A DNA stretch of 64,000 nt from an uncultured bacterium (GTDB taxonomy: Bacteria; Bacillota; Clostridia; Lachnospirales; Lachnospiraceae), in assembly GCA_947647735.1 (NCBI GenBank), contig CANSLJ010000005.1, positions 102,168 through 166,167 of the forward strand, in the 5' to 3' direction. Within the stretch, counting starts at the first letter, position 1, and each line of letters opens with the position of its first letter. The position numbers and the translations under genes were made by a program. The notes below the pieces were generated by a model. That model had not been told where the DNA came from, did no database searches, and was given only the letters and a program-made list of their open reading frames with translations. Of this stretch, positions 1-64,000 are shown piece by piece.

Positions 1-333
1 AAAATAGCGGAGATCACCGCCGGGAAGAGACTGTGGATGAACGGTTATTCCGGCAGGCAGTTTCGGGATATGGAGATGGATCTTTGCATAGAGGAGGATT
101 TTCTTGGCAGGGCAGAGCAGGGGGATTACTGTTTTGTGGAGGACAGGGGTATTCTGGAGGCAGTAGAAAAGATTGAGGAACTGATCATCTTTCGATGGAA
201 CAGGAGATATCCGAGCGATCTTCATCTGGACTTTCTTCCGCGGGAGAAGGGATTTGTCTGTACCGGTATGGAAGAGTTTCCGGGGCATTCTCACGATAAG
301 ATCACAATGGAAGTATGGAGGAGAGAAAAATGA
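1..333 (+). CDS. Conserved clostridial protein of unknown function, C-terminal part
   Basis: The reading frame is open from the first base of the window, so the true start lies upstream; 110 residues are visible. The visible part contains a WMNGYS segment, an EDFL...GDYCFVED stretch, FRWNRRYPSD and a closing EEFPGHSHDKIT motif. From memory these resemble a small cytoplasmic clostridial family often labelled 'ribonuclease Z' by automated pipelines, although no metallo-beta-lactamase HxHxDH motif can be seen here, so that label should not be trusted. There is no signal peptide or membrane segment in the visible portion. Its stop codon overlaps the ATG of the next gene (ATGA at 330-333), suggesting translational coupling. 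Function unknown. Confidence 0.7.
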   Translation, partial: KIAEITAGKRLWMNGYSGRQFRDMEMDLCIEEDFLGRAEQGDYCFVEDRGILEAVEKIEELIIFRWNRRYPSDLHLDFLPREKGFVCTGMEEFPGHSHDKITMEVWRREK

Positions 334-1613
334 AAAGACTGCAGAAATTATTAGTCCTGTTTATGATGGGAATCCTGCTTGCCGGGTGCGGGTCTTCGGG
401 GGAGGACGAAAGCGCGGCGCAGGAGTACAGCGAAGAGGCGGAACTGCCCGTGCAGGCGGATGATGGAGAGGCGAAGAAGTCGGCGTCGGCGGATGGCGGG
501 GAAGCGGAAACAGCACTGTCGGCGGAGGAAGACGATCCTGCAGGCGGCGAAAGAAGCAGAGCAAGGCAGGCGGCAGGGGAGGAGGAGACAAAAGAAGCCG
601 AAGAGATCACATACATAGACGTTCCGGTATATTCCGGGAAAGCCTACGCGGAAATAAACGGCAATGTTCCCTATTTTAACGACGCTGAACTGTCCACGGA
701 ATCCTATGAGACATATGCGGAGCTGGACGATCTGGGAAGGTGCGGTCCGTGTATGGCGAGTGTGGGGCAGGATATCATGCCCACGAAAGAGCGCGAGGGG
801 ATCGGCGAGGTGAAGCCGACAGGCTGGCATACGGTCAAGTATGAGGGGGTTGTCGACGGAAATTATCTCTACAATCGCTGCCATCTGCTGGGATATCAGC
901 TTACCGGGGAAAATGCCAACAGGCAGAATCTGATCACCGGAACAAGGTATATGAATGTGGAGGGAATGCTTCCCTTTGAGAACATGGTCGCCGATTATGT
1001 GAAGGAGACGGGGAACCATGTGATGTACCGGGTGACGCCCCTGTTTGACGGGAATAATCTGGTTGCCGACGGGGTTCTGATGGAGGCGAGATCCGTTGAG
1101 GACGGCGGGGAGGATATCCTGTTTAATGTGTTCTGCTATAATGTGCAGCCGGGCGTTTCGATCGACTATGCGACGGGGGAGAGTTCGCTGGATCCCGCGA
1201 CGGCCGCGCAGGCGGAGGGAAAGAGCAGATCGGCACAGCAGGAGCAGAATGCCCGTGGGTCTCAGACACAACAATCCCAGCCGGATTCTGTGCAGGCATC
1301 GCAGCCTCAGCCGGACGCCTCCCAGTCTCAGGCGCAGGCGCCGCCGGAGCAGGTACAACAGCCGGAACAGGTACAGGCGTCGCAGATCCAGCCGGAGCAG
1401 CCTTCGCAGCAGACATCTCCGTCGGCAGGCGCCGCCTATGCGGTGAATGCAAAAAACGGAAAGATCCATATCGTGGGAGCCTGCCCGGCAACGGGAACTT
1501 CCAGCAAGGCGATGAATGAGCCGGTATACTTCGGTACATATGAGGAGGCGGAGGCATATTCCATGGGGATAGCGCCGAATGAAAGCAAAAGGCAGTGCGG
1601 GAACTGCTGGTAA
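330..1613 (+). CDS. DNA-entry-type non-specific nuclease lipoprotein with C-terminal cysteine motif
   Basis: Lipoprotein of 427 residues: basic N-terminus, hydrophobic stretch and lipobox LLAGC near residue 20. After an acidic linker comes a DNA/RNA non-specific endonuclease domain (about residues 110-280) of the streptococcal EndA/DNA-entry type, shown by NRCHLLGYQLTGENANRQN followed by LITGTRYMN; His in NRCHLLGY is the expected catalytic base. A Gln/Pro/Ser-rich tether (about 290-365) leads to a small tail with GACPA ... CGNCW, like the Ada-type cysteine domain often fused to clostridial surface proteins. The ATG at 330 is chosen over one at 315 because GGAGGAG precedes it and the lipoprotein signal starts there. 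Probable role: surface degradation of extracellular DNA or nucleotide scavenging. No competence genes adjoin. Confidence 0.85.
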   Translation: MKRLQKLLVLFMMGILLAGCGSSGEDESAAQEYSEEAELPVQADDGEAKKSASADGGEAETALSAEEDDPAGGERSRARQAAGEEETKEAEEITYIDVPVYSGKAYAEINGNVPYFNDAELSTESYETYAELDDLGRCGPCMASVGQDIMPTKEREGIGEVKPTGWHTVKYEGVVDGNYLYNRCHLLGYQLTGENANRQNLITGTRYMNVEGMLPFENMVADYVKETGNHVMYRVTPLFDGNNLVADGVLMEARSVEDGGEDILFNVFCYNVQPGVSIDYATGESSLDPATAAQAEGKSRSAQQEQNARGSQTQQSQPDSVQASQPQPDASQSQAQAPPEQVQQPEQVQASQIQPEQPSQQTSPSAGAAYAVNAKNGKIHIVGACPATGTSSKAMNEPVYFGTYEEAEAYSMGIAPNESKRQCGNCW

Positions 1614-1625
1614 AAGAGGAAAAGA

Positions 1626-1659
1626 AAAAGGCATCACGAGATTTTCGATGATGCCTTTT
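1626..1659. terminator. Bidirectional intrinsic terminator
   Basis: Eleven-base arms AAAAGGCATCA (1626-1636) and TGATGCCTTTT (1649-1659) enclose a 12-nt loop. A run of A lies before the left arm and A/T after the right arm, so it can stop transcription of the nuclease gene and of the convergent transglutaminase-like gene. Confidence 0.8.
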
Positions 1660-1736
1660 AAAAAAGTTCTTATATATCTATCGATTTATTTTGTGAAATC
1701 CTTGCAAAATGAATGCGAAATACAGAGAAACGCTCA

Positions 1737-2465
1737 TCACAGATAAGGATGCATATAAGGCGCCGGTTCCGGCCCGCAGTACAACCCGTAAGCGTCGCAG
1801 ATCCAGTAGGTTCCGTCTATATTCACACGGCACCACTGATGGGAATACTGATTCTCATTCACATGCTCGTAAGGCATACCCAGAATATTCAGGCAGAGCC
1901 CTGTGGCCCGCGCGCATCCGGCGCAGGATGCGGTTCCCAGTATAAAATATCCGTAGGGATCATTGTAATGCGGCGTTGACATGGAGTACATCATACCGGA
2001 TTCAAAGCGATACCGGAGCGCCACCGCGATTCCCATAAGTTGCTCTTCTTTCGGAAGCCCCACAAGCGGCGCAACCGTCTCCCACGCCGCGTTATATGCC
2101 TGGTTAAACTCCGCGTTGGTCTGTTTCTTTTTCAGGCTGGACAGGTTGGCAAGCTGATCGACCGGAACGGGAATACCTGTTGCGGCGTTCGGCGTGATAA
2201 CAGCGTTCGCTGCCATGCCGTCCACCGGAGCGCCAGGTGCGGCTCCCTGATAAGGGGTTCTGCCCTCAGCCATGCCGCAGGCAATGTAGTGGTTCAAAAG
2301 CATCTGCGGATCGGTTCCGAGAGCGAGCGCCACATCCGGGTAGGCTGCCGCGTAATATGCCGGATCGAATGTCGATGCGGCGTGGGCCGGAAGAGAGAAC
2401 TTTCCGGCAAGGAGCAGCATAACGCCTGCCGTGAATAATACGGTAAGAATTTTTTTGTGTTTCAA
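1737..2465 (-). CDS. Secreted transglutaminase-like protein
   Basis: 242 residues with a signal peptide ending near AHAAS (about residue 30). Next is a repeat of the FDPAYYAAAYPDVA...HYIACGMAEGR type (about 32-70), a short module seen in many secreted clostridial proteins. The C-terminal half (about 120-242) has a transglutaminase/protease-like triad: Cys in ASCAGCARATG, His in SHQWCRVNIDG and Asp in WICDAYGLY. The start is TTG at 2465: a strong GAGGAGG lies eight bases upstream and no ATG fits the signal peptide. It has its own promoter (2504-2532) and runs convergently to the nuclease gene. Likely a surface protein-modifying or peptidase-like enzyme; substrate unknown. Confidence 0.75.
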   Translation of the reverse strand: MKHKKILTVLFTAGVMLLLAGKFSLPAHAASTFDPAYYAAAYPDVALALGTDPQMLLNHYIACGMAEGRTPYQGAAPGAPVDGMAANAVITPNAATGIPVPVDQLANLSSLKKKQTNAEFNQAYNAAWETVAPLVGLPKEEQLMGIAVALRYRFESGMMYSMSTPHYNDPYGYFILGTASCAGCARATGLCLNILGMPYEHVNENQYSHQWCRVNIDGTYWICDAYGLYCGPEPAPYMHPYL

Positions 2466-2485
2466 GATGTCTACCTCCTCATGTT

Positions 2486-2505
2486 GTAAATTTCTGTAAA
2501 TTTAC
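2486..2505. promoter_or_regulatory. Palindrome at the transglutaminase-like gene start, candidate operator
   Basis: GTAAATTT and AAATTTAC are perfect inverted arms separated by four bases (CTGT). The site overlaps the predicted transcription start of the minus-strand promoter at 2504-2532, where a repressor would block initiation. The binding protein is unknown. Confidence 0.4.
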
Positions 2506-2532
2506 TATAACATGGGAGGTGTTGTTTATCAA
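2504..2532 (-). promoter_or_regulatory. Promoter of the transglutaminase-like gene
   Basis: On the minus strand TTGATA (2532-2527), a 17-bp spacer and TATAGT (2509-2504) form a good sigma-A promoter just upstream of the gene starting at 2465. Confidence 0.65.
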
Positions 2533-2536
2533 TGAT

Positions 2537-3904
2537 TTACTTCCCGGCGGCACGTTCGATCCGCAATCGTATCTGCCACGGCATCTCCTTCGGCTCCGGC
2601 AGCAGATTGGTATTCCGGTATACTGAAAGGATGATGCCCATAAACAGGAAGTTGATCACAGCGCAGTGTAGCCCGAATGTTAAAAACGGCATATCAATGC
2701 TGACAGTGAGCCCGAGCCCGAAATTCATTGTCACATAGACGATGGATTTTAAGATCAGGATGACACTGCAGGAGACGCCCAGCAAAAAGCCAAGCCGGCT
2801 GCTCTGCATAAGGGATACGTGCAGTGCCCGCATGAAGTAGGCGGCGATGATCCCGATCACCAGAAAAGTAACGATCAGGCCGAAATAGGCGGTCAGGCAG
2901 ATCAGCACGTAGTCGCACCATGCCCCGGCAAGCTCACCGACTTTGCCGATGGTGCCTCCGCCGATAAGGGATGCGCCCTGAAGCTGCTCCCGCACCAGCA
3001 TGGTCTGATAGCCCGCTTCACTGGCAAAAGCGGCAGGATTGAACATGACCTGAATGCGCCGGATCTGGTATTCGGCGAGATGCAGGAAGCGAGCCTGAAA
3101 CAGCAGGACATCCCCCAGAAACAGTGCCGGTATCCCTATGATGGATGCGAGCAGCACGCCGGTCTGCAGTTTTTTTCTTCCGCCGAAGATCCCCCGGAAG
3201 GAGGCGGCGCAGAGGGTGAGCAGGCATGCCATGATGGAGAGCGCCATCTCTGCGGAGTGATAAGTGCCCGCCAGTAAAAGGAACAGCGTGTTGAAACAGA
3301 GCAGTCCCAGCGCTTTCAGGAGTCCCTTTGCTTTCTGGCCTCTCAGCCGGTAACAGAATACGGCAAACAGGGGAACAAACAGGATGCTGACTGACTGCCC
3401 AAGCAGAAGGTGCCGGGTGTAATCTAAAACGGGGCTGTGCAGAAAAAGAAAGGAGCCCGCCAGATACGCGCCGTAGATCAGCCATATATATCGGTAGAGC
3501 AGGCGGTAATCCGCAAAATAAACGGCTGCCATCACGAAAAGGCCGATCGCGTTATACCAAATGGTCTTCATATGATAAGTGCTCTGGATATAACCGTTGT
3601 CATTGTACTGCCTGCAGATGATGGACTGCATGATGATCCCGATCAGCGTTAAAATGAGCATGGCGCCCAGCATCCACACATCCGTTTTCGGGCGGTGGAT
3701 TTTATCAAGCTGTAAACCGGCATCCACCGGGTTGCCCATCTCTTTTACAGCGAGGGCTTCCGCTTCCTCATCGCTCTTCCCGTCCAGCAGAAAGGCTTCT
3801 TTCTGGTCTTCGATATGAGCCGTGATCTCCTCTGCCACCAGCGTCCGCGCATGTTTATTGCGGATCTGTTCGGTAAGGCTTTTTAAATATTCCGTTCTGT
3901 TCAT
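2537..3904 (-). CDS. FtsW/RodA/SpoVE-like membrane protein with N-terminal permease-prefix domain
   Basis: 455 residues. The first 70 or so are soluble and helical (EYLKSLTEQIRNKHA ... DQKEAFLLDGKSDEEAEALA), matching the prefix domain that in Firmicutes usually precedes PadR-controlled membrane proteins. The remainder contains about ten hydrophobic helices in the SEDS (FtsW/RodA/SpoVE) arrangement, including LGQSVSILFVPLFAVF and GVSCSVILILKSIVYVTMNFGL. SEDS proteins polymerise lipid II glycan strands; whether this divergent member keeps the activity is unclear. It follows the PadR gene by 14 bp with ribosome site GGAGGCAC, so the two form one operon and PadR probably controls it. Confidence 0.8.
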   Translation of the reverse strand: MNRTEYLKSLTEQIRNKHARTLVAEEITAHIEDQKEAFLLDGKSDEEAEALAVKEMGNPVDAGLQLDKIHRPKTDVWMLGAMLILTLIGIIMQSIICRQYNDNGYIQSTYHMKTIWYNAIGLFVMAAVYFADYRLLYRYIWLIYGAYLAGSFLFLHSPVLDYTRHLLLGQSVSILFVPLFAVFCYRLRGQKAKGLLKALGLLCFNTLFLLLAGTYHSAEMALSIMACLLTLCAASFRGIFGGRKKLQTGVLLASIIGIPALFLGDVLLFQARFLHLAEYQIRRIQVMFNPAAFASEAGYQTMLVREQLQGASLIGGGTIGKVGELAGAWCDYVLICLTAYFGLIVTFLVIGIIAAYFMRALHVSLMQSSRLGFLLGVSCSVILILKSIVYVTMNFGLGLTVSIDMPFLTFGLHCAVINFLFMGIILSVYRNTNLLPEPKEMPWQIRLRIERAAGK

Positions 3905-3918
3905 AATGTGCCTCCTTC

Positions 3919-4248
3919 CTATACTCCATAGCAGAGAACGCTTGCCACTGCATGGGAATACTCCTGCCAGGAATTTTTCCGCTCCTGCAGTTCTTTCCTG
4001 CCTTTTCCTGTGATGGAATAGTATTTCCTCACCTTGCCCTGGGCTTCCTGCTCATAGCAGGTCAAAAGCCCTTTGTCCTCCATGCCGTGAAGCAGCGGGT
4101 ACAGTGTGCCTGCTTTCAGGGAGAAGACGTTCTCCGAGCGGCTCCGCAGTTCTTCGATCATCTCATAGCCGTACATATCCTTTTCGGATAGCAGTTTCAG
4201 AAGCAGCATCGTGGTACTGCCGGAAACAAGACTTTTATCGATTGCCAT
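3919..4248 (-). CDS. PadR-family transcriptional regulator
   Basis: 109 residues, the typical size of the short PadR subfamily. The winged-helix signature is clear: LLLKLLSEKDMYGYEMIEEL, then FSLKAGTLYPLLHGMEDKGL and the wing YYSITGKGRKELQE. PadR proteins are dimeric repressors that commonly repress their own operon and respond to small molecules or envelope stress. Its promoter (4317-4345) is covered by a large inverted repeat, consistent with autoregulation. It is cotranscribed with the SEDS-like membrane protein downstream. Ribosome site AAAGGAGG is well placed before the ATG at 4248. Confidence 0.92.
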   Translation of the reverse strand: MAIDKSLVSGSTTMLLLKLLSEKDMYGYEMIEELRSRSENVFSLKAGTLYPLLHGMEDKGLLTCYEQEAQGKVRKYYSITGKGRKELQERKNSWQEYSHAVASVLCYGV

Positions 4249-4288
4249 AGTGATTCCTCCTTTAAGTTTAATGTAAATGAATGAATAG

Positions 4289-4336
4289 ATAGATTTCCGA
4301 TATATCGATTATCTATAATATATATCGAAAATCTAT
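4289..4336. promoter_or_regulatory. Inverted-repeat operator of the PadR operon
   Basis: Arms ATAGATTTCCGATATAT (4289-4305) and ATATATCGAAAATCTAT (4320-4336) are inverted copies differing at one position, separated by 14 bp. The right arm fills the -35/-10 spacer of the PadR promoter and the left arm lies just downstream of -10, the arrangement expected for an autorepressor. Confidence 0.65.
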
Positions 4337-4345
4337 ATATGTCAA
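4317..4345 (-). promoter_or_regulatory. Promoter of the PadR operon
   Basis: Minus-strand TTGACA (4345-4340), a 17-bp spacer and TATATT (4322-4317). The -35 is consensus. Confidence 0.7.
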
Positions 4346-4385
4346 GAAGAATTTGAGAAGTTCAGGAAGTTCATTGAGTTAACAG

Positions 4386-4414
4386 TTGCCATAACGTGGC
4401 CGGCACGCTATAAT
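4386..4414 (+). promoter_or_regulatory. Promoter of the alpha/beta hydrolase lipoprotein gene
   Basis: TTGCCA (4386-4391), exactly 17 bp, then consensus TATAAT (4409-4414), about 55 bp before the ATG at 4470. Confidence 0.75.
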
Positions 4415-4469
4415 AGAGCGGATGCAAAGTAGATATACAAATAGAAACAAAAGAAAAGGAAGAAAGTAT

Positions 4470-5942
4470 ATGAACAGAAAATTCAGCAAAAGATTCGCCG
4501 CGATTTTCATGGCGATGATGACAGTATTTACAGTTTCCTGCGGTTCGGCAGAAAACGAACCGGCGGAAGAGGCAAAAGAGGGAACCGTTCAGGAGGAAGG
4601 CTCAGGGGAGGAAGGCAGGCACTCCTCCAGCGCGGATACATCCGGCGGTTTTGCAGCTGCCCACGATGCTTTCAAAACCACACTGACAAGAGAGGAAAAT
4701 GACGACTATCCGATTCCGGAACCGCCGGAAGGCGTATTTGATCTGGTTTCCTATCCATCCAAAGTGGGGGATCTGGCGGCCTATGTGTCCAGCGATCCAG
4801 GCGACGGGGAGAAACATCCGCTGATCATCTGGGTAGTCGGCGGATGGGGCAACGGCATCGATGATTTCCCGTGGATCTATCCGGAGTGGGACGATGACCA
4901 GACGGGCTCCGCCTTCTGGCAGGAGGGGATCCTGACCATGTATCCGTCCTTCAGGGGCGGCAGCGGCAATCCGGGCTATTACGAGGCTTTGTTTGGCGAG
5001 GTGGACGATATCGTCTCCGCCTATGAGTATGCCGCATCCCTGCCCTATGTGGATCCGGAGCGCATTTATCTGGGCGGGCACAGCACCGGAGGCACCCGGG
5101 CGCTCCTGGCTTCCGAGTATACGGACAGCTTCCGCGCGGTGTTCTGCTTCGGCGCGGTGGATGAGATCATATACCACAATAACGACCAGTTTACTTTTGA
5201 TACGGAAAATGAAGAAGAATATACCATGCGTTCCCCGATCCACTGGCTGGACGACATAGGGAGCCCCACTTTCCTGATCGAGGGGAGAGACGGTAATGCC
5301 GAATGTCTGGAGCGGATGGAGGCGGCGACGGAGAATGAAAACATCCATTGCTATGTGATGGAGGGACAGGATCATTTTTCCGTGCTGGCTCCGGCCACAA
5401 GGCTTGTGGCACAGAAGATCCTGGAGGATACCGGCGACGAGGTGAATATCTCCATCACGCAGGAGGAACTGGAGGAGGCGATGAAGAAGCTGCCGACCGC
5501 GCCGAAGCCTGTGATGGTGGAGCACCATCTGGAGGATATGGGACTGACATTCTCCTGTCCCTATGTGTGGCAGATCACGGATAATGAGAACGGGAACGGC
5601 GTGGATGTATACTCTGCCTATGATTATGACAATGCGTGGGATATGTCGTCGCTCTTTATGTCGGCGTATGACGCGGAAAGCGCGGATGATCTGAAGATCC
5701 TGAGCAAGGCGATGGAGGCGCAGGGGTATATCGTGAGCGAGATCACGGTGGACGGACATCCGGCGATGGATGCCTCCGATGTGTATGAGAGCGAGAGCGG
5801 CACGATCTACTATCAGCGTTATATTTCCATTGAGAACGGGGATGCGTTTGTGGATCTTAACTTTATCACGTTTTCGGATTTCATGGATGAGGCGGATCTG
5901 GTGTTTCAGGATGTGATCGACAGTATTGTGTTTGATGATTGA
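4470..5942 (+). CDS. Alpha/beta hydrolase (prolyl oligopeptidase-like) lipoprotein
   Basis: 490 residues. Signal and lipobox end in TVSCG (Cys near residue 22). After an acidic linker lies an alpha/beta hydrolase domain (about 75-330): oxyanion region WVVGGWGNG, nucleophile elbow GGHSTGG (catalytic Ser), candidate Asp in IEGRDGNAE and His in GQDHFSV. This is the dienelactone hydrolase/S9 peptidase group. The C-terminal 130 residues form a separate module (FSCPYVWQITDN ... FQDVIDSIVF), like small ligand-binding domains of clostridial lipoproteins. The ATG at 4470 is preferred over 4422 because the signal peptide starts there after AGGAAG. It is a monocistronic unit between its own promoter and a strong terminator. 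Likely an extracytoplasmic esterase or peptidase. Confidence 0.8.
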   Translation: MNRKFSKRFAAIFMAMMTVFTVSCGSAENEPAEEAKEGTVQEEGSGEEGRHSSSADTSGGFAAAHDAFKTTLTREENDDYPIPEPPEGVFDLVSYPSKVGDLAAYVSSDPGDGEKHPLIIWVVGGWGNGIDDFPWIYPEWDDDQTGSAFWQEGILTMYPSFRGGSGNPGYYEALFGEVDDIVSAYEYAASLPYVDPERIYLGGHSTGGTRALLASEYTDSFRAVFCFGAVDEIIYHNNDQFTFDTENEEEYTMRSPIHWLDDIGSPTFLIEGRDGNAECLERMEAATENENIHCYVMEGQDHFSVLAPATRLVAQKILEDTGDEVNISITQEELEEAMKKLPTAPKPVMVEHHLEDMGLTFSCPYVWQITDNENGNGVDVYSAYDYDNAWDMSSLFMSAYDAESADDLKILSKAMEAQGYIVSEITVDGHPAMDASDVYESESGTIYYQRYISIENGDAFVDLNFITFSDFMDEADLVFQDVIDSIVFDD

Positions 5943-5990
5943 GGATGATGATCTGGAGTATTAATAACATACCATGATCAGGAATGAACA

Positions 5991-6033
5991 AAATGCAAAG
6001 TCTATTCGATAAGAAAGACTTTGCATTTTTTAT
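5991..6033 (+). terminator. Intrinsic terminator after the hydrolase gene
   Basis: Thirteen-base perfect arms AAATGCAAAGTCT (5991-6003) and AGACTTTGCATTT (6016-6028), a 12-nt loop and a T tract. Confidence 0.88.
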
Positions 6034-6101
6034 CTCTAAAATCCCCGCCATTTTACGAATTGCATAAAAATCCCCGTCAAATCCAAAAACTACCACCCTT
6101 T

Positions 6102-6130
6102 TTTACCAAAAAACACTTTGCTATTATAAT
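6102..6130 (+). promoter_or_regulatory. Promoter of the sugar ABC operon
   Basis: TTTACC (6102-6107), 17 bp, TATAAT (6125-6130). The -35 is weak and the -10 is consensus; the start codon follows 37 bp later. A weak -35 would suit a promoter helped by an activator such as the operon's own YesN-type protein, but this is inference. Confidence 0.5.
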
Positions 6131-6167
6131 AATATGAAGCAAAATATACAAAAGGAAGGACGAACGA

Positions 6168-7703
6168 ATGGGTGAGATAATTGTCTCGATGAAAAATATC
6201 TGTAAGTCGTTTCCCGGCGTAAAGGCACTTGACAGTGTGGATTTTGAGTTGAGATCCGGTGAAGTGTTAGCGCTCCTCGGGGAAAACGGCGCAGGAAAGT
6301 CAACGCTCATGAAGGTGCTCAGCGGCGTCTACACGAGGGATGAGGGTTCCCTTTCGATCTTCGGGAAGGAATACGGGGATCTGACACCGAAACAGGCACA
6401 GGAGGCGGGGGTTGCGATCATCCATCAGGAGCTGAACATGTGCAGGCACCTGACTGTCACGGAAAATATGTTTCTGGGCAGGGAACGCCGGGGCAGGATT
6501 TCCCTCGACAACAGTTCCATGGAGCAGGAAGCGAAGAGAATACTGGACGACCTGAAGATCGATATCAGCCCGAACCAGATCGTGGGTGAACTGCCGGTCT
6601 CCAAGCAGCAGATGGTGGAGATCGCGAAGGCGCTTTCCATCAACGCGAAGATCCTGATCATGGATGAGCCGACCTCATCTTTGACGGCAAGGGAGATCGA
6701 GGATCTGTTCCGTATCATCAAAAAGCTGCGCAGCGAGGGGAAAGGCATTGTTTACATATCCCATCGTCTGGAGGAGCTGCAGCATATCGTGGACAGGGTG
6801 ACGATCATGCGTGACGGCCAGTACATCACGTCCATGAACTTTGCGGATACCACGATGGATCAGATCATCGCCCACATGGTGGGACGTGAGATCAAGGAAA
6901 AGTTCCCGAGAGTGGAATGCGAGAAGGGAAAGAAGATATTTGAGGTAAAGAATCTGAACGCGGGGCGCATGGTGCGGGATGTGAATTTCTCCGCTTACGA
7001 AGGAGAGATCGTGGGATTTGCCGGCCTGATGGGTGCGGGGCGTACCGAGACCACGAGGGCTATCTTCGGCGTGGACCCGAAGGAGAGCGGTGAGATCTAT
7101 GTGGACGGCAGGGAAGTGAAGATAAACTGTCCGATGGATGCCATCAAAAACGGCGTGGTGCTTGCGCCGGAGGACAGGAAAAAAGACGGCCTCTGCACAA
7201 AGCTTTCCATCCGCCACAATCTGGCGCTGCCGAATCTGGATATCGTCTGCAATAAACTGGGCGTGGTGAACAGCGGTGAGGAGAAGAAGCTCTGCGACAA
7301 GGCGGTGGTGGATCTGAAGATCAAGACCCCCAACGTGGAGATCGATTCCGGCAATCTTTCCGGCGGCAACCAGCAGAAGGTGGTCGTGGGGAAATGGCTG
7401 GCGAGGGATTCCAGAGTGGTGATCTTCGATGAACCCACAAGGGGTATCGATGTGGGGGCGAAGGTGGAGATATACCATCTGATGAACGATCTGAAAAAAC
7501 AGGGGATCGCAGTTGTTTTTGTTTCCTCGGAGATGCCGGAGGTTATGGGCATTGCGGACCGCATTATCGTCATGTGCGACGGCAGGATCACAGGCGAGGT
7601 GATGGCGAGGGAGACAACCCAGAATGAAATTCTGACATTGGCAACTACCTTTGAAGATAAAAAGATAGGAAAGAGTGAGGGAGGAAACGAAGAGCATGAG
7701 TAA
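6168..7703 (+). CDS. Monosaccharide ABC transporter ATPase (RbsA/MglA type)
   Basis: 511 residues with two fused nucleotide-binding domains, as usual for CUT2 sugar importers. NBD1 has intact Walker A GENGAGKST (38-46), Walker B KILIMDEPTSS and the H-loop in YISHRLEEL. NBD2 has the family-typical altered P-loop GLMGAGRTE, signature LSGGNQQKVVVGKWLA and Walker B VVIFDEPTRGIDVG. It powers uptake of a five- or six-carbon sugar, or possibly an autoinducer-like furanose, through the permease encoded next. Ribosome site AAGGAAGG precedes the ATG. The gene overlaps the permease start by eight bases. Substrate cannot be read from the sequence. Confidence 0.93.
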   Translation: MGEIIVSMKNICKSFPGVKALDSVDFELRSGEVLALLGENGAGKSTLMKVLSGVYTRDEGSLSIFGKEYGDLTPKQAQEAGVAIIHQELNMCRHLTVTENMFLGRERRGRISLDNSSMEQEAKRILDDLKIDISPNQIVGELPVSKQQMVEIAKALSINAKILIMDEPTSSLTAREIEDLFRIIKKLRSEGKGIVYISHRLEELQHIVDRVTIMRDGQYITSMNFADTTMDQIIAHMVGREIKEKFPRVECEKGKKIFEVKNLNAGRMVRDVNFSAYEGEIVGFAGLMGAGRTETTRAIFGVDPKESGEIYVDGREVKINCPMDAIKNGVVLAPEDRKKDGLCTKLSIRHNLALPNLDIVCNKLGVVNSGEEKKLCDKAVVDLKIKTPNVEIDSGNLSGGNQQKVVVGKWLARDSRVVIFDEPTRGIDVGAKVEIYHLMNDLKKQGIAVVFVSSEMPEVMGIADRIIVMCDGRITGEVMARETTQNEILTLATTFEDKKIGKSEGGNEEHE

Positions 7704-8712
7704 TGAAAAGCAAAGTTTTCTGAAGAAATTATTGAGCATTCGGGGCATGGGCGCCGCCATAACGGCATTTATCGGCCTGATCGTCATCTATGTGGCATTC
7801 GGCCTGATCAATCCGGCGGTGTTTTCCGGACAGAATATTATGAACCTGCTGCGTTCCATGTCAAAATACCTGTTGATCGGTATTGCGCAGAGTTACATAC
7901 TGATCACCGGAAACATTGACCTGTCCATCGGTTCCATGGTAGGCATGAGCGCGATGGTGGCGGCGACGCTGATGAGCAGAGGCGTAAACCCTGTGGTGGC
8001 GATCATTGTAGCGCTGGCCTGCTGTCTGGTCTGCGGCGTCGTAAACGGTTTTCTGGTGGGCAAGTTCAAACTGCCTCCCTTTATCGCAACCCTCGGCACC
8101 ATGTTTATCACAAGAGGCGTTGCCTACATGGTAAACAGCAACAGAAATACGGATGCCATCGCAACCGGTATCGGCAAGGAAGCGGGGGATAAATTCCAGA
8201 GTATCTTTTATTACGGTACAACTTTAGGTGTTTACAATACGTTCTGGATCGCCCTGATCTTCTTTATCATTTTCTTCTTTCTGATCTCCAAGACAAGGAC
8301 GGGAAGGCACATATACGCCATCGGCTCCAACATCGATGCGGCGAAGCTCTCCGGCGTGAATGTGGTGGCGACAACGACCAAGGCTTATGTGGTCAGCGCG
8401 ATCTGTTCCTGTATGGTAGGCCTGATCCTCTGCGCACAGGCGGGCATGGGTAACATGGAAGCCGGCAATATGTATGAGATGTACGGCGTTGCAGCCGGCG
8501 TTATCGGCGGCGTATCGCCCCTGGGCGGAACGGGCCTTCTGCTCGGCACTTTCGCAGGTGCGGCAGTATGGCAGACACTGGAGAACGGCCTGAACATGAT
8601 CGGCGCCCAGGTTGGTATCCAGAGGGTCGTGATCGGCGTGATCGTGGTGGCGGCGGTACTGCTGGACGTGGTGGTAAGAGGCGGCCAGTTCAAGAAGAAA
8701 AAAGGAAACTAA
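7696..8712 (+). CDS. Monosaccharide ABC transporter permease (RbsC type)
   Basis: 338 residues, a hydrophobic protein with about ten membrane helices. Family marks include SYILITGNIDLSIGSMVGM and GTMFITRGVAYMV, and the cytoplasmic coupling region YAIGSNIDAAKLSGVN, which contacts the ATPase. The ATG at 7696 is chosen because GGAGGAAA precedes it; a GTG at 7675 would lie inside the ATPase gene without benefit. It forms the membrane channel for the sugar delivered by the binding protein encoded downstream. The stop is followed by 181 bp holding a structured element before the binding-protein gene. Confidence 0.93.
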   Translation: MSNEKQSFLKKLLSIRGMGAAITAFIGLIVIYVAFGLINPAVFSGQNIMNLLRSMSKYLLIGIAQSYILITGNIDLSIGSMVGMSAMVAATLMSRGVNPVVAIIVALACCLVCGVVNGFLVGKFKLPPFIATLGTMFITRGVAYMVNSNRNTDAIATGIGKEAGDKFQSIFYYGTTLGVYNTFWIALIFFIIFFFLISKTRTGRHIYAIGSNIDAAKLSGVNVVATTTKAYVVSAICSCMVGLILCAQAGMGNMEAGNMYEMYGVAAGVIGGVSPLGGTGLLLGTFAGAAVWQTLENGLNMIGAQVGIQRVVIGVIVVAAVLLDVVVRGGQFKKKKGN

Positions 8713-8778
8713 TCGCAGGAGCACAACTTCATGCGTTTAGCAAATAGTGAGCACAGCTCACAAAAAAACTAAAAGTCA

Positions 8779-8893
8779 GCATGAGCCCGTACAGTGCCCA
8801 GAGAATTTACGGGCGGGAAATCGACCGGAAATTTCTCTGCCGGATATGGTACTGGGAGGGCTCATGCGGAACTGGAATAGGAGGAATTAAAAC
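8779..8893 (+). ncRNA. Recurrent intercistronic RNA-like element, copy A
   Basis: Perfect 10-bp outer arms GCATGAGCCC (8779-8788) and GGGCTCATGC (8858-8867). Inside, CAGTGCC pairs with GGTACTG (one G-U) and AGAGAA with TTCTCT. The closing arm runs into the box ATGCGGAACTGGAA (8864-8877) and ribosome site TAGGAGG. The same design recurs at 40935 and 54394. It lies between the permease and binding-protein genes, where it may set relative expression. The function is not known to me. Confidence 0.6.
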
Positions 8894-10714
8894 ATGAAAA
8901 AGAAACTGTTAAGTTTGCTTTGCGGTGTGACCATGCTGGCAGCGGCCCTGACCGGCTGCGGTTCTGCGGAAGCACCGGCGGCAGCAGAAGGGGAAGCGGC
9001 GGCTTCCGCAGACGGAGCAAAGATCGCTCTGATCACCATGGACTCCATCGACCAGCACTGGATCAGCCTGAATGAGGGCGCCCAGAAAGCGGCGGGAGAG
9101 CTCGGCGTAGAAGTGACATTCATGTCACCTAATACAAAGGACGACGCACAGCAGATCGAGTGTGTGAACAATGCGGTGGCAGGCGGCTATGCAGCTATCA
9201 TCGTGGCAGCAAACGGCCCCGACGCGATCTCTTCCGCACTGAAGGAAGCGATCGACGCAGGCATCAAGGTTGTATATGTAGACTCCCCTGCAAACGTGGA
9301 TGCGGAAGCTACCTTCTCCACAGATAACGTGGCGGCAGGCACGACAGCAGGCGAAGAGATGATCAAGGCTCTGGAAGCAAAAGGCATTACAAGCGGTGAC
9401 ATCGGTATTGTCAATGTCAATGCGGCAACCCAGTCCACAGTGGACAGAGAAAACGGTTTCAGAAAAGCATTTGAAGGCACAGGCTTCAACCTGCTTGAGA
9501 CACAGTACGGCGAAGGTGATGCGGCAAAATCCCAGACCATCGCAGAGAACTATATCACCCAGAAGGTAGTAGGTATCTTCGGATGTAACGAAGGAAGCAC
9601 AACAGGAACAGGCAATGCGATCAAGGCATCCGGCAGCTCCGACATCGTGGGCGTAGGTTTTGATAAGTCCGATGCGATCCAGGGACTGATCACAGACGGA
9701 TATCTGCTCTGCACCATGGCTCAGAATCCGGACGTGATGGGTTATGAGGGCGTGAAGGCGGCAGTTGCGGCGATCGGCGGCGAATCCCTCGGCGGCAAAG
9801 TGACAGATACGGGCGTTTCCGTTATTGATGCGGCGGCACTCGGCGGTGCGGCACCGGCGGCAGATGCCGGCGACGCGGTGAAGGCAAGCAAGGCATGGAA
9901 GATCGCTCTGATCACAATGGACTCCATCGACCAGCACTGGGTAACCTTAAATGAGGGCGCTCAGGCAAAGGCGGAAGAACTCGGCGTAGAAGTGACATTC
10001 ATGTCACCTAACACAAAAGACGACGCACAGCAGATCGAATGTGTAAACAATGCGGTGGCAGGCAACTACGAAGCGATCATCGTGGCGGCAAACGGCCCCG
10101 ACGCGATCTCCTCCGCACTGAAAGAAGCGATCGACGCAGGCATCAAAGTTGTATATGTTGACTCCCCTGCAAATGTGGATGCGGAAGCTACCTTCTCCAC
10201 AGATAACGTGGCGGCAGGTACAACGGCAGGCGAGGAGATGATCAAGGCTCTGGAGGCGGCAGGCGTGACAAGCGGCGATATCGGTATTGTCAACGTAAAC
10301 GCGGCAACCCAGTCCACAGTGGACAGAGAAAACGGCTTCAGAAAAGCATTTGAAGGCACAGATTTCAATCTTCTTGAGACACAGTACGGCGAAGGCGATG
10401 CGGCGAAGTCTCAGACCATCGCGGAGAACTATATTACGCAGAACGTAGTAGGTATCTTCGGATGTAACGAAGGTTCTACAACAGGAACAGGCAATGCGAT
10501 CAAGGCATCCGGTAATTCCGGTATCGTGGGTGTAGGTTTCGATAAATCCGATGCGATCATGAATCTGATCGGTGACGGATATCTGCTCTGCACCATGGCT
10601 CAGAATCCTGATGTGATGGGTTCCATGGGCGTGGAAGCCTGCGTGAAGGCATTGGAGGGTGAGTCCCTCGGCGGCGTGGTGACAGATACAGGGGTTTCTG
10701 TACTTACAAAATAA
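8894..10714 (+). CDS. Sugar-binding lipoprotein with two tandem binding domains
   Basis: 606 residues, about twice the usual size of an RbsB-like protein. Lipobox LTGC with Cys22 indicates membrane anchoring. Two periplasmic-binding-protein domains follow, about 43-315 and 336-606, each starting KIALITMDSIDQHW and containing VVYVDSPANVDAEA, NVNAATQSTVDRENGF and CTMAQNPDVMG. The copies are 293 codons apart (879 bp) and differ at roughly two dozen of about 265 positions by eye. A short Ala/Asp-rich linker joins them. This is the solute receptor for the adjacent ATPase and permease; two sites on one anchor may raise local capacity or capture two ligands. Ribosome site TAGGAGG belongs to leader copy A. 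The frame is continuous throughout. Confidence 0.93.
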   Translation: MKKKLLSLLCGVTMLAAALTGCGSAEAPAAAEGEAAASADGAKIALITMDSIDQHWISLNEGAQKAAGELGVEVTFMSPNTKDDAQQIECVNNAVAGGYAAIIVAANGPDAISSALKEAIDAGIKVVYVDSPANVDAEATFSTDNVAAGTTAGEEMIKALEAKGITSGDIGIVNVNAATQSTVDRENGFRKAFEGTGFNLLETQYGEGDAAKSQTIAENYITQKVVGIFGCNEGSTTGTGNAIKASGSSDIVGVGFDKSDAIQGLITDGYLLCTMAQNPDVMGYEGVKAAVAAIGGESLGGKVTDTGVSVIDAAALGGAAPAADAGDAVKASKAWKIALITMDSIDQHWVTLNEGAQAKAEELGVEVTFMSPNTKDDAQQIECVNNAVAGNYEAIIVAANGPDAISSALKEAIDAGIKVVYVDSPANVDAEATFSTDNVAAGTTAGEEMIKALEAAGVTSGDIGIVNVNAATQSTVDRENGFRKAFEGTDFNLLETQYGEGDAAKSQTIAENYITQNVVGIFGCNEGSTTGTGNAIKASGNSGIVGVGFDKSDAIMNLIGDGYLLCTMAQNPDVMGSMGVEACVKALEGESLGGVVTDTGVSVLTK

Positions 10715-10734
10715 TAGAATATAGTGTATACTGT

Positions 10735-10771
10735 GAAGTAGCCGCAGGCGTAAAGCGTGTGCGGCTACTTC
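10735..10771 (+). other. Stable hairpin without T tract after the binding-protein gene
   Basis: Twelve-base perfect arms GAAGTAGCCGCA (10735-10746) and TGCGGCTACTTC (10760-10771). With no T run it is more likely a 3' stabiliser or partial attenuator separating abundant binding-protein mRNA from the regulator genes than a full terminator. Confidence 0.6.
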
Positions 10772-10820
10772 GTGATTGCGGGTTTGCGTGATCGGGGTAA
10801 GAAAAGAAAGTGTGGATGGT

Positions 10821-12416
10821 ATGCTGAAAGTTGTGATTGCGGATGATGAGGAGAGGATATGCAGGCTGATCGAGGCGCTGGTGGACTGGCGCTCGCTCGG
10901 TATGGAAGTGGCGGCTGCTGCGCATAACGGCCTGGAGGCGCTGGAGTTTGCGGAGCGGTTTCGCCCGGATATTCTGATCACGGATATCAGGATGCCGGGG
11001 TGCAGCGGGCTGGAGCTGATCGAGAAGGTGAAAAAGAGCATGCCGGAGCTGGAGATCATCATTATCAGCGGCTATGCTCATTTTGAGTATGCGAAGAGCG
11101 CTATCCAGTTTGGAGTCGGGGAGTATCTGCTGAAACCGATCAATAAGGCGGAGCTGACGATGACGCTGGAGCGGCTTCGAACGAAGATCGAGGGAAGGCT
11201 CCGGGAGAAGGAAGACAGACAGCAGATGGAGCAAAAGAGCAGGCATGATGTACTGCGGCTCAGGGAGCTTTTGCTGGAACGCCTGCTGGAGCAGAAGACG
11301 GGAGAGCTCTCGATCGGGGTGCTGCAGGAGGAGTATTATCTGGAGATGAAGCCCGGCTGTTTTCAGGCGATCTGGCTGAAAGTTGACAGTCCGGAAAAGG
11401 AACTGGGGGACGAGGGCAAAAGTATTGTGATGGAACGCGCCGGAAGGCTTCTGGAGAGCAATCTTCGGCATAAATGTTTTGATATGGTCTGCAGGGAGCA
11501 GGGGCAGGGGAATTATGTCGGGGTCCTGAACTATGCGGAGGAGAGGCAGGAGGAGATCCGGCGCATTTTGAAGGACTGCCTGAATCAGCTTGAGAGCGGG
11601 AAGAAGCTGTACGGGGATATCTTCTTTTCCATGGCGGTGGGCAGTGTCGTAAGAGAACCGTCGGAGATGGCGGGATCTTTACAGGAAGCTTCCCTGATCA
11701 TCATGGAGCGTCTGGTAAAGGGGACCGGCAGGCTTCTCGACTATATGCCGGAGGGAGATTCGGCGCTGCATGAGAAGAGCCTGATGGAAAAATATCTGAG
11801 GGCTGTTACCCATGCCATTGAGATCATGAGTGAGGAGGAGGCCCAAAAGGCGCTGGAACAGATCAGGGCGGGCGTTTCTGAGGTGAAGGATGTGCGGGGC
11901 TATGAGATATATGAGCTTGTCAGCTCCTGCGGCGCTCTGTTTTTAAGCCAGGTGGAGTCGAAGGACCGGCGGGAAAAGCTGGAGTTTTTTTCGGGAAAGT
12001 GCAGACAGTGCGGCTCCCAGGAGGCTCTGTTCGGGGTGCTGCAGGAATTGCAGGAGGATTATATCCGGGAGCTTGTACAGCAGCACGAGGGAGACATGGT
12101 GCGGCCGATCCGTCAGGCGAAGCAGTATATCCAGAATCATTTCAGCGAGCCCATCACCCAGGAGGAGGTCAGCAGTATCGTAGGGCTTTCCAGTACCTAT
12201 TTCAGCGCTCTTTTTAAAAAGGAGGAGGGCGAAGGGTTTGCGAAATATCTGACCGGCGTGCGGATGGAGCAGGCGAAGATCCTGCTGCGGGAGAGCAACG
12301 CGTCGGTTTCGGAGATCTGTAAAAAAGTCGGGTATAATGATCTGAAACATTTTACCCATAATTTTGAGAAGGCGACGGGGCTGAAACCCGGTGCCTACCG
12401 GAAGCTGTACGGATAA
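10821..12416 (+). CDS. AraC-type response regulator (YesN family)
   Basis: 531 residues. The receiver domain (1-120) has the acidic pocket IADDEE, phosphoacceptor Asp55 in LITDIRMPG and Lys in LLKPINKAE. A long middle region of unclear fold follows, then a C-terminal AraC double helix-turn-helix (about 430-531): ITQEEVSSIVGLSSTYFSALFK and ASVSEICKKVGYNDLKHFTHNF. It should be phosphorylated by the kinase encoded next and regulate the sugar operon. The ATG at 10821 gives the canonical receiver N-terminus; an upstream in-frame start at 10776 would add 15 unlikely residues. Its ribosome site is weak, consistent with low regulator levels compared with the transporter. Confidence 0.93.
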   Translation: MLKVVIADDEERICRLIEALVDWRSLGMEVAAAAHNGLEALEFAERFRPDILITDIRMPGCSGLELIEKVKKSMPELEIIIISGYAHFEYAKSAIQFGVGEYLLKPINKAELTMTLERLRTKIEGRLREKEDRQQMEQKSRHDVLRLRELLLERLLEQKTGELSIGVLQEEYYLEMKPGCFQAIWLKVDSPEKELGDEGKSIVMERAGRLLESNLRHKCFDMVCREQGQGNYVGVLNYAEERQEEIRRILKDCLNQLESGKKLYGDIFFSMAVGSVVREPSEMAGSLQEASLIIMERLVKGTGRLLDYMPEGDSALHEKSLMEKYLRAVTHAIEIMSEEEAQKALEQIRAGVSEVKDVRGYEIYELVSSCGALFLSQVESKDRREKLEFFSGKCRQCGSQEALFGVLQELQEDYIRELVQQHEGDMVRPIRQAKQYIQNHFSEPITQEEVSSIVGLSSTYFSALFKKEEGEGFAKYLTGVRMEQAKILLRESNASVSEICKKVGYNDLKHFTHNFEKATGLKPGAYRKLYG

Positions 12417-12522
12417 ATGTCATATCGGATGCCGTGTGAAGACAGGGCTGGCGTTCCTGATATACCGGAAACAAGGTAAACAAAGACGGACGGCACAGAG
12501 GATTGTGGAGTATAGTAATTAT

Positions 12523-13551
12523 ATGCGGAATGATACCAAAAAAAAGAAACCGTGGATATACATATCGAACAGGGCTTTTGTCCTTGTATTTCTGATGCTG
12601 GCTTTCTTTGTCCTGCAGACTTTTATACAGTGTATCCTGTTTTTCCGGGATGAGGCTCCCTTCTGGCAGGTTGTGGCCTTTCTGATCATGACGATGGGAT
12701 TTACGACGGTGTTTCTGGTGTTCATCGTGCGCCCCTATCAGCGGAACCAGATGATGATGCAGAGGATCCTGGACGGTTATATCCTGCCGGACAGCAGCCT
12801 CTTTGAGAAGGCGCTCCTTACGCCCAGCATGGAGGCGGAGATCGAGCGTCTGGAGCAGGTATTAAAATCCCCGGAGATGATGGATCTGAATAAAAGGCAG
12901 GCGCAGTATCTGGCGCTGCAGAACCAGATCAATCCCCATTTTCTGTACAATACGCTGGAGAGCATCCGGGGCGAGGCGCTGATCGCGGGGATGGACAATA
13001 TCGCGGATATGACGGAGGCGCTGGCGAAGTTTTTCCGCTATACCATCACAAAGGTGGAAAATCTGGTGTCGGTGGAGGAGGAGCTGGATAACTGCGAGAC
13101 CTACTTCCTGATCCAGAAGTATCGTTTCGGGAGCCGCCTGCAGCTTCATATCCTGTGCGAGGAGGAGAGTAAAGAGAGCATCATGAACTGCAGGATCCCG
13201 AAGCTGACGCTGCAGCCGATTCTGGAGAACAGTATCATCCACGGGACGGAGTTAAAGATCGGGACAGGGAATCTGACGATCCAGTTTGAACAGACGGATA
13301 AGCGGCTGGTCATCCGCATTTCAGACGACGGGGTGGGGATGGACGAACAGACGCTGGCGAAGCTTAACAGACAGCTCGGCAGAGGGACGAAGGCGCTGAC
13401 GGATAAGGAAGAGAAGAAGGGCGGCATCGCGCTTGTCAATGTAAACAACCGTATCCATCTGCTGTTCGGGGAGGAGTACGGGATGCATGTTTATTCGATA
13501 AAGGATAAGGGGACGGATGTGGAAGTGACGCTGCCCATCGTGACGATGTAG
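12523..13551 (+). CDS. Sensor histidine kinase (YesM/LytS-type HisKA_7TM-less)
   Basis: 342 residues. Two membrane helices (about 19-41 and 48-70) are joined by only a handful of residues, so there is no extracellular sensor domain; the usual YesM protein has a large one. The cytoplasmic part carries His_kinase motif LQNQINPHFLYNTLES with phosphorylatable His139, then an ATPase domain with N box LTLQPILENSIIHGT and G box SDDGVGMD. No classical HAMP is evident. The start at 12523 follows GGAG; longer in-frame starts lack a good ribosome site. Signal input is therefore likely by another membrane or cytoplasmic partner, for example the transporter or the degenerate ATPase encoded next. Confidence 0.88.
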   Translation: MRNDTKKKKPWIYISNRAFVLVFLMLAFFVLQTFIQCILFFRDEAPFWQVVAFLIMTMGFTTVFLVFIVRPYQRNQMMMQRILDGYILPDSSLFEKALLTPSMEAEIERLEQVLKSPEMMDLNKRQAQYLALQNQINPHFLYNTLESIRGEALIAGMDNIADMTEALAKFFRYTITKVENLVSVEEELDNCETYFLIQKYRFGSRLQLHILCEEESKESIMNCRIPKLTLQPILENSIIHGTELKIGTGNLTIQFEQTDKRLVIRISDDGVGMDEQTLAKLNRQLGRGTKALTDKEEKKGGIALVNVNNRIHLLFGEEYGMHVYSIKDKGTDVEVTLPIVTM

Positions 13552-13561
13552 AGGAGATATT

Positions 13562-15019
13562 ATGCGACAGGAGATCTTCCGTATGGAGCGGGTGACTTAT
13601 ACGGAGCAGGGGGTTAAAAAACTGGAGAATTTCAACCTGCAGGTTTATGCGGGCGAGATCATGGGGCTCATACCGGTGAACGCCCACGGAAAAAATGCGA
13701 TCCTGACTTTGCTGCAGAACAATCTCCCCCTGTATGACGGGTATATTTATTATGGAGGAGAACTCGTCAATTCCTGGCGGGGTGCCGTAAAGAAGAGCAA
13801 TCGTGTGAGCGTGATCCAGGCGCAGAACCGTCTGGTGAACGGCATGACGGTGGCGGATAATATCTTTGTGCTCCGGCAGGGGTTTAAGCAGTATGTACTG
13901 CACACTTCCATCCTGAAAAAACAGCTTCAACCTTTTATGGACGATATCGGCATGGACATTTCCGCGGACATGAGAGTGGAGAAGCTATCGGCCTTTGAGC
14001 GGGTGGTGGTGGAACTGCTGCGGGCGGTCGTTGTGGGCTATCGGCTGATCGTGCTGGATGAGATCAGTATCTTTGTCAGCCATGACGAGATGGAAAAACT
14101 CTATGAGATCATGCGACGATATACAAAGCAGGGCTTTTCTTTTCTGTATATCAGCTCCCATTTTGAGGAGATCCTGCATATCTGTGACAGGACGGGTTTT
14201 CTGTGCAATGGCCGTCTGCAGAAGGTGGTGCAGGCGCAGGATATGAACCGGAGATATCTGCGGGAGTGTCTGGAAGGGTACGACAGGAATGTCTGGGGCT
14301 ATCCGGAAAACCGGCATTTCCGTCAGGCCGGAAGAGAGATCTTTCTGGAGGGAGAGCTGGAAGGCAGGGGGAGAGTGCGGAAGTTTTCCTTCACCGTCCG
14401 GGAGGGGGAATGCCTCACGCTGCAGGCGGAGGATGATCAGATCCTGCAGAACTGTATCCTGTTTCTGACCGGGGAGGAGAGCCGGATCAAGATGGACGGC
14501 AGGAAGATGCGGATCGGTATGGATAAGGAGATCGCCGTGGTTTCGGCGGAACCTACCACGACAATGGTCTTTCCGGAGATGAGTTACATGGACAATCTCT
14601 GTATGGGGCTGGCAAGGCGGATGCCGGATGTGTGGAGCGGCAGAAAGATAAGAGCCAGCATCCGGCGGGAGTACGCGCAGATCCTGGGGGAGGATACTTT
14701 TGAGAAGTCCATAGAGGAGTTGTCGGAGCGGCAGAAGTATCAGCTTATCTACACAAGGATCGCCCTGCAGAAGCCCAGGGCGGCGTTTCTGATCCAGCCC
14801 TTTATGGGGGCGGATATGCCCCACAGGCGGTTTATCTGGGAGATGCTGGAGCAGCTTCTGGATAGGGGGATCGCGCTGGTGCTGCTGTCGGTGAATCCGC
14901 TGGATACATGGCTGGTGGCACAGCGGACGCTGAAGCTGGGGAAAAACGGGATCTTTGAGGAGAAGCAGGAGTTTGAGGAGCATCAGATGGTCTATTCGTT
15001 TATGAAAGATAAAAGATAA
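13562..15019 (+). CDS. Degenerate double-ABC ATPase paralogue, probable regulator
   Basis: 485 residues laid out like RbsA (two NBDs) but eroded. In NBD1 the P-loop is PVNAHGKNA (38-46): Lys44 stays while Ser/Thr becomes Asn45 and the Gly pattern is lost. The signature is KLSAFERVVVELLRA (141-155), not LSGGQ. Walker B RLIVLDE (161-167) and His200 in YISSHFEE are kept. NBD2 has no recognisable P-loop (LQAEDDQILQN) and a changed signature ELSERQKYQL. The gene lies 10 bp after the kinase gene with GGAGATAT before its ATG. Long intact coding argues against a pseudogene. Inference: it binds nucleotide poorly and links transporter state to the kinase. Confidence 0.8.
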   Translation: MRQEIFRMERVTYTEQGVKKLENFNLQVYAGEIMGLIPVNAHGKNAILTLLQNNLPLYDGYIYYGGELVNSWRGAVKKSNRVSVIQAQNRLVNGMTVADNIFVLRQGFKQYVLHTSILKKQLQPFMDDIGMDISADMRVEKLSAFERVVVELLRAVVVGYRLIVLDEISIFVSHDEMEKLYEIMRRYTKQGFSFLYISSHFEEILHICDRTGFLCNGRLQKVVQAQDMNRRYLRECLEGYDRNVWGYPENRHFRQAGREIFLEGELEGRGRVRKFSFTVREGECLTLQAEDDQILQNCILFLTGEESRIKMDGRKMRIGMDKEIAVVSAEPTTTMVFPEMSYMDNLCMGLARRMPDVWSGRKIRASIRREYAQILGEDTFEKSIEELSERQKYQLIYTRIALQKPRAAFLIQPFMGADMPHRRFIWEMLEQLLDRGIALVLLSVNPLDTWLVAQRTLKLGKNGIFEEKQEFEEHQMVYSFMKDKR

Positions 15020-15032
15020 GGAGGAAACGAAG

Positions 15033-16025
15033 ATGAATCGTTATGTAGGACATGAGAGTCAGTATTTTGGCGTGGAGGAGCACAGGCTGGTCGGCGGGAG
15101 GGGCGACGGGATGCGGCTTTTGCAGGTGCGGAACGGGAGAGGGCTGGAGTTTACCGTTTCTGCGGATCGGGCGGCGGATATCTCGAGGCTCAGTTTCTGC
15201 GGGATGAACATGGGGTATTTTGCTTCCTGCGGGTACGTGGCGCCGGCTTATTACGATGACAGGGAGGATCTGTTCCTGAAATCGTTCACGGCGGGATTTC
15301 TGACCACCTGCGGGCTGACCAATGCGGGGAGCCCCTGCGAGGATGCGGGGGAGATACTGCCGCTTCACGGAAGTATCGGGAATACGCCGACGGAGCATAT
15401 TTACTGGGAGTCCGATGAAGAGGAGATCCGGATCCATGCGAAGGTGGTGGACGCAAGGCTGTTTTCCCATAAACTGGCGCTTTACCGGACGATCCGCTGC
15501 TCCCTCGCGGAGAATACATTTGCGATAGAGGACAGGATCAAAAATGAGGGGGACGGCGCCTATCCGGTGGAGGTGCTCTACCATATGAACATGGGCTATC
15601 CGCTCTTATCGGAAAAGTCCCTTGTCCATATCGGTTCCGATCAGGTGGTGCCCAGAAATGAGCGGGCGGCAGAGGGCATCGAAGAGTGGGATAAGATGAG
15701 AGAGCCGGAAGCAGGGTTTGAAGAGCAGTGCTATTATCACAGGTTCAGCGGTGAGGGAAAGGCTGGTGTTTTCCAGCCGGAGGAAGGCCTGGGGCTGATG
15801 ATCTCCTTTGACAGTGAGAATCTGAATTATTTCACCGAGTGGAAGATGATGGGCGTGCGGGACTATGTGCTGGGGCTGGAACCCGGAAACTGTCATCCTG
15901 ACGGAAGAAAGAAGATGAGAGAGGACGGCACGCTGAAGATCCTTGCGCCGGGGGAGGAAGTATCTTACCGGTTCCGGGTGAGCATGGTGAAAGGGATGGA
16001 TGCGTGGAGGGAAATGATTCAATAG
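15033..16025 (+). CDS. DUF4432 aldose-1-epimerase-like protein
   Basis: 330 residues, cytoplasmic. The sequence follows the DUF4432 galactose-mutarotase-like fold: FTVSADRAADISRLSFCGMNMG near the N-terminus, TCGLTNAGSP, LPLHGSIGNTP with a central His, and LGLEPGNCHPDGR with the expected Glu toward the C-terminus. Family members interconvert anomers or bind sugars, and often sit in sugar catabolic operons. Here it is the last gene of the sugar operon, 13 bp after the degenerate ATPase with ribosome site AAGGAGGAAA. Likely role: processing of the imported sugar. The exact reaction is unknown. Confidence 0.85.
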   Translation: MNRYVGHESQYFGVEEHRLVGGRGDGMRLLQVRNGRGLEFTVSADRAADISRLSFCGMNMGYFASCGYVAPAYYDDREDLFLKSFTAGFLTTCGLTNAGSPCEDAGEILPLHGSIGNTPTEHIYWESDEEEIRIHAKVVDARLFSHKLALYRTIRCSLAENTFAIEDRIKNEGDGAYPVEVLYHMNMGYPLLSEKSLVHIGSDQVVPRNERAAEGIEEWDKMREPEAGFEEQCYYHRFSGEGKAGVFQPEEGLGLMISFDSENLNYFTEWKMMGVRDYVLGLEPGNCHPDGRKKMREDGTLKILAPGEEVSYRFRVSMVKGMDAWREMIQ

Positions 16026-16091
16026 CGAGAGTGAGTGTAACAATAAGAAATGGTTTTGGAAAGATAAATAAGAGACATGTAGTTATGTCAC

Positions 16092-16141
16092 AAAATTTAA
16101 ATCGGCGGGGAAGTTTATCCCCGCCGATTTAAATTTTTATT
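16092..16141. terminator. Perfect bidirectional terminator
   Basis: Twenty-base perfect arms at 16092-16111 and 16118-16137 with a six-base loop; A and T runs flank both sides. It ends the sugar operon and also the convergent PBP gene, whose stop codon it overlaps. Confidence 0.93.
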
Positions 16142-18854
16142 CTTGTGGAGGCGGTGTAACAGCACCTTCTTCTGTGGGCTGCTGTTCTTCCGGTATGCCA
16201 TACACGATGCCTGCAGCTGCCATTTCCATCTGCTGAAGCTGCAGTACGCCCTCATAGCCGGGGGTTGCAAAGAACATGGCGTTATGCTGACAGGTGACGG
16301 AAGGAGTCTGAGCCGCGGCAAGAGCTGCGGGATCCTCCATAGTGCCCTGTACACCTTCTTCGCCGCCATCCTCTGCAGGCGGTGCCAGTGTATCGGGATT
16401 CAGCGTCAGAACACCGGATACCTTGAACGGGCATTCCGGGCTGGCGGGAATCGGGCCTGTCAGATAGCTGTAGGCACAGACTGCGCCCGCATAATGGACG
16501 TTACAGGACGTGGTAGGTACGGTGCCTTCCGCAAAATATTCGGTTCTTGTTGATCCATCGCAAAGCCCCGGTACCGGGATCTTGCCGGACTGGGAACAGA
16601 CGGTTGCCGTGACCAGGCCGGTAGGCGTGGGGAAAGATTCATTCGGCAGTTCCGCGTGAATCTCCGACATAACGATACGCCATAACTTTTTCGCCAGATT
16701 TTTCTCCTCGGAACTGGAGAGTTTCGTGGAGGATAAAGTATTGTCGTAGCCGGCCCAGACGGAAGCAGTATAGTAGGGAGTATATCCGGTAAACCATACG
16801 TCCACATAATCGGAGGTCGTACCCGTCTTTCCGGCGATGGACATATTGCCGAAGTTGACGGAGCCGCCGGTGCCGCTCGTGACAACGTCCTGCATGGCGT
16901 TTGTCAGCAGGAAGGAAGTGGTTTCCTTCATAACACGTCTGGTCTGCTGTGTCTGTGTCTTATCGAGAATGACGTTGCCGTCATGGTCTGTGATCTTCGT
17001 GTAGAGGATCGGTTCATTGTAAACGCCGCCGTTGGCAATAGCAGCATAGGCTGCAGTGAGTTCTTCATTGTATACACCTACGGTGACGCCGCCCAGAGCC
17101 AGTGACTGCTGGATATCGGAATAAATCTCATCTCCCACGACCTTGTCTGTGACAAGGGTGGTAAAGCCAAGGCTCTGCAGATAGTCGAAGCCAAGCTGGG
17201 GGGTGATCTGCGTCAGCGTCTTTACGGCGATGATATTCAGGGAGTCCCGGATACCGTCACGGAAGGAGCAGATACCGCGATAGCCGCTGTACCAGTTGCT
17301 GACAGGCCTGCCGCCTTCATAAGAATAGGGCTCATCCATATGCACGTCCGCCAGGGTCAGTCCCGCGCTGTCCAGAGCGGGAAGATAGGTGGAGACGATC
17401 TTGAAGGTGGAGCCGGGCTGTCTTGCGGCGTCGGTTGCCCTGTTCAGCGTTCTGCTGGCAGTCTTCGGGCCTCTGCCGCCCACCATGGCTACCACATGCC
17501 CCGTATCCTGATCCTGTATCACGATGGAAACCTGCGGCTGGGGCGTCAGGGTGATATTCTCACCGAATACTTCGTCGCCTTCCTGCATGATGGCTTCTTT
17601 ATAAAAATCAATATCGGCCTGTGCGTCCTCCATGGAGGGATAGAGCAGTGTATAGCTGCTTTTTACGGTTTCCTTATACCATTTGAGCATCTTCTGGGCG
17701 TTGAAGTTTTCCAGATCGCCGTTAGGATGCTGGATCGTCAGTTCATAGGCAAGTTCCCATTTGGTGTTTGCCGGGAAGTTTTCCTCATTGGTAAAAGCGT
17801 TGTCACAGATCTTCTGGATGGCGGGATCCTGGGTGGCATAAATTTTCAGGCCGCCGCTGTAGAGCAGGTAATATGCCTGGTTTTCCGTATAGCCCGCATT
17901 GACCAGATCCTCCAGCACATCATCCACAAGGGCGTCCACAAAGTAGGAGTTGATGGTGTCATCCGCCACTTCAAGGTTGACGCTCTGGATGCGGGAGTAT
18001 GGGTCGTCCGCCATGGCTTCATCGTATTCCGCCTGATCGATATAGCCCTGTTCCAGCATGTGTTCCAGCACTTTGTCCCGGCGCTCCTTGTTTTTTTCAG
18101 GATGGCTGATCGGGTTGTTGGCGGAGGGGTTCTGGGTGATGGCCGCGATCACGGAACACTCGGAGAGAGTGAGCTGGCTTACGTCCTTATTAAAATAACG
18201 GAGGGATGCAGCCTGCACGCCCAGAGTATTCTGGCCGAGGTTGATGGTATTCATATAATTTTCCAGGATCTTATCCTTGTCCATGGTTTTCTCCACTTCC
18301 AGGGCAAGGTACTGTTCCTGTACTTTACGTCTTACTTTTTCCGAAAAATGTTCTTCGCTGGTCCAGCTTGTCAGTACATTGTTCTTGATGAGCTGCTGGG
18401 TGATGGTGCTGGCGCCCTGAGAAAAGTGGAAACCGTTGCTCATGCCGATCCATGCGGCACGGAAGATACCTTGGATATCGATGCCGTTATGTTCATAGAA
18501 ACGTTCGTCCTCGATAGCCACAAAGGCGTGCGCCATATTTTCGGGAATCTCGGACATGGGTTTCGGGATTCTGTTGGAATCAGAGGATACCAGTTTCGCG
18601 ATCTGCCTGCCTTCGATGTCATAGACAAAGGTGGAGAAACCGGAGGGGGAGACATCCAGATTTTCTACAGCCGGCGCGGAGGCGAGGATGCCTTTAAAAG
18701 CGCCGAAGCCTGCCGCCGCGCCGATGATGCCGACCGAAACCATGGCGGCGATACAGAGTTCCAGTACAAAGAGTGTGATCTTTTTGCCCCAGCGGCCGTG
18801 ATGTGCATTCAGTTCTTTCTGCCTGCTGCGGACTCCTTTTTTTCCGTAATTCAT
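16137..18854 (-). CDS. Bifunctional class A penicillin-binding protein
   Basis: 905 residues. A short cytoplasmic tail and one membrane anchor (about 28-50) precede the GT51 transglycosylase domain, marked by FVAIEDERFYEHNGID (catalytic Glu) and GASTITQQLIKN. The transpeptidase domain has QPGSTFKIVS (nucleophile Ser), the SLN triad in RDSLNIIAV and GKTGTTSDYVD. The C-terminal 150 residues hold cysteine-bearing TATVCSQSGKIP and an acidic, Pro/Gln-rich tail. It polymerises and cross-links peptidoglycan. A TTG at 18884 could extend it by ten residues; the ATG at 18854 is preferred, although its ribosome site is weak. Single gene with its own promoter and terminator. Confidence 0.93.
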   Translation of the reverse strand: MNYGKKGVRSRQKELNAHHGRWGKKITLFVLELCIAAMVSVGIIGAAAGFGAFKGILASAPAVENLDVSPSGFSTFVYDIEGRQIAKLVSSDSNRIPKPMSEIPENMAHAFVAIEDERFYEHNGIDIQGIFRAAWIGMSNGFHFSQGASTITQQLIKNNVLTSWTSEEHFSEKVRRKVQEQYLALEVEKTMDKDKILENYMNTINLGQNTLGVQAASLRYFNKDVSQLTLSECSVIAAITQNPSANNPISHPEKNKERRDKVLEHMLEQGYIDQAEYDEAMADDPYSRIQSVNLEVADDTINSYFVDALVDDVLEDLVNAGYTENQAYYLLYSGGLKIYATQDPAIQKICDNAFTNEENFPANTKWELAYELTIQHPNGDLENFNAQKMLKWYKETVKSSYTLLYPSMEDAQADIDFYKEAIMQEGDEVFGENITLTPQPQVSIVIQDQDTGHVVAMVGGRGPKTASRTLNRATDAARQPGSTFKIVSTYLPALDSAGLTLADVHMDEPYSYEGGRPVSNWYSGYRGICSFRDGIRDSLNIIAVKTLTQITPQLGFDYLQSLGFTTLVTDKVVGDEIYSDIQQSLALGGVTVGVYNEELTAAYAAIANGGVYNEPILYTKITDHDGNVILDKTQTQQTRRVMKETTSFLLTNAMQDVVTSGTGGSVNFGNMSIAGKTGTTSDYVDVWFTGYTPYYTASVWAGYDNTLSSTKLSSSEEKNLAKKLWRIVMSEIHAELPNESFPTPTGLVTATVCSQSGKIPVPGLCDGSTRTEYFAEGTVPTTSCNVHYAGAVCAYSYLTGPIPASPECPFKVSGVLTLNPDTLAPPAEDGGEEGVQGTMEDPAALAAAQTPSVTCQHNAMFFATPGYEGVLQLQQMEMAAAGIVYGIPEEQQPTEEGAVTPPPQE

Positions 18855-18960
18855 ATGATAAATAACCTGTGCCTTTCTATACAAGTTGCATTTTCGCCGG
18901 CTCCCTGTATTGCATAATACGGGAACCTTCTAAATCCACTGACGCAGATTCAGAAGTAGC

Positions 18961-18992
18961 GGATAATTGAGTTGTACACAACTCAATTATCC
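18961..18992. promoter_or_regulatory. Long palindrome at the PBP transcription start
   Basis: GGATAATTGAGTTGT and its exact inverted copy are separated by two bases. The palindrome begins four bases after the -10 box of the minus-strand promoter, so it is either an operator or a hairpin at the very 5' end of the PBP mRNA. The remaining 18885-18960 leader shows no other strong signal. Confidence 0.6.
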
Positions 18993-18995
18993 TTC

Positions 18996-19024
18996 ATTAT
19001 AATATAATCTGTTGAAAATGGCAA
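18996..19024 (-). promoter_or_regulatory. Promoter of the PBP gene
   Basis: Minus-strand TTGCCA (19024-19019), 17 bp, TATAAT (19001-18996). The spacing is ideal. Confidence 0.75.
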
Positions 19025-19238
19025 ATTAAGGTTTTGTGAAGCAGATGTTACCGGATTTTGGAAGGCGGTAATACCTTTGTAACAAATTGTGTGCGATATT
19101 TTGAAAATTATGCCAAGTAAGTGTAATGAGGATGGCAGAGGACAATATATCCTGTGCCTGAGATTGCAGGACTTGCATAGTTTAGAAATATCGGGTATCT
19201 TTAAAGAAGAAAAAAGACGGATAAAAGGAAAGCGCAAG

Positions 19239-19886
19239 ATGGAAAACAGGGAAGAGAAAGTGACAGAGTATCGGGTGTTATTAAATGAGGCGCACGGGGA
19301 GATCGAGGAGAAGAAGTCGCGGTTTATCTGTGTGGTGCGGGCGGTGCATTCGGAACAGGAGGCGTCGGCGTTTATAGAAGAGGAGAAGAAAAAGCATTGG
19401 GATGCGAGGCATCATTGTTCGGCGTTTGTGTTGGGGAGCAGGCAGGAACTGACGAGGTGCAGTGATGACGGGGAGCCCGGCGGGACGGCGGGGCGGCCTA
19501 TGCTGGAGGTGCTTCTCGGGGAAGGGCTTTGTGATGTGGCGGCTGTGGTGACCAGATATTTCGGCGGAACGCTGCTTGGGACCGGCGGGCTTGTGCGGGC
19601 TTACGGCGGGGCTGTGAAGGAGGCGCTTTCTCATGCGGAGACAGGAATGATGCGTTACGGTGTGAAGCTGAGGATCGAGACGGATTATAACAGCGTGGGG
19701 AAGATCCAGCATCTGCTTGGAAGACGGGGGATCATGCCGGAGGCGGAGTACGGGGAAGCGGTCTGCTTTGTCGTGACGGTGCCTGTGGGGGAAGCGGAGG
19801 CGCTGAAAAAAGAGGTGACGGAGGCGACCAACGGGAAAGCGATGCTGACGGAAGTGGAAAAAATTTATTTCATTGACAAGGGGTGA
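19239..19886 (+). CDS. yigZ: YigZ/IMPACT family protein
   Basis: 215 residues, close to the usual length of bacterial YigZ. Family motifs are present: KKSRFICVVRAV, HHCSAFVLG, SDDGEPGGTAGRPMLEVL and VVTRYFGGTLLGTGG, followed by the small C-terminal ferredoxin-like domain. The family shares a fold with the eukaryotic IMPACT protein; the bacterial role is unproven, possibly translation- or RNA-associated. ATG at 19239 follows AAAGGAAAG; an in-frame start at 19089 would add 50 residues not found in the family. The 19025-19238 upstream region shows no other gene. The end of this gene contains the mgtE promoter. Confidence 0.88.
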   Translation: MENREEKVTEYRVLLNEAHGEIEEKKSRFICVVRAVHSEQEASAFIEEEKKKHWDARHHCSAFVLGSRQELTRCSDDGEPGGTAGRPMLEVLLGEGLCDVAAVVTRYFGGTLLGTGGLVRAYGGAVKEALSHAETGMMRYGVKLRIETDYNSVGKIQHLLGRRGIMPEAEYGEAVCFVVTVPVGEAEALKKEVTEATNGKAMLTEVEKIYFIDKG

Positions 19887-19901
19887 CGAGGTCACTATAA
19901 T
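19873..19901 (+). promoter_or_regulatory. Consensus promoter for mgtE
   Basis: TTGACA (19873-19878), 17 bp, TATAAT (19896-19901): a perfect sigma-A promoter placed across the 3' end of yigZ. Confidence 0.85.
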
Positions 19902-19979
19902 AATAGAAGCTATTGGGTTTGCGGAGTGATCCGTTATACCATACAATATAAAAGGCAGTTCAGAAAGGTGGTGGTTTTT

Positions 19980-20108
19980 ATGAAGAAGAGTACGGCGAAA
20001 TGCAGCAGCGATAACCCTCTCCCTCGAAGTAGGCGCATAAAGATCACAACTGAAAAGGAGAGCTGCTATGGAAATGATACAGGAAGAAAGAACCCAGCAG
20101 GAAATTAA
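19980..20108 (+). CDS. Possible small leader ORF overlapping mgtE
   Basis: A 42-residue frame starting MKKSTAKCSSDNPLP, with AAAGGTGG seven bases before its ATG. It is basic and Ser-rich, runs through the mgtE ribosome site and ends 41 bases inside mgtE in another frame. Translation of it would compete with or expose the mgtE start, as leader peptides of some Mg2+ transporter genes do. Could equally be chance; no homologue is recognised. Confidence 0.3.
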   Translation: MKKSTAKCSSDNPLPRSRRIKITTEKESCYGNDTGRKNPAGN

Positions 20109-21426
20109 GGAACTGCTGGATGGAAAGCAGTACACCAGGCTCCGCCAGAGAGTTGCAGAACTCAACGACGCGGATATTGCGGCGGCGATGGAGGAGATGG
20201 AGGAGAAAGATCTGTTAAAGATGTTTCGGATCCTGCCCAAGAGTATGGCTGCTGATGTCTTTTCCTATCTGGAGGTGGAAAGCCAGCAGTTTATTATCAC
20301 GTCTCTGTCCGAGCGGGATGCGGCGGATATCATCGACAATCTGATGTCGGATGATGCGGCGGATCTGCTGGAGGAGATGCCGGCGAATGTGGTAAAAAAG
20401 CTTCTTGCCGGCGCAAGTCCTGATACAAGGAGAGATATCAACCATCTGCTCCGGTATCCCGAAGATTCCGCAGGCAGCATTATGACTGTGGAGTTTATGG
20501 ACTTCAAGGAAGATTACACGGTGGCGGATGCCATTAACAAGATCCGCAAGACAGGTATGGATTCCGAGACCATCAATATCTGTTATGTGCTGGATCGGAA
20601 AAGGACGCTTGTGGGAACGGTGGCACTGCGCTATCTGCTGCTCAGTGAATCGGATGCGATCATCGGGGAGATGATGCATGAGAATGTCATTTCTCTGCAT
20701 ACTCTGATGGATCAGGAGGAAGTAGCAAGACAGTTTAAAAAGTACGATTTTACATCCATGCCTGTGGTGGACAATGAAAACCGGCTGGTGGGCATTGTAA
20801 CCGTCGATGACGTTGTGGATATCATGGAGGAAGAGACCACAGAGGATATCGAGAAGATGGCGGCTATCGTCCCTACGGACAAGCCGTATATGAAGACCAG
20901 CGTGATCGAGACCTGGAAGAAGAGGATGCCCTGGCTGCTCCTTTTGATGATCTCTGCCACATTCACCGGCAGGATCATTACTTCTTTTGAGGGAGCGCTG
21001 AGCGCTTATGTGGTGCTGACCGCCTATATCCCGATGCTGATGGATACGGGAGGAAATGCAGGCGGACAGGCCAGTGTGACGATCATTCGAAGTATTTCCT
21101 TAAATGATATTGAATTCGCGGATCTGCCCCAGGTCATCTGGAAGGAGTTTCGGGTGGGGATCATCTGCGGCCTTACGCTGGCGGCGGCGAATTTTTTGAA
21201 ATTGCTTCTGCTGGACCGGGTTTCGGTGCTGGTGGCGGCGGTGGTCTGCCTGACGCTTCTGGTAACGCTGGTTGCCGCGAAGTTTATCGGCTGTGTGCTG
21301 CCGATGCTTGCAAAAAAGATCGGGTTTGATCCGGCGGTGATGGCAAGCCCGTTTATCACGACAATTGTGGATGCGGTGTCGCTGCTGACATATTTTCAGA
21401 TCGCGACAGTGCTGTTGGGACTATAA
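20068..21426 (+). CDS. mgtE: Magnesium transporter MgtE
   Basis: 452 residues, standard for MgtE. The order is: N-terminal superhelical domain (about 1-130, LSERDAADIIDNLMSDDAADLLEEMP), paired CBS domains (about 135-255, including FTSMPVVDNENRLVGIVTVDDVVDIM), a connecting helix, and five membrane helices in the last 170 residues with ALSAYVVLTAYIPMLMDTGG. MgtE is a Mg2+-gated channel: the acidic cytoplasmic part senses Mg2+ and closes the pore. Ribosome site AAAAGGAGAG precedes the ATG. Its transcript has a leader of about 160 nt from the promoter at 19873. It is followed after 21 bp by typA. Confidence 0.95.
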   Translation: MEMIQEERTQQEIKELLDGKQYTRLRQRVAELNDADIAAAMEEMEEKDLLKMFRILPKSMAADVFSYLEVESQQFIITSLSERDAADIIDNLMSDDAADLLEEMPANVVKKLLAGASPDTRRDINHLLRYPEDSAGSIMTVEFMDFKEDYTVADAINKIRKTGMDSETINICYVLDRKRTLVGTVALRYLLLSESDAIIGEMMHENVISLHTLMDQEEVARQFKKYDFTSMPVVDNENRLVGIVTVDDVVDIMEEETTEDIEKMAAIVPTDKPYMKTSVIETWKKRMPWLLLLMISATFTGRIITSFEGALSAYVVLTAYIPMLMDTGGNAGGQASVTIIRSISLNDIEFADLPQVIWKEFRVGIICGLTLAAANFLKLLLLDRVSVLVAAVVCLTLLVTLVAAKFIGCVLPMLAKKIGFDPAVMASPFITTIVDAVSLLTYFQIATVLLGL

Positions 21427-21447
21427 AATCAGGAGATATAAATAATT

Positions 21448-23280
21448 ATGAAACAGAAAAGAGAAGATATCAGAAATATAGCGATCATAGCCCATGTAGA
21501 CCACGGCAAGACCACGCTGGTGGACGAACTGTTAAAACAGAGCGGGACCTTCAGGGAAAATCAGGCGGTGGCGGAGCGCGTCATGGATTCGGGCGATATC
21601 GAGCGGGAGAGGGGCATTACGATCCTGTCCAAGAATACCGCGATCACCTATAAGGATACGAAGATCAATATCATCGACACCCCGGGCCATGCGGATTTCG
21701 GCGGCGAGGTGGAGCGTGTCCTGAAGATGGTAAACGGCGTTGTCCTTGTGGTGGACGCCTTTGAGGGACCGATGCCCCAGACAAAATTCGTGCTGAAAAA
21801 GGCGCTTGAACTGGATCTGGCGGTGATCGTCTGCATCAACAAGATCGACAGGCCGGAGGCAAGGCCGGAAGAGGTGGAGGAGGAAGTGCTGGAGCTGCTT
21901 CTGGAGCTGGATGCCAGCGATGAACAGCTTGACTGTCCTTTTGTGTATGCCTCCGCGAAGAACGGCAGCGCCACAAGGAAGCTTACGGTGAAAAATAAGG
22001 ATATGACGCCCCTTTTTGATACGATACTGGAGTATATCCCGGCGCCGGAGGGAGATCCGGAGGCAGGTACCCAGGTACTGGTCAGCACCATCGATTATAA
22101 CGAGTATGTTGGACGTATCGGTGTGGGCAAGGTGGACAATGGCGTGGTGAAAGTCAATCAGGAAGTGGTGATCGTCAACCATCATGAGCCGGATAAGCAG
22201 AAAAAGGTGAAGGTCAGCAAATTATATGAGTTTGACGGACTGAGCAAGGTGGAGGTGAAGGAGGCAGGGATAGGTTCTATCGTGGCGATCTCCGGTATCA
22301 CAGATATCCATATCGGTGATACGCTCTGCTCCCCGGAGAATCCGGAGCCGATCCCCTTCCAGAAGATTTCCGAGCCGACCATTGCAATGGACTTTATCGT
22401 CAACGATTCCCCGCTGGCAGGACAGGAGGGAAAGTATGTGACAAGCCGCCATATCAGGGACAGGCTGTTCAGGGAACTGAACACGGACGTTTCCCTGCGG
22501 GTGGAGGAGACGGAAAATACGGATGCCTTCAAGGTCTCCGGCAGAGGCGAGCTGCATCTGTCCGTGCTGATCGAGAATATGCGCCGGGAAGGCTATGAAT
22601 TTGCGGTCAGCAAGGCGGAAGTGATCTACAAGAAGGATGAGAACGGTAAGCTTCTCGAACCCATGGAGACGGTCTATGTGGATGTGCCGGAAGAATTTTC
22701 CGGTGTCGTGATAGAAAAGCTGAGCCTCAGAAAAGGCGAACTGCAGAATATGGGAAAAGCCTCAGGCGGCTATACCAGACTGGAGTTTTCCATGCCCTCC
22801 CGCGGACTGATCGGATACCGGGGGGATTTCCTGACGGATACGAAAGGAAACGGCATCATGAATACCCAGTTTGACGGGTATGGCCCCTATAAAGGGGATA
22901 TCCAGTACCGCAAACAGGGTTCCCTGATCGCCTTTGAGGCGGGGGAAGCCATCACATACGGCCTCTTTAACGCGCAGGAGAGAGGCGCGCTGTTCATCGG
23001 ACCCGGTGAAAAAGTGTATGCGGGCATGGTGATCGGACAGACCGGCAGGGCGGAGGATATCGAGGTCAATGTCTGCAAGACAAAGCATCTGACTAATACC
23101 CGTTCCTCCAGTGCGGACGAGGCGCTGCGCCTTGTGCCGAAGAAGATCATGAGCTTAGAGCAGGCGCTGGATTTCATTGATACGGACGAACTGCTGGAAG
23201 TGACACCGGAAACATTGCGGATCAGAAAAAAGATACTGGATCCTACGCTGCGGAAGCGGGCGGCGATGAAGAAAGGGTAG
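21448..23280 (+). CDS. typA: Ribosome-associated GTPase TypA/BipA
   Basis: 610 residues, the full BipA length. G1 is AHVDHGKTTLVDELL near the N-terminus, G2 lies in RERGITILSKNTAI, G3 is DTPGHADFGGEVERV and G4 CINKIDRP. EF-G-like domains II, III and V follow, then the BipA-specific C-terminal domain (SRGLIGYRGDFLTDTKGNGI; KTKHLTNTRSSSADEALRL). TypA is a translational GTPase that aids ribosome assembly and stress adaptation. AGGAGATA precedes the ATG. It may be cotranscribed with mgtE, as no terminator separates them. Confidence 0.97.
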   Translation: MKQKREDIRNIAIIAHVDHGKTTLVDELLKQSGTFRENQAVAERVMDSGDIERERGITILSKNTAITYKDTKINIIDTPGHADFGGEVERVLKMVNGVVLVVDAFEGPMPQTKFVLKKALELDLAVIVCINKIDRPEARPEEVEEEVLELLLELDASDEQLDCPFVYASAKNGSATRKLTVKNKDMTPLFDTILEYIPAPEGDPEAGTQVLVSTIDYNEYVGRIGVGKVDNGVVKVNQEVVIVNHHEPDKQKKVKVSKLYEFDGLSKVEVKEAGIGSIVAISGITDIHIGDTLCSPENPEPIPFQKISEPTIAMDFIVNDSPLAGQEGKYVTSRHIRDRLFRELNTDVSLRVEETENTDAFKVSGRGELHLSVLIENMRREGYEFAVSKAEVIYKKDENGKLLEPMETVYVDVPEEFSGVVIEKLSLRKGELQNMGKASGGYTRLEFSMPSRGLIGYRGDFLTDTKGNGIMNTQFDGYGPYKGDIQYRKQGSLIAFEAGEAITYGLFNAQERGALFIGPGEKVYAGMVIGQTGRAEDIEVNVCKTKHLTNTRSSSADEALRLVPKKIMSLEQALDFIDTDELLEVTPETLRIRKKILDPTLRKRAAMKKG

Positions 23281-23353
23281 GGAAGAAAATAAAAGAAAAA
23301 TATGGCTGCAGTCCGGCCCCGATCGCGGAACGCAAAGAGAGAGAGAACGTACA

Positions 23354-25675
23354 ATGTTGACGATTAAGAAGATTATTGTAGAACATATGAGAAGAATCAC
23401 CCTGATCATGGTGGTCGTTATCATCGTTCTCTCCACCGGGCTGCAGATCATCAATGCAAGGATCAAAGCAGGAGATGAGGCGGCACAGATATTTGTTCAG
23501 GTCGGACAGATCCTGGATGAAAATTCCAGGGAACTGGAGAAGTCCACGGAGGAATATGCCACCATGTGCCTGAATGACGCGCGGACAGTGGCATATATTC
23601 TGGAGTATAATCCGGATGCGCGCAATGACGTGGAGGAACTGAAGAAGATCGCGGAGAACGTGGAGGTGGACGAGATCCATATTTTTGATAAGGAGGGTGT
23701 GATCGTTTCAGGAACACACCCGATCTATTATGGCCTGTCCTTTGATTCTGGTGATCAGATGCAGTTTTTCAAGCCGCTTTTGCAGGACAGGTCTCTGGAG
23801 CTGACGCAGGAGGTGACACCGAATACTGCGGAGGGAAAGCAGGTACAGTATTCGGCGCTCTGGAGCGAGGACGGGGAATTTATCGTGCAGATCGGAATGT
23901 ATCCCGATACGTTGCTGCGCGTCACGGAAAAAAATGAACTGTCCTATATTTTTTCCCTGCTCCGGACGGGAGTGGGTTACAGCCTCTATGCGATTGACAG
24001 GAGTACGGGAGAAGTGGCAGGCGCTACCACCATTTCCGATGTCGGCAGGGATATCTCGGAGATCGGCTTTAAGATGGAGCAGCTTGATTCAGACAGATCT
24101 TTCCATGCGGTACTGCATGGGTCTATGTCACATTGTTTTTCCAGACAGATCGGTGAGAATTATATTGTGTGGGCGATGCCCGCCTCCGATTATATCTGGT
24201 CTATCATAAGTAATGAGCTGTTGCTGCTGGCAGGGCTGGTCCTGATCGCAGTGATCATGGTGTTTGCGGTTGCGGGCAGTATGGACAAAACGGTCATTGA
24301 ACAGATCAAGCGCATCAATACCAGGCTCAGGTCGATACAGAACGGGGATCTCACCACAAAAGTGGATGTTATGGATAATAAAGAATTTCTGGAGCTGAGC
24401 ACCCATATCAACAAGATGGTGGTCAGCCTGCTGGAGAGCTCCCAGAGGCTGGAGATGATAAAGAAGATCGAGAGCCAGAATGAAGAGCTGGAGCGCGAGC
24501 GGGAACAGCGGGAGGCGGCGCTGGAGCGTGCGGAGAAAGCCAGTAACGCCAAATCCGAATTTTTGTTTAATATGTCCCATGATATCCGGACGCCCATGAA
24601 CGCGATCATCGGTTTTACCAATCTGGCGCTGGAGAGCGGGGATCCCAAGACCCAGAGGGAGTATCTGAAAAATATTGATGTTTCCTCCAAGCAGCTTTTG
24701 GAGATCATTGATAATATACTGGAATTGACACAGATCGAGAGCCAGGAGATCAGGATCAGTGAGGAACTGGTGGACATAAGAGAGGTCTGTGAAAAACTGC
24801 AGATCATGTTTGCCAGTGATCTGGAACAGAAGAAGATCGATTTTTCCATCGATGTGGATGTCAAAAATCCGCATTTGTACATTGATACAACATATTATTC
24901 CAAGATATTCTTAAATATTGTTGGCAATGCGGTAAAATATACGTTCGAGAACGGTAAGATCAATGTCCTGATCAGGGAACTGCCTTCTGATAAGCCGGGG
25001 AGCTGCATGCTGGAGACGGTTGTCAGGGACAACGGGATCGGTATGTCCGAAGAGTTTCTGGAACATGCATATGAATTGTTTTCGCGTGAGAGGTCTTCCA
25101 CTGTCAGCGGCATACAGGGGACTGGACTTGGACTGGCGATCACAAAAAATCTGGTGGAACAGATGAAGGGAACGATCAGGATCGAGAGCAGGCAGGGAGA
25201 GGGCACAACTGTAACGATCTGTATTCCGCACAGGCTGAACGGGGCTCCCACGGAGGCAGAACAGAAAATACAGAAGATGCCGGATACAGCACAGTTTGCG
25301 GGAAAAAGGATCCTGATGGCGGAGGATATCGATATGAATGCCATCATCGCCACAAAGCTGCTGGCCAGCAGAGGCTGCCTGGTTGAACGGGTAAAGGACG
25401 GGGCAGAGTGTGTCGAAGCGCTGCGGCGGGCGGAGGCGGGCTATTATGACCTGATCCTGATGGATATTCAGATGCCGAATATGGACGGTTATGAGGCGGC
25501 GAGGGCGATCCGCGCCTTTACGGACAGGAGGAAGGCGGATACTCCGATCCTTGCCATAACGGCAAATGCCTTTAAGGAGGACTGTGAGAAAGCGGCGCAG
25601 GCGGGGATGAACGGGCATATCGCAAAGCCCCTTGATGCGGCGAAGATGTTTGAGACGATGGCGGCGTTTTTGTAA
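23354..25675 (+). CDS. Hybrid sensor histidine kinase/response regulator
   Basis: 773 residues. A membrane helix near residues 15-34, a large extracytoplasmic sensor (about 35-285, probably Cache/PAS-like with HIFDKEGVIVSGTH), a second helix (about 289-310), HAMP (RINTRLRSIQNGDL) and a coiled coil lead to the HisKA domain with His409 in NMSHDIRTPMNAI. The ATPase has IVGNAVKYT and DNGIGMS/GTGLGLAI. A receiver domain (about 647-773) ends the protein with Asp704 in LILMDIQMPNMDG. No separate output gene adjoins, so it may feed a phosphorelay elsewhere. Two degenerate bases of context, 73 bp after typA, leave operon membership open. Confidence 0.93.
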   Translation: MLTIKKIIVEHMRRITLIMVVVIIVLSTGLQIINARIKAGDEAAQIFVQVGQILDENSRELEKSTEEYATMCLNDARTVAYILEYNPDARNDVEELKKIAENVEVDEIHIFDKEGVIVSGTHPIYYGLSFDSGDQMQFFKPLLQDRSLELTQEVTPNTAEGKQVQYSALWSEDGEFIVQIGMYPDTLLRVTEKNELSYIFSLLRTGVGYSLYAIDRSTGEVAGATTISDVGRDISEIGFKMEQLDSDRSFHAVLHGSMSHCFSRQIGENYIVWAMPASDYIWSIISNELLLLAGLVLIAVIMVFAVAGSMDKTVIEQIKRINTRLRSIQNGDLTTKVDVMDNKEFLELSTHINKMVVSLLESSQRLEMIKKIESQNEELEREREQREAALERAEKASNAKSEFLFNMSHDIRTPMNAIIGFTNLALESGDPKTQREYLKNIDVSSKQLLEIIDNILELTQIESQEIRISEELVDIREVCEKLQIMFASDLEQKKIDFSIDVDVKNPHLYIDTTYYSKIFLNIVGNAVKYTFENGKINVLIRELPSDKPGSCMLETVVRDNGIGMSEEFLEHAYELFSRERSSTVSGIQGTGLGLAITKNLVEQMKGTIRIESRQGEGTTVTICIPHRLNGAPTEAEQKIQKMPDTAQFAGKRILMAEDIDMNAIIATKLLASRGCLVERVKDGAECVEALRRAEAGYYDLILMDIQMPNMDGYEAARAIRAFTDRRKADTPILAITANAFKEDCEKAAQAGMNGHIAKPLDAAKMFETMAAFL

Positions 25676-25699
25676 AAGGCGATCGGAGGAGCAGGAGAG

Positions 25700-26662
25700 A
25701 TGACAGAGAGGATCAGTCGGGAAGAGCAGGAATTTTTGAAACAATATGATATCACGAAATTTGACCGTCCTTCCGTCGCCGCGGATATGGCGGTTTTTTC
25801 GGTGATGGGAGATCAGGGAAAAGGGGCGGTGCGGGATGATAAGAACTACAGGAAGCTCCCCAAAAAGAGCCTGAAGATACTGATGATCCAGAGAGGCGAT
25901 CACCCTTACAGAGGCTGCTGGGCGCTGCCGGGTGGCTTTGTCAGAAGAAATGAAGAGGTTTACGATACTGCACAGCGGGAACTGTTTGAGGAGACTGAGG
26001 TTTCGGAGGCATATCTGAAGCTGATCGGAGTGTTTGGCAAGGAGGGGAGAGATCCCAGAGGGTGGATCATGTCCCACACCTTTCTTGCGCTGATCGACGG
26101 GGAAAAGTCGCAGGTGAGAGGCGGGAGCGATGCCCGGGACGCGGCGTGGTTTGAGGTATCGTTCGTGGAGGAAAAGGTATCGGAGGAACGGGAGCAGGCA
26201 TCGGAGGGGCAGAAGCGGCAGGGACAGACATCGGATAAAAATGGGGAGTCTCTCAGAAGAATTACGATATACAGGCTGCGGCTGACGAATGAGGACGGAT
26301 CGTTGCCGGTCATTCTGGAGGCGGTGGTCAGAAAAGAGGAAGTGGTACAGCGTTTTCATGTGAAGACGGAGTATTTTATAGAGGAGGACGGCGGTTTTGC
26401 CTTTGATCACGCAAAACTGATCTGTTATGCGTTGCTGCATTTAAGGCGGGAGGCGGCGACGGACGGAAGGATCGTTTTTGACCTGATGCCGGAATATTTT
26501 ACACTCACAGAACTGCAGAATGTCTTTGAGATCATTCTGGATCAGGAACTGCTGACCGCCAATTTCCGAAGAAAGATGGCGGAGCATGTGGAGGAGACGG
26601 ATCAGATGGTGACAGGGGCGGGGCACAGGCCGGCTAAACTGTTTCGGAGAAGGGGCTTGTGA
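25700..26662 (+). CDS. Nudix-domain protein with NrtR-like winged helix
   Basis: 320 residues. The N-terminal Nudix domain (about 25-170) has the box GGFVRRNEEVYDTAQREL followed by FEETEV, where the Gly near the end of the consensus is replaced, as often in regulatory Nudix proteins. A variable charged insert (about 155-185, rich in E/Q/K) separates it from a C-terminal winged helix (about 240-320) with EYFTLTELQNVFEIIL and NFRRKMAEHV, characteristic of NrtR repressors that bind ADP-ribose and control NAD metabolism. No NAD genes adjoin. GGAGGAGCAGG is a strong ribosome site. It could be a hydrolase, a regulator or both. Confidence 0.85.
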   Translation: MTERISREEQEFLKQYDITKFDRPSVAADMAVFSVMGDQGKGAVRDDKNYRKLPKKSLKILMIQRGDHPYRGCWALPGGFVRRNEEVYDTAQRELFEETEVSEAYLKLIGVFGKEGRDPRGWIMSHTFLALIDGEKSQVRGGSDARDAAWFEVSFVEEKVSEEREQASEGQKRQGQTSDKNGESLRRITIYRLRLTNEDGSLPVILEAVVRKEEVVQRFHVKTEYFIEEDGGFAFDHAKLICYALLHLRREAATDGRIVFDLMPEYFTLTELQNVFEIILDQELLTANFRRKMAEHVEETDQMVTGAGHRPAKLFRRRGL

Positions 26663-26684
26663 GCGCCTGCTGATCTGCGTCCAC

Positions 26685-27734
26685 TTACTGTTTTTTGGAT
26701 GGAATCTGCGAACATCTGCTGCTTTGGACCGGAAGCGTGACCTCCATATCTTCCCGCGTCTTTACCTGAAATACGGTTCTCCAGCGGACTTCCTGCGTCG
26801 GTTCAAAGTGCATGGAGGAAACTGCTGTGCGCGTGTCAGGGACAGAGCTTTTTCCTGCCATGAAAATTGCGGAGGCACCCACGGCGGAACCGATGCAGTT
26901 GTGCGAAGCGTCCTGTGTTTTTGCCCTAACCGGCTTATCGCCTTCCGCGCAGTCCCGGATATCGAAGAGGGCGCGGTCAATTTCCGGCGATATGCTGTAG
27001 GAGAGCATCCGGCAGTATTCAGGGTAGATCACGCCCTTTTCGCCGATATCAGAAAAGCTGTGCCGGGAGTTTTCGCATCCGTGTAATGTCAGTGTGTATT
27101 CCTGACCGGTTGCAGGGTGAACGATTTTTACCGTTTCCCCGCCGCAGGAGGCGCCGGTGGTAAAGTGTCCGGCTGTGACGGATATCGGATCGCTCCGAAA
27201 AGCCAGTGAGATATCCTGCGGGGCAGGCTGCGGCTCCGTGTTCCAGTCGTAGGAGATCCGGCAAAAATGCCAACAGGATCTTTTGTCACAGTGGTAAGCC
27301 GCCATCAGTTCTTCGGCAGTTTTATCATTTTTCCACGTCTCGGTCTGATCCGCATCTTCCATGCCGGTTTGAAAAACAATCTCCGGATACCAGTTCAGGC
27401 TGCTGTTCATACGGCGTATGAGCGGTATATGATCCAGCTTCATTTCCACAGCAAACTTTTGACTGCCGGGGTTATCGGCATCGATCTGCTCGTAGTCCTC
27501 CTGCGTTTTCAGGGAGAGGCGGCGCTTTTGATCCCATTTTTTCAAAAAGGCATGCATAGCCTCCACAGGAATCCTCACGCACACATCAAGGACGGCGCCC
27601 GCTTTGCCGAGATAGACGGCGGGGATAAAGATCTCCTGATCTTCCCAGAGAAATGTCCGGTCGATCGGTAGGGGAGTCAGTTTTTCTTCGCGGCTGCGGT
27701 GCTCCCATAGATTTCCGTTGTGATATACGTTCAT
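26685..27734 (-). CDS. Conserved hypothetical protein
   Basis: 349 residues; I do not recognise a family. It has no signal peptide or membrane helix. Visible features are VYHNGNLWEHRSREEKLTPLP at the start, a WDQKRRLSLKTQEDYE segment, SCWHFCRISYDWNTEP and LTLHGCENSRHS, plus several cysteines through the middle, and a Ser/Gln/Lys-rich end. The ORF is long, codon use resembles its neighbours and a purine-rich AGGGGG lies before the ATG, so a real gene is likely. It converges on the Nudix gene (23-bp gap) and is divergent from the acetyltransferase gene. Confidence 0.65.
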   Translation of the reverse strand: MNVYHNGNLWEHRSREEKLTPLPIDRTFLWEDQEIFIPAVYLGKAGAVLDVCVRIPVEAMHAFLKKWDQKRRLSLKTQEDYEQIDADNPGSQKFAVEMKLDHIPLIRRMNSSLNWYPEIVFQTGMEDADQTETWKNDKTAEELMAAYHCDKRSCWHFCRISYDWNTEPQPAPQDISLAFRSDPISVTAGHFTTGASCGGETVKIVHPATGQEYTLTLHGCENSRHSFSDIGEKGVIYPEYCRMLSYSISPEIDRALFDIRDCAEGDKPVRAKTQDASHNCIGSAVGASAIFMAGKSSVPDTRTAVSSMHFEPTQEVRWRTVFQVKTREDMEVTLPVQSSRCSQIPSKKQ

Positions 27735-27900
27735 TTGCGATTCCCCCTAACTCTTTTAGGTTACTGTTTCTTATTTTAAAACTGATAGAGTATTTTTGCC
27801 AGTCCTATTTCGTGAAAGAGGAAAAAATTGCTTTATTCCTTTTGACAGATAAATATGGTATCATAGCGAAAGATATACGAAATTTGATGGAGAGATGAAA

Positions 27901-28389
27901 ATGGGAAATTGTGAAAAGAACTTATGTCCGCACGATCCGGTAAATATCAGGAAAGCGACGATAGAGGATGTGTCAAGAATAGCTGAAATATTGGTTTTTA
28001 CAAAGAGAATGAACTATAGATTCATTTTTCAGAATGATAAGGTATCGTTTGGTGAGATACAGGTACTTCCCCTGGCACAGGAATATCTGGAAGATCCGTC
28101 AAGACTGGAAAATATATGGGTGTACGATGATGAGTTTGTCAAAGGGATCATCCATGTGGAAGGGGACTGGATCAGGGAACTGTTTGTGGACTGCTTTTTT
28201 CAGGGGGAAGGGATCGGAACAAAACTGGTTGATTTTGCCATTCGGAAATATGACGTCCGGTATTTATTTGTGCTTGAGAAGAATGAAAACGCGATCCGGT
28301 TTTATGAGAGGCAGGGATTTTCCCTGACGGATGAGCGTGAACTGGAGGCGGGGACGCCGGAGTTTATTGTGAAGATGGAGCGAAAGTGA
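27901..28389 (+). CDS. GNAT-family N-acetyltransferase
   Basis: 162 residues. The GNAT core is visible: VNIRKATIEDVSRIAEIL at the start, the beta-4/acetyl-CoA loop LFVDCFFQGEGIGTKLVDFA (Q/RxxGxG/A pattern QGEGIG) and ENAIRFYERQGFSLTDERE near the end. The family transfers acetyl from acetyl-CoA to an amine of an antibiotic, peptide or metabolite; substrate unknown. An ATG two codons earlier (27895) is possible, but GGAG is then too close; 27901 gives normal spacing. Single gene in an accessory-looking stretch. Confidence 0.85.
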   Translation: MGNCEKNLCPHDPVNIRKATIEDVSRIAEILVFTKRMNYRFIFQNDKVSFGEIQVLPLAQEYLEDPSRLENIWVYDDEFVKGIIHVEGDWIRELFVDCFFQGEGIGTKLVDFAIRKYDVRYLFVLEKNENAIRFYERQGFSLTDERELEAGTPEFIVKMERK

Positions 28390-28475
28390 ACCTGGGACAG
28401 GGGCAGAAAGAGGTTTGCTGCGGTAGAGGCAGAATGGGATGGAAAGATATTTTGGATTAGAGTCGGGAGAGATAA

Positions 28476-29519
28476 ATGAAAAGATCATATATGCTTCATA
28501 TGTTTTTTGATATGATACTGGTTCTTTCGTCTGTATTTTTAGCTGGCTGCTCAGGGAGCGGGAATGGCATAACAGAGCAGCAGATAGTAGAAACAGAGAA
28601 GGTGGAAGAAAGCCAGTGGATGGAAGAACCGTCGGCGGATGAGGTCTTGCCGGAGAGGAGATCGTCAACAGGTGGGAACACGCAGACAGGTAAACCGGAG
28701 GAGACAGAGGGCATAACAGCTAAGGATAAAGGATTGGAAAATATACCAGAGCCTGCCATAACAGAAACTGACTGGTCAGGTTATTTTGAAGGAATAAACG
28801 GCGCTGCTGTTATTTACGATCCGGCGAAAAACTGTTATGAGATTTATAATCAAGAGCAGGCGTCCGTCAGGCGTTCCCCGTGTTCTACCTTCAAAATAAT
28901 ATCCTCCCTGACCGCGCTGGAGAGCGGCATCCTTGATCCGGAGATTTCTGTCCGTACATGGAGCGGAGAGATATTCTGGAATGAGGACTGGAATAGGGAT
29001 ATTGATTTTGCCGATGCCTTTCACGCATCCTGTGTCTGGTATTTCAGAGAAGTGATCGACGAGATCGGGGAGGAGAGGATGCAGGAAGAACTGAATAAAC
29101 TGGAGTACGGCAACTGTGATATCTCGGACTGGAGTGGAAGCCTGAACAATAATAACAGTAATCCGGCGCTGACTGGCTTCTGGATCGAATCCTCACTGCT
29201 GATCTCCCCTAAGGAGCAGACGGAAGTCATGGAACGAATTTTTGGCGGGAGATCCGCTTATCCGGAAGAGATCCTGAAGGAGCTGAAACAGGTCATGCTC
29301 CTTCAGGATCAGGGCGAGTCGGATATCCTGATCTATGGGAAAACCGGGATGGGTAAATCGGAAGGGGTTGTTGTCGATGCCTGGTATACCGGATTTGCGG
29401 AATCTGGCGATGAAAAAGTATATTTTTGCGTATATCTGGGAGAAACGGAAGGGCAGAATGTATCCAGCAGTAAGGCGAGGGAGATAGCCGTGAAAATTGT
29501 CTCCGGGTATTTAAAATAA
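28476..29519 (+). CDS. Class D beta-lactamase-like lipoprotein
   Basis: 347 residues. Signal peptide and lipobox FLAGC (Cys25) are followed by an acidic Thr/Glu-rich linker to about residue 95. The catalytic domain has the class D set in order: STFK (nucleophile Ser and carbamylatable Lys), SCV, YGN, the FWIESSLLIS loop (OXA FWLEGPLKIS type) and KTG in YGKTGMG. It could hydrolyse beta-lactams or act as a penicillin sensor or endogenous transpeptidase-like protein; the fold also occurs in BlaR1 sensor domains, but no membrane-sensor part or blaI lies nearby. Ribosome site GGGAGAG. A terminator follows. Confidence 0.88.
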   Translation: MKRSYMLHMFFDMILVLSSVFLAGCSGSGNGITEQQIVETEKVEESQWMEEPSADEVLPERRSSTGGNTQTGKPEETEGITAKDKGLENIPEPAITETDWSGYFEGINGAAVIYDPAKNCYEIYNQEQASVRRSPCSTFKIISSLTALESGILDPEISVRTWSGEIFWNEDWNRDIDFADAFHASCVWYFREVIDEIGEERMQEELNKLEYGNCDISDWSGSLNNNNSNPALTGFWIESSLLISPKEQTEVMERIFGGRSAYPEEILKELKQVMLLQDQGESDILIYGKTGMGKSEGVVVDAWYTGFAESGDEKVYFCVYLGETEGQNVSSSKAREIAVKIVSGYLK

Positions 29520-29550
29520 AGTGTAGTCTATTCGATAACCAGCACTCGGG

Positions 29551-29588
29551 CCGTACAGATCAATATTTATCTGTACGGTCTTTCGCTG
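29551..29588 (+). terminator. Terminator after the beta-lactamase-like gene
   Basis: Arms CCGTACAGAT (29551-29560) and ATCTGTACGG (29569-29578), then a weak T-rich tail. Confidence 0.7.
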
Positions 29589-29786
29589 TCACAGCATATT
29601 CATATCCGTGCGATGCCTTACAAGTCTACATCCGCATTCCTCCGCATATATTTATAATACACAGAGACAAATTCTGCCGGGTTCCATGTCGGATTATGGA
29701 AACGCGCAGAAAAAAAGACCGGAATACAATTTTCGGAGAAAGGTAAGCGGCGCTGTGCAAAAGCATACCGCCCAAAGGAGGAAAGC

Positions 29787-30413
29787 ATGATGGATAAAGT
29801 AATTGAAAACAACCAGGTGACAGTGATGGGAAAGATCGTGAGTGGATTTTTCTTCAGTCATGAGATTTACGGAGAGGGATTCTACATGATGGATGTGGAG
29901 GTGGAGCGGCTTTCCGATTCCACGGATATCATTCCGGTCATGGTATCGGACCGCCTGATCGATGTGACGCAGGACTATACGGGCGCCAATGTCTGTATCG
30001 GCGGACAGTTCAGATCCTACAACAGACATGAGGAAAAGAAAAACAAGCTGGTGCTGTCGGTATTTGCGAGGGAGATTGATTTTATCGAGGAGATGGAGGA
30101 GAATGCCAAGACAAACCAGATATTCCTGGACGGTTTTATCTGTAAGGAACCGATCTACAGAAAAACGCCTCTGGGAAGAGAGATCGCAGACCTTTTGCTG
30201 GCGGTGAACAGGCCTTACGGAAAATCGGACTACATCCCCTGTATCTGCTGGGGAAGAAACGCCAGGTTTGCCAGCACTTTTCAGGTGGGAGACCGGTGCA
30301 TGATATGGGGACGGATCCAGAGCCGCGAGTATATGAAAAAGATCACGGAGGAGGAGATGGAGAAACGTGTTGCCTACGAAGTGTCCGTCAGCAAGCTGGA
30401 AACGGGAGAGTAG
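29787..30413 (+). CDS. Single-stranded DNA-binding-like OB-fold protein
   Basis: 208 residues, cytoplasmic. Two successive OB-like halves can be seen: the first (about 8-95) has VTVMGKIVSGFFFSHE ... NVCIGGQFRSYNR, the second (about 108-208) has LDGFICKEPIYRKTPLGREI followed by DLLLAVNRPYGKSDYIPCI, the typical SSB strand pattern, and VGDRCMIWGRIQSREY. It is an atypical SSB relative without the acidic C-terminal tail that recruits repair proteins. This kind is found in Lachnospiraceae chromosomes. It may bind ssDNA or RNA. AAAGGAGG precedes ATG-ATG at 29787. No promoter was confidently found in the 207 bp upstream after the terminator. Confidence 0.7.
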   Translation: MMDKVIENNQVTVMGKIVSGFFFSHEIYGEGFYMMDVEVERLSDSTDIIPVMVSDRLIDVTQDYTGANVCIGGQFRSYNRHEEKKNKLVLSVFAREIDFIEEMEENAKTNQIFLDGFICKEPIYRKTPLGREIADLLLAVNRPYGKSDYIPCICWGRNARFASTFQVGDRCMIWGRIQSREYMKKITEEEMEKRVAYEVSVSKLETGE

Positions 30414-30493
30414 AAAATAAAATTTGGGATTTTTGCAATTTGTTCGGCGCGGGTACATTGACACCGGCAGAATAAAATGATATATTGTCTTTT

Positions 30494-30654
30494 AGATAGA
30501 GGTTGCGCCTGTTATCAGTAACCTGTCTGATGTGGCAGTCACAGGGGAGGACAGATGAAAGGAACCGGCGCCGAAGGATATGTTTTACTGCGGGGCATTT
30601 CCTGGGCATGTACTGAAGAAGTGCATGACTGTCATCGGCAGATGGGGCGCTATC
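30494..30654 (+). ncRNA. Lysine riboswitch (L-box)
   Basis: The region matches the L-box pattern: P1 5' strand GATAGAGG with GCGC, internal AGTA, GAAAGG and GGCGCCGAAGG, then TGACTGTCATC and the 3' strand GGGGCGCTATC, with GATAG pairing to CTATC. A terminator follows (30671-30697), so lysine binding should stop transcription ahead of dapA. The 370-bp gap 30414-30784 is mostly this device. Confidence 0.9.
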
Positions 30655-30670
30655 AAACTTTAGTCTATTT

Positions 30671-30697
30671 GGCGGCTCATGTTGCATGGGCCGTTTT
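30671..30697 (+). terminator. Riboswitch-controlled terminator
   Basis: GGCGGCTCATG and CATGGGCCGTT pair through G-U wobbles around a TTG loop, followed by TTTT. Confidence 0.7.
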
Positions 30698-30784
30698 CTA
30701 GTCTGTATTACAACATGGTACATAAACGAAAGGGCTCATCACTACTATATTGTTTATATCATTTACAGAAAATGGAGGAAAGAC

Positions 30785-31678
30785 ATGTCAGTATTTACAG
30801 GAGCAGGTGTTGCTATCGTTACACCATTTCACGAGGATTTCAGTATTAACTATGAAGCGTTTGCAGAGCTGATCGAGTATCAGATCGCGAATTCCACGGA
30901 TGCCATCATCGTGATGGGAACCACAGGGGAATCAGCTACCACGAGTATCGAGGAGCATATCGAGGCAATCCGGTTCTGTGTGAAGACGGTAAACGGGAGA
31001 GTGCCGGTTGTGGCGGGAACGGGTTCCAATGCGACGGATACGGCGATTCATCTGTCTGTGGAGGCTGAGAAGTGCGGCGCGGACGGACTGCTGATCGTTT
31101 CACCTTACTATAATAAGGCGACACAGAACGGCTTATATCAGCATTTTAAGAAGATCGCGGACTCCGTAAAGCTTCCGATCATCCTGTACAATGTGCCCAG
31201 CAGGACCGGCTGTAATATCCTGCCGGAGACGGTGGTAAGGCTCTGCACGGAGGTGGAGAATATCGTGGGCGTGAAGGAAGCCAGCGGAAATATCTCCCAG
31301 ATCACGAAATTGTTCGCACTGGCGGAAGGCAGAGTGGATGTGTATTCCGGAAACGATGATCAGATCGTGCCGATCCTGGCGCTTGGCGGAAAAGGTGTTA
31401 TCTCCGTATTGTCCAACGTGGCGCCGAAACAGACGCACGATATCTGCCAGCTTTATTTCGACGGGAAGACAGCGGAGAGTGCAGCGCTGCAGTTGAAGGC
31501 GATCCCGCTGGTAGATGCGCTGTTCTGCGAGGTGAATCCGATTCCGGTGAAGAAGGGCGTGGCGCTGATGGGAATCGAGGCGGGCCCCCTGCGTATGCCG
31601 CTTTCGGAGATCGAACCGGCGCATGAGGAGATGCTGAAGAAGGCTATGACAGAGTTTGGGTGTGAGATAAAGGCGTAA
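30785..31678 (+). CDS. dapA: 4-hydroxy-tetrahydrodipicolinate synthase
   Basis: 297 residues. It condenses pyruvate with aspartate semialdehyde, the committed step to lysine and diaminopimelate. Visible features: GTTGESATT substrate loop, LLIVSPYYNKATQNGLYQH with the catalytic Tyr, IILYNVPSRTG, and Schiff-base Lys in IVGVKEASGN; a TIM barrel. The ATG at 30785 with GGAGGAAAG is correct; an in-frame 30686 start would read across the terminator. First gene of dapA-dapB-fbp, under the lysine riboswitch. Confidence 0.97.
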   Translation: MSVFTGAGVAIVTPFHEDFSINYEAFAELIEYQIANSTDAIIVMGTTGESATTSIEEHIEAIRFCVKTVNGRVPVVAGTGSNATDTAIHLSVEAEKCGADGLLIVSPYYNKATQNGLYQHFKKIADSVKLPIILYNVPSRTGCNILPETVVRLCTEVENIVGVKEASGNISQITKLFALAEGRVDVYSGNDDQIVPILALGGKGVISVLSNVAPKQTHDICQLYFDGKTAESAALQLKAIPLVDALFCEVNPIPVKKGVALMGIEAGPLRMPLSEIEPAHEEMLKKAMTEFGCEIKA

Positions 31679-31748
31679 GATAACGGAGGATAACCGGAAG
31701 TTGTGCCCGCGCCGGAAGGCGCGGGCTGCAGAAAGGCAGGGTGGTTTT

Positions 31749-32522
31749 ATGGTTAAAGTGATTTTGCATGGCTGTAACGGTAAGATGGGGCAGATGGTCA
31801 CAGAGTTATGCAGTCAGGATGAGGAGATTAAGATCGTTGCGGGTATTGATGCGCTGCATCACGGGACAGGAGTATATCCGATCTACCGGGATATTTATGA
31901 ATGTAATATCACGGCGGATGCAGTGATAGATTTTTCTACTGCCTCGGCTGTGGACAGCCTGTTGAACTACTGTGTGGAAAAAAGGCTGCCCTGCATACTG
32001 TGTACGACCGGTTTATCAGAGGAACAGCTCCAGAGGGTGAAGGAAGCTTCGGAGAAAACGGCAGTGCTGCGTTCCGCTAATATGACGCTGGGCGTGAACC
32101 TGCTGATGAAGCTGCTGAAGGAGGCGGTGGCAACGCTTGCACCGGCGGGGTTTGATGTGGAGATCGTGGAAAAGCATCATAACCAGAAGGTGGACGCGCC
32201 CAGCGGCACGGCGATCGCATTGGCTGATGCCATGAATGAGGAGATGGACGGTGCCTACGAGTATGTCTATGACAGAAGCTGGGTACGCCAGAAGAGAGAT
32301 AAAAAAGAACTGGGTATTTCCGCGGTCCGGGGCGGCACGATCGTGGGAGACCACGATGTGATCTTCGCCGGGACGGATGAGGTCATTACCTTTTCCCACA
32401 GAGCCTACTCAAAAGGCGTCTTTGCGAAGGGCGCTATTCAGGCGGCGAAATTTATGGCGGGAAAACCGGCGGGGCTTTATTCGATGTCGGATGTGATCGA
32501 AAACAGGGAACAAAAACCATGA
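31749..32522 (+). CDS. dapB: 4-hydroxy-tetrahydrodipicolinate reductase
   Basis: 257 residues. The N-terminal nucleotide-binding domain starts VKVILHGCNGKMGQMV; DFSTASAV and LCTTGLSEEQL line the cofactor site. The catalytic region has EKHHNQKVDAPSGTA (His pair and Lys). It reduces the DapA product with NAD(P)H. ATG at 31749 follows GGCAGGGTGG, preferred over an in-frame 31701 start. The 70-bp gap from dapA has no terminator (a short GC-rich repeat GCGCCGG...GGCGCGGGC is present). The stop overlaps the fbp start by four bases (ATGA). Confidence 0.96.
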   Translation: MVKVILHGCNGKMGQMVTELCSQDEEIKIVAGIDALHHGTGVYPIYRDIYECNITADAVIDFSTASAVDSLLNYCVEKRLPCILCTTGLSEEQLQRVKEASEKTAVLRSANMTLGVNLLMKLLKEAVATLAPAGFDVEIVEKHHNQKVDAPSGTAIALADAMNEEMDGAYEYVYDRSWVRQKRDKKELGISAVRGGTIVGDHDVIFAGTDEVITFSHRAYSKGVFAKGAIQAAKFMAGKPAGLYSMSDVIENREQKP

Positions 32523-34477
32523 ATGATTTAGAATTTAATTTTTTAAAGAGTCTGTCCAATCAGTATCCGACCATTGCCTCTGCCTCCACGGAGATCATCA
32601 ATCTGCAGTCCATTTTGAATCTCCCCAAGGGGACGGAGCATTTTATGACGGATATTCACGGGGAATCGGAGCAGTTTAACCATATTTTGAAAAACGGCTC
32701 CGGTTCGGTGCGCCGGAAGATCAACGAAGAGTTCGGCAATACCATGAGCGAGAGGGACAAGAAAACCCTTGCGACGCTGATCTATTATCCGAAGGAGAAG
32801 CTGGATATGATCCTGCAGAGCGAGGACAATATCGAGGACTGGTATAAGATCACGCTGCATCGCCTGGTTCAGATCACAAAACGGGTGGCATCCAAATACA
32901 CCCGTTCCAAGGTCAGGAAGGCGCTGCCACCGGATTTTGCCTATATTATCGAGGAGCTGATCACGGAGAAGGCGGAGCTCTCCGACAAGGAGGCCTATTA
33001 TAATGAGATCATCCACACGATCATCCGTCTGGACCGGGCACAGGAATTTATCGTTGCACTGAGCTATCTGATCCAGCGGCTTGTCATCGATCATCTCCAT
33101 ATTGTCGGGGATATTTATGACAGGGGGCCGGGTCCCCATGTGATCCTGGATACCCTCAGCGAATATCATTCCGTGGATGTACAATGGGGAAACCATGATG
33201 TGGTATGGATGGGGGCTGCCAGCGGACAGGGAGCCTGTATCTGTAATGTGATCCGTATGGCGGCAAGATACGGCAATCTTGCCACACTGGAAGAAGGCTA
33301 TGGCATTAACCTGATCCCCCTTGCGACCTTTGCCCTGACGACCTATGCGGATACCAACTGTGATGCGTTCAGAGTGCATTATGATAACGATTATAATACA
33401 AAGGATCTGGCACTGGATACCCGGATGCACAAGGCCATAACGATCATGCAGTTCAAGCTGGAGGGTCAGGTGATCCGGAGAAATCCCTGTTTCGGGATGG
33501 AGGACAGGCTGCTTCTGGATAAGATAGATTATGAAAAGAAGACGGTCCTCATAGACGGCAGAGAGTATGCCATGAACGATGTGGATTTTCCGACCGTGAA
33601 TCCGGAAGACCCCTATGCCCTTTCCCGGGAAGAGATGGAAGTCATGAAGCGGCTGATCAAAGCCTTTATGAACTGTGAAAAGCTTCAGAAGCATGTGCGG
33701 TTTTTGTTTGCAAAGGGCGGGCTTTACAAGGCTTATAATTCCAATCTGCTCTATCATGGCTGTGTGCCGATGGATGAGCAGGGCAATTTCCTGCAGGTCA
33801 ATGTTTTCGGAAAAACATACAGCGGGAAAGAACTCTATGATGTACTGGAGCACTATGCCAGAAGGGGATATTATTCCAGGCACCATCCGGAGGAGAAGAT
33901 GAAGGGACAGGATATCATGTGGTATATCTGGGCGGGCCCGAAATCTCCCGTGTTCGGAAAGGACAAGATGGCTACTTTCGAGCGCTATTTTGTGTCGGAT
34001 AAGGAAACCCATAAGGAACAGAAGAACGCTTATTACAGGCTCCTTGACAATGAGGAGATCATCAACAAGATCCTTCGGGAATTCGGGCTGGATGAGAACG
34101 AGTCCCATATCGTCAACGGACATGTGCCGGTGGAGGCGAAGAAGGGGGAATCTCCGATCAAATGCGACGGAAAGCTGTTTATCATCGACGGCGGCTTTTC
34201 CAAGGCTTATCAGGGGAAGACCGGGATCGCCGGGTACACGCTGGTCTGCAATTCCTATGGGATGCGCTTGGTTGCCCATGAGCCCTTTGAGTCGGCGGAG
34301 GCGGCGATCAAAAAGGAATCCGATATTTTCTCGGACAGTGTGATCGTGGAGACCATGAAACAGCGTCTTCGGGTGGCGGACACGGATGTCGGCATGGAGA
34401 TCCGGGAGCGGATCCGTGCGCTGGAGGGGTTGCTGCAGGCATACAGGGATGGAAGTCTGGTTGAAAAAACGATCTGA
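32519..34477 (+). CDS. fbp: Class III fructose-1,6-bisphosphatase
   Basis: 652 residues, the characteristic long Firmicutes form. It has the calcineurin-like metallophosphatase motifs FMTDIHGESEQFNHIL, HIVGDIYDRGPGPH and WGNHDVVWMG, and late His in IVNGHVPVEAKKGES and IDGGFSKAYQGKTG. It removes the C1 phosphate from fructose 1,6-bisphosphate in gluconeogenesis. Its joining of a lysine-controlled dap operon through an ATGA overlap is unusual pathway mixing. Expression would then follow lysine status unless an internal promoter exists, which I did not see. Confidence 0.96.
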   Translation: MNDLEFNFLKSLSNQYPTIASASTEIINLQSILNLPKGTEHFMTDIHGESEQFNHILKNGSGSVRRKINEEFGNTMSERDKKTLATLIYYPKEKLDMILQSEDNIEDWYKITLHRLVQITKRVASKYTRSKVRKALPPDFAYIIEELITEKAELSDKEAYYNEIIHTIIRLDRAQEFIVALSYLIQRLVIDHLHIVGDIYDRGPGPHVILDTLSEYHSVDVQWGNHDVVWMGAASGQGACICNVIRMAARYGNLATLEEGYGINLIPLATFALTTYADTNCDAFRVHYDNDYNTKDLALDTRMHKAITIMQFKLEGQVIRRNPCFGMEDRLLLDKIDYEKKTVLIDGREYAMNDVDFPTVNPEDPYALSREEMEVMKRLIKAFMNCEKLQKHVRFLFAKGGLYKAYNSNLLYHGCVPMDEQGNFLQVNVFGKTYSGKELYDVLEHYARRGYYSRHHPEEKMKGQDIMWYIWAGPKSPVFGKDKMATFERYFVSDKETHKEQKNAYYRLLDNEEIINKILREFGLDENESHIVNGHVPVEAKKGESPIKCDGKLFIIDGGFSKAYQGKTGIAGYTLVCNSYGMRLVAHEPFESAEAAIKKESDIFSDSVIVETMKQRLRVADTDVGMEIRERIRALEGLLQAYRDGSLVEKTI

Positions 34478-34510
34478 TCTGCGCAGATCTATATGCTCAC
34501 GGAATTATGT

Positions 34511-34540
34511 AAAACCTCAGCTTTACGGGCTGAGGTTTTT
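34511..34540 (+). terminator. Terminator of the dapA-dapB-fbp operon
   Basis: AAAACCTCAGC (34511-34521) and GCTGAGGTTTT (34529-34539), a seven-base loop and a T run; A-rich on the left, so it may also stop the convergent lipoprotein gene. Confidence 0.9.
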
Positions 34541-34550
34541 AAAAATGAGA

Positions 34551-35069
34551 TTAGTTGGCTGTACCTGCGGCACTGTTCACGCCGTTTGCCACACCGCTTG
34601 CCATGTCGTCCACAGCGTTTGCGGCGCCGTCCACAACGTCCTCCACGGCACCGGCAGCGCCGTCCGCCACATCGCCTACGGCATTGCCGACATTATTGCC
34701 GGTGGAATTTCCGTTAGAAGTGTTGGTGCTGCCGTTGCCGGCTGTGGAGTTACCGGTATTTCCGGTTCCGCTGCCTGTTGAGGTATTGTTTGTGTTTCCG
34801 GTTTCATTGCCGTCAGCGGTATTACCGTTATTGCCGTCTGCAGTTCCGTTACCGTTTGCGTTGTTGTCATTATCTGCAACGGCGCCATTGCTTTCGTTAC
34901 TTGCAGCGGCATCACCATTTGCTGTGTCATTGTCGGCAGCAGCATTATTGTCCTCTGTCTGATTATCTGCCATATCTCCATTGTTTCTGTCTGTGCCGCA
35001 GCCGTAAAGCGCGAATGCGGACATCAGAACAAGCATGGAAACAGCCAGAGCGGTTCTGAACTTTTTCAT
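34551..35069 (-). CDS. Low-complexity Asn/Gly/Thr-rich lipoprotein
   Basis: 172 residues. Signal peptide MKKFRTALAVSMLVLMSAFA leads to lipobox LYGC. The mature part is almost entirely Asn, Gly, Asp, Thr and Ala (about residues 30-120), with no fold, then a helical-looking stretch of repeated VxDxAxGAVxDV type (VGDVADGAAGAVEDVVDGA) to the end. Likely a cell-surface spacer or stalk. Start at 35069 follows AAGGAGCAT; an upstream ATG at 35132 is not needed. Homopolymeric codons make such genes fast-evolving. Confidence 0.75.
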   Translation of the reverse strand: MKKFRTALAVSMLVLMSAFALYGCGTDRNNGDMADNQTEDNNAAADNDTANGDAAASNESNGAVADNDNNANGNGTADGNNGNTADGNETGNTNNTSTGSGTGNTGNSTAGNGSTNTSNGNSTGNNVGNAVGDVADGAAGAVEDVVDGAANAVDDMASGVANGVNSAAGTAN

Positions 35070-35147
35070 AATATGAATGCTCCTTTCCATAAATGAATCG
35101 ACGTTTATTTCTATGGATGATCTGTAATCCATTCGTCAAGGTTAGTA

Positions 35148-35176
35148 TGGACAGAGGTAAAAATTCTATGTACTAT
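35148..35176 (+). promoter_or_regulatory. Probable promoter of the hisA-like gene
   Basis: TGGACA (35148-35153), 17 bp, TACTAT (35171-35176), 67 bp before the start codon. Confidence 0.45.
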
Positions 35177-35242
35177 AAAAGAAAAAAATTTATTTTTTTA
35201 TCAATCTGAAAAAAATATGTACGGGAAAGAGATGGTAAAAAC

Positions 35243-36025
35243 ATGAGATTCAGGCCTTGTATAGATATTCACAACGGAAAAGTAAAACAGATCGTGGGAG
35301 CGAGCCTGCGGGATGCGGGAGATGAGGCGGCGGAGAATTTTATCTCCGACAGATCCGCGGCGGATTTTGCCGGATTATATCGGAAATACGGTTTAAAGGG
35401 CGGCCATGTCATTCTGCTGAACGGGAAAGAGAGCGGTTTTTATGAGGAGACAAAAAAACAGGCGTTTTCCGCTCTGGTGGCATACCCGGGCGGCCTGCAG
35501 GCGGGCGGCGGAATTACGGCGGAAAATGCTGCGCAGTTTCTGGAGGCGGGCGCTTCCCATGTGATCGTCACATCCTATGTATTTCAGGGCGGACAGATCC
35601 TGGAGGAGCATCTGAAAAAACTGGTAAAAGCGGTGGGAAAGGAACATCTGGTGCTGGATGTGAGCTGCAGGCGGAAGGCGGATGGCTATTATATCGTGAC
35701 CGACAGATGGCAGAAGGAGACGGATATCAGGGTAACCCCTTCCCTGCTGGAAAAACTTTCGATATCCTGCGATGAATTTCTGGTCCATGCGGTGGATGTG
35801 GAGGGAAAGAAAAACGGGATAGAGGAGGAGCTGGTCAGAGAACTCGCCGTATGGCAGGGAATCCCTGTCACATATGCCGGAGGCGTCCGTGATCCTGAAG
35901 ATTTGAAGAAGCTGAGGGAGACAGGGAAGGGGAGGATCGATGTGACGATCGGCTCGGCACTCTCTGTGTTCGGCGGAGATCTGGACTTTGATGAGGTTGT
36001 CAGATTCTGCAGGGAGGAAGGATGA
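35243..36025 (+). CDS. hisA: Eukaryotic-type ProFAR isomerase (HisA)
   Basis: 260 residues, a half-barrel repeat TIM protein. MRFRPCIDIHNGKVKQIVG with catalytic-site Asp, GGHVILLNGKES, LQAGGGITAENA, and VTYAGGVRDPEDL give the fungal HIS6-like subtype rather than standard bacterial HisA. It isomerises ProFAR to PRFAR, step four of histidine synthesis. No other his gene adjoins; a PHP histidinol phosphatase lies 13 kb away (49567). Standing alone with its own promoter and terminator, it may have been acquired separately. Ribosome site weak (AAAGAGA). Confidence 0.85.
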   Translation: MRFRPCIDIHNGKVKQIVGASLRDAGDEAAENFISDRSAADFAGLYRKYGLKGGHVILLNGKESGFYEETKKQAFSALVAYPGGLQAGGGITAENAAQFLEAGASHVIVTSYVFQGGQILEEHLKKLVKAVGKEHLVLDVSCRRKADGYYIVTDRWQKETDIRVTPSLLEKLSISCDEFLVHAVDVEGKKNGIEEELVRELAVWQGIPVTYAGGVRDPEDLKKLRETGKGRIDVTIGSALSVFGGDLDFDEVVRFCREEG

Positions 36026-36070
36026 GGAGAGTGCAGGATATCCTGCGGGGGAAATGCCTGTGCGGGTACA

Positions 36071-36104
36071 AAAAACAGCTCCCTGACGAGGAAGCTGTTT
36101 TTCT
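36071..36104 (+). terminator. Terminator after hisA
   Basis: AAAAACAGCT (36071-36080) pairs with AGCTGTTTTT (36093-36102); the stem extends inward with CC/GG. The next 160 bp to the csp gene are AT-rich with no gene. Confidence 0.88.
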
Positions 36105-36262
36105 CTAATCCTTATAACAATATTGCAAATTCTCAATAAAATGCAAATAAAGATATTTCTGTTTTTTAGAACTTCTTAATTTATATTATATTTAAGAACG
36201 GGCACAAATTGTAATACTGATTAATAGTTACATATAATCTCTAAAATTACAATTTTCAGAAA

Positions 36263-36463
36263 TTATAATTTGGTTACGTTTACAGCCTGAGGACCTTTAG
36301 CACCATCAACTACTTCGTATTCAACAGCAGCGCCTTCCTCAAGAGACTTAAAGCCTTCCATGTTCAGTCCGGAATAGTGTACAAATACATCATTACCGTT
36401 CTCGTCAGAAATGAAGCCATAACCTTTCTGGTTGTTAAACCATTTTACTGTACCTTTGTTCAT
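36263..36463 (-). CDS. cspA: Cold-shock protein (CspA family)
   Basis: 66 residues, a single cold-shock domain. RNP1 KGYGFISD and RNP2 VFVHYS are intact, with [12 protein letters not shown] at the start. It is an RNA chaperone that melts secondary structure, at low temperature or constitutively in rapid growth. GGAGGTATC precedes the ATG. The mRNA leader (about 75 nt from the promoter at 36547) is AT-rich; Csp genes are often regulated by such leaders, but no known structure is claimed. The gene symbol is by family only. Confidence 0.96.
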
Positions 36464-36546
36464 AATGATACCTCCAAAAAATAATATAAAATTAAAAAAT
36501 AAGTTAATGCGGAATATATTCTATAAATAAATTCAGCAACACGGCT

Positions 36547-36575
36547 AGTATAACATGAAAGCATGCAAATGTAAA
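36547..36575 (-). promoter_or_regulatory. Promoter of the cold-shock gene
   Basis: Minus-strand TTTACA (36575-36570), 17 bp, TATACT (36552-36547). Confidence 0.7.
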
Positions 36576-36639
36576 GTAGATAAAATACTTTTTTTATCAG
36601 AAAAAGAATGCTATAATAAGCGGACAGGAGGAAAAACCA

Positions 36640-37050
36640 ATGAAGAAATTTTTAGAAGAATTTAAGGCTTTTGCCTTAAAAGGAAATGTGATGAATATGG
36701 CGGTCGGCGTCATTATCGGTGCCGCATTCAGTGATCTTGTCACTTCCTTTACAACTAATATCATCCAGCCGATCATTGCCTGCATCGGAGGTGCGGAGGT
36801 GCACGGAAAGATCAATCTGTTCGGGACGGGAAATTATATTGACTATGGCGCTTTTATCAGTTCCGTTATCTATTTCCTGATCATGGCTTTTGTTATCTTT
36901 ACACTGGTAAAGATGATGAATAAGGTGATGGATCTGGGCAGAAAGAAGGAGGAGGCGGCGGCTCCGGTTACGAAAAAATGCCCTTACTGTAAAACGGAGA
37001 TCGCACTGGATGCTGTCAGATGCCCTCATTGTACCTCTGAGCTTAACTGA
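36640..37050 (+). CDS. mscL: Large-conductance mechanosensitive channel with zinc-ribbon tail
   Basis: 136 residues. The MscL part has EEFKAFALKGNVMNMAVGVI and IGAAFSDLVTSFTTNIIQPI (TM1 and pore constriction), a periplasmic loop, and TM2 SSVIYFLIMAFVIFTLVKMM. The channel opens under membrane tension to release solutes on hypo-osmotic shock. The C-terminus adds a zinc ribbon, CPYCKTEIALDAVRCPHC (two CxxC pairs), which ordinary MscL lacks. A TATAAT lies at 36612-36617 with a poor -35. Ribosome site ACAGGAGG. Convergent with the helical protein at 37105. Confidence 0.93.
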   Translation: MKKFLEEFKAFALKGNVMNMAVGVIIGAAFSDLVTSFTTNIIQPIIACIGGAEVHGKINLFGTGNYIDYGAFISSVIYFLIMAFVIFTLVKMMNKVMDLGRKKEEAAAPVTKKCPYCKTEIALDAVRCPHCTSELN

Positions 37051-37104
37051 ATGGACAGCCCTCAGAGGATAATGTGAGCAAAGCGGGGCGTTTTGTGTTT
37101 TATG

Positions 37105-37542
37105 CTACAGGTATTTTCTCAGATCATCCCGCAGTGTTTCCTCGATGCAGATCAGGCGGCTGCAGATGGCCTTTGCGCTGTGGCTGGCGTCCTTGTACTG
37201 ATTGAGATATCTGCGAAGGGATTTAATGCCCATATCACAGCCGTCGGTCATCACATCGGCGGCTGTTTTATCGTTGTCATCGCCCATGCCTACTTTCATA
37301 TTGGTCTTAAACCAGGACATACTCTTTGCCATAAGGCCCGGGTCTTTGTCGTCCGCATGGTACTGCAGGAGCAGTTCATGCAGATCATTGCCAAGTTTTT
37401 CATGATGTTTTTTGCTTTCTGTCAGAAGATTTTTCAGTTTTTCGTCATGAAGTTTATCCAAAACCTCATCGATAGATGTCACTGCCATTTTTGTGCCTGA
37501 GTCGCACTCCTGTAATAAAGCGATCGTGTCTGTGGATTCCAT
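37105..37542 (-). CDS. Four-helix-bundle (DUF2383/ferritin-like) protein
   Basis: 145 residues, entirely helical by pattern, cytoplasmic. Segments such as KLHDEKLKNLLTESKKHHEKLGNDL and SARAI-like CSRLICIEETLRDDLRKYL, with His and Asp/Glu spaced for a four-helix bundle, resemble DUF2383/ferritin-like clostridial proteins. A diiron site cannot be confirmed: the ExxH pairs are not convincingly arranged. Role unknown, perhaps stress- or metal-related. AGGAGGAATATC precedes the ATG. 37543-37686 upstream shows no further gene. Confidence 0.6.
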   Translation of the reverse strand: MESTDTIALLQECDSGTKMAVTSIDEVLDKLHDEKLKNLLTESKKHHEKLGNDLHELLLQYHADDKDPGLMAKSMSWFKTNMKVGMGDDNDKTAADVMTDGCDMGIKSLRRYLNQYKDASHSAKAICSRLICIEETLRDDLRKYL

Positions 37543-37686
37543 AGTGATATTCCTCCTCGTCTTTTCTGTTATAGGATCTGAATCTGCAGAAAAACAAATT
37601 CCGGCATTGTGTTTCCGCTGTGGTTATTATCTCCAAAAAGATAAAAAGTATGATGGAAGCCGGGAGGATCTGAAGATATTTCCCGC

Positions 37687-37723
37687 AAAAAACGCCTGAA
37701 GAAAAATTCTCTTCAGACGTTTT
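37687..37723 (-). terminator. Terminator of the symporter gene
   Basis: On the minus strand AAAACG/TCTGAAGA arms (37723-37710) pair with TCTTCAG/CGTTTT (37702-37689), with a single mismatch and a T run. Confidence 0.75.
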
Positions 37724-37769
37724 CGCTGCCGTAACGGCATATAAGGTGGGTATATAATATAGGGGTCTG

Positions 37770-39308
37770 TCAGCTTTCCAAAGCGGTAGAGCGTTTTACC
37801 TCATGCATTTCATTGTAGGAGGCAAAGGCGTCTTCCACCAGTTTTTCATCCGGTTTTCTGGTAAAGGCGCTGATGACCGGAACGATCACAAGGCCGGCAA
37901 CCATGGTAAAGGCGCCCGCGTTGATGGGAGACTGTAAAAGAGCGGGGAAACTTCCGCGCACCAGCATGTTCAGAGTCATAAAGCCGGAGCCGAAGATAAA
38001 GCTTACCCAGACAGATGCCTTCGACACTTTTTTCCAGTACAGGCTGTAGAGGAAAGGTGCCAGGAAGGAACCGGCAAGCGCACCCCAGGACACACCCATA
38101 AGCTGTGCGATAAAGGTGATGGCGCTCTTGTACTGTACAATGGCAATGATCGCGGAGATAGCGATAAAGATCACGATCAGAATACGGATACAGAAAAGCT
38201 GTTTCTTTTCATCCATTTTTTTCACGATATTGTCCTTGATCACATCGATGGTCAGCGTGGAGCTGGATGCGATGACAAGGGACGAGAGAGTGGACATGGA
38301 AGCGGACAGCACGAGGATCACAACCAGTCCGATCAGCATCGGAGAGAGGTTTTCCAGCATGGCAGGAATAACGGAATCATAGCCGTTTGCTTCAATATCA
38401 ATATTGGCGGAATAGAGCCTGCCGAAACCGCCGAGGAAATAACAGCCGCCGGATACCACGATGGCAAAGAAGGTGGAGATAACGGTTCCCTTATGTATGG
38501 CACTCTCGTTTTTGATGGCGTAGAATTTCTGTACCATCTGCGGAAGCCCCCAGGTACCGAGGGAAGTCAGGATAACAACGCCGAGAAGATTCAGAGGGTC
38601 CGGTCCAAAGAAGGATGCGAAAGCTCCGGGCTGGCTTGTAACAGCGGTATCCTCCACCATAGCGAGAGAATTCAGCGCCTCCAGAAAACCGCCGTTGGAT
38701 CTTAATACGGCGGCGATCACGGCACAGATGCCGAAGAGCATGATCAGTCCCTGAATAAAATCATTGATGGCTGTTGCCATATAGCCGCCCGCAATGACAT
38801 AAACGCCGGTCAGTACCGCCATCAGGATGATGCAGACTGTGTAGTCGATGTTAAACGCCATGCCAAACAGACGGGAAAGTCCGTTATAAAGGGACGCCGT
38901 ATAGGGGATCAAAAAGATAAAGACGATGATGGATGCGCCGATCTTCAGCGGTGTGCTGGAAAAGCGGGCACCGAAAAATTCCGGCATGGTCGCGGAATTA
39001 AAATGCTGTGTCATGATACGGGTACGGCGTCCTAAAACAACCCACGCCAGCATGGAACCGATGATCGCGTTTCCGAGCCCGATCCAGGTGGAAGCGATAC
39101 CGTATTTCCAGCCGAACTGTCCGGCGTAGCCGACAAAGATAACGGCGGAAAAGTAGGAAGTACCATAGGCAAAGGCTGTGAGCCACGGTCCCACGCTCCT
39201 GCCGCCTAAAACAAATCCGTTGACATCAGTGGCATTTTTCCGGCAGTAGAGGCCGATAGCGACCATTACGGCGAAAAATACGACTAACATGGTTACTTTG
39301 AAAATCAT
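37770..39308 (-). CDS. Sodium/solute symporter (SSS family)
   Basis: 512 residues with about 13 membrane helices, the PutP/PanF size. Family marks: FVLGGRSVGPWLTAFAYGTSYFSAV near the N-terminus, GLPQMVQKFYAI and the ALVIASSSTLTIDVI region. SSS proteins import an amino acid, vitamin or sugar with Na+. Start at 39308 follows GAGGAGGAAAAC; an in-frame start at 39347 is rejected. Upstream palindrome CGCTTTAAAGCG (39353-39364) may be regulatory. Substrate cannot be told from the sequence. Confidence 0.9.
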   Translation of the reverse strand: MIFKVTMLVVFFAVMVAIGLYCRKNATDVNGFVLGGRSVGPWLTAFAYGTSYFSAVIFVGYAGQFGWKYGIASTWIGLGNAIIGSMLAWVVLGRRTRIMTQHFNSATMPEFFGARFSSTPLKIGASIIVFIFLIPYTASLYNGLSRLFGMAFNIDYTVCIILMAVLTGVYVIAGGYMATAINDFIQGLIMLFGICAVIAAVLRSNGGFLEALNSLAMVEDTAVTSQPGAFASFFGPDPLNLLGVVILTSLGTWGLPQMVQKFYAIKNESAIHKGTVISTFFAIVVSGGCYFLGGFGRLYSANIDIEANGYDSVIPAMLENLSPMLIGLVVILVLSASMSTLSSLVIASSSTLTIDVIKDNIVKKMDEKKQLFCIRILIVIFIAISAIIAIVQYKSAITFIAQLMGVSWGALAGSFLAPFLYSLYWKKVSKASVWVSFIFGSGFMTLNMLVRGSFPALLQSPINAGAFTMVAGLVIVPVISAFTRKPDEKLVEDAFASYNEMHEVKRSTALES

Positions 39309-39643
39309 AATGTTTTCCTCCTCATATATGTATAGCATACGCAGCAATAACTCGCTTTAAAGCGTTACGGTTTAAAGTGCTAAAGTGACTGCTTTTATGA
39401 GTATAGGGGATATGGAGGGAAAAGTCAAGAGGGGATTATCCGGGCTGGGTTACGATGCAAATTATTTTTGCAGGAGGGTTAAGGGATGGCAGAAAAATGC
39501 CGATGAAATGTATGTAAAATATTTTGAGAAGTTTTTTAGTAATAGTTCAGCCAGGGATGGCGGCAGAATTTCCACGGATGGAAGAGAAGACGGGAATTTT
39601 GCCGTTTTTTGTTTTGCAGGAAAACGGGATGGAAAGGAGCAGC
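39309..39643. other. Intergenic region between the symporter and an unknown gene
   Basis: Divergent 335-bp region. It holds CGCTTTAAAGCG (39353-39364) and a related TTTAAAGTG 16 bp on, a possible operator pair, and a strong AGGAGG at 39472 before a six-codon frame (ATG at 39486). A 127-codon open frame across it (39385-39768) overlaps the real gene and looks like chance. No promoter box is confident. Confidence 0.35.
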
Positions 39644-40930
39644 ATGATATTTACGGAACAGAGTCCTGTTTATCAAAGGAGTATGGATGGTATGGATATC
39701 ATAACGGGGAAAGACAGGCCGGGTATTGTATCAGGGAAAAGCAGGTGGAACAGTCCATCTGTCGATAAAAACAGGGAAGACTTTTTCAGCCATATTTCAA
39801 GGGCGGCTGGGAAGGCGCAGGAAGAGGTTGAGGATAAGGAAGAGACAAAGAATGGGAGTGCCGGGGAGGTGATAAGGGATTCTTCCGGAAAAGAGGACGG
39901 GACGAGCAGGGAAGCGCTGATGCGTGTGATCGCCGAGCAGCGGGAGGAGATCCTGCGGAAGTTAAAAAACGGGGATACCGGGGTGCGGATACCGATCGGC
40001 AGCATGAGCCTGACGGAGGAGGAGTGGGACAGACTGCTGGATGGCTTTGACAAGGCGCAGGAAAAGATCCAGGAGTCGATCCGGGAAGAAAACGGAGAAA
40101 GCCTGCCGGAGAAAAGACCGGATACCATGGTGAACGGCGACAAGGTTTTTGAGGCGGAGGATACGGGGCATGATGTAAAGAGCCTCGAGGATCTGATGAG
40201 TGAGGTCGGCCTCGAGGGAAAGGTGGAAGAGAAGAGCGGTTTTGAGAAATACCTTACCGGTGTGCAGGTGATGACAAAGACCGGAAACTGCAGTGTGCCT
40301 GCCGGAATATGGGGCAGGACGGATTTTCCATTCTGGGAGTTTTTTAAGGAGGGGACATCGGCGGATGCCCTGAATAACTGGCAGCCCTCAGGGCCCCAGC
40401 CGAATATGCTGGATCAGAAGGTTCAGAGAAACCTGCAGGGCATCGGATACGGGAAGGTGAGTATCCTGATCCCGGATAAGCTGCAGGCAAAGATGGATGC
40501 AGATCCGGCTTACGCGGATGAAATATACCGGAAGGTTGCGGAATGGAAGGAAAACTATGACGCTTGGGATAACGCGACGGCTGCTTCTCTCGGCATGAAT
40601 GTGGCGGCCCATCAGTTTTCCAAGAGTTACTGTCTGCAGCTCGACGAGGACGGCAATGTGGAAAACTTTACGGTGGTGGGCGGCGGCCTGGATATCAGCG
40701 GTAAGAAAGAGAACGAGGATGTGGAAGATAACTGGTTAAAACGCAGAAACGCGGCGATCCTGTTCCACAAACAGCATCTCGCAAGGCAGGGTTATACCGG
40801 CCTGACGGGAACTGCCGGAATCGTGGCGCAGGAGGGGGAAGCATCGCCCCTGTCGCTGCTCAGGATGGCGCTGATGGCGGAGACGCTGGTTTCGCCGGAT
40901 GTGCGGAAGAGGTCGGATGCGGAAGTGTAA
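39644..40930 (+). CDS. Unknown protein, probable partner of the 41049 gene
   Basis: 428 residues, no signal peptide or membrane helix. Low-complexity charged N-terminal half (about 60-200) with SLTEEEWDRLLDGFDKAQEKI, a central GFEKYLTGVQVMTKTGNCSVP, and a C-terminal NVAAHQFSKSYCLQLDEDGNV. The domain resembles families of unknown function in Lachnospiraceae; I cannot name it with certainty. ATG at 39644 is chosen since AAAGGAG lies at correct spacing; an upstream start at 39524 is rejected. Leader element copy B follows the stop at once, then the 41049 gene, implying one operon. Confidence 0.65.
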   Translation: MIFTEQSPVYQRSMDGMDIITGKDRPGIVSGKSRWNSPSVDKNREDFFSHISRAAGKAQEEVEDKEETKNGSAGEVIRDSSGKEDGTSREALMRVIAEQREEILRKLKNGDTGVRIPIGSMSLTEEEWDRLLDGFDKAQEKIQESIREENGESLPEKRPDTMVNGDKVFEAEDTGHDVKSLEDLMSEVGLEGKVEEKSGFEKYLTGVQVMTKTGNCSVPAGIWGRTDFPFWEFFKEGTSADALNNWQPSGPQPNMLDQKVQRNLQGIGYGKVSILIPDKLQAKMDADPAYADEIYRKVAEWKENYDAWDNATAASLGMNVAAHQFSKSYCLQLDEDGNVENFTVVGGGLDISGKKENEDVEDNWLKRRNAAILFHKQHLARQGYTGLTGTAGIVAQEGEASPLSLLRMALMAETLVSPDVRKRSDAEV

Positions 40931-40934
40931 AACA

Positions 40935-41040
40935 GCATGAGCCCGGACAGTGCACAAGACAATCTGCAGACGCAGAGCGGCTGAAGATTTGTCTTAGGGA
41001 TGGTGTACTGGCAGGGCGAATGCGGAACTGGAATAGAGGA
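40935..41040 (+). ncRNA. Recurrent intercistronic RNA-like element, copy B
   Basis: Outer arms GCATGAGCCC (40935-40944) and GGGCGAATGC (41014-41023) pair except for a central GA/GA, which can form tandem sheared pairs. Inside, CAGTGCAC pairs with GTGTACTG (one wobble) and AAGACAATCT with AGATTTGTCTT. The box ATGCGGAACTGGAA (41020-41033) and GAGGAG ribosome site follow. Compared with copy A, inner stem bases change in pairs. Confidence 0.6.
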
Positions 41041-41048
41041 GACAGAAT

Positions 41049-41711
41049 ATGAGAGTTACAACAAGTATGTTAAGCGAAACAACCGTGCAGGCGGGTATAC
41101 AGATGGGCGGAAATTCCCTGGTCAATTATCTGAACGGGGATATGACGGATTCCCTGGCGAGTTCTCTGGGGAACAAACATAAGATAACGGAGGGACCGCT
41201 TGCCCAGAAAAAGTATGAGAAATTGAAGGACGCAGCGGAAAAACTGGGGGAGAATGCCGCGAAGCTGAGCGGGGAGGGAAGCAGGTCTATCTACGAAAAA
41301 GCGCGTAAGAGCGAGGATGCCTCCGAAGTATATGATGAGGTGGAGAAGATGATCTCCAATTATAATGATCTGCTGGAGAAGGTGCGCACGGATACCAGTA
41401 CACTGGGCAGATTTTATCAGCAGAGCCTGAAGGAAGTGATGAAGGAAAACAAGGATGCGCTGGCGGCTATGGGCATTACGATAGACAAAAGCGGCAAGCT
41501 GAGTGTGGAGAAGGAAAAACTGAGAACTTCGGATCTGGACAGAGTGGAAAGTGTGTTCGGGGCGAACGGAACGATCTCCGGCAGGATCAGCGTGATAGCG
41601 GAAAAGGTGGCGGACAGCGCAAAGGCGAATTTAAAGAGCGCTTCCAGCCAGTATAATTCCTCCGGAAACAGTGTGGATGCACTGCTCCGGAACTATGATG
41701 CGAAGAGCTGA
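41049..41711 (+). CDS. Unknown helical protein with flagellin-like N-terminus
   Basis: 220 residues, no signal peptide. The start MRVTTSMLSETTVQAGIQMG resembles flagellin-type proteins such as FlgL (MRVT..M), and the central and C-terminal part is amphipathic coiled coil: EVYDEVEKMISNYNDLLEKV, then YNSSGNSVDALLRNYDA at the end. No flagellar gene is in the window, so this could be a secreted or structural protein rather than part of a filament. Expression is through copy B of the leader element. It converges on the MBOAT gene with a 19-bp gap and no terminator seen. Confidence 0.65.
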   Translation: MRVTTSMLSETTVQAGIQMGGNSLVNYLNGDMTDSLASSLGNKHKITEGPLAQKKYEKLKDAAEKLGENAAKLSGEGSRSIYEKARKSEDASEVYDEVEKMISNYNDLLEKVRTDTSTLGRFYQQSLKEVMKENKDALAAMGITIDKSGKLSVEKEKLRTSDLDRVESVFGANGTISGRISVIAEKVADSAKANLKSASSQYNSSGNSVDALLRNYDAKS

Positions 41712-41730
41712 GAAAGGAAAAGGATGATCG

Positions 41731-43203
41731 TTAAAAGTTGAAATACAGGAAGGCGGAAATGCCCGCCAGTGATAAAACGGACCACAGCATGCATAAAACT
41801 GTGATCAGCGATCTGCCGGCGGTGGGCTTGAATTCAAGTTCACCGCTGTTTTTAAAAAACAGGACAGCGATAAAGGATACAAGAAGGAAGAGCCACAGAT
41901 AAAAGCCTGTGATATGGGAAGGCAGATATTGCAGCACGGATATTTTTTCTTCCAGAAAGGCAAATTCCTCCAATCTGAAACATCCGGTCAGTTCCTCGCG
42001 GATAGAAAAACCGGTGAGGGCGAGGAGCTGTCTCAGGTAGGATTTTGCGGTGGCGATATTATCCGCCCGGAAAAGGATCCACAGGCCATCCACGGTGAGA
42101 AATGTCACAAGCCACCGGAATGGTTTACATAATTTCGACCAGGGCTTCTGGAATATTCGGTTCAGACAGTTTAAAATGCCGTGTAAAACACCCCATAAAA
42201 TAAAGGTCCAGTTGGCGCCATGCCAGATACCGCTGATCAGGAAAACGATCATTATGTTTACATAAGTTCGGAGTTTTCCTTTGCGGCTTCCGCCGAGAGG
42301 AAAGTAAATGTAGGTTCTCAGAAAACGGGTGAGGGACATATGCCATCTGTCCCAGAAATCCGTGATGGATGTTGCCTTGTAGGGGGAGTTAAAGTTTCCG
42401 GGCAGTTTAATATTGAACATGCCGCTGATACCGATCGCCATATCACAGTATCCGCTGAAATCAAAGAAAAGCTGGAAAGTATAACAGAGCGATACAAGGA
42501 AGGCCTCCAGCGTATTTAAGGTAGGGACGACAAGGAAGCCATAGTCCACCGCTTTGCCGAAGGTATCGGCTATGATGACTTTTTTAAACAGCCCCAGTGC
42601 AAAGATATACATCCCTCTCGCAAAATTTTCGTAGTTGATCCGGCGGTTTTCCGCTTTCCTGAACTGGGGAATGGTTTCATTGTGCAGAACAATGGGGCCG
42701 GCGATCAATTGCGGGAAGAAAGAAACGAACAACGCATATTCATCAAAGGAATATCCTTTTGTCTCGCCCCGGTAGGAATCGATCAGGTAGCTAAGCTGCT
42801 GAAAGGTAAAGAAGCTGATACCAAGGGGCAGCAGTATATTTTTCAATTCAAAGGATTGCCCGAACAGGGCATTCATATTTTCCAGAAAGAAATTGAAGTA
42901 TTTAAAGTAGAAGATAACTGCAATATTGGCACAGATACCGAAAACAAGGATACCCTTTTTGGCGGCGGCATTTTCTGTTTCCGCGGAAAAATATTCCATG
43001 GCTTTTGCCAGCAGGAAGTTTACAATAATACTGCAGCAGATGATCAGCAGATAGGATGGATTAAAATAACCGTAAAACCAAAGTGACATGCCGATCAGAA
43101 AGATGTTGGATGCCCTGTATAGGTTTACATAATTTAAAATATAGTATCCTGTCAGTGCAATGGGCAGAAACAGAAAAATAAAATAGTAGGAATTAAATAA
43201 CAT
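41731..43203 (-). CDS. MBOAT-family O-acyltransferase
   Basis: 490 residues, about ten membrane helices. Motifs: LPLGISFFTFQQLSYLIDSYRGE, the family core FWDRWHMSLTRFLRTYIYFPLGG with RKGK, and the catalytic His in SGIWHGANWTFILWG. It is AlgI/DltB-like, moving acyl groups across the membrane to a polysaccharide or teichoic acid. It is cotranscribed with the upstream gene (15-bp gap), which fits its SGNH-like partner. The acceptor is unknown; no dlt genes are present. Confidence 0.93.
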   Translation of the reverse strand: MLFNSYYFIFLFLPIALTGYYILNYVNLYRASNIFLIGMSLWFYGYFNPSYLLIICCSIIVNFLLAKAMEYFSAETENAAAKKGILVFGICANIAVIFYFKYFNFFLENMNALFGQSFELKNILLPLGISFFTFQQLSYLIDSYRGETKGYSFDEYALFVSFFPQLIAGPIVLHNETIPQFRKAENRRINYENFARGMYIFALGLFKKVIIADTFGKAVDYGFLVVPTLNTLEAFLVSLCYTFQLFFDFSGYCDMAIGISGMFNIKLPGNFNSPYKATSITDFWDRWHMSLTRFLRTYIYFPLGGSRKGKLRTYVNIMIVFLISGIWHGANWTFILWGVLHGILNCLNRIFQKPWSKLCKPFRWLVTFLTVDGLWILFRADNIATAKSYLRQLLALTGFSIREELTGCFRLEEFAFLEEKISVLQYLPSHITGFYLWLFLLVSFIAVLFFKNSGELEFKPTAGRSLITVLCMLWSVLSLAGISAFLYFNF

Positions 43204-43218
43204 AATAGCAATACCTTT

Positions 43219-44331
43219 TCATTCATGCAGGGAGGCATAATCATAGGAGCGGTAAAAATTCCGAACTCGGTCCAGATATGCCTGATAGTTTTCCGGTGTC
43301 AGAAGATGTTCTTCATTTCTGATCCATATAAGGATCTCGGAGTTGATCCATTCTCCATAGTGGAGATAATCTTTATAATCTTCCAGATTGCAGGTGAGCT
43401 CAAAATTATCGCTGAAGGAGTAGAGCTTAATATTGGGATGCTGCAGCAATTCTTCAATAGCGATCTGTTCCACTTCAAAGAACCAGTCCATCTCCCCCTC
43501 ATTATTTAAGATATCCCAGTAGCATATGCTGTAGGGGGCGAAGAAGAGATAAAATGTGGTTTCAGGATGCTCGTCGGCGAGGGAAGTGACATTCTGTTGA
43601 AGATTTTCGAGGAGCATCTGTCTTTCTTCCTCCGTCAGAGAGCGGGGCGGTTTCGGTGTTTTCCGAGGCCGGTAAGTGGCGAGCACATGGGCGGCGCCGA
43701 ATTCGTCTCCGTGGTAGGTATTCCAGTTGGAGTAGGTATCAAAATCGATGTTTGTTCCGATCCCCGTGTCGGATCTTGTGACATTTGCGGTTCTTTCCAG
43801 CAAAACGGATTTATTCAGGATATAGCTGACATCGTCGAAGGGATTGTTGTTATACAGGTAGTCCGGATAGTTGAAATTTTCGTCACAGGCATCTTTATCT
43901 GTGACAAGAGCGTTATAGTCCAGCCCCCGGATAACATATCGGACATCCTTTCCCGCCTGATAAGCCCGTTTTATATTGTCGTTTATCTCCTTATATTTCG
44001 CGCCGGCAAAAGGGACTTTGATAAACCGGGCATCGAACAGCCGGTCGGCCTCGGAGGTCTTAAAATTTTCCGTCATGGATGTGCCGGTGATGATCCCGTC
44101 ATAGGTAAAATGTCTGGTGATCCCGTCATTTAAGTATCGCTCATTGTTGGCGGGATATACGTCCTGGGGATAGTTGTACTGTTTCAGGGGCGCATGATAA
44201 TGGAAAAAAGGATCCTTATAAATGGTCAGGGATGCCGTCAGGATGAAAGCGGCTATGGCCGCCAGCGCGGTGCCGAAAACCCAGCGCCGGTATGAATGAT
44301 TTTCTGAATTTTGCGATTGGTTGGTTGACAT
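43219..44331 (-). CDS. SGNH-hydrolase-like membrane-anchored partner of the MBOAT
   Basis: 370 residues. Single N-terminal anchor (about 17-38), then an extracellular domain with GTSMTENF (block I Ser), GLDYNALVTD and a late DYLHYGEWINSEIL (Asp/His pair), as in AlgX/AlgJ- or DltD-like partners of MBOAT acyltransferases. It likely transfers the exported acyl group to a polymer. Two-gene operon with the MBOAT gene. The upstream 44332-44520 region divides it from a divergent NYN gene. Confidence 0.8.
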   Translation of the reverse strand: MSTNQSQNSENHSYRRWVFGTALAAIAAFILTASLTIYKDPFFHYHAPLKQYNYPQDVYPANNERYLNDGITRHFTYDGIITGTSMTENFKTSEADRLFDARFIKVPFAGAKYKEINDNIKRAYQAGKDVRYVIRGLDYNALVTDKDACDENFNYPDYLYNNNPFDDVSYILNKSVLLERTANVTRSDTGIGTNIDFDTYSNWNTYHGDEFGAAHVLATYRPRKTPKPPRSLTEEERQMLLENLQQNVTSLADEHPETTFYLFFAPYSICYWDILNNEGEMDWFFEVEQIAIEELLQHPNIKLYSFSDNFELTCNLEDYKDYLHYGEWINSEILIWIRNEEHLLTPENYQAYLDRVRNFYRSYDYASLHE

Positions 44332-44520
44332 AAGTTCCTCGTCTGGTGCTATATTTCGTTTGGTTTCATATTATAGTATTTGCATTTGCACGGTTTATCA
44401 TAACACAGAAAAAAATGATTTACCAGTATGTTGGGGAAAATGGATGGGGAGGATCACATATCGCCGGACGGCAGGCGGGAGCGGGTGGCGGTTTTTGAAA
44501 ATTTTGCGAAGTAAATTTTC

Positions 44521-44549
44521 TTGCATAAAGATTTTTTAATTGGTATAAT
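44521..44549 (+). promoter_or_regulatory. Promoter of the NYN-LOTUS gene
   Basis: TTGCAT (44521-44526), 17 bp, TATAAT (44544-44549). Confidence 0.75.
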
Positions 44550-44605
44550 GTAACGAACACAAATGAATTATATTGAGTAATATAGAAAGAGAAAGAGGAA
44601 TTCTC

Positions 44606-45550
44606 ATGGAAGAATTGATCCAAAACAAGTTGGAGTTCGCCGTACTGATCGACTCGGATAACATCAGCTCGAAATACGCGTCCACGATTTTTGATGAACT
44701 GGAAAAATACGGTTTTGCCTCCTGCAGGAGAATTTATGGAAACTGGTCGAAAGGGAACGGCTGGTCCGAAAAGGTGCTTCTTGAGTATTCCATCACGCCG
44801 ATCCAGCAGTTTTCCTACACTGCCGGAAAAAATGCGACGGATATGGCGATGGTTATTGACGCGATGGATCTTTTGTATAAAGATAAAGTGGACGGCTTCT
44901 GTCTGGTGACCAGCGACAGTGATTTTACAAGGCTTGCCATGCGGCTCCGCGAGGAGAAAAAGTATGTGCTCGGTATGGGAGAGTCGAAGACGCCGGCGGC
45001 GCTGACGCGGTCCTGTAATAAATTTATCTACCTGAACCTGATCGGTGAAAAGAACGAGGAAGACGGTTTTGACCACAATGAGCTGGAGAATGTGACCAGC
45101 ATAGATGCGGTGAAAAAATCCATAGCGGCGCTGTTTACGGAGAACGGCAGCAAAGCGCTGGATCTCGGTTATGTGGGACAGCGTATCAGTGAGAGATATA
45201 CCGATTTTGATGTGCGAAATTACGGTTACGCGAAACTCAGCGTATTTGTGAAAGAGGAGATGCCTCAGTATCAGGTGGTGCGGGAGAAAAAGAAGACTTA
45301 CCTGAAAGAACAGGAGAAGGTGTCCCAGACCAGCCTGGAGACAGAGATCAAAGAGATGATCCGGGAAAACGGCGGTACCATCGACAATCTTTCCATTATC
45401 AATGATGAGATCGGGAAGCGTCATCCGAATTTTGAACTGAAATCTTACGGCTACAGCAGAATATCCAGTTTCCTTCGCAGGATACGGGGGCTGGAAGTCA
45501 ATAATAACAGCGTGAATCTGCAGGACGAGGAAAAACAGAGCCAGGAGTGA
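44606..45550 (+). CDS. NYN-domain RNase-like protein with two LOTUS (OST-HTH) domains
   Basis: 314 residues. The NYN (PIN-like) domain, about 8-145, keeps acidic positions in VLIDSDNISS, TDMAMVIDAMDLL and VTSDSDFTRLAM, as expected for a metal-dependent ribonuclease. Two winged-helix LOTUS/OST-HTH units follow (about 155-220 and 240-305), each with a YGYxKLS/YGYSRIS signature (RNYGYAKLSVFVKE; KSYGYSRISSFL). LOTUS domains bind RNA in eukaryotic germ-line proteins and in some bacterial NYN proteins. ATG at 44606 follows AAAGAGGA; a start at 44573 is less likely. A candidate RNA-processing enzyme of unknown target; monocistronic. Confidence 0.9.
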   Translation: MEELIQNKLEFAVLIDSDNISSKYASTIFDELEKYGFASCRRIYGNWSKGNGWSEKVLLEYSITPIQQFSYTAGKNATDMAMVIDAMDLLYKDKVDGFCLVTSDSDFTRLAMRLREEKKYVLGMGESKTPAALTRSCNKFIYLNLIGEKNEEDGFDHNELENVTSIDAVKKSIAALFTENGSKALDLGYVGQRISERYTDFDVRNYGYAKLSVFVKEEMPQYQVVREKKKTYLKEQEKVSQTSLETEIKEMIRENGGTIDNLSIINDEIGKRHPNFELKSYGYSRISSFLRRIRGLEVNNNSVNLQDEEKQSQE

Positions 45551-45577
45551 TGCCTAGATCTGAAAGCAGATACTATC

Positions 45578-45608
45578 AGCGGGAGAGTTTTGGCTCTCCC
45601 GCTGTTTT
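45578..45608. terminator. Terminator between convergent genes
   Basis: Perfect ten-base stem AGCGGGAGAG (45578-45587) and CTCTCCCGCT (45594-45603) around TTTTGG, followed by GTTTTAA. Confidence 0.88.
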
Positions 45609-45624
45609 AACGTGCCGAAATCTG

Positions 45625-46806
45625 CTATCCCCAGAGTTTCAACACCTTTATCGCCTTTTTAGCCATAGAGAATTTCACATCCTCCAGTACGGAGACGGCT
45701 TCCTTTAGCTCTTTTCTGATCGGTATCTGCTGAGGACAATGAGTTTCGCACTTTCCGCAGGAAATGCAGTTAGAAGCATTACTCGGCTGTTTCCGGAAGA
45801 TCGTGCACTGCATATATTCCTTCTTCGCGGCGCTTTTTCCTTCCGCATAGTAATTATTATAACAGCGGAACGTTTCCGGGATATCCACGCCCATCGGGCA
45901 GGGCATGCAGTAGCCGCAGCCCGTACAGCCTACCTTCACAGTCTTTTGAATCTCTTTTTTTACAGCTTCTATCAGAGCGAGATCTTCTTCGGTGAAATCG
46001 CCGGCTTTTGTCTCTTCGGCGATCCGGAGATTTTCTTTTACCATTTCCACGGAATTCATGCCGGATAACACACAGGTTATTTCGGGCTGGCTGTAGAGCC
46101 AGCGGAAAGCCCATTCCGCGGCGGTGCGTTTCGGTTCGTGATTTTTTATGAGGTTTTTAGCGTTTTCCGGCAGCAGGTCCACGAGCTTTCCGCCGCGGAG
46201 CCCTTCCATGATGATAACGGGGATGCCCTTTTCGGCGGCGTAGTGGAGCCCGCGACGCCCTGCCTGGGAATGTTCGTCCATATAATTGTACTGGATCTGG
46301 GTAAAATCCCAGTCGTAAACGTCGATCAGCCTGCAGAACATGTCCGTATGTCCGTGATAGGAGAAACCGATCTGACGGATCTGTCCCGTCTTTTTCTTGT
46401 CTTCGATCCACTGTTCGATCCCCAGGTGCTTTAACTTATCCCAGGTTTCCACATCTGTCAGCATATGCATCAGATAATAGTCAATATAGCCGGTCCTAAG
46501 CCGTCGGAGCTGCTCCTGAAACATTTTTTCGATGCCGTCCATGGATTTGATCAGATAATGGGGCAGTTTCGTCGCTATGTTTATCTTTTCGCGGCAGCCG
46601 ATGCGTGCAAGAATCTCGCCCAGGGCGGCTTCATTTCCGGGATAGATATAAGCCGTATCAAAATAGTTTACGCTGCCATCGATGGCAAGGCGGATCTCCT
46701 TTTCCGCTTTATCAAGATCGGCAGAGCTGCCTTTTCTGGTGAAACGCATACAACCGTAGCCGAGCAGGGAGATGTCTTCTCCGGTTTTGTTTTTTCTGTA
46801 TTGCAT
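45625..46806 (-). CDS. Aldo/keto reductase with C-terminal ferredoxin domain
   Basis: 393 residues. The AKR barrel (about 1-285) has the catalytic set: Asp/Tyr in YFDTAYIYPG, Lys in NIATKLPHY and His in FSYHGHTDM. The C-terminal part carries two 4Fe-4S motifs, CTGCGYCMPCP and CISCGKCETHCP. This fusion is common in anaerobic Firmicutes and probably links carbonyl reduction to ferredoxin. Substrate unknown. Ribosome site upstream is AGCGAGG. Divergent from the membrane-protein gene at 46972. Confidence 0.94.
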   Translation of the reverse strand: MQYRKNKTGEDISLLGYGCMRFTRKGSSADLDKAEKEIRLAIDGSVNYFDTAYIYPGNEAALGEILARIGCREKINIATKLPHYLIKSMDGIEKMFQEQLRRLRTGYIDYYLMHMLTDVETWDKLKHLGIEQWIEDKKKTGQIRQIGFSYHGHTDMFCRLIDVYDWDFTQIQYNYMDEHSQAGRRGLHYAAEKGIPVIIMEGLRGGKLVDLLPENAKNLIKNHEPKRTAAEWAFRWLYSQPEITCVLSGMNSVEMVKENLRIAEETKAGDFTEEDLALIEAVKKEIQKTVKVGCTGCGYCMPCPMGVDIPETFRCYNNYYAEGKSAAKKEYMQCTIFRKQPSNASNCISCGKCETHCPQQIPIRKELKEAVSVLEDVKFSMAKKAIKVLKLWG

Positions 46807-46971
46807 GGGGCCTCGCTTTCGGAATGGTAATGATCAGTTTTGTTCTTTTTGAGTATTACTATAAACGCCTTCGGGGAAGCTGTCAAATTTTATGCATCTG
46901 GCGCATATTAGCAGAAAATCGGGACACTTTAAGTGCAGATCCTTATTAATCGGACAAACAGGAGTATTCAG

Positions 46972-48384
46972 GTGGAAAATAAAAAACGGATTGTCGGGCA
47001 GTGGTTTGTTATGGGAGTTTTCTTTGTTATATTACTTTGCCTGCATCTGCCTTTGCAGACGGGGTGGGGCGACGACGCGGTTTTTAGAGAAAATACCATG
47101 CCGCTGGGGGATTTTCTGGCTGACAGGTACGGGAAATGGACATCCAGAGTGGTGATCGAGGCGGGGGTGAAACTGCTGGCGGGGGCGCCGGATCTGATCT
47201 GGAAGATACTGAACAGTCTGATCTGGCTGCTTTTAGTGTGGATCACGGCGGACCTGTTCGGCGTAAAGGGAGCGGGATCAGAAGATAAGGGAATGCAGGC
47301 AGAGGCTTTCTTTTTTCTTCTGATCTGGTGTATACCGGCGCGTTCTCTGTGCGATGCGGGCTGGATTGCTACGACGATGAACTATCTGTGGCCGGTGACG
47401 CTGGGACTTGTGGCAATGCGTCCGATAAAGCACTGGGTTGCCGGTGAAAAGTGTCCGGTATGGGAATATGCAGTCTGTCCGGTATGTATTGTCTTTGCGG
47501 CGAATGTGGAACAGGGGGCGGCGGTGCTGTTGGGCGTTTGTCTGTTGTTTTTGGGGTATACGGCACTTAGAGGGAAAAAGATTCCTTCATTTTATTATGT
47601 ACTTTTGCTGTTGGTGATCGTGTCTGTCTTGTTTATGATGACCGCCCCCGGAAATGCTTACCGCTTTCAGGCGGAAATGAATCTGTGGTTTCCCGGTTTT
47701 GACGAGCTGAATCTCTTTGAAAAACTGCTGATGGGTTTTATAGACAGTATGAATTATTATGTGTCGGCGGGCGGGGGAGAGAGGACGAATTATCTGTTTG
47801 CGCTGCTGGCGGGGATCCTGGCGGCGGGAGTGCTGCAAAGGCGGGGAGCATGTGAGGTTCGGTTAAAGGTCGCAGCTTTTGTTCCGCTCTCTTTTTACTG
47901 GGGGATCGGACGGCTGGGAAATTCCCTGCTGCAGGCGGATGTATTCAGAAAGGGCGGACATATCGTCGGGTTGTTCGGGAAGAACCGCTGCCTGCCCACG
48001 GGAGCCGGTACGTTTGATTATCTGGGGTGGATCTCATACTCACGAAAAATGGTGTTTTTGCAGGTCGGGATCTTTCTGGGGGTATTGGCCTGTGTAGCGC
48101 TGATGATCTGCTGGCTGCATGGAAAAAGCGCGGAGACATGGCTGGAACTGACGATTCTGGGAGCAGGGTTTTCGTCGCGGGTGATCATGGGACTGAGCCC
48201 TACGCTCTATGCGTCGGGAGAGAGGACTTCTCTTTATTGCTCTGTGGCGATATTGATCGTGTGCCTGCGGAATCTGCAGATTTACTGGAATGGCTGCAGA
48301 CAGAAGAGGGGAAAGGTACTGTTGGGAGTTTACGTCGCCCTGGTGATCTGTGTCAGCGTGTGGAGTGGAGGGGGATCATTGTAG
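46972..48384 (+). CDS. Polytopic membrane protein, DUF6056-like
   Basis: 470 residues with 10-12 membrane helices. A periplasmic-type motif TGWGDDAVFRE after TM1, SLIWLLLVWITADL, and ANVEQGAAVLLGVCLLFLGY are typical of the DUF6056 group of GT-C-like membrane proteins, which are thought to modify surface glycans. Start is GTG at 46972 because GGAG precedes it by seven bases; the GTG at 46933 has none. The 3' end overlaps the convergent Rpn-like gene by nine bases. Specific acceptor unknown. Confidence 0.7.
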   Translation: MENKKRIVGQWFVMGVFFVILLCLHLPLQTGWGDDAVFRENTMPLGDFLADRYGKWTSRVVIEAGVKLLAGAPDLIWKILNSLIWLLLVWITADLFGVKGAGSEDKGMQAEAFFFLLIWCIPARSLCDAGWIATTMNYLWPVTLGLVAMRPIKHWVAGEKCPVWEYAVCPVCIVFAANVEQGAAVLLGVCLLFLGYTALRGKKIPSFYYVLLLLVIVSVLFMMTAPGNAYRFQAEMNLWFPGFDELNLFEKLLMGFIDSMNYYVSAGGGERTNYLFALLAGILAAGVLQRRGACEVRLKVAAFVPLSFYWGIGRLGNSLLQADVFRKGGHIVGLFGKNRCLPTGAGTFDYLGWISYSRKMVFLQVGIFLGVLACVALMICWLHGKSAETWLELTILGAGFSSRVIMGLSPTLYASGERTSLYCSVAILIVCLRNLQIYWNGCRQKRGKVLLGVYVALVICVSVWSGGGSL

Positions 48385-49305
48385 AGCGGCAAGCTCGGCC
48401 TTGAGTCTGGCGATTTCGGAGTCCTTTTCGGCCAGAGCAGAGTCCCTTTCAGCTAAAACAGCTTTCATCCGGGAATCCATTTCCGCAATACGAGCTTCCA
48501 GATCCATGATCTGCATGCTGGGAAGATAAATCAGCGGTTTTGTCATACGGAGCACCTCCTTGTGGTATTCAGGATGATGAAAAAACACATGTCTGGAAGT
48601 GGGGAGAAGCAGATTAATGTAATCGCTGCATTTCTGCTTTGTTAAATATCCATTAGTTAAGTCATCTTGTAATATTACTATAATCTCATCCAGAAATGAT
48701 GTCAATTCCTTTTTGGAGAGCGGATATTTTTTTGAGTGGGTGCGGGGTTTTAATCTGAGTAGCAGATAAGGAATGAACAGGCTCAGGTGTTTTTCATGTA
48801 TCTCATCCAGAGAATAGGATTGGATTTTGACAGTCGGGATCCGGTATATGTGCTCGCTGCTGTCCTGAAAGATGATACGGCACTGCAGGCTGTCGGGAAG
48901 ATTATTGTTCTGTTCGGGATAGAGTACGAAAGAATGCGGGAAGCGGATAATGAGTTCGCCATTTGGGTCATCCTGTGAGGTACAGTATTCTATGGCATAA
49001 TTCAGATCGTAGGAAATCATACGAATAACCAGTAATCCCTCGTTTTTCATCTGACATTCAATGTGGTAATAATCCTTATCTGCGATCAGAAGGGAAATGT
49101 CCATTAAGGTGGAAGAAGGTGGAGCTTTGGAATTTCCGGAATAAGTAGATTGTTCTGTACCAAGAAGCCTGACAGGAGTGTCGGGTGGATATTCCTTTCC
49201 ATAAACTTCTTTGATCAGTGGAAATAATTGTTCTGGCATGACATAGACAATGGCTTTTAAGATCTCGTCCCACAGCTTGTCACCGATGATCGTTTGTTCT
49301 GGCAT
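48376..49305 (-). CDS. Rpn-family PD-(D/E)XK nuclease-like protein
   Basis: 309 residues. The N-terminal nuclease fold carries the active-site pattern DISLLIADKDYYHIECQ, with Asp and the E-x-Q end, as in Rpn/YhgA 'recombination-promoting nuclease' proteins often labelled transposases. The last 40 residues form a heptad coiled coil (RIAEMDSRMKAVLAERDSAL). No inverted repeats or partner genes were found, so it is not an active insertion sequence. Start at 49305 follows AAAGGAC. It is a probable DNA nuclease or defence-related factor. Confidence 0.75.
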   Translation of the reverse strand: MPEQTIIGDKLWDEILKAIVYVMPEQLFPLIKEVYGKEYPPDTPVRLLGTEQSTYSGNSKAPPSSTLMDISLLIADKDYYHIECQMKNEGLLVIRMISYDLNYAIEYCTSQDDPNGELIIRFPHSFVLYPEQNNNLPDSLQCRIIFQDSSEHIYRIPTVKIQSYSLDEIHEKHLSLFIPYLLLRLKPRTHSKKYPLSKKELTSFLDEIIVILQDDLTNGYLTKQKCSDYINLLLPTSRHVFFHHPEYHKEVLRMTKPLIYLPSMQIMDLEARIAEMDSRMKAVLAERDSALAEKDSEIARLKAELAALQ

Positions 49306-49500
49306 AAAAAGTCCTTTCTTTTACTGGATGTTGTATGTTAATGGTTTACAGTCTGTGAAAATTCAGCGAAAAGCTATGGCGAAGTGCCGGATAGACAAGA
49401 CAGGAAGAAAACCTGTCAGAACCGCTTTCACAACTCAAGTATAGCAGAGTAAGGGGGGAGATGGCAAGTGGTTTTCGGAAAAATGACAGAACAAAGCCGG

Positions 49501-49529
49501 TTGACGATTATCTCCCCGATGTGTATGAT
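49501..49529 (+). promoter_or_regulatory. Promoter of the PHP phosphatase gene
   Basis: TTGACG (49501-49506), 17 bp, TATGAT (49524-49529), 38 bp before the start codon. Confidence 0.7.
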
Positions 49530-49566
49530 AGTAGAGGGAAAAAAATCACACAAAACGGAGGATATT

Positions 49567-50385
49567 ATGTCAATCAGATCAGATTACCACCTTCATTCCC
49601 ATCATTCCGGCGACAGCGATGCGCCGATGGAAGAGATGGTGAAAAGCGGTATTGCGGCAGGGCTCGAGGCGATGTGTTTTACGGAGCATGTGGATTTTGA
49701 TTTCAGGCCTTTCGGGAGGGAGTCGAGTGATAAGTTTGAGTTGAACGCGGATTCCTATCTCTATGAACTGCTGAGCCTGAAGAAGAAATATGAGGATCAG
49801 ATCGAACTGCTCTTCGGTCTGGAATGCGGCATGCAGCCCCATGTCGCGAAGGAGAATGTCCGTTTTATCAAGGAGCACGAGTATGATTTTGTGATTGCGT
49901 CCGTCCATGTCTGCGGGGGAAAAGATCCCTATTATCCGGAGTATTTTGAGGGAAAAGAGGAGGAGGAAGCGCTGCGGGAATATCTGGAGGAGACGTTCCG
50001 GAATATCAGGGCTTTCGGTAATTTTGACTGCCTCGGGCATCTGGATTATATCATACGCTACTGTAAAAAGATGGACAGACAGTATGAGTACGCAAAATAT
50101 AAGGATATCATCGATAAGATACTTTCCTATCTGATCGACAGAGAGAAGGCGCTGGAGTTAAATACAGCCGGTGTCAGAAAGGGAATGAAGGAGATGAATC
50201 CCTCGAGAGATGTATTGAAGCGGTATCGTGAACTGGGCGGTGAACTGCTGACGGTGGGTTCCGACGCCCACAGGTCGGGGGAGGTGGCTTCTGGTTTTGC
50301 GAAGGCGGAGGAACTGTTAAAAGACTGCGGATTTCAATATTATACGGTATATAATGGCAGGATCGCCATGATGAAAAAATTATAA
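49567..50385 (+). CDS. hisK: PHP-family histidinol-phosphatase
   Basis: 272 residues. The metal-binding motifs of the PHP fold are in order: DYHLHSHHSGD, FTEHVDFDF, LFGLECGM, SVHVCGGKDPY, CLGHLDYIIRY and VGSDAHRSGE. The fungal/Gram-positive HisJ/HisK type removes phosphate from histidinol phosphate, step eight of histidine synthesis. Start at 49567 follows GGAGG; an in-frame 49468 start is rejected. It forms a likely operon with the 50402 gene. Some PHP relatives act on other phosphates, so specificity is inferred. Confidence 0.88.
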   Translation: MSIRSDYHLHSHHSGDSDAPMEEMVKSGIAAGLEAMCFTEHVDFDFRPFGRESSDKFELNADSYLYELLSLKKKYEDQIELLFGLECGMQPHVAKENVRFIKEHEYDFVIASVHVCGGKDPYYPEYFEGKEEEEALREYLEETFRNIRAFGNFDCLGHLDYIIRYCKKMDRQYEYAKYKDIIDKILSYLIDREKALELNTAGVRKGMKEMNPSRDVLKRYRELGGELLTVGSDAHRSGEVASGFAKAEELLKDCGFQYYTVYNGRIAMMKKL

Positions 50386-50401
50386 AACAGGAGGTTTTAA
50401 G

Positions 50402-51175
50402 ATGGGCTTGGAAGATTTGATCGGCGCAAAGGCAGGAAGCCTTTTGAAGGACATAACGGCGGGAAAAGCCGGGAGCGCGGCAAGCGACAGGGCGGAGGCG
50501 TTCAAAAAGATCTGTGCGTTGATCCCGAATAAGGTGGACAATGCCACTGTAGTGAACGTGCTGGATCTGATGCGCAAACAGCAGAAGGCGGTGAAGAAGG
50601 ATTATTCCGTTCACATGAAAAAGAACGAGGAGGCTTTTCAGAAGCATGCCCCTGTCATCACAAAAAACAAGGGCTTTGTGGAAGACCAGAACAGCTATAC
50701 CGATATGGCTTACGGCGATGCTACCATGCAGTATTCCGGCTGTGAGATATTCGCCACCTATAACGCGATCCACAGCATTCTGGGAAAACAGTCCATGAGC
50801 CTTGCGAAGATGATCTCCGAATATGAAAAGGATGGCATGGTACTCTCGGGAAAATTCGGCACGGCGCCGAAAGCGATCAAGGATTTTCTGGATAAACACG
50901 GCTTTAAAACGGAAATGACTACCAATGAAGCTGATTTTGACAGTTATGGTAAAAAATTCCAGAGCCTGATTCTCACCATGTATAACGATAAGGATGATAT
51001 CAGCAAGGAAGTGCACACGGTCAATATTTCCAAGGAGGGCGGAAAATACATAGCGCATAATGTGTACTGTAACGGGAAAGTAGTCGGACCGAACGCTACG
51101 GTAAAAGAGCTGATCGCCAATATGAACGGCGGCAAGGCGAAAGGTATTTCCCTGATCGGTGTTTCGAAGCAGTAG
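50402..51175 (+). CDS. Papain/C39-like cysteine-peptidase-fold protein, cytosolic
   Basis: 257 residues, no signal peptide. Helical, basic N-terminal half (about 1-95), then a papain-like fold: Cys in MQYSGCEIFATYNAIHSILG, His in KEVHTVNISKEGGKYI and Asn in AHNVYCNGKV. That order (Cys, His, Asn/Asp) matches the C39/BtrH group. A helical leader plus a peptidase fold is seen in secreted or injected effectors and in peptide-processing enzymes. It is 16 bp after hisK with AGGAGG, so cotranscribed, yet the link to histidine is not obvious. The 51176-51227 region after it has no terminator. Confidence 0.6.
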   Translation: MGLEDLIGAKAGSLLKDITAGKAGSAASDRAEAFKKICALIPNKVDNATVVNVLDLMRKQQKAVKKDYSVHMKKNEEAFQKHAPVITKNKGFVEDQNSYTDMAYGDATMQYSGCEIFATYNAIHSILGKQSMSLAKMISEYEKDGMVLSGKFGTAPKAIKDFLDKHGFKTEMTTNEADFDSYGKKFQSLILTMYNDKDDISKEVHTVNISKEGGKYIAHNVYCNGKVVGPNATVKELIANMNGGKAKGISLIGVSKQ

Positions 51176-51227
51176 GCTCCTAAAGCTAAATTTTTCCTAA
51201 ATTTGTGAAAAATATGGCAATTACATC

Positions 51228-51256
51228 TTGAATTTTAAACCCAGATTGGGTAGAAT
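51228..51256 (+). promoter_or_regulatory. Promoter of the gap operon
   Basis: TTGAAT (51228-51233), 17 bp, TAGAAT (51251-51256). The spacer contains the dyad ACCCA-GA-TTGGGT. An extended AT-rich leader of about 85 nt precedes gap. Confidence 0.65.
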
Positions 51257-51348
51257 ATTAATGTTGAAAAAGTTTTGACAGAAAAACTCCATCATAAGGA
51301 GGACAGCCTGTCAGAAAAAATATAAATTTTTTTAGGAGGGACTAAAAA

Positions 51349-52377
51349 ATGGCAGTAAAAGTAGCAATTAATGGTTTTGGCCGTATCGGTCGTCTTGCAT
51401 TCAGACAGATGTTTGGTGCAGAAGGTTATGAGGTTGTAGCGATCAACGATTTAACAACACCTTCCATGCTGGCACATCTGTTAAAGTATGATTCTTCTCA
51501 GGGCAGATATGTTGCTGTTGGCGAAGAAGATCAGGTAACGGCTGATGATGAAGCAGGCACGATCACAGTAAAGGGTCAGACGATCAAGATTTACAAAGAG
51601 CCCGATGCAAATAATTGTCCTTGGGGCGACCTTGGTGTAGACGTAGTTCTGGAGTGCTCTGGTTTCTATACCTCCAAAGCAAAAGCTCAGGCACACATCA
51701 ATGCCGGCGCTAAGAAAGTTGTTATTTCTGCTCCTGCAGGAAACGACCTTCCTACTATCGTTTACAATGTAAACCACGACACACTGACAAAAGAAGATAC
51801 GATCATCTCCGCAGCATCCTGTACAACAAACTGCCTGGCTCCTATGGCAAAGGCTCTGAATGACCTTGCTCCCGTTGAGTCCGGTATCATGTGCACGATC
51901 CACGCTTACACAGGCGACCAGATGATCCTTGACGGCCCTCAGAGAAAAGGCGATAAGAGAAGAAGCCGTGCAGGCGCTATCAACATCGTTCCCAACTCCA
52001 CAGGCGCAGCTAAGGCTATCGGCCTTGTTATCCCTGAACTGTCCGGCAAACTGATCGGTGCAGCACAGCGTGTTCCGACCCCGACAGGTTCTTCCACACT
52101 TCTGTTCGCAGTTGTTGACAAGGAAGTAACAAAAGACGAAGTAAACGCAGCTATGAAAGCTGCTGCAAACGAGTCCTTCGGCTACAACACAGACGAGATC
52201 GTTTCCTCCGACGTTGTTGGTATGAGATTTGGTTCTCTGTTTGATGCTACTCAGACAATGGTTAGCCCTCTGCCGGGTGGCAAGACACAGGTAGAAGTTG
52301 TATCCTGGTATGATAACGAGAATTCTTACACAAGCCAGATGGTTCGTACGATCAAGTACTTCGCTGAGTTAGGTTAA
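51349..52377 (+). CDS. gap: Glyceraldehyde-3-phosphate dehydrogenase
   Basis: 342 residues. Rossmann start [18 protein letters not shown]; active site [15 protein letters not shown] with the catalytic Cys; [13 protein letters not shown]; and substrate loop VPTPTGSS. It oxidises G3P to 1,3-bisphosphoglycerate with NAD+. Codon use is strongly biased to GCT, GTT and AAC-type codons, marking very high expression. AGGAGG is well placed. A partial terminator follows, which may give more gap than pgk mRNA. Confidence 0.98.
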
Positions 52378-52410
52378 TTTGGCAGTTAAAAATTGATGTA
52401 AGTGACTATG

Positions 52411-52442
52411 AGGTCCGGTCCACATAAGGGCCGGACCTTTTA
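52411..52442 (+). terminator. Hairpin terminator between gap and pgk
   Basis: AGGTCCGGTCC and GGGCCGGACCT (one wobble) at 52411-52421 and 52428-52438, then TTTTAT. Read-through into pgk is likely, as no separate promoter is evident. Confidence 0.75.
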
Positions 52443-52474
52443 TCGGTTTATATTATTTTAGGAGGAATAGTAAA

Positions 52475-53698
52475 ATGGGATTAAATAAAAAATCCGTAGA
52501 TGACATTAACGTTAAGGGAAAACGCGTGCTGGTGAGATGCGATTTTAACGTGCCCCTGAAAGACGGCGCTATCACTGACGAGACACGTATCGTGGCAGCA
52601 CTTCCCACGATCAACAAACTGATCGCTGACGGCGGCAAGGTAATTCTCTGCTCTCACCTCGGCAAAGTGAAAAACGGCCCCAACGAAGGCGAATCTTTGG
52701 CTCCTGTGGCAAAGAGGCTTTCCGAGAAACTGGGTAAAGAAGTAAACTTCGTTTCCGATTACAATGTGACAGGCGAAGCTGCAACAAAGGCAGTGGAAGC
52801 AATGCAGGAAGGCGATGTTGTTCTTCTGCAGAATACACGTTTCCGTGGAAAAGAAGAGACAAAGAACGGCGAAGAGTTCAGCAAAGAGCTGGCTGATCTG
52901 GCTGACCTGTATGTATGTGATGCGTTCGGTTCTTCCCACAGAGCACATGCATCCGTAGAAGGCGTGACAAAGTTCATCAAGGAAAAAGGCGGCGAGAACG
53001 CAGTCGGCTATCTGATGCAGAAAGAGATCGACTTCCTCGGCAATGCAGTAGAGAATCCGGTAAGGCCTTTCGTAGCGATCCTCGGCGGTGCAAAAGTTGC
53101 TGATAAGCTGAACGTTATCAACAACCTGCTGGAGAAATGCGACACCCTGATCATTGGCGGCGGTATGGCTTATACTTTTCTGAAAGCAAAAGGGTATGAG
53201 ATCGGTACATCTCTGGTTGATGAGGAGAAGCTGGATTACTGTAAAGAGATGATGGCAAAAGCAGAGGAGAAGGGCAAACAGCTCCTGCTTCCTGTAGATA
53301 CCACGATCGCTGCAGATTTCCCGAATCCTATCGATGCTGAGATCGCAGTGGAAGTAGTACCTTCCAACGAGATTCCCGCTGACAAGATGGGCCTGGATAT
53401 CGGTACAGAGACAGCTAAACTGTATGCTGATGCTGTAAAATCCGCTAAGACGGTTGTATGGAACGGACCGATGGGTGTATTTGAGAATCCGATCCTCGCA
53501 AAAGGTACCATCGCTGTAGCACAGTCTCTTGCTGACACAGACGCTACCACGATCATCGGCGGCGGCGATTCCGCAGCGGCTGTCAACCAGCTTGGTTTTG
53601 CAGACAAGATGAGCCACATTTCCACAGGCGGCGGCGCTTCTCTTGAATTCTTAGAGGGCAAGGAGCTTCCCGGCGTAGCAGCGGCTGACGACAAGTAA
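52475..53698 (+). CDS. pgk: Phosphoglycerate kinase
   Basis: 407 residues. [14 protein letters not shown] (substrate Arg/Asn), [43 protein letters not shown], and [13 protein letters not shown] are PGK landmarks; a C-terminal [18 protein letters not shown] ends the hinge-bound domain. It makes ATP from 1,3-bisphosphoglycerate. Highly biased codons as in gap. Ribosome site TAGGAGGAATAG. The next gene starts 14 bp after the stop. Confidence 0.98.
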
Positions 53699-53712
53699 GG
53701 CAGGGTTGGCTT

Positions 53713-54384
53713 ATGAGTAAAGGGAAAAAGATAGGCGGTATTATTTTAGTCATCATCGGTACGATATTTCTGGTGATCGGGCTTGCGATAGGCGGACTTT
53801 TCGGCGCCATGAACGGTGCTATGGGTGAGGCTATCGACGAGCTTGAACAGGAAATGGATGAGTTCCGGGAAAATGGCGTATCAACATACGGCGAGATCAT
53901 TGATATAGACGATGAGAGTATGTCCACCATAGAGTATTATTGCGAGGAGGACGGCTACTGGTATGAAACCTATATCATGATCTTAAATGAGAATTACCGG
54001 GTAGGCAGCACTGTTGAAGTGTGCTATGATCCCTATGATCCGACCAATGTGATGGTGCCTGAGTTATATATGGATGCCATGGGTATGGTTGGCGATACCG
54101 TGCCGACAGTCGGTATTGTAGTCGGTGTTGTGTTTGGCATTATCGGAGCAGTTCTCTTGATCGTCGGTATCGTACTGCTTGTCAATAACAAGAAAGATAA
54201 AAAGTGGACGGATGAGATCAATGCCCGCAATGCGGCGCAGGGAATCGGCAATGTGCAGTATAACGGATATCCCCAGCAGGGTGGAATGCCGGGCGGCTAC
54301 CCGCAGGCACCCGGGGCAGGCGGCGCTTATCAGCAGCCCGGGCAGCAGAATAATCCGTATCAGCAAAATAATCAGAATATGTAA
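53713..54384 (+). CDS. DUF3592-like membrane protein
   Basis: 223 residues. TM1 (about 8-30) leads to a beta-rich extracytoplasmic domain (about 55-115, VSTYGEIIDIDDESMSTIE; GSTVEVCYDPYDPTNVMVPEL), TM2 (about 135-157), and a Gln/Asn/Pro/Gly-rich cytoplasmic tail. The DUF3592 pattern suits it. Insertion between pgk and tpiA in a glycolytic operon is unexpected; role unknown. Leader element copy C lies between this gene and tpiA. Ribosome site is weak, implying lower yield than its glycolytic neighbours. Confidence 0.75.
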   Translation: MSKGKKIGGIILVIIGTIFLVIGLAIGGLFGAMNGAMGEAIDELEQEMDEFRENGVSTYGEIIDIDDESMSTIEYYCEEDGYWYETYIMILNENYRVGSTVEVCYDPYDPTNVMVPELYMDAMGMVGDTVPTVGIVVGVVFGIIGAVLLIVGIVLLVNNKKDKKWTDEINARNAAQGIGNVQYNGYPQQGGMPGGYPQAPGAGGAYQQPGQQNNPYQQNNQNM

Positions 54385-54393
54385 CTAAAAACC

Positions 54394-54439
54394 GCATGAG
54401 CCTTTACCATAAAGGCTCATGCGGAACTGGAAGAAGGAG
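54394..54439 (+). ncRNA. Recurrent intercistronic RNA-like element, copy C (short form)
   Basis: A perfect hairpin GCATGAGCCTTTA (54394-54406) and TAAAGGCTCATGC (54410-54422) around CCA. It lacks the inner domain of copies A and B but keeps ATGCGGAACTGGAA (54419-54432) followed by AAGGAG, the tpiA ribosome site. Confidence 0.65.
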
Positions 54440-54448
54440 AATATAATA

Positions 54449-55195
54449 ATGGCAAGAAGAAAAATCGTAGCCGGAAACTGGAAAATGAATATGACACCCA
54501 GTCAGGCGGTAGCACTTTGTGAAGAATTAAAGGATCTGGTAAAATCCGACAGCGTAGATGTGGTTTACTGCGTACCTGCAGTGGACATCGTACCTGTTGT
54601 GGAAGCTGTAAAAGGCACAAACGTGGAAGTCGGCGCAGAGAATATGTATTTTGAGGAGAAGGGCGCTTACACAGGCGAGATCTCCGCAGCTATGCTGGTG
54701 GATGCAGGCGTGAAATACGTTATCATCGGCCACTCCGAGAGACGTGACTACTTCAAAGAGGATGATGCTCTCTTAAATAAGAAAGTGAAAAAAGCTTTCG
54801 AGGCAGGCCTTACACCGATCCTCTGCTGCGGCGAATCTCTGGAGCAGAGAGAGATGGGCGTTACCATGGACTGGATCCGTTTCCAGATCAAATCCGATCT
54901 TGTAGGCATCACGGCAGATCAGGTAAAAGAAATGGTTATCGCTTACGAGCCTATCTGGGCGATCGGCACAGGCAAGACCGCTACAACCGAGCAGGCTGAG
55001 GAAGTTTGTAAGGGGATTCGTGAGTGCATCGCTGAGATGTATGATGAAGCGACAGCAGAAGCAGTTCGCATTCAGTACGGCGGATCTGTAAATGCAGCGA
55101 ATGCGGCAGAGCTTTTCGCACAGCCTGATATCGACGGCGGCCTTGTCGGCGGCGCTTCCTTAAAGGCTGATTTTGGAAAGATCGTGAACTACTAA
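54449..55195 (+). CDS. tpiA: Triosephosphate isomerase
   Basis: 248 residues. Standard [15 protein letters not shown] (Asn/Lys), [12 protein letters not shown] (catalytic His), [15 protein letters not shown] (catalytic Glu), and [10 protein letters not shown] phosphate loop. It interconverts dihydroxyacetone phosphate and G3P. The real ATG is at 54449 after AAGGAGA; an in-frame 54419 ATG lies inside the leader hairpin. Highly biased codons. A terminator follows. Confidence 0.98.
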
Positions 55196-55221
55196 TTCTT
55201 AGTTTGCAAAAGAATGATCAT

Positions 55222-55256
55222 CAGAGGTTTTGGAGCGATCCGAAACCTCTGTTTTC
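55222..55256 (+). terminator. Terminator after tpiA
   Basis: CAGAGGTTT (55222-55230) pairs with AAACCTCTG (55243-55251), with extra GG/CC inside, followed by TTTTC. Confidence 0.85.
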
Positions 55257-55404
55257 ATGCGAAAAAGAATTCTCTTGTATTCTGTATACTATTTTGTTAC
55301 AATCTTTAGGAAAAATTCATTTATTTTGGACAGGAATAGGTGGCAAAAAAACGCAGAAAAGTTTATAATGAAAAATAGCGAAGTGATAACGGAGCTATTT
55401 GCTA

Positions 55405-55433
55405 CGATGCGATTTGCAGAGCAAATTGCATCG
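55405..55433. other. Strong inverted repeat upstream of the zinc-ribbon gene
   Basis: CGATGCGATTTGC and GCAAATTGCATCG (one wobble) around AGA, then TATAAT at 55442-55447. The 55252-55484 gap otherwise holds no gene; the repeat may be an operator or 5' hairpin. Confidence 0.4.
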
Positions 55434-55484
55434 GTTCCCGTATAATAAAACGTATAACAAAGCATAACGAAGGGAGGTGCTGTG

Positions 55485-56336
55485 ATGAAGTGCAAAAAAT
55501 GTGGAGCGGTTTTACTGGATACAGATACATTCTGTGTGAAGTGTGGACAGAAGGTGGGGCAGCCGATGTTCTGTTCCAATTGCGGAGAGCAGCTTCGGGA
55601 TGAGGAGCGGTTCTGCCATAAATGCGGTTCGCCTGTGGAAAACGCAGGAGAAGATGAAGAGATTCCGCTCAGCCAGCAGAAAACAGTGGACATTCCCTTT
55701 GACCAGATCGAGATGGGCATCCTGATGGAGGCGGAGCAGGCTATTGTGAAGCGTCCGGGAGCGGAAAAAACGGAGAGAAGAAATCCGGAAGGTTACAGGC
55801 GTCCTAGGGTGGAGGCACCGGAGGATGATGATGAGCTCTACGAAGAGCCGGCAAGGCAAAAGCGCCGTACATCGCCGCCACCCCGCCGTTATGAAGAAGA
55901 GTACGACGAGTATGAGGACTATGATGACGACGAGGAGGATGATTCCGATGATTCTAAAATGAAAACCATCACGATCATTTTGGGCATCGTCGTGATAGCA
56001 ATCGCTCTGGCGATAGGATTTATCTTCTGGCAGCGGAGCAATCCTTCCAGATATGACAGGCCTGATGAGGAGACCGGGCAGGAAAGTGAAGAAGGCGAGG
56101 AGGGTGAAGACGGCGGAGACGCTGGCAGCGCCGATACTCAGGGCAGGATTCAGATCCTCTCCAACGTCAATGTCCGCAATGCGCCCACAACGGAAGGTTC
56201 TGAAGTTTTGATGGTGGCAAAGCAGGGCGAGACCTATGAATATTATGAACTGGTGGACGATGCATGGTACCGCATTAAACTGGAAGACGGCAGCGAGGGG
56301 TATGTTTCCAAGCAATATGTGGAAGACTTACAGTAA
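55485..56336 (+). CDS. Membrane protein with two zinc ribbons and an SH3b domain
   Basis: 283 residues. Two zinc ribbons at the start (MKCKKCGAVL...CVKCG and CSNCGEQL...CHKCG; CxxC pairs), an acidic Glu/Asp-rich cytoplasmic stretch (to about 160), one TM (about 165-185, TIILGIVVIAIALAIGFIFW), an acidic linker and a C-terminal bacterial SH3 domain (about 215-283, IQILSNVNVRNAPTTEGSEV). The zinc part faces the cytoplasm and the SH3b the wall, so it may sense envelope state. ATG at 55485 follows GGGAGGT; GTG at 55482 is also possible. Role unknown. Confidence 0.8.
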   Translation: MKCKKCGAVLLDTDTFCVKCGQKVGQPMFCSNCGEQLRDEERFCHKCGSPVENAGEDEEIPLSQQKTVDIPFDQIEMGILMEAEQAIVKRPGAEKTERRNPEGYRRPRVEAPEDDDELYEEPARQKRRTSPPPRRYEEEYDEYEDYDDDEEDDSDDSKMKTITIILGIVVIAIALAIGFIFWQRSNPSRYDRPDEETGQESEEGEEGEDGGDAGSADTQGRIQILSNVNVRNAPTTEGSEVLMVAKQGETYEYYELVDDAWYRIKLEDGSEGYVSKQYVEDLQ

Positions 56337-56459
56337 CTGTATATAAAAGGCTTGCGGCAGTCCGCTGAAGCAGACAGGAAAGAACTGTGCCGCCTGCAGT
56401 CTGTAATATAGCGAAGTATATAATATATAAACTATATAGGAAGAAGAGGAGAAGAAAAA

Positions 56460-58004
56460 ATGAGTAAGAAACCTGTTGTTTTAATGATTCTTGACGGCTA
56501 CGGCTTAAATGACACAAAAGAGCACAATGCCGTGGCTGAGGCAAAGACACCTGTGATGGATAAGCTGATGGCGGAATATCCTTTTGTGAAAGGAAATGCC
56601 AGCGGCATGGCGGTAGGGCTTCCCGACGGCCAGATGGGCAACTCGGAAGTAGGTCACCTGAACATGGGTGCAGGCCGTATCGTATATCAGGAACTCACAA
56701 GGATCACAAAGGAGATTCAGGACGGTACTTTCTTTGAGAACAAGGCTCTGATGGATGCTGTAAATAACTGTAAAAAGAATGACAGTGCACTGCACTGCTT
56801 CGGCCTGCTGTCAGACGGCGGCGTGCACAGCCACAATACCCACCTTTACGGGCTTTTGGAACTGGCAAAGCGCAACGGGCTGGAGAAGGTATATGTGCAT
56901 TGCTTCCTGGACGGCCGTGATACACCGCCGGCAAGCGGAAAAGGTTATGCGGAGGATCTGGAAGCTGAGATGGCAAAGATCGGCGTAGGCAAGATCGCTT
57001 CCGTGACAGGCCGTTACTATGCGATGGACAGGGACAATAACTACGACAGGGTGCAGAAAGCCTATATTGCGCTGACAAAGGGTGAGGGGCTGACAGCGGA
57101 GAGCGGTCCTGCCGGTATTCAGGCTTCCTATGACAGAGATGAGACAGACGAGTTCGTAAAACCGACCGTAGTGATGGAAAACGGTGCGCCGGTGGCGACG
57201 ATAAAAGATGGAGATTCCGTTGTGTTCTTCAATTTCCGTCCCGACCGTGCAAGAGAGATCACCAGATCTTTCTGTGATGATGATTTCAAGGGATTTGACA
57301 GAGGAAAACGCCTTGATCTGACCTATGTATGTTTCTCCGACTATGATCCGACGATCCCGAACAAGGAAGTTGCCTTTGAGAAGATCGCGGTGACAAATAC
57401 TTTTGGAGAGTGGCTTGCGGCGAACGGCATGAAACAGGCAAGGATCGCTGAGACTGAGAAGTATGCCCATGTGACATTCTTCTTTAACGGCGGTGTGGAA
57501 AAACCCAACGAGGGTGAGGACAGGATCCTTGTGAATTCCCCGAAAGAGGTTGCCACCTATGACTTAAAGCCGGAGATGAGCGCCTATGAAGTGTGCGACA
57601 GGCTCTGTGAGGCGATCACAAGCGATAAATATGATGTGGTGATCATCAACTTTGCAAACCCGGATATGGTAGGACATACCGGTGTGGAAGAAGCTGCCAT
57701 CAAAGCGGTGGAAGCGGTGGATTCCTGTGTGGGAAGAGCAGTGGAAGCGGTGAAATCCGTGGACGGCGTACTGTTTATCTGTGCAGACCACGGCAATGCG
57801 GAGCAGCTTGTGGATTATGAGACAGGCGCGCCTTTCACAGCCCATACTACCAATCAGGTGCCCTTCATCCTTGTAAATTATGACGAAAAATACACCCTGA
57901 GAGAAGGCGGCTGTCTGGCGGATATCGTGCCTACGCTGATCCAGATCATGGGGAAAGAGCAGCCTGCTGAGATGACCGGAAAGTCACTGCTGGTTGAAAA
58001 ATAA
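56460..58004 (+). CDS. gpmI: 2,3-bisphosphoglycerate-independent phosphoglycerate mutase
   Basis: 514 residues. Alkaline-phosphatase superfamily with two Mn2+ ions. [11 protein letters not shown] (metal Asp), [20 protein letters not shown] (catalytic Ser), [19 protein letters not shown], and [15 protein letters not shown] with TAHTTNQVP (metal Asp/His) are all there. It interconverts 3- and 2-phosphoglycerate. GAGGAG precedes the ATG. The 56337-56459 leader is AT-rich. eno follows, joined by a hairpin. Confidence 0.98.
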
Positions 58005-58019
58005 AAAGATTGGATAAAC

Positions 58020-58067
58020 AAACCTCCATTGGAGATACTAACAAAAATGGTATTTCCAAGGAGGTTT
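58020..58067 (+). promoter_or_regulatory. Hairpin sequestering the eno ribosome site
   Basis: 58020-58038 pairs with 58050-58067 (AAACCTCC with GGAGGTTT; TTGGAGATAC with GTATTTCCAA), a bulged A and one wobble apart from perfect, around an 11-nt loop. The eno Shine-Dalgarno AAGGAGG lies within the right arm, so folding should hinder ribosome loading. Confidence 0.7.
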
Positions 58068-58072
58068 ATTTT

Positions 58073-59548
58073 ATGTCTTTAACAATACGTATCATGGATG
58101 TGCATGCAAGAGAGATTCTGGATTCCCGGGGAAACCCTACGGTGGAAGCGGAGGTGACGGTGATCGCGGGGGAGGGTGCTTTCGGCGGTCCCTGTATCAA
58201 CGGCAGGAATATGGAGGCGTCAGCCGGAAACCATAAGGAGGCAATAGGAAAAAATGACTGTCCGGCTCCTGTGGGAGCGCCCTATCCGCTTTCCGGAAAG
58301 CTTTATACGGGCAGAGCTTCCGTGCCCTCCGGCGCCAGCACCGGCAGGTTTGAAGCGGTGGAACTGCGGGATAAAGAGAGCCGTTATCAGGGGAAAGGCG
58401 TGCAGAAAGCGGTGAGAAATGTCAATACCGTACTGCGGGAGGCACTGCTCGGACGCAATGCTCTTTGTCAGGAGGAGATAGACAGGATCCTTGTGGAGAC
58501 TGACGGGACGGAGAACAAGGAAAAGATGGGGGCGAATGCAACCTTAAGCGTTTCCATGGCTGTGGCACGGGCGGCAGCGGCAGCGCTGGATATGCCCTTA
58601 TACCGTTACCTCGGCGGCATTTCTTCAAGGAAAATGCCGGTGCCCATGATGAATATCTTAAATGGCGGAAAACATGCGGACAACACAGTGGATTTTCAGG
58701 AGTTTATGATCATGCCGGTCTCTGCAAAAAGCTTTCAGGAGGGGCTCAGGATCTGTGCTGAAGTTTATCAGAAGCTGAAACAGCTCCTTGTGAAGGACGG
58801 GCTTTCCACAGGGGTAGGCGATGAGGGCGGTTTTGCCCCTTCTCTCAAAAATCCGAGAGAGGTACTGGATTATATCATAAAAGCGGTCCTGGCGGCAGGT
58901 TATCAGCCGGACAGCGATATCAAGATCGCCCTGGATGTGGCGGCAAGCGAACTTTATCAGGAAGATTCCGGTATGTACTATTTTCCGGGGGAGACAAAGG
59001 CGCTGCATGGCAGCAGACGGGAAGTGCTGAGTGCTTCCGACACAAAGGAGGCAAGCGTCCTGCGCAGTACAGATGAGATGATCGCTCTCTATGAAGAACT
59101 CTGCAGGGAGTATCCGATCATTTCCATTGAGGACGGGCTTCATGAGGATGACTGGGACGGCTGGAAAAAGCTGACAGAGCGGCTCGGGGACAAGATCCAG
59201 CTTGTGGGCGATGACCTTTTTGTGACCAACACAGGAAGACTGGCGGCAGGCATCCGTCTGCATACTGCAAATGCCATTCTGGTAAAGGTAAACCAGATCG
59301 GTACGCTTTCGGAAGCCTTTGCGGCGATAGAGATGGCGCATAAAAACGGGTATAAGGCGGTGATCTCCCACCGTTCCGGGGAGACGGAGGATACGATCAT
59401 CGCGGATATTGCCGTGGCAGTGAACGCAGGGCAGATCAAGACAGGGGCGCCCTGCCGGACGGACCGTGTCAGCAAGTATAATCAGCTTCTGCGGATCGAG
59501 GAGGAGCTGGGGGAAGTTGCGAAATATGAGAATCCTTTCCTGAAATAA
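58073..59548 (+). CDS. eno: Enolase with two internal insertions
   Basis: 491 residues, about 60 more than typical enolase. The core is intact: [63 protein letters not shown] (metal Asp/Glu), [18 protein letters not shown] (Lys), [10 protein letters not shown]. Extra segments lie at residues about 38-79 (ahead of the SGAST loop, rich in Gly/Pro/Asn with Cys) and about 301-335 (before the IEDGL strand). It converts 2-phosphoglycerate to PEP. Start at 58073 follows AAGGAGG and matches the [14 protein letters not shown] enolase start. Expression is lower-biased than gap. Confidence 0.95.
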
Positions 59549-59643
59549 ATTCGGAAGATATTGTATTTCATCTGAAATGTGATAAAGTTAATTATGATCT
59601 CATTTTATGAAAAAATACCTGTGGGCGGCAGACAGGAGCGGCT

Positions 59644-60951
59644 ATGACAAAGGAACAGAAGGAAAAAACAGCATATCTGGCACAGGAGGTCCTGCGCCTC
59701 TCCAGAGACAGCATTATCATGAACATGCGGTTTCTGGATGTGGCGCTTTCGAGGATAGCGCCACATCCCAGGCAGGGACTAAAGGGCGTGGCGACGGACG
59801 GGGAAAAGTTCTGGTATGATGATGCCTTTGTATTGCGGCGGTATAAAGGGGAGCCTGCTTACATTACAAGGTGTTATCTTCATGCGCTGCTGCATCTTGT
59901 GTTTTATCATCCCTTTCGTTACAGCGAGGTGGAGGTGAAATACTGGGATGCGGCGGCGGATATCGCGGTGGAGAATGTGATGCTGGAGATGGATCTTAAT
60001 TTTTTGAAGATTCACAGAGATACGGAGCGGAAGGCGGAGGCATCCTCACTGAAAGCGAAATGCGGTGCGTTGACGGCGGAGAAGATCTACCGGTATTTTC
60101 TGCGAGAGCAGCCTGATGATGAAAAACTTGCGGAGTGGAGGCTTTTATTTCACCGGGATGAACATATCTTCTGGACGGAGCCGGAGAAGATGGAGATTTC
60201 TCTGGCACAGTGGAAGAAGATCAGCGAGCGGATCAAAACGGATTTAAAGACATTTTCCAAAGGGAAAGGGCATTCGGATTCCATGGAGAAAAATCTGGCG
60301 GAGGCGACGAAAGACCGCTATGATTACGGGGATATCCTGCGCCGTTTTATGGTGACGGGGGAGGAGATTCATCCGAATGATGAAGAATTTGACTATGTTT
60401 ATTATACATATGGACTGGAGCAGTACGGCAATATGCCGCTTGTGGAGCCGCTGGAGTATAAGGATATCAAAAAAGTGAAAGAGTTTGTGATCGCCATCGA
60501 TACTTCGGCGTCCTGCCGCGGGAAGATCGTGCAGGGGTTTTTGAATAAGACCTATTCGATCATGAAGGGGGCGGAGAATTTTTTCAGTAAGGTAAATATC
60601 CATATCGTGCAATGCGATAATGAGGTGCAGAGCGATGTGAAGATCACCTGTGATGAGGATTTTGAGCATTTTATCAGGACGGGGAAGCTGACCGGGTTCG
60701 GCGCTACGGATTTCAGGCCGGTTTTTACCTATGTGGATGAACTGATCGAACAGGGGCATTTTGAGAATTTAAAAGGGCTTATCTATTTTACGGACGGTTA
60801 CGGCGTTTATCCGGAGAGGATGCCGGATTATGATGTGATATTTGCGTTTCTGAATGAGGATGAAAGGCGTCCCGCGGTGCCTCACTGGGCATTGCAGGTG
60901 GTTTTGGAGGAAGAAACGTTACAGGATGAAAAAGGAGAGAACCTGATATGA
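59644..60951 (+). CDS. VWA/metallopeptidase-like protein (DUF2201 type)
   Basis: 435 residues. The N-terminal part has a zinc-like HALLHLVFYHPF (His80, His84, His89; an H-x3-H rather than HExxH), then a charged middle region, and a C-terminal von Willebrand A-like domain with MIDAS-type DTSASCRGK (about residue 287) and FGATDFRPVFTYVDELI. The DUF2201 pattern pairs with MoxR ATPases, as here: the stop overlaps the next gene by ATGA. Such pairs act as metal-dependent chaperone or protein-remodelling systems. No clear promoter was found in the 95-bp gap after eno. Confidence 0.85.
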   Translation: MTKEQKEKTAYLAQEVLRLSRDSIIMNMRFLDVALSRIAPHPRQGLKGVATDGEKFWYDDAFVLRRYKGEPAYITRCYLHALLHLVFYHPFRYSEVEVKYWDAAADIAVENVMLEMDLNFLKIHRDTERKAEASSLKAKCGALTAEKIYRYFLREQPDDEKLAEWRLLFHRDEHIFWTEPEKMEISLAQWKKISERIKTDLKTFSKGKGHSDSMEKNLAEATKDRYDYGDILRRFMVTGEEIHPNDEEFDYVYYTYGLEQYGNMPLVEPLEYKDIKKVKEFVIAIDTSASCRGKIVQGFLNKTYSIMKGAENFFSKVNIHIVQCDNEVQSDVKITCDEDFEHFIRTGKLTGFGATDFRPVFTYVDELIEQGHFENLKGLIYFTDGYGVYPERMPDYDVIFAFLNEDERRPAVPHWALQVVLEEETLQDEKGENLI

Positions 60952-62453
60952 ATATGAAACAGGCGAAGGAGTGCATCAAGGATACGGTGCGGCTCTATCT
61001 GAAAAAGGATGAATTCGGGGATTACCGGATACCGATCGTGCGGCAGCGCCCCGTCTTTTTGATCGGCGCGCCGGGAATCGGCAAGACTGCCATTATGGAG
61101 CAGATCGCGCAGGAGTTGTCCATTGCGCTGGTGTCCTATTCCATGACGCACCATACGAGGCAGTCTGCCCTCGGGCTGCCGTTTATCGATCATCGGGAGT
61201 TTGAGGGAAAGGAATATGATGTATCCGAATATACCATGAGTGAGATCATATCTTCAATCTATGAGGTCATGCGGGCGAGCGGGCTGAAAGAAGGGATATT
61301 GTTTCTGGATGAGATCAACTGTGTCTCGGAGACGTTATCTCCCTCCATGCTGCAGTTTTTGCAGTACAAGGTATTTGGAAGGCACAGTGTTCCGGAGGGG
61401 TGGGTTATCGTGACGGCGGGAAATCCGCCGGAGTACAATAAGTCCGTCCGGGAGTTTGATGTGGTGACGCTGGACCGCCTGAAGATCATGGAAGTGGAGG
61501 CGGACTACGGGATCTGGAAGGAGTATGCCTCCGAAAAAGGTTTACATAATGCTGTCGTCAGCTATCTGGATCTGAAGAAGGAAGATTTTTATCACGTGGA
61601 GACGACTGTAAAAGGGAAATCCTATATTACCGCCAGAGGATGGGAGGATCTATCCCAGATCCTGCAGCTCTATGAGGAGGAGGGGCTGACGGTGGATGAA
61701 ACGCTGGTGGGACAGTATCTGCGCAACGACAGGATCGTAAAAGAGTTTACCGCCTACTATGATCTCTATAATAAATATAAGAATGATTACAAGACGGAGG
61801 AGATCCTTTCCGGGCACCTCTCGGAAAAAGCGGTGGAAAAGGCAAGGGCGGCGGCTTTTGATGAGAGATTATCGCTCCTTGGCATGCTGCTGGATAAAAT
61901 ACAGGGGGAGATCCGGGAGGCAATGCGCCTGGTGGACTGTCTGAAGGAATTGCGTATGCCGGTAAAAGCCCTCTCCGGTGCGGCAGATACGGAAAAACTG
62001 CTGAAGATACTGGAAGCCCAGGGGCAGGCGAGGGAAAAACTCCTGAAATCTATGCAGGCGGCGGGAGCGATGTCCGATGCGGAGCAGTATAAAAACAAGT
62101 TTATCCTGCGTTTTCTGGAACAGGCGGAAAAGGAAGTGCGGATCGGCGGTGTATATGACGGAATGGAAGGGTACGGGCTTGTGAAGGAAAAATTCCAGAA
62201 AGAAGCGGTATTGTTAAAGGAAAAGACGGAGGAGATAAAAGGAAGGCTCCACTATCTGTTTGCCTTTGCGGAGCAGGCTTTTGAGACGGGGAACGAGATG
62301 CTGATCCTTGTGACAGAACTGACCGTGAACGAGGACAGCGCCCGGTTTATCGCCTCCTTCGGCTGTCCTGATTACCAGAAGCATAATGAAGAACTGATGC
62401 TCTCGGAGCGGCAGAGTAAGTTTATGGAAGAGATTGAGAAGCTGGATCTGTGA
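60948..62453 (+). CDS. MoxR-type AAA+ ATPase
   Basis: 501 residues. Walker A GAPGIGKT (40-47), Walker B GILFLDEINCV, sensor-1 VIVTAGNPPEYN, and arginine-finger region REFDVVTLDRLKIMEVEADY; a MoxR/RavA-type C-terminal helical part with coiled coil extends to 501. MoxR ATPases work with VWA proteins to assemble or activate complexes, using ATP. The four-base overlap with the VWA gene suggests coupled synthesis. Confidence 0.92.
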   Translation: MNMKQAKECIKDTVRLYLKKDEFGDYRIPIVRQRPVFLIGAPGIGKTAIMEQIAQELSIALVSYSMTHHTRQSALGLPFIDHREFEGKEYDVSEYTMSEIISSIYEVMRASGLKEGILFLDEINCVSETLSPSMLQFLQYKVFGRHSVPEGWVIVTAGNPPEYNKSVREFDVVTLDRLKIMEVEADYGIWKEYASEKGLHNAVVSYLDLKKEDFYHVETTVKGKSYITARGWEDLSQILQLYEEEGLTVDETLVGQYLRNDRIVKEFTAYYDLYNKYKNDYKTEEILSGHLSEKAVEKARAAAFDERLSLLGMLLDKIQGEIREAMRLVDCLKELRMPVKALSGAADTEKLLKILEAQGQAREKLLKSMQAAGAMSDAEQYKNKFILRFLEQAEKEVRIGGVYDGMEGYGLVKEKFQKEAVLLKEKTEEIKGRLHYLFAFAEQAFETGNEMLILVTELTVNEDSARFIASFGCPDYQKHNEELMLSERQSKFMEEIEKLDL

Positions 62454-62539
62454 TGCATACGGAAAATGGTGAGATGGGGCGGTAGAAAAACGGTAATTTG
62501 AAAGAAGACAGCAGAATTTTGATAAGTTGGCGGGGAAAT

Positions 62540-63607
62540 ATGGAATACAGATATAGTGTAAAAGAGGGTGTTCTGACACTGAAAGATTATAAGAAGGGAT
62601 TGGAAGTGGTTTCCTATGAGGGGGACGATATCTATCTGACGATCCCCGAGAGAATCTATACGGAAGTAGAGAGTGAGGATTCCTCTGCAGACAGTTCAGA
62701 AAAAACGAAATATATAGAAGAACGAGGTGAAAATTTTTCGACAGGCGGTCGGGAAGAAGCGCCTGTCATCTCTATCGGGAAAAAAGCGATGCTCTCCTGC
62801 AAGAGCCTGCGGAGGGTACGCCTTCCGGAAACCATAGAGGAAGTCGGAGACTGGGCTTTCGCTTACTGTGACAGCTTGAAGGAACTCTGCCTTCCGGAGA
62901 AGGAGATCCGTTTCGGCAGAGGCATCTTTCGGGAATGCGGAAAGATCTGCTGTGTCACAGTGGACGGGAAACATCAGGACATCGGCGGGCTTTTAGCGTC
63001 AACCGTAACCCTTCTGGATGCGCCCTACCTGTTTACGCCCGTGCGCTGCGGCGATGAGGACTGGCTGAAACAGTGGGATGCCCGGATGTTGCAGATCCTC
63101 AGAACGGCGGATAGAGAGGGATATTCCAAAATGGTACTCTGCGGGGAGGAGGACTACGGCAGTAAGGAAAACAATCTGGACTATTTCCTGAACCAGAAGA
63201 GAAGAAGCAAAGTGCGTATTGCCTTTATGCGCCTTCTGCATCCGCTGGGATTACAGGAGGAAGTCCGTCAGGAACTGGAACAGTATCTCAAAGAGCATAC
63301 GGCGGGATGTCTCCTGTCCAAAGAGGATTCTGTGAATAAAGTATCTGTTAAAGAGATTTTTACAGACAAAGCGGCGGAAGATACCGGGATCTGGGATGAA
63401 ACCTGGCAGGTACTTCTCTCAGAGCACGGCGACAACAGCGAATACTATAAACTGTTCACACAGATCGGATGCCTGAGCGAAGAAAATTTTGACAGGATAT
63501 TATCGGAAACGGGGGAGAATTACCCTGAGATGAAAGCGTGGTTTTTGAAATATAAAGAAGAAACGATAGGATATACAGACTTTTTTGAGGAATTGATGCT
63601 GGATTAG
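62540..63607 (+). CDS. Leucine-rich-repeat (BspA-like) protein
   Basis: 355 residues, no signal peptide. One or two BspA-type leucine-rich repeats (about 75-130): ISIGKKAMLSCKSLRRVRLP, ETIEEVGDWAFAYCDSLKEL; the rest is helical and charged. Lies 86 bp after the MoxR gene and reads in the same direction, so may be the substrate or adaptor of the VWA/MoxR pair. ATG at 62540 is preferred over 62498 because of spacing to GGGGA. Function unknown. Confidence 0.75.
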   Translation: MEYRYSVKEGVLTLKDYKKGLEVVSYEGDDIYLTIPERIYTEVESEDSSADSSEKTKYIEERGENFSTGGREEAPVISIGKKAMLSCKSLRRVRLPETIEEVGDWAFAYCDSLKELCLPEKEIRFGRGIFRECGKICCVTVDGKHQDIGGLLASTVTLLDAPYLFTPVRCGDEDWLKQWDARMLQILRTADREGYSKMVLCGEEDYGSKENNLDYFLNQKRRSKVRIAFMRLLHPLGLQEEVRQELEQYLKEHTAGCLLSKEDSVNKVSVKEIFTDKAAEDTGIWDETWQVLLSEHGDNSEYYKLFTQIGCLSEENFDRILSETGENYPEMKAWFLKYKEETIGYTDFFEELMLD

Positions 63608-63675
63608 AAAAAAATGGTTGAAAATCCCGTCTTTATATGTTAAACTTGGTTTTGCGTGATATTAGGAGGTTGGAA

Positions 63676-63915
63676 ATGGAAATACTCAGATATATATTAA
63701 CAGCGATTTTTATAGCAGATTGTCTCGCATTGGTGGTACTCGTTTTGATGCAGGAAGGAAAATCCGCCGGACTTGGCGCGATCAGCGGTTCCTCGGATAC
63801 TTACTGGGGAAAGAATAAAGGGCGTTCCCGGGAAGCAAATCTTGTCAGGCTGACAAAGATCCTTGCGGTTCTCTTTATTGTATTAGCCGCAGTGCTGAAC
63901 ATCAAAAGATTTTAA
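63676..63915 (+). CDS. secG: Protein-export membrane protein SecG
   Basis: 79 residues, two membrane helices (about 1-24 and 52-75) separated by the typical loop VLMQEGKSAGLGAISGSSDT. SecG helps the SecYE channel and SecA in secretion. Start at 63676 follows TAGGAGG; an in-frame 63637 start is rejected. In Firmicutes secG usually precedes rnr and smpB, which would lie beyond the window. Confidence 0.93.
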   Translation: MEILRYILTAIFIADCLALVVLVLMQEGKSAGLGAISGSSDTYWGKNKGRSREANLVRLTKILAVLFIVLAAVLNIKRF

Positions 63916-63924
63916 GAACGAGTG

Positions 63925-63951
63925 AAAATCCTGCGAGAGCAGGATTTTTTT
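63925..63951 (+). terminator. Terminator after secG
   Basis: AAAATCCTGC (63925-63934) and GCAGGATTTT (63939-63948) around a four-base loop, followed by T. Confidence 0.88.
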
Positions 63952-64000
63952 GTATGGGCTTTAGCCTGTTGAGGGCATTGGAGTTTTTCGTGTTCCGAAA

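Follow-up and report, generated by a model that had tools for sequence, protein, structure and literature searches.

Three hairpin sequences in the analyzed window, a stretch of 64,000 nucleotides from a Lachnospiraceae-type bacterium, are copies of one dispersed, covarying repeat that stands directly before ribosome sites. We read it, as the probable explanation, as a non-autonomous dispersed palindromic repeat of about 103 nt, which adjoins the Shine-Dalgarno (SD) sequence in sense orientation and would ride on operon mRNA as a hairpin with the SD left open. They appear to form a family of small, mobile and RNA-forming repeats that has not been described before and that occurs in this bacterium and some of its relatives. 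Small structured intergenic repeats are already known as a kind; what sets this family apart from those compared is the sense orientation directly before the SD.

The original prediction placed three copies of one element at 8779, 40935 and 54394. They are present there, and the covariance model R1 sets their boundaries at 8775-8877, 40931-41033 and 54390-54432, all on the + strand. Copy A (8775..8877, 104.1 bits) is a full-length element of 103 nt, consisting of CAG, the stems and the tail GGAACTGGAA. Both the fold of the alignment and the fold of the copy itself give an outer stem with the 5' arm GCATGAGCCC (8779..8788, +) and the 3' arm GGGCTCATGC (8858..8867, +), and a second stem whose 5' arm CAGTGCC (8792..8798, +) has its partner at 8848-8854. 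The tail (8868..8877, +) is unpaired in the fold except for its first base or two. It is followed by the host leader TAGGAGGAATTAAAAC with the SD (8878..8893, +) and by the gene start at 8894. Copy B (40931..41033, +, 102.1 bits) is also full-length and lies directly after the stop codon of the ORF at 39524-40930; its host leader with the SD (TAGAGGAG) covers 41034..41048 (+) and the gene starts at 41049. Copy C (54390..54432, +, 37.2 bits) consists of the outer hairpin and the tail only, as had been noticed before, and looks like an internal-deletion derivative. The host leader behind it (54433..54448, +) carries the SD GAAGGAG and leads to the tpiA start at 54449. The 14-base box ATGCGGAACTGGAA, described as common to all three copies, occurs exactly three times in the window. 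Allowing up to two mismatches, it was found 5 times, compared to a shuffle mean of 0.70 and a maximum of 4; neither of the inexact matches (at 715 and at 40917) was accepted as a copy, the second being a tail-like left flank of copy B. The three genes behind the copies are indeed unrelated in function. They encode a periplasmic sugar-binding protein, a protein with a weak match to FliD_C (Pfam) and triosephosphate isomerase, the FliD_C match qualifying the earlier description of the second product as an unknown helical protein.

For analysis of the structure, 24 full-length copies from the window's own genome, chosen for CAG, complementary arms and tail, were aligned with MAFFT (alignment A1). 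They fold into a single long interrupted hairpin followed by the tail GGAACTGGAA. CAG forms the foot of the hairpin and is followed by an outer stem of 10 pairs (GCATnnGCCC with GGGCnnATGC), a second stem in which a CAGTGCAC-like strand pairs with a GTGTACTG-like strand, and a long inner stem capped by a short hairpin. The compensatory changes suspected between the window copies extend to all 24 aligned copies, RNAalifold giving 30 pairs of which 26 have changes on both sides. Pairing was found in 95.4% of the A1 cells and dropped to 31-47% when the partners were slid by 1 to 3 columns. The covariation score of 0.533 compares with 0.232 in shuffles and was reached by 0 of 500 shuffles. Complementarity of the outer arms had been a criterion in choosing the copies, so that the outer stem by itself is weak evidence; the two inner stems, which were unselected, show double changes in 5 of 6 and 13 of 14 pairs. 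A second alignment over several genera (A2; 112 matches, 105 of them distinct, including one opposite-strand reading, L080) has double changes in 29 of 30 pairs and, being fitted to the model, leans towards it. The z-scores of the sense folds are -5.9 for A, -5.7 for B and -8.1 for C, with the SD unpaired in all three, and those of the antisense folds are -4.95 for A and -4.54 for B. Outside the stems, conservation is mostly restricted to the tail, to the foot and to one CA of an internal loop, and the sequence of the outer stem varies by locus. The invariance of CAG in the 24 aligned copies arises by construction, because they were picked with CAG; among 67 catalogued copies of the own genome it stands at the hairpin foot in 62, preceded by A, T or G. 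A leader peptide in the tail (ATG CGG AAC TGG) was rejected, as other copies have CTG, TTG or TTA at the position of the ATG.

The two strands can be told apart by their wobble pairs. Each G-U cell of the sense strand reads as A-C in the antisense strand. If the constraint acted on double-stranded DNA, the two would be expected in similar numbers. The counts are 56 G-U versus 9 A-C cells in A1 and 198 versus 34 in A2. The cells cannot be counted as independent events, and much of the excess comes from two positions where G-U is widespread; with these two and the one A-C-rich position removed, A2 has 91 G-U versus 25 A-C cells. These counts suggest that the strand which folds is the one with mRNA sense, either as RNA or as single-stranded DNA of that sense. 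The G-U excess speaks for the strand and not for the molecule, and the structure could thus be kept for a single-stranded DNA form used in mobility rather than for a function as RNA.

The covariance-model search suggested together with the prediction yielded many further covarying copies, namely 82 R1 matches with E<=1 in the genome from which the window derives (4.1 Mb in 63 contigs, 86.55% complete). The catalogue with flanks comprises 67 distinct places. The 15 dropped matches consist of 10 opposite-strand readings of places already listed and 5 weak matches (E 0.02 to 0.9). Full-length copies (>75 bits) make up 45 of the 67, and besides copy C there are 14 short matches of 30-56 nt. The 17-mer CTCATGCGGAACTGGAA, allowing up to two mismatches, was found 37 times in the own genome, compared to 0 for the reversed control. 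Among 41 relatives searched at E<=0.01, matches occur in 7 of the 9 genus genomes (15 to 89 each) and in G021, which belongs to another genus (92 matches; 114 under laxer filters), while 33 of the 41, including two genus members, gave no R1 match at this threshold. In an even sampling of the family (299 genomes, 298 genera), 7 genomes from 6 genera match at E<=1e-4 under stricter filters. Relatives were also collected through tpiA; the 80 kept of 579 found were all Lachnospiraceae-type, with a single weak R1 match (L152, E 0.014). The tpiA joint of some of these genomes (L139, L151, L152 and L157) has an unrelated repeat-like palindromic sequence upstream.

The statement that no named family matches agrees with Rfam 15, in which the copies tested hit no family at gathering score. 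Matches at relaxed thresholds (copy A and 5 own-genome loci) were all far under the gathering scores, and a riboswitch or other Rfam family was rejected for the element, nothing coming close. The Rfam search of the window returned only a lysine riboswitch away from the three copies (RF00168, 110 bits, 30489-30660, +), located before the ORF at 30686. For a phage origin, also rejected, two exact patterns gave 0 matches in a viral collection, which is weak evidence because matching was exact only. Full-text searches of an open-access library yielded no description of the repeat, and the papers there that contain GCGGAACTGGAA have unrelated titles.

The position of the copies relative to genes was analyzed over 461 kb of the own genome, on the basis of crude gene calls. 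All 23 copies found there read towards the next gene, none is antisense, and 20 of the 23 lie between co-directional genes. Equal frequency inside genes, named beforehand as an argument against the element, was not seen, as 0 of the 23 lie within predicted genes. Two degenerate copies are located far from a predicted start (C2:80644, 198 nt; C5:32105, 273 nt). Over the whole catalogue, 50 of 67 copies are followed within 40 nt by an SD-preceded start whose ORF has at least 80 codons, compared to 1 of 67 for the antisense control on the other side of the element, and in 36 of these 50 the distance to the start is 11 to 16 nt. A co-directional stop lies within 150 nt upstream of 61 of the 67. 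The best 30 copies of G021 behave alike (start 24/30, antisense control 0/30, upstream co-directional stop 22/30). Of the 17 own copies that fail the start test, 4 are flagged as preceding another unit. Among the remaining 13, three more also run into a further unit and three lie before a second short repeat; others have a gene start that the test does not cover, or an end that has decayed. In a purely descriptive comparison, the SD window is slightly more open over 32 copies (0.61) than over 191 other genes (0.51). The description as a palindromic intergenic repeat carrying a start signal holds for the dispersed intergenic repeat and fails for the start signal. The SD is host sequence outside the repeat, as the inner units of tandem arrays run into the next unit instead. 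A further short repeat, like TAGACCGAGCTGAAAGCGAGGGATACGAGCAAAAAGCGGAGCGTTTGCGAGTAGG, is located directly after the element tail and before the start codon at L004, L025, G000:C10:71847, G003 L213 and L336.

We propose that the repeat spreads and then settles just 5' of the SD, mostly between co-directional operon genes and in sense. It would probably be a non-autonomous mobile repeat that can persist, or can insert, nowhere but immediately before a ribosome site. Once inserted, it would be transcribed and fold in the mRNA as a long interrupted hairpin, followed by the largely unpaired tail GGAACUGGAA and the open SD, so that translation of the downstream gene would not be blocked. The hairpin would probably serve as a spacer and as a processing or stability element. 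It may, for example, be a site for a double-strand RNase, which would separate the cistrons and leave a structured 5' end on the downstream message. Correia/NEMIS transcripts are cleaved by RNase III and ERIC destabilizes the upstream mRNA in one orientation, according to the cited passages (PMC10969869, PMC2229807, PMC3049150); by this analogy, mRNA processing at the element is plausible.

Comparison between relatives shows that the element is variable between species. The site of copy A is empty in G005 and G008, has one divergent copy in G003 and holds two different tandem copies in G006; in G001 the element is absent and a different palindrome is present. Four more sites (S1-S4, with 5, 2, 2 and 4 loci without a flank pair, respectively) and 20 comparisons with own DNA, drawn from 60 relative loci, revealed empty, single, tandem and decayed states. 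Near-identical tandem copies exist, and in arrays such as L288, L304, L316, L330 and L336 the SD-adjoining unit is intact and the upstream units are decayed by deletion. The initial reading as either structured cis-RNA or palindromic intergenic repeat finds support in a repeat that is dispersed, lineage-variable and kept paired by covariation. At one orthologous joint (own C22:57533 and G006 L214) the copies have the tail variant GGTACTGGAATAGAGG in common and differ in their well-paired outer stems. Another palindromic intergenic family, larger than the first and with a CGGACACTAAGCTCGTGAGGGACCTCGCTAAGTGCCGGCG-like core, occurs at some of the element's operon joints and was seen at G000:C2 in L279 (facing L331), G006 L290, G003 L213 and G001 L096.

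Tail-like repeats in the left flank share the locus-specific variants of the tail. Of 80 first units, 46 match at >=9/10, compared to a mean of 26.6 and a maximum of 34 in the permutation control, in which the observed mean was reached in 0 of 2000 cases. The 80 belong to 99 rows used of 105 listed and 132 regex candidates; in a separate step, the rows L261 and L264 have wrong boundaries and were left out of the counts. The shared variants indicate that part of these repeats arose locally, and we favour tandem duplication and decay over target-site duplication. A clean target-site duplication was set aside as uncertain, since remnants of upstream units account equally well for the flanking repeats. 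In the 461 kb, a simple score scan for separated halves found no gene-split copies. Of the 5' halves, three had no scored 3' counterpart, and each of these has a degenerate or low-scoring 3' part on inspection; several 3' ends stand alone.

Among 13 empty sites that are clean by eye, 6 loci and one split site read (A/T)CAGGAG: those of copy A in G001, G005 and G008, S3 in G001 and G007, S4 in G001, and the own sites facing L290, L301 (the same site as L329), L303 and L330. Six of the 13 do not read CAGGAG (S1, S2, L293, L304, L328 and L314). Set aside were L297, L326 and L332, which have a tail remnant, and L331, which has another insert at the SD side. In element-free own genes with a GGAG core, (A/T)CAGGAG was found in 29 of 155 (binomial 0.022 for 6 of 13). 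The apparent preference for CAGGAG is suggestive only, since sister species do not represent ancestors and the sets being compared were taken from different genomes. One may tentatively imagine an element that homes to SDs, inserting in a single orientation between (A/T)CAG and GAGG so that the site still works, with the sense-strand hairpin (single-stranded DNA or RNA) as the travelling form and with tandem multiplication in place that keeps the copy at the SD side intact. The orientation lock could also result from selection after insertion. If insertion itself were aimed at the SD, a structured RNA module would be set at many operon joints in one orientation, and relative expression inside operons could be rewired naturally and genome-wide. 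Sister species have these joints in the filled, empty, tandem or decayed state and so offer a test bed for the effect of an intercistronic hairpin.

We consider it rather unlikely that the element is REP- or IS200/IS605-like, with an HUH (Y1) transposase that recognizes a single-stranded DNA hairpin and inserts 3' of (A/T)CAG in CAG^GAGG without target-site duplication. Such a directional target would produce the orientation lock, and the CAG foot of 62 of the 67 copies and the (A/T)CAGGAG empty sites (6 loci and one split of 13, versus 29 of 155 genes) fit it, as does the description, in the cited part of the source, of IS200/IS605 elements as lacking terminal inverted repeats and larger target duplications (PMC2817692). 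However, Y1_Tnp was not found in the element-bearing draft genomes G001, G005 and G021; it is present in G003, G006, G007 and G008, and G000 has a contig-end fragment only. RVT_1 was not found in the element-bearing drafts G001 and G008 and is present in the element-free G002. Both the Y1 transposase and a reverse transcriptase were rejected as partners, because in these draft genomes their presence fails to track the element. In addition, the tandem junctions (GGAACTGGAA then AACAGC) do not look like products of insertion at CAG or TAG, the sequence CAGGAG is missing from six of the 13 clean empty sites, and the scan of the 461 kb gave no gene-split copy.

A neutral origin, in which the palindromes are corrected by template switching and stand before the SD only because other insertions were lost, also appears improbable. 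It would fit the presence and absence between species, the decay of upstream copies, the locus-specific outer stems and the two degenerate copies away from a start, but the bulges of the inner stems are kept while the stems covary, and 0 of 23 copies are antisense. A cis-regulatory RNA, which would bind a ligand or protein and govern the genes that follow, would agree with the strong covariation, the sense strand and the near-constant distance to the start codon, but is very improbable given the unrelated downstream genes (three compared), the empty sites in close relatives, the near-identical tandem copies and the conservation outside the stems, which lies mostly in the tail, the foot and the internal-loop CA.

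The SD-adjoining dispersed repeat can be compared with known systems. Fixed terminal inverted repeats, as in MITEs of the DDE type, were not found; the outer arms pair, but their sequence is largely locus-specific. Candidates for a target-site duplication, as in MITEs, would be the local tail repeats, which tandem duplication with decay explains at least equally well. With REP/RAYT the element shares a hairpin whose 5' foot carries a conserved motif (CAG, 62/67); a rayt (Y1) gene was lacking in the drafts of G001, G005 and G021, with a fragment in G000. As in repeats of the ERIC, bcr and BOX kind, there are many intergenic copies below 200 bp with a conserved hairpin, variable between relatives. 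ERIC is not known to have a transposase. ERIC (IRU/RU-1) of enterobacteria is likewise a small intergenic repeat that forms a long RNA hairpin within transcripts, and its effect on the upstream mRNA depends on orientation; it has another host, and in this comparison by description only, the cited passages mention neither a fixed position before the SD nor a sense lock (PMC2229807, PMC3049150). The repeats bcr1-bcr18 of the Bacillus cereus group are dispersed and intergenic, some with conserved RNA structure, and 84 of 165 and 62 of 155 copies in two strains lie in mRNA, within UTRs or operon gaps; again compared by description only, an SD-adjacent sense lock is absent from the cited account (PMC3446304). 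BOX, RUP and SPRITE of pneumococcus are proliferated and structured, BOX being modular and transcribed. They differ from the element in that both BOX and RUP carry terminal inverted repeats together with target duplications, and SPRITE is enriched near gene 3' ends, as described in the cited sections (PMC3049150). REP/BIME with RAYT also form many intergenic copies of a palindrome with a short conserved 5' motif, but the REPs listed in the cited part are much shorter and flank a rayt gene, whereas the element does not co-occur with Y1_Tnp (PMC2817692). Among the families compared, the TAACTGA heptamers of Beggiatoaceae are the nearest analogue in placement; in the cited passages they are mostly forward, close before start codons and without a functional gene pattern, but are 7-nt direct repeats which overlap the expected RBS, mostly without an SD (PMC4679880). 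A scan of 40 genomes for small structured intergenic repeats reported 92 families, 67 of them new, in the part cited here (PMC2267715). The sense lock directly before the SD, seen in the 67 own copies and 30 copies of G021, sets the element apart from the compared families. The best reading is a small palindromic repeat of the ERIC, bcr and BOX kind, but one that is sense-locked directly before the Shine-Dalgarno sequence.
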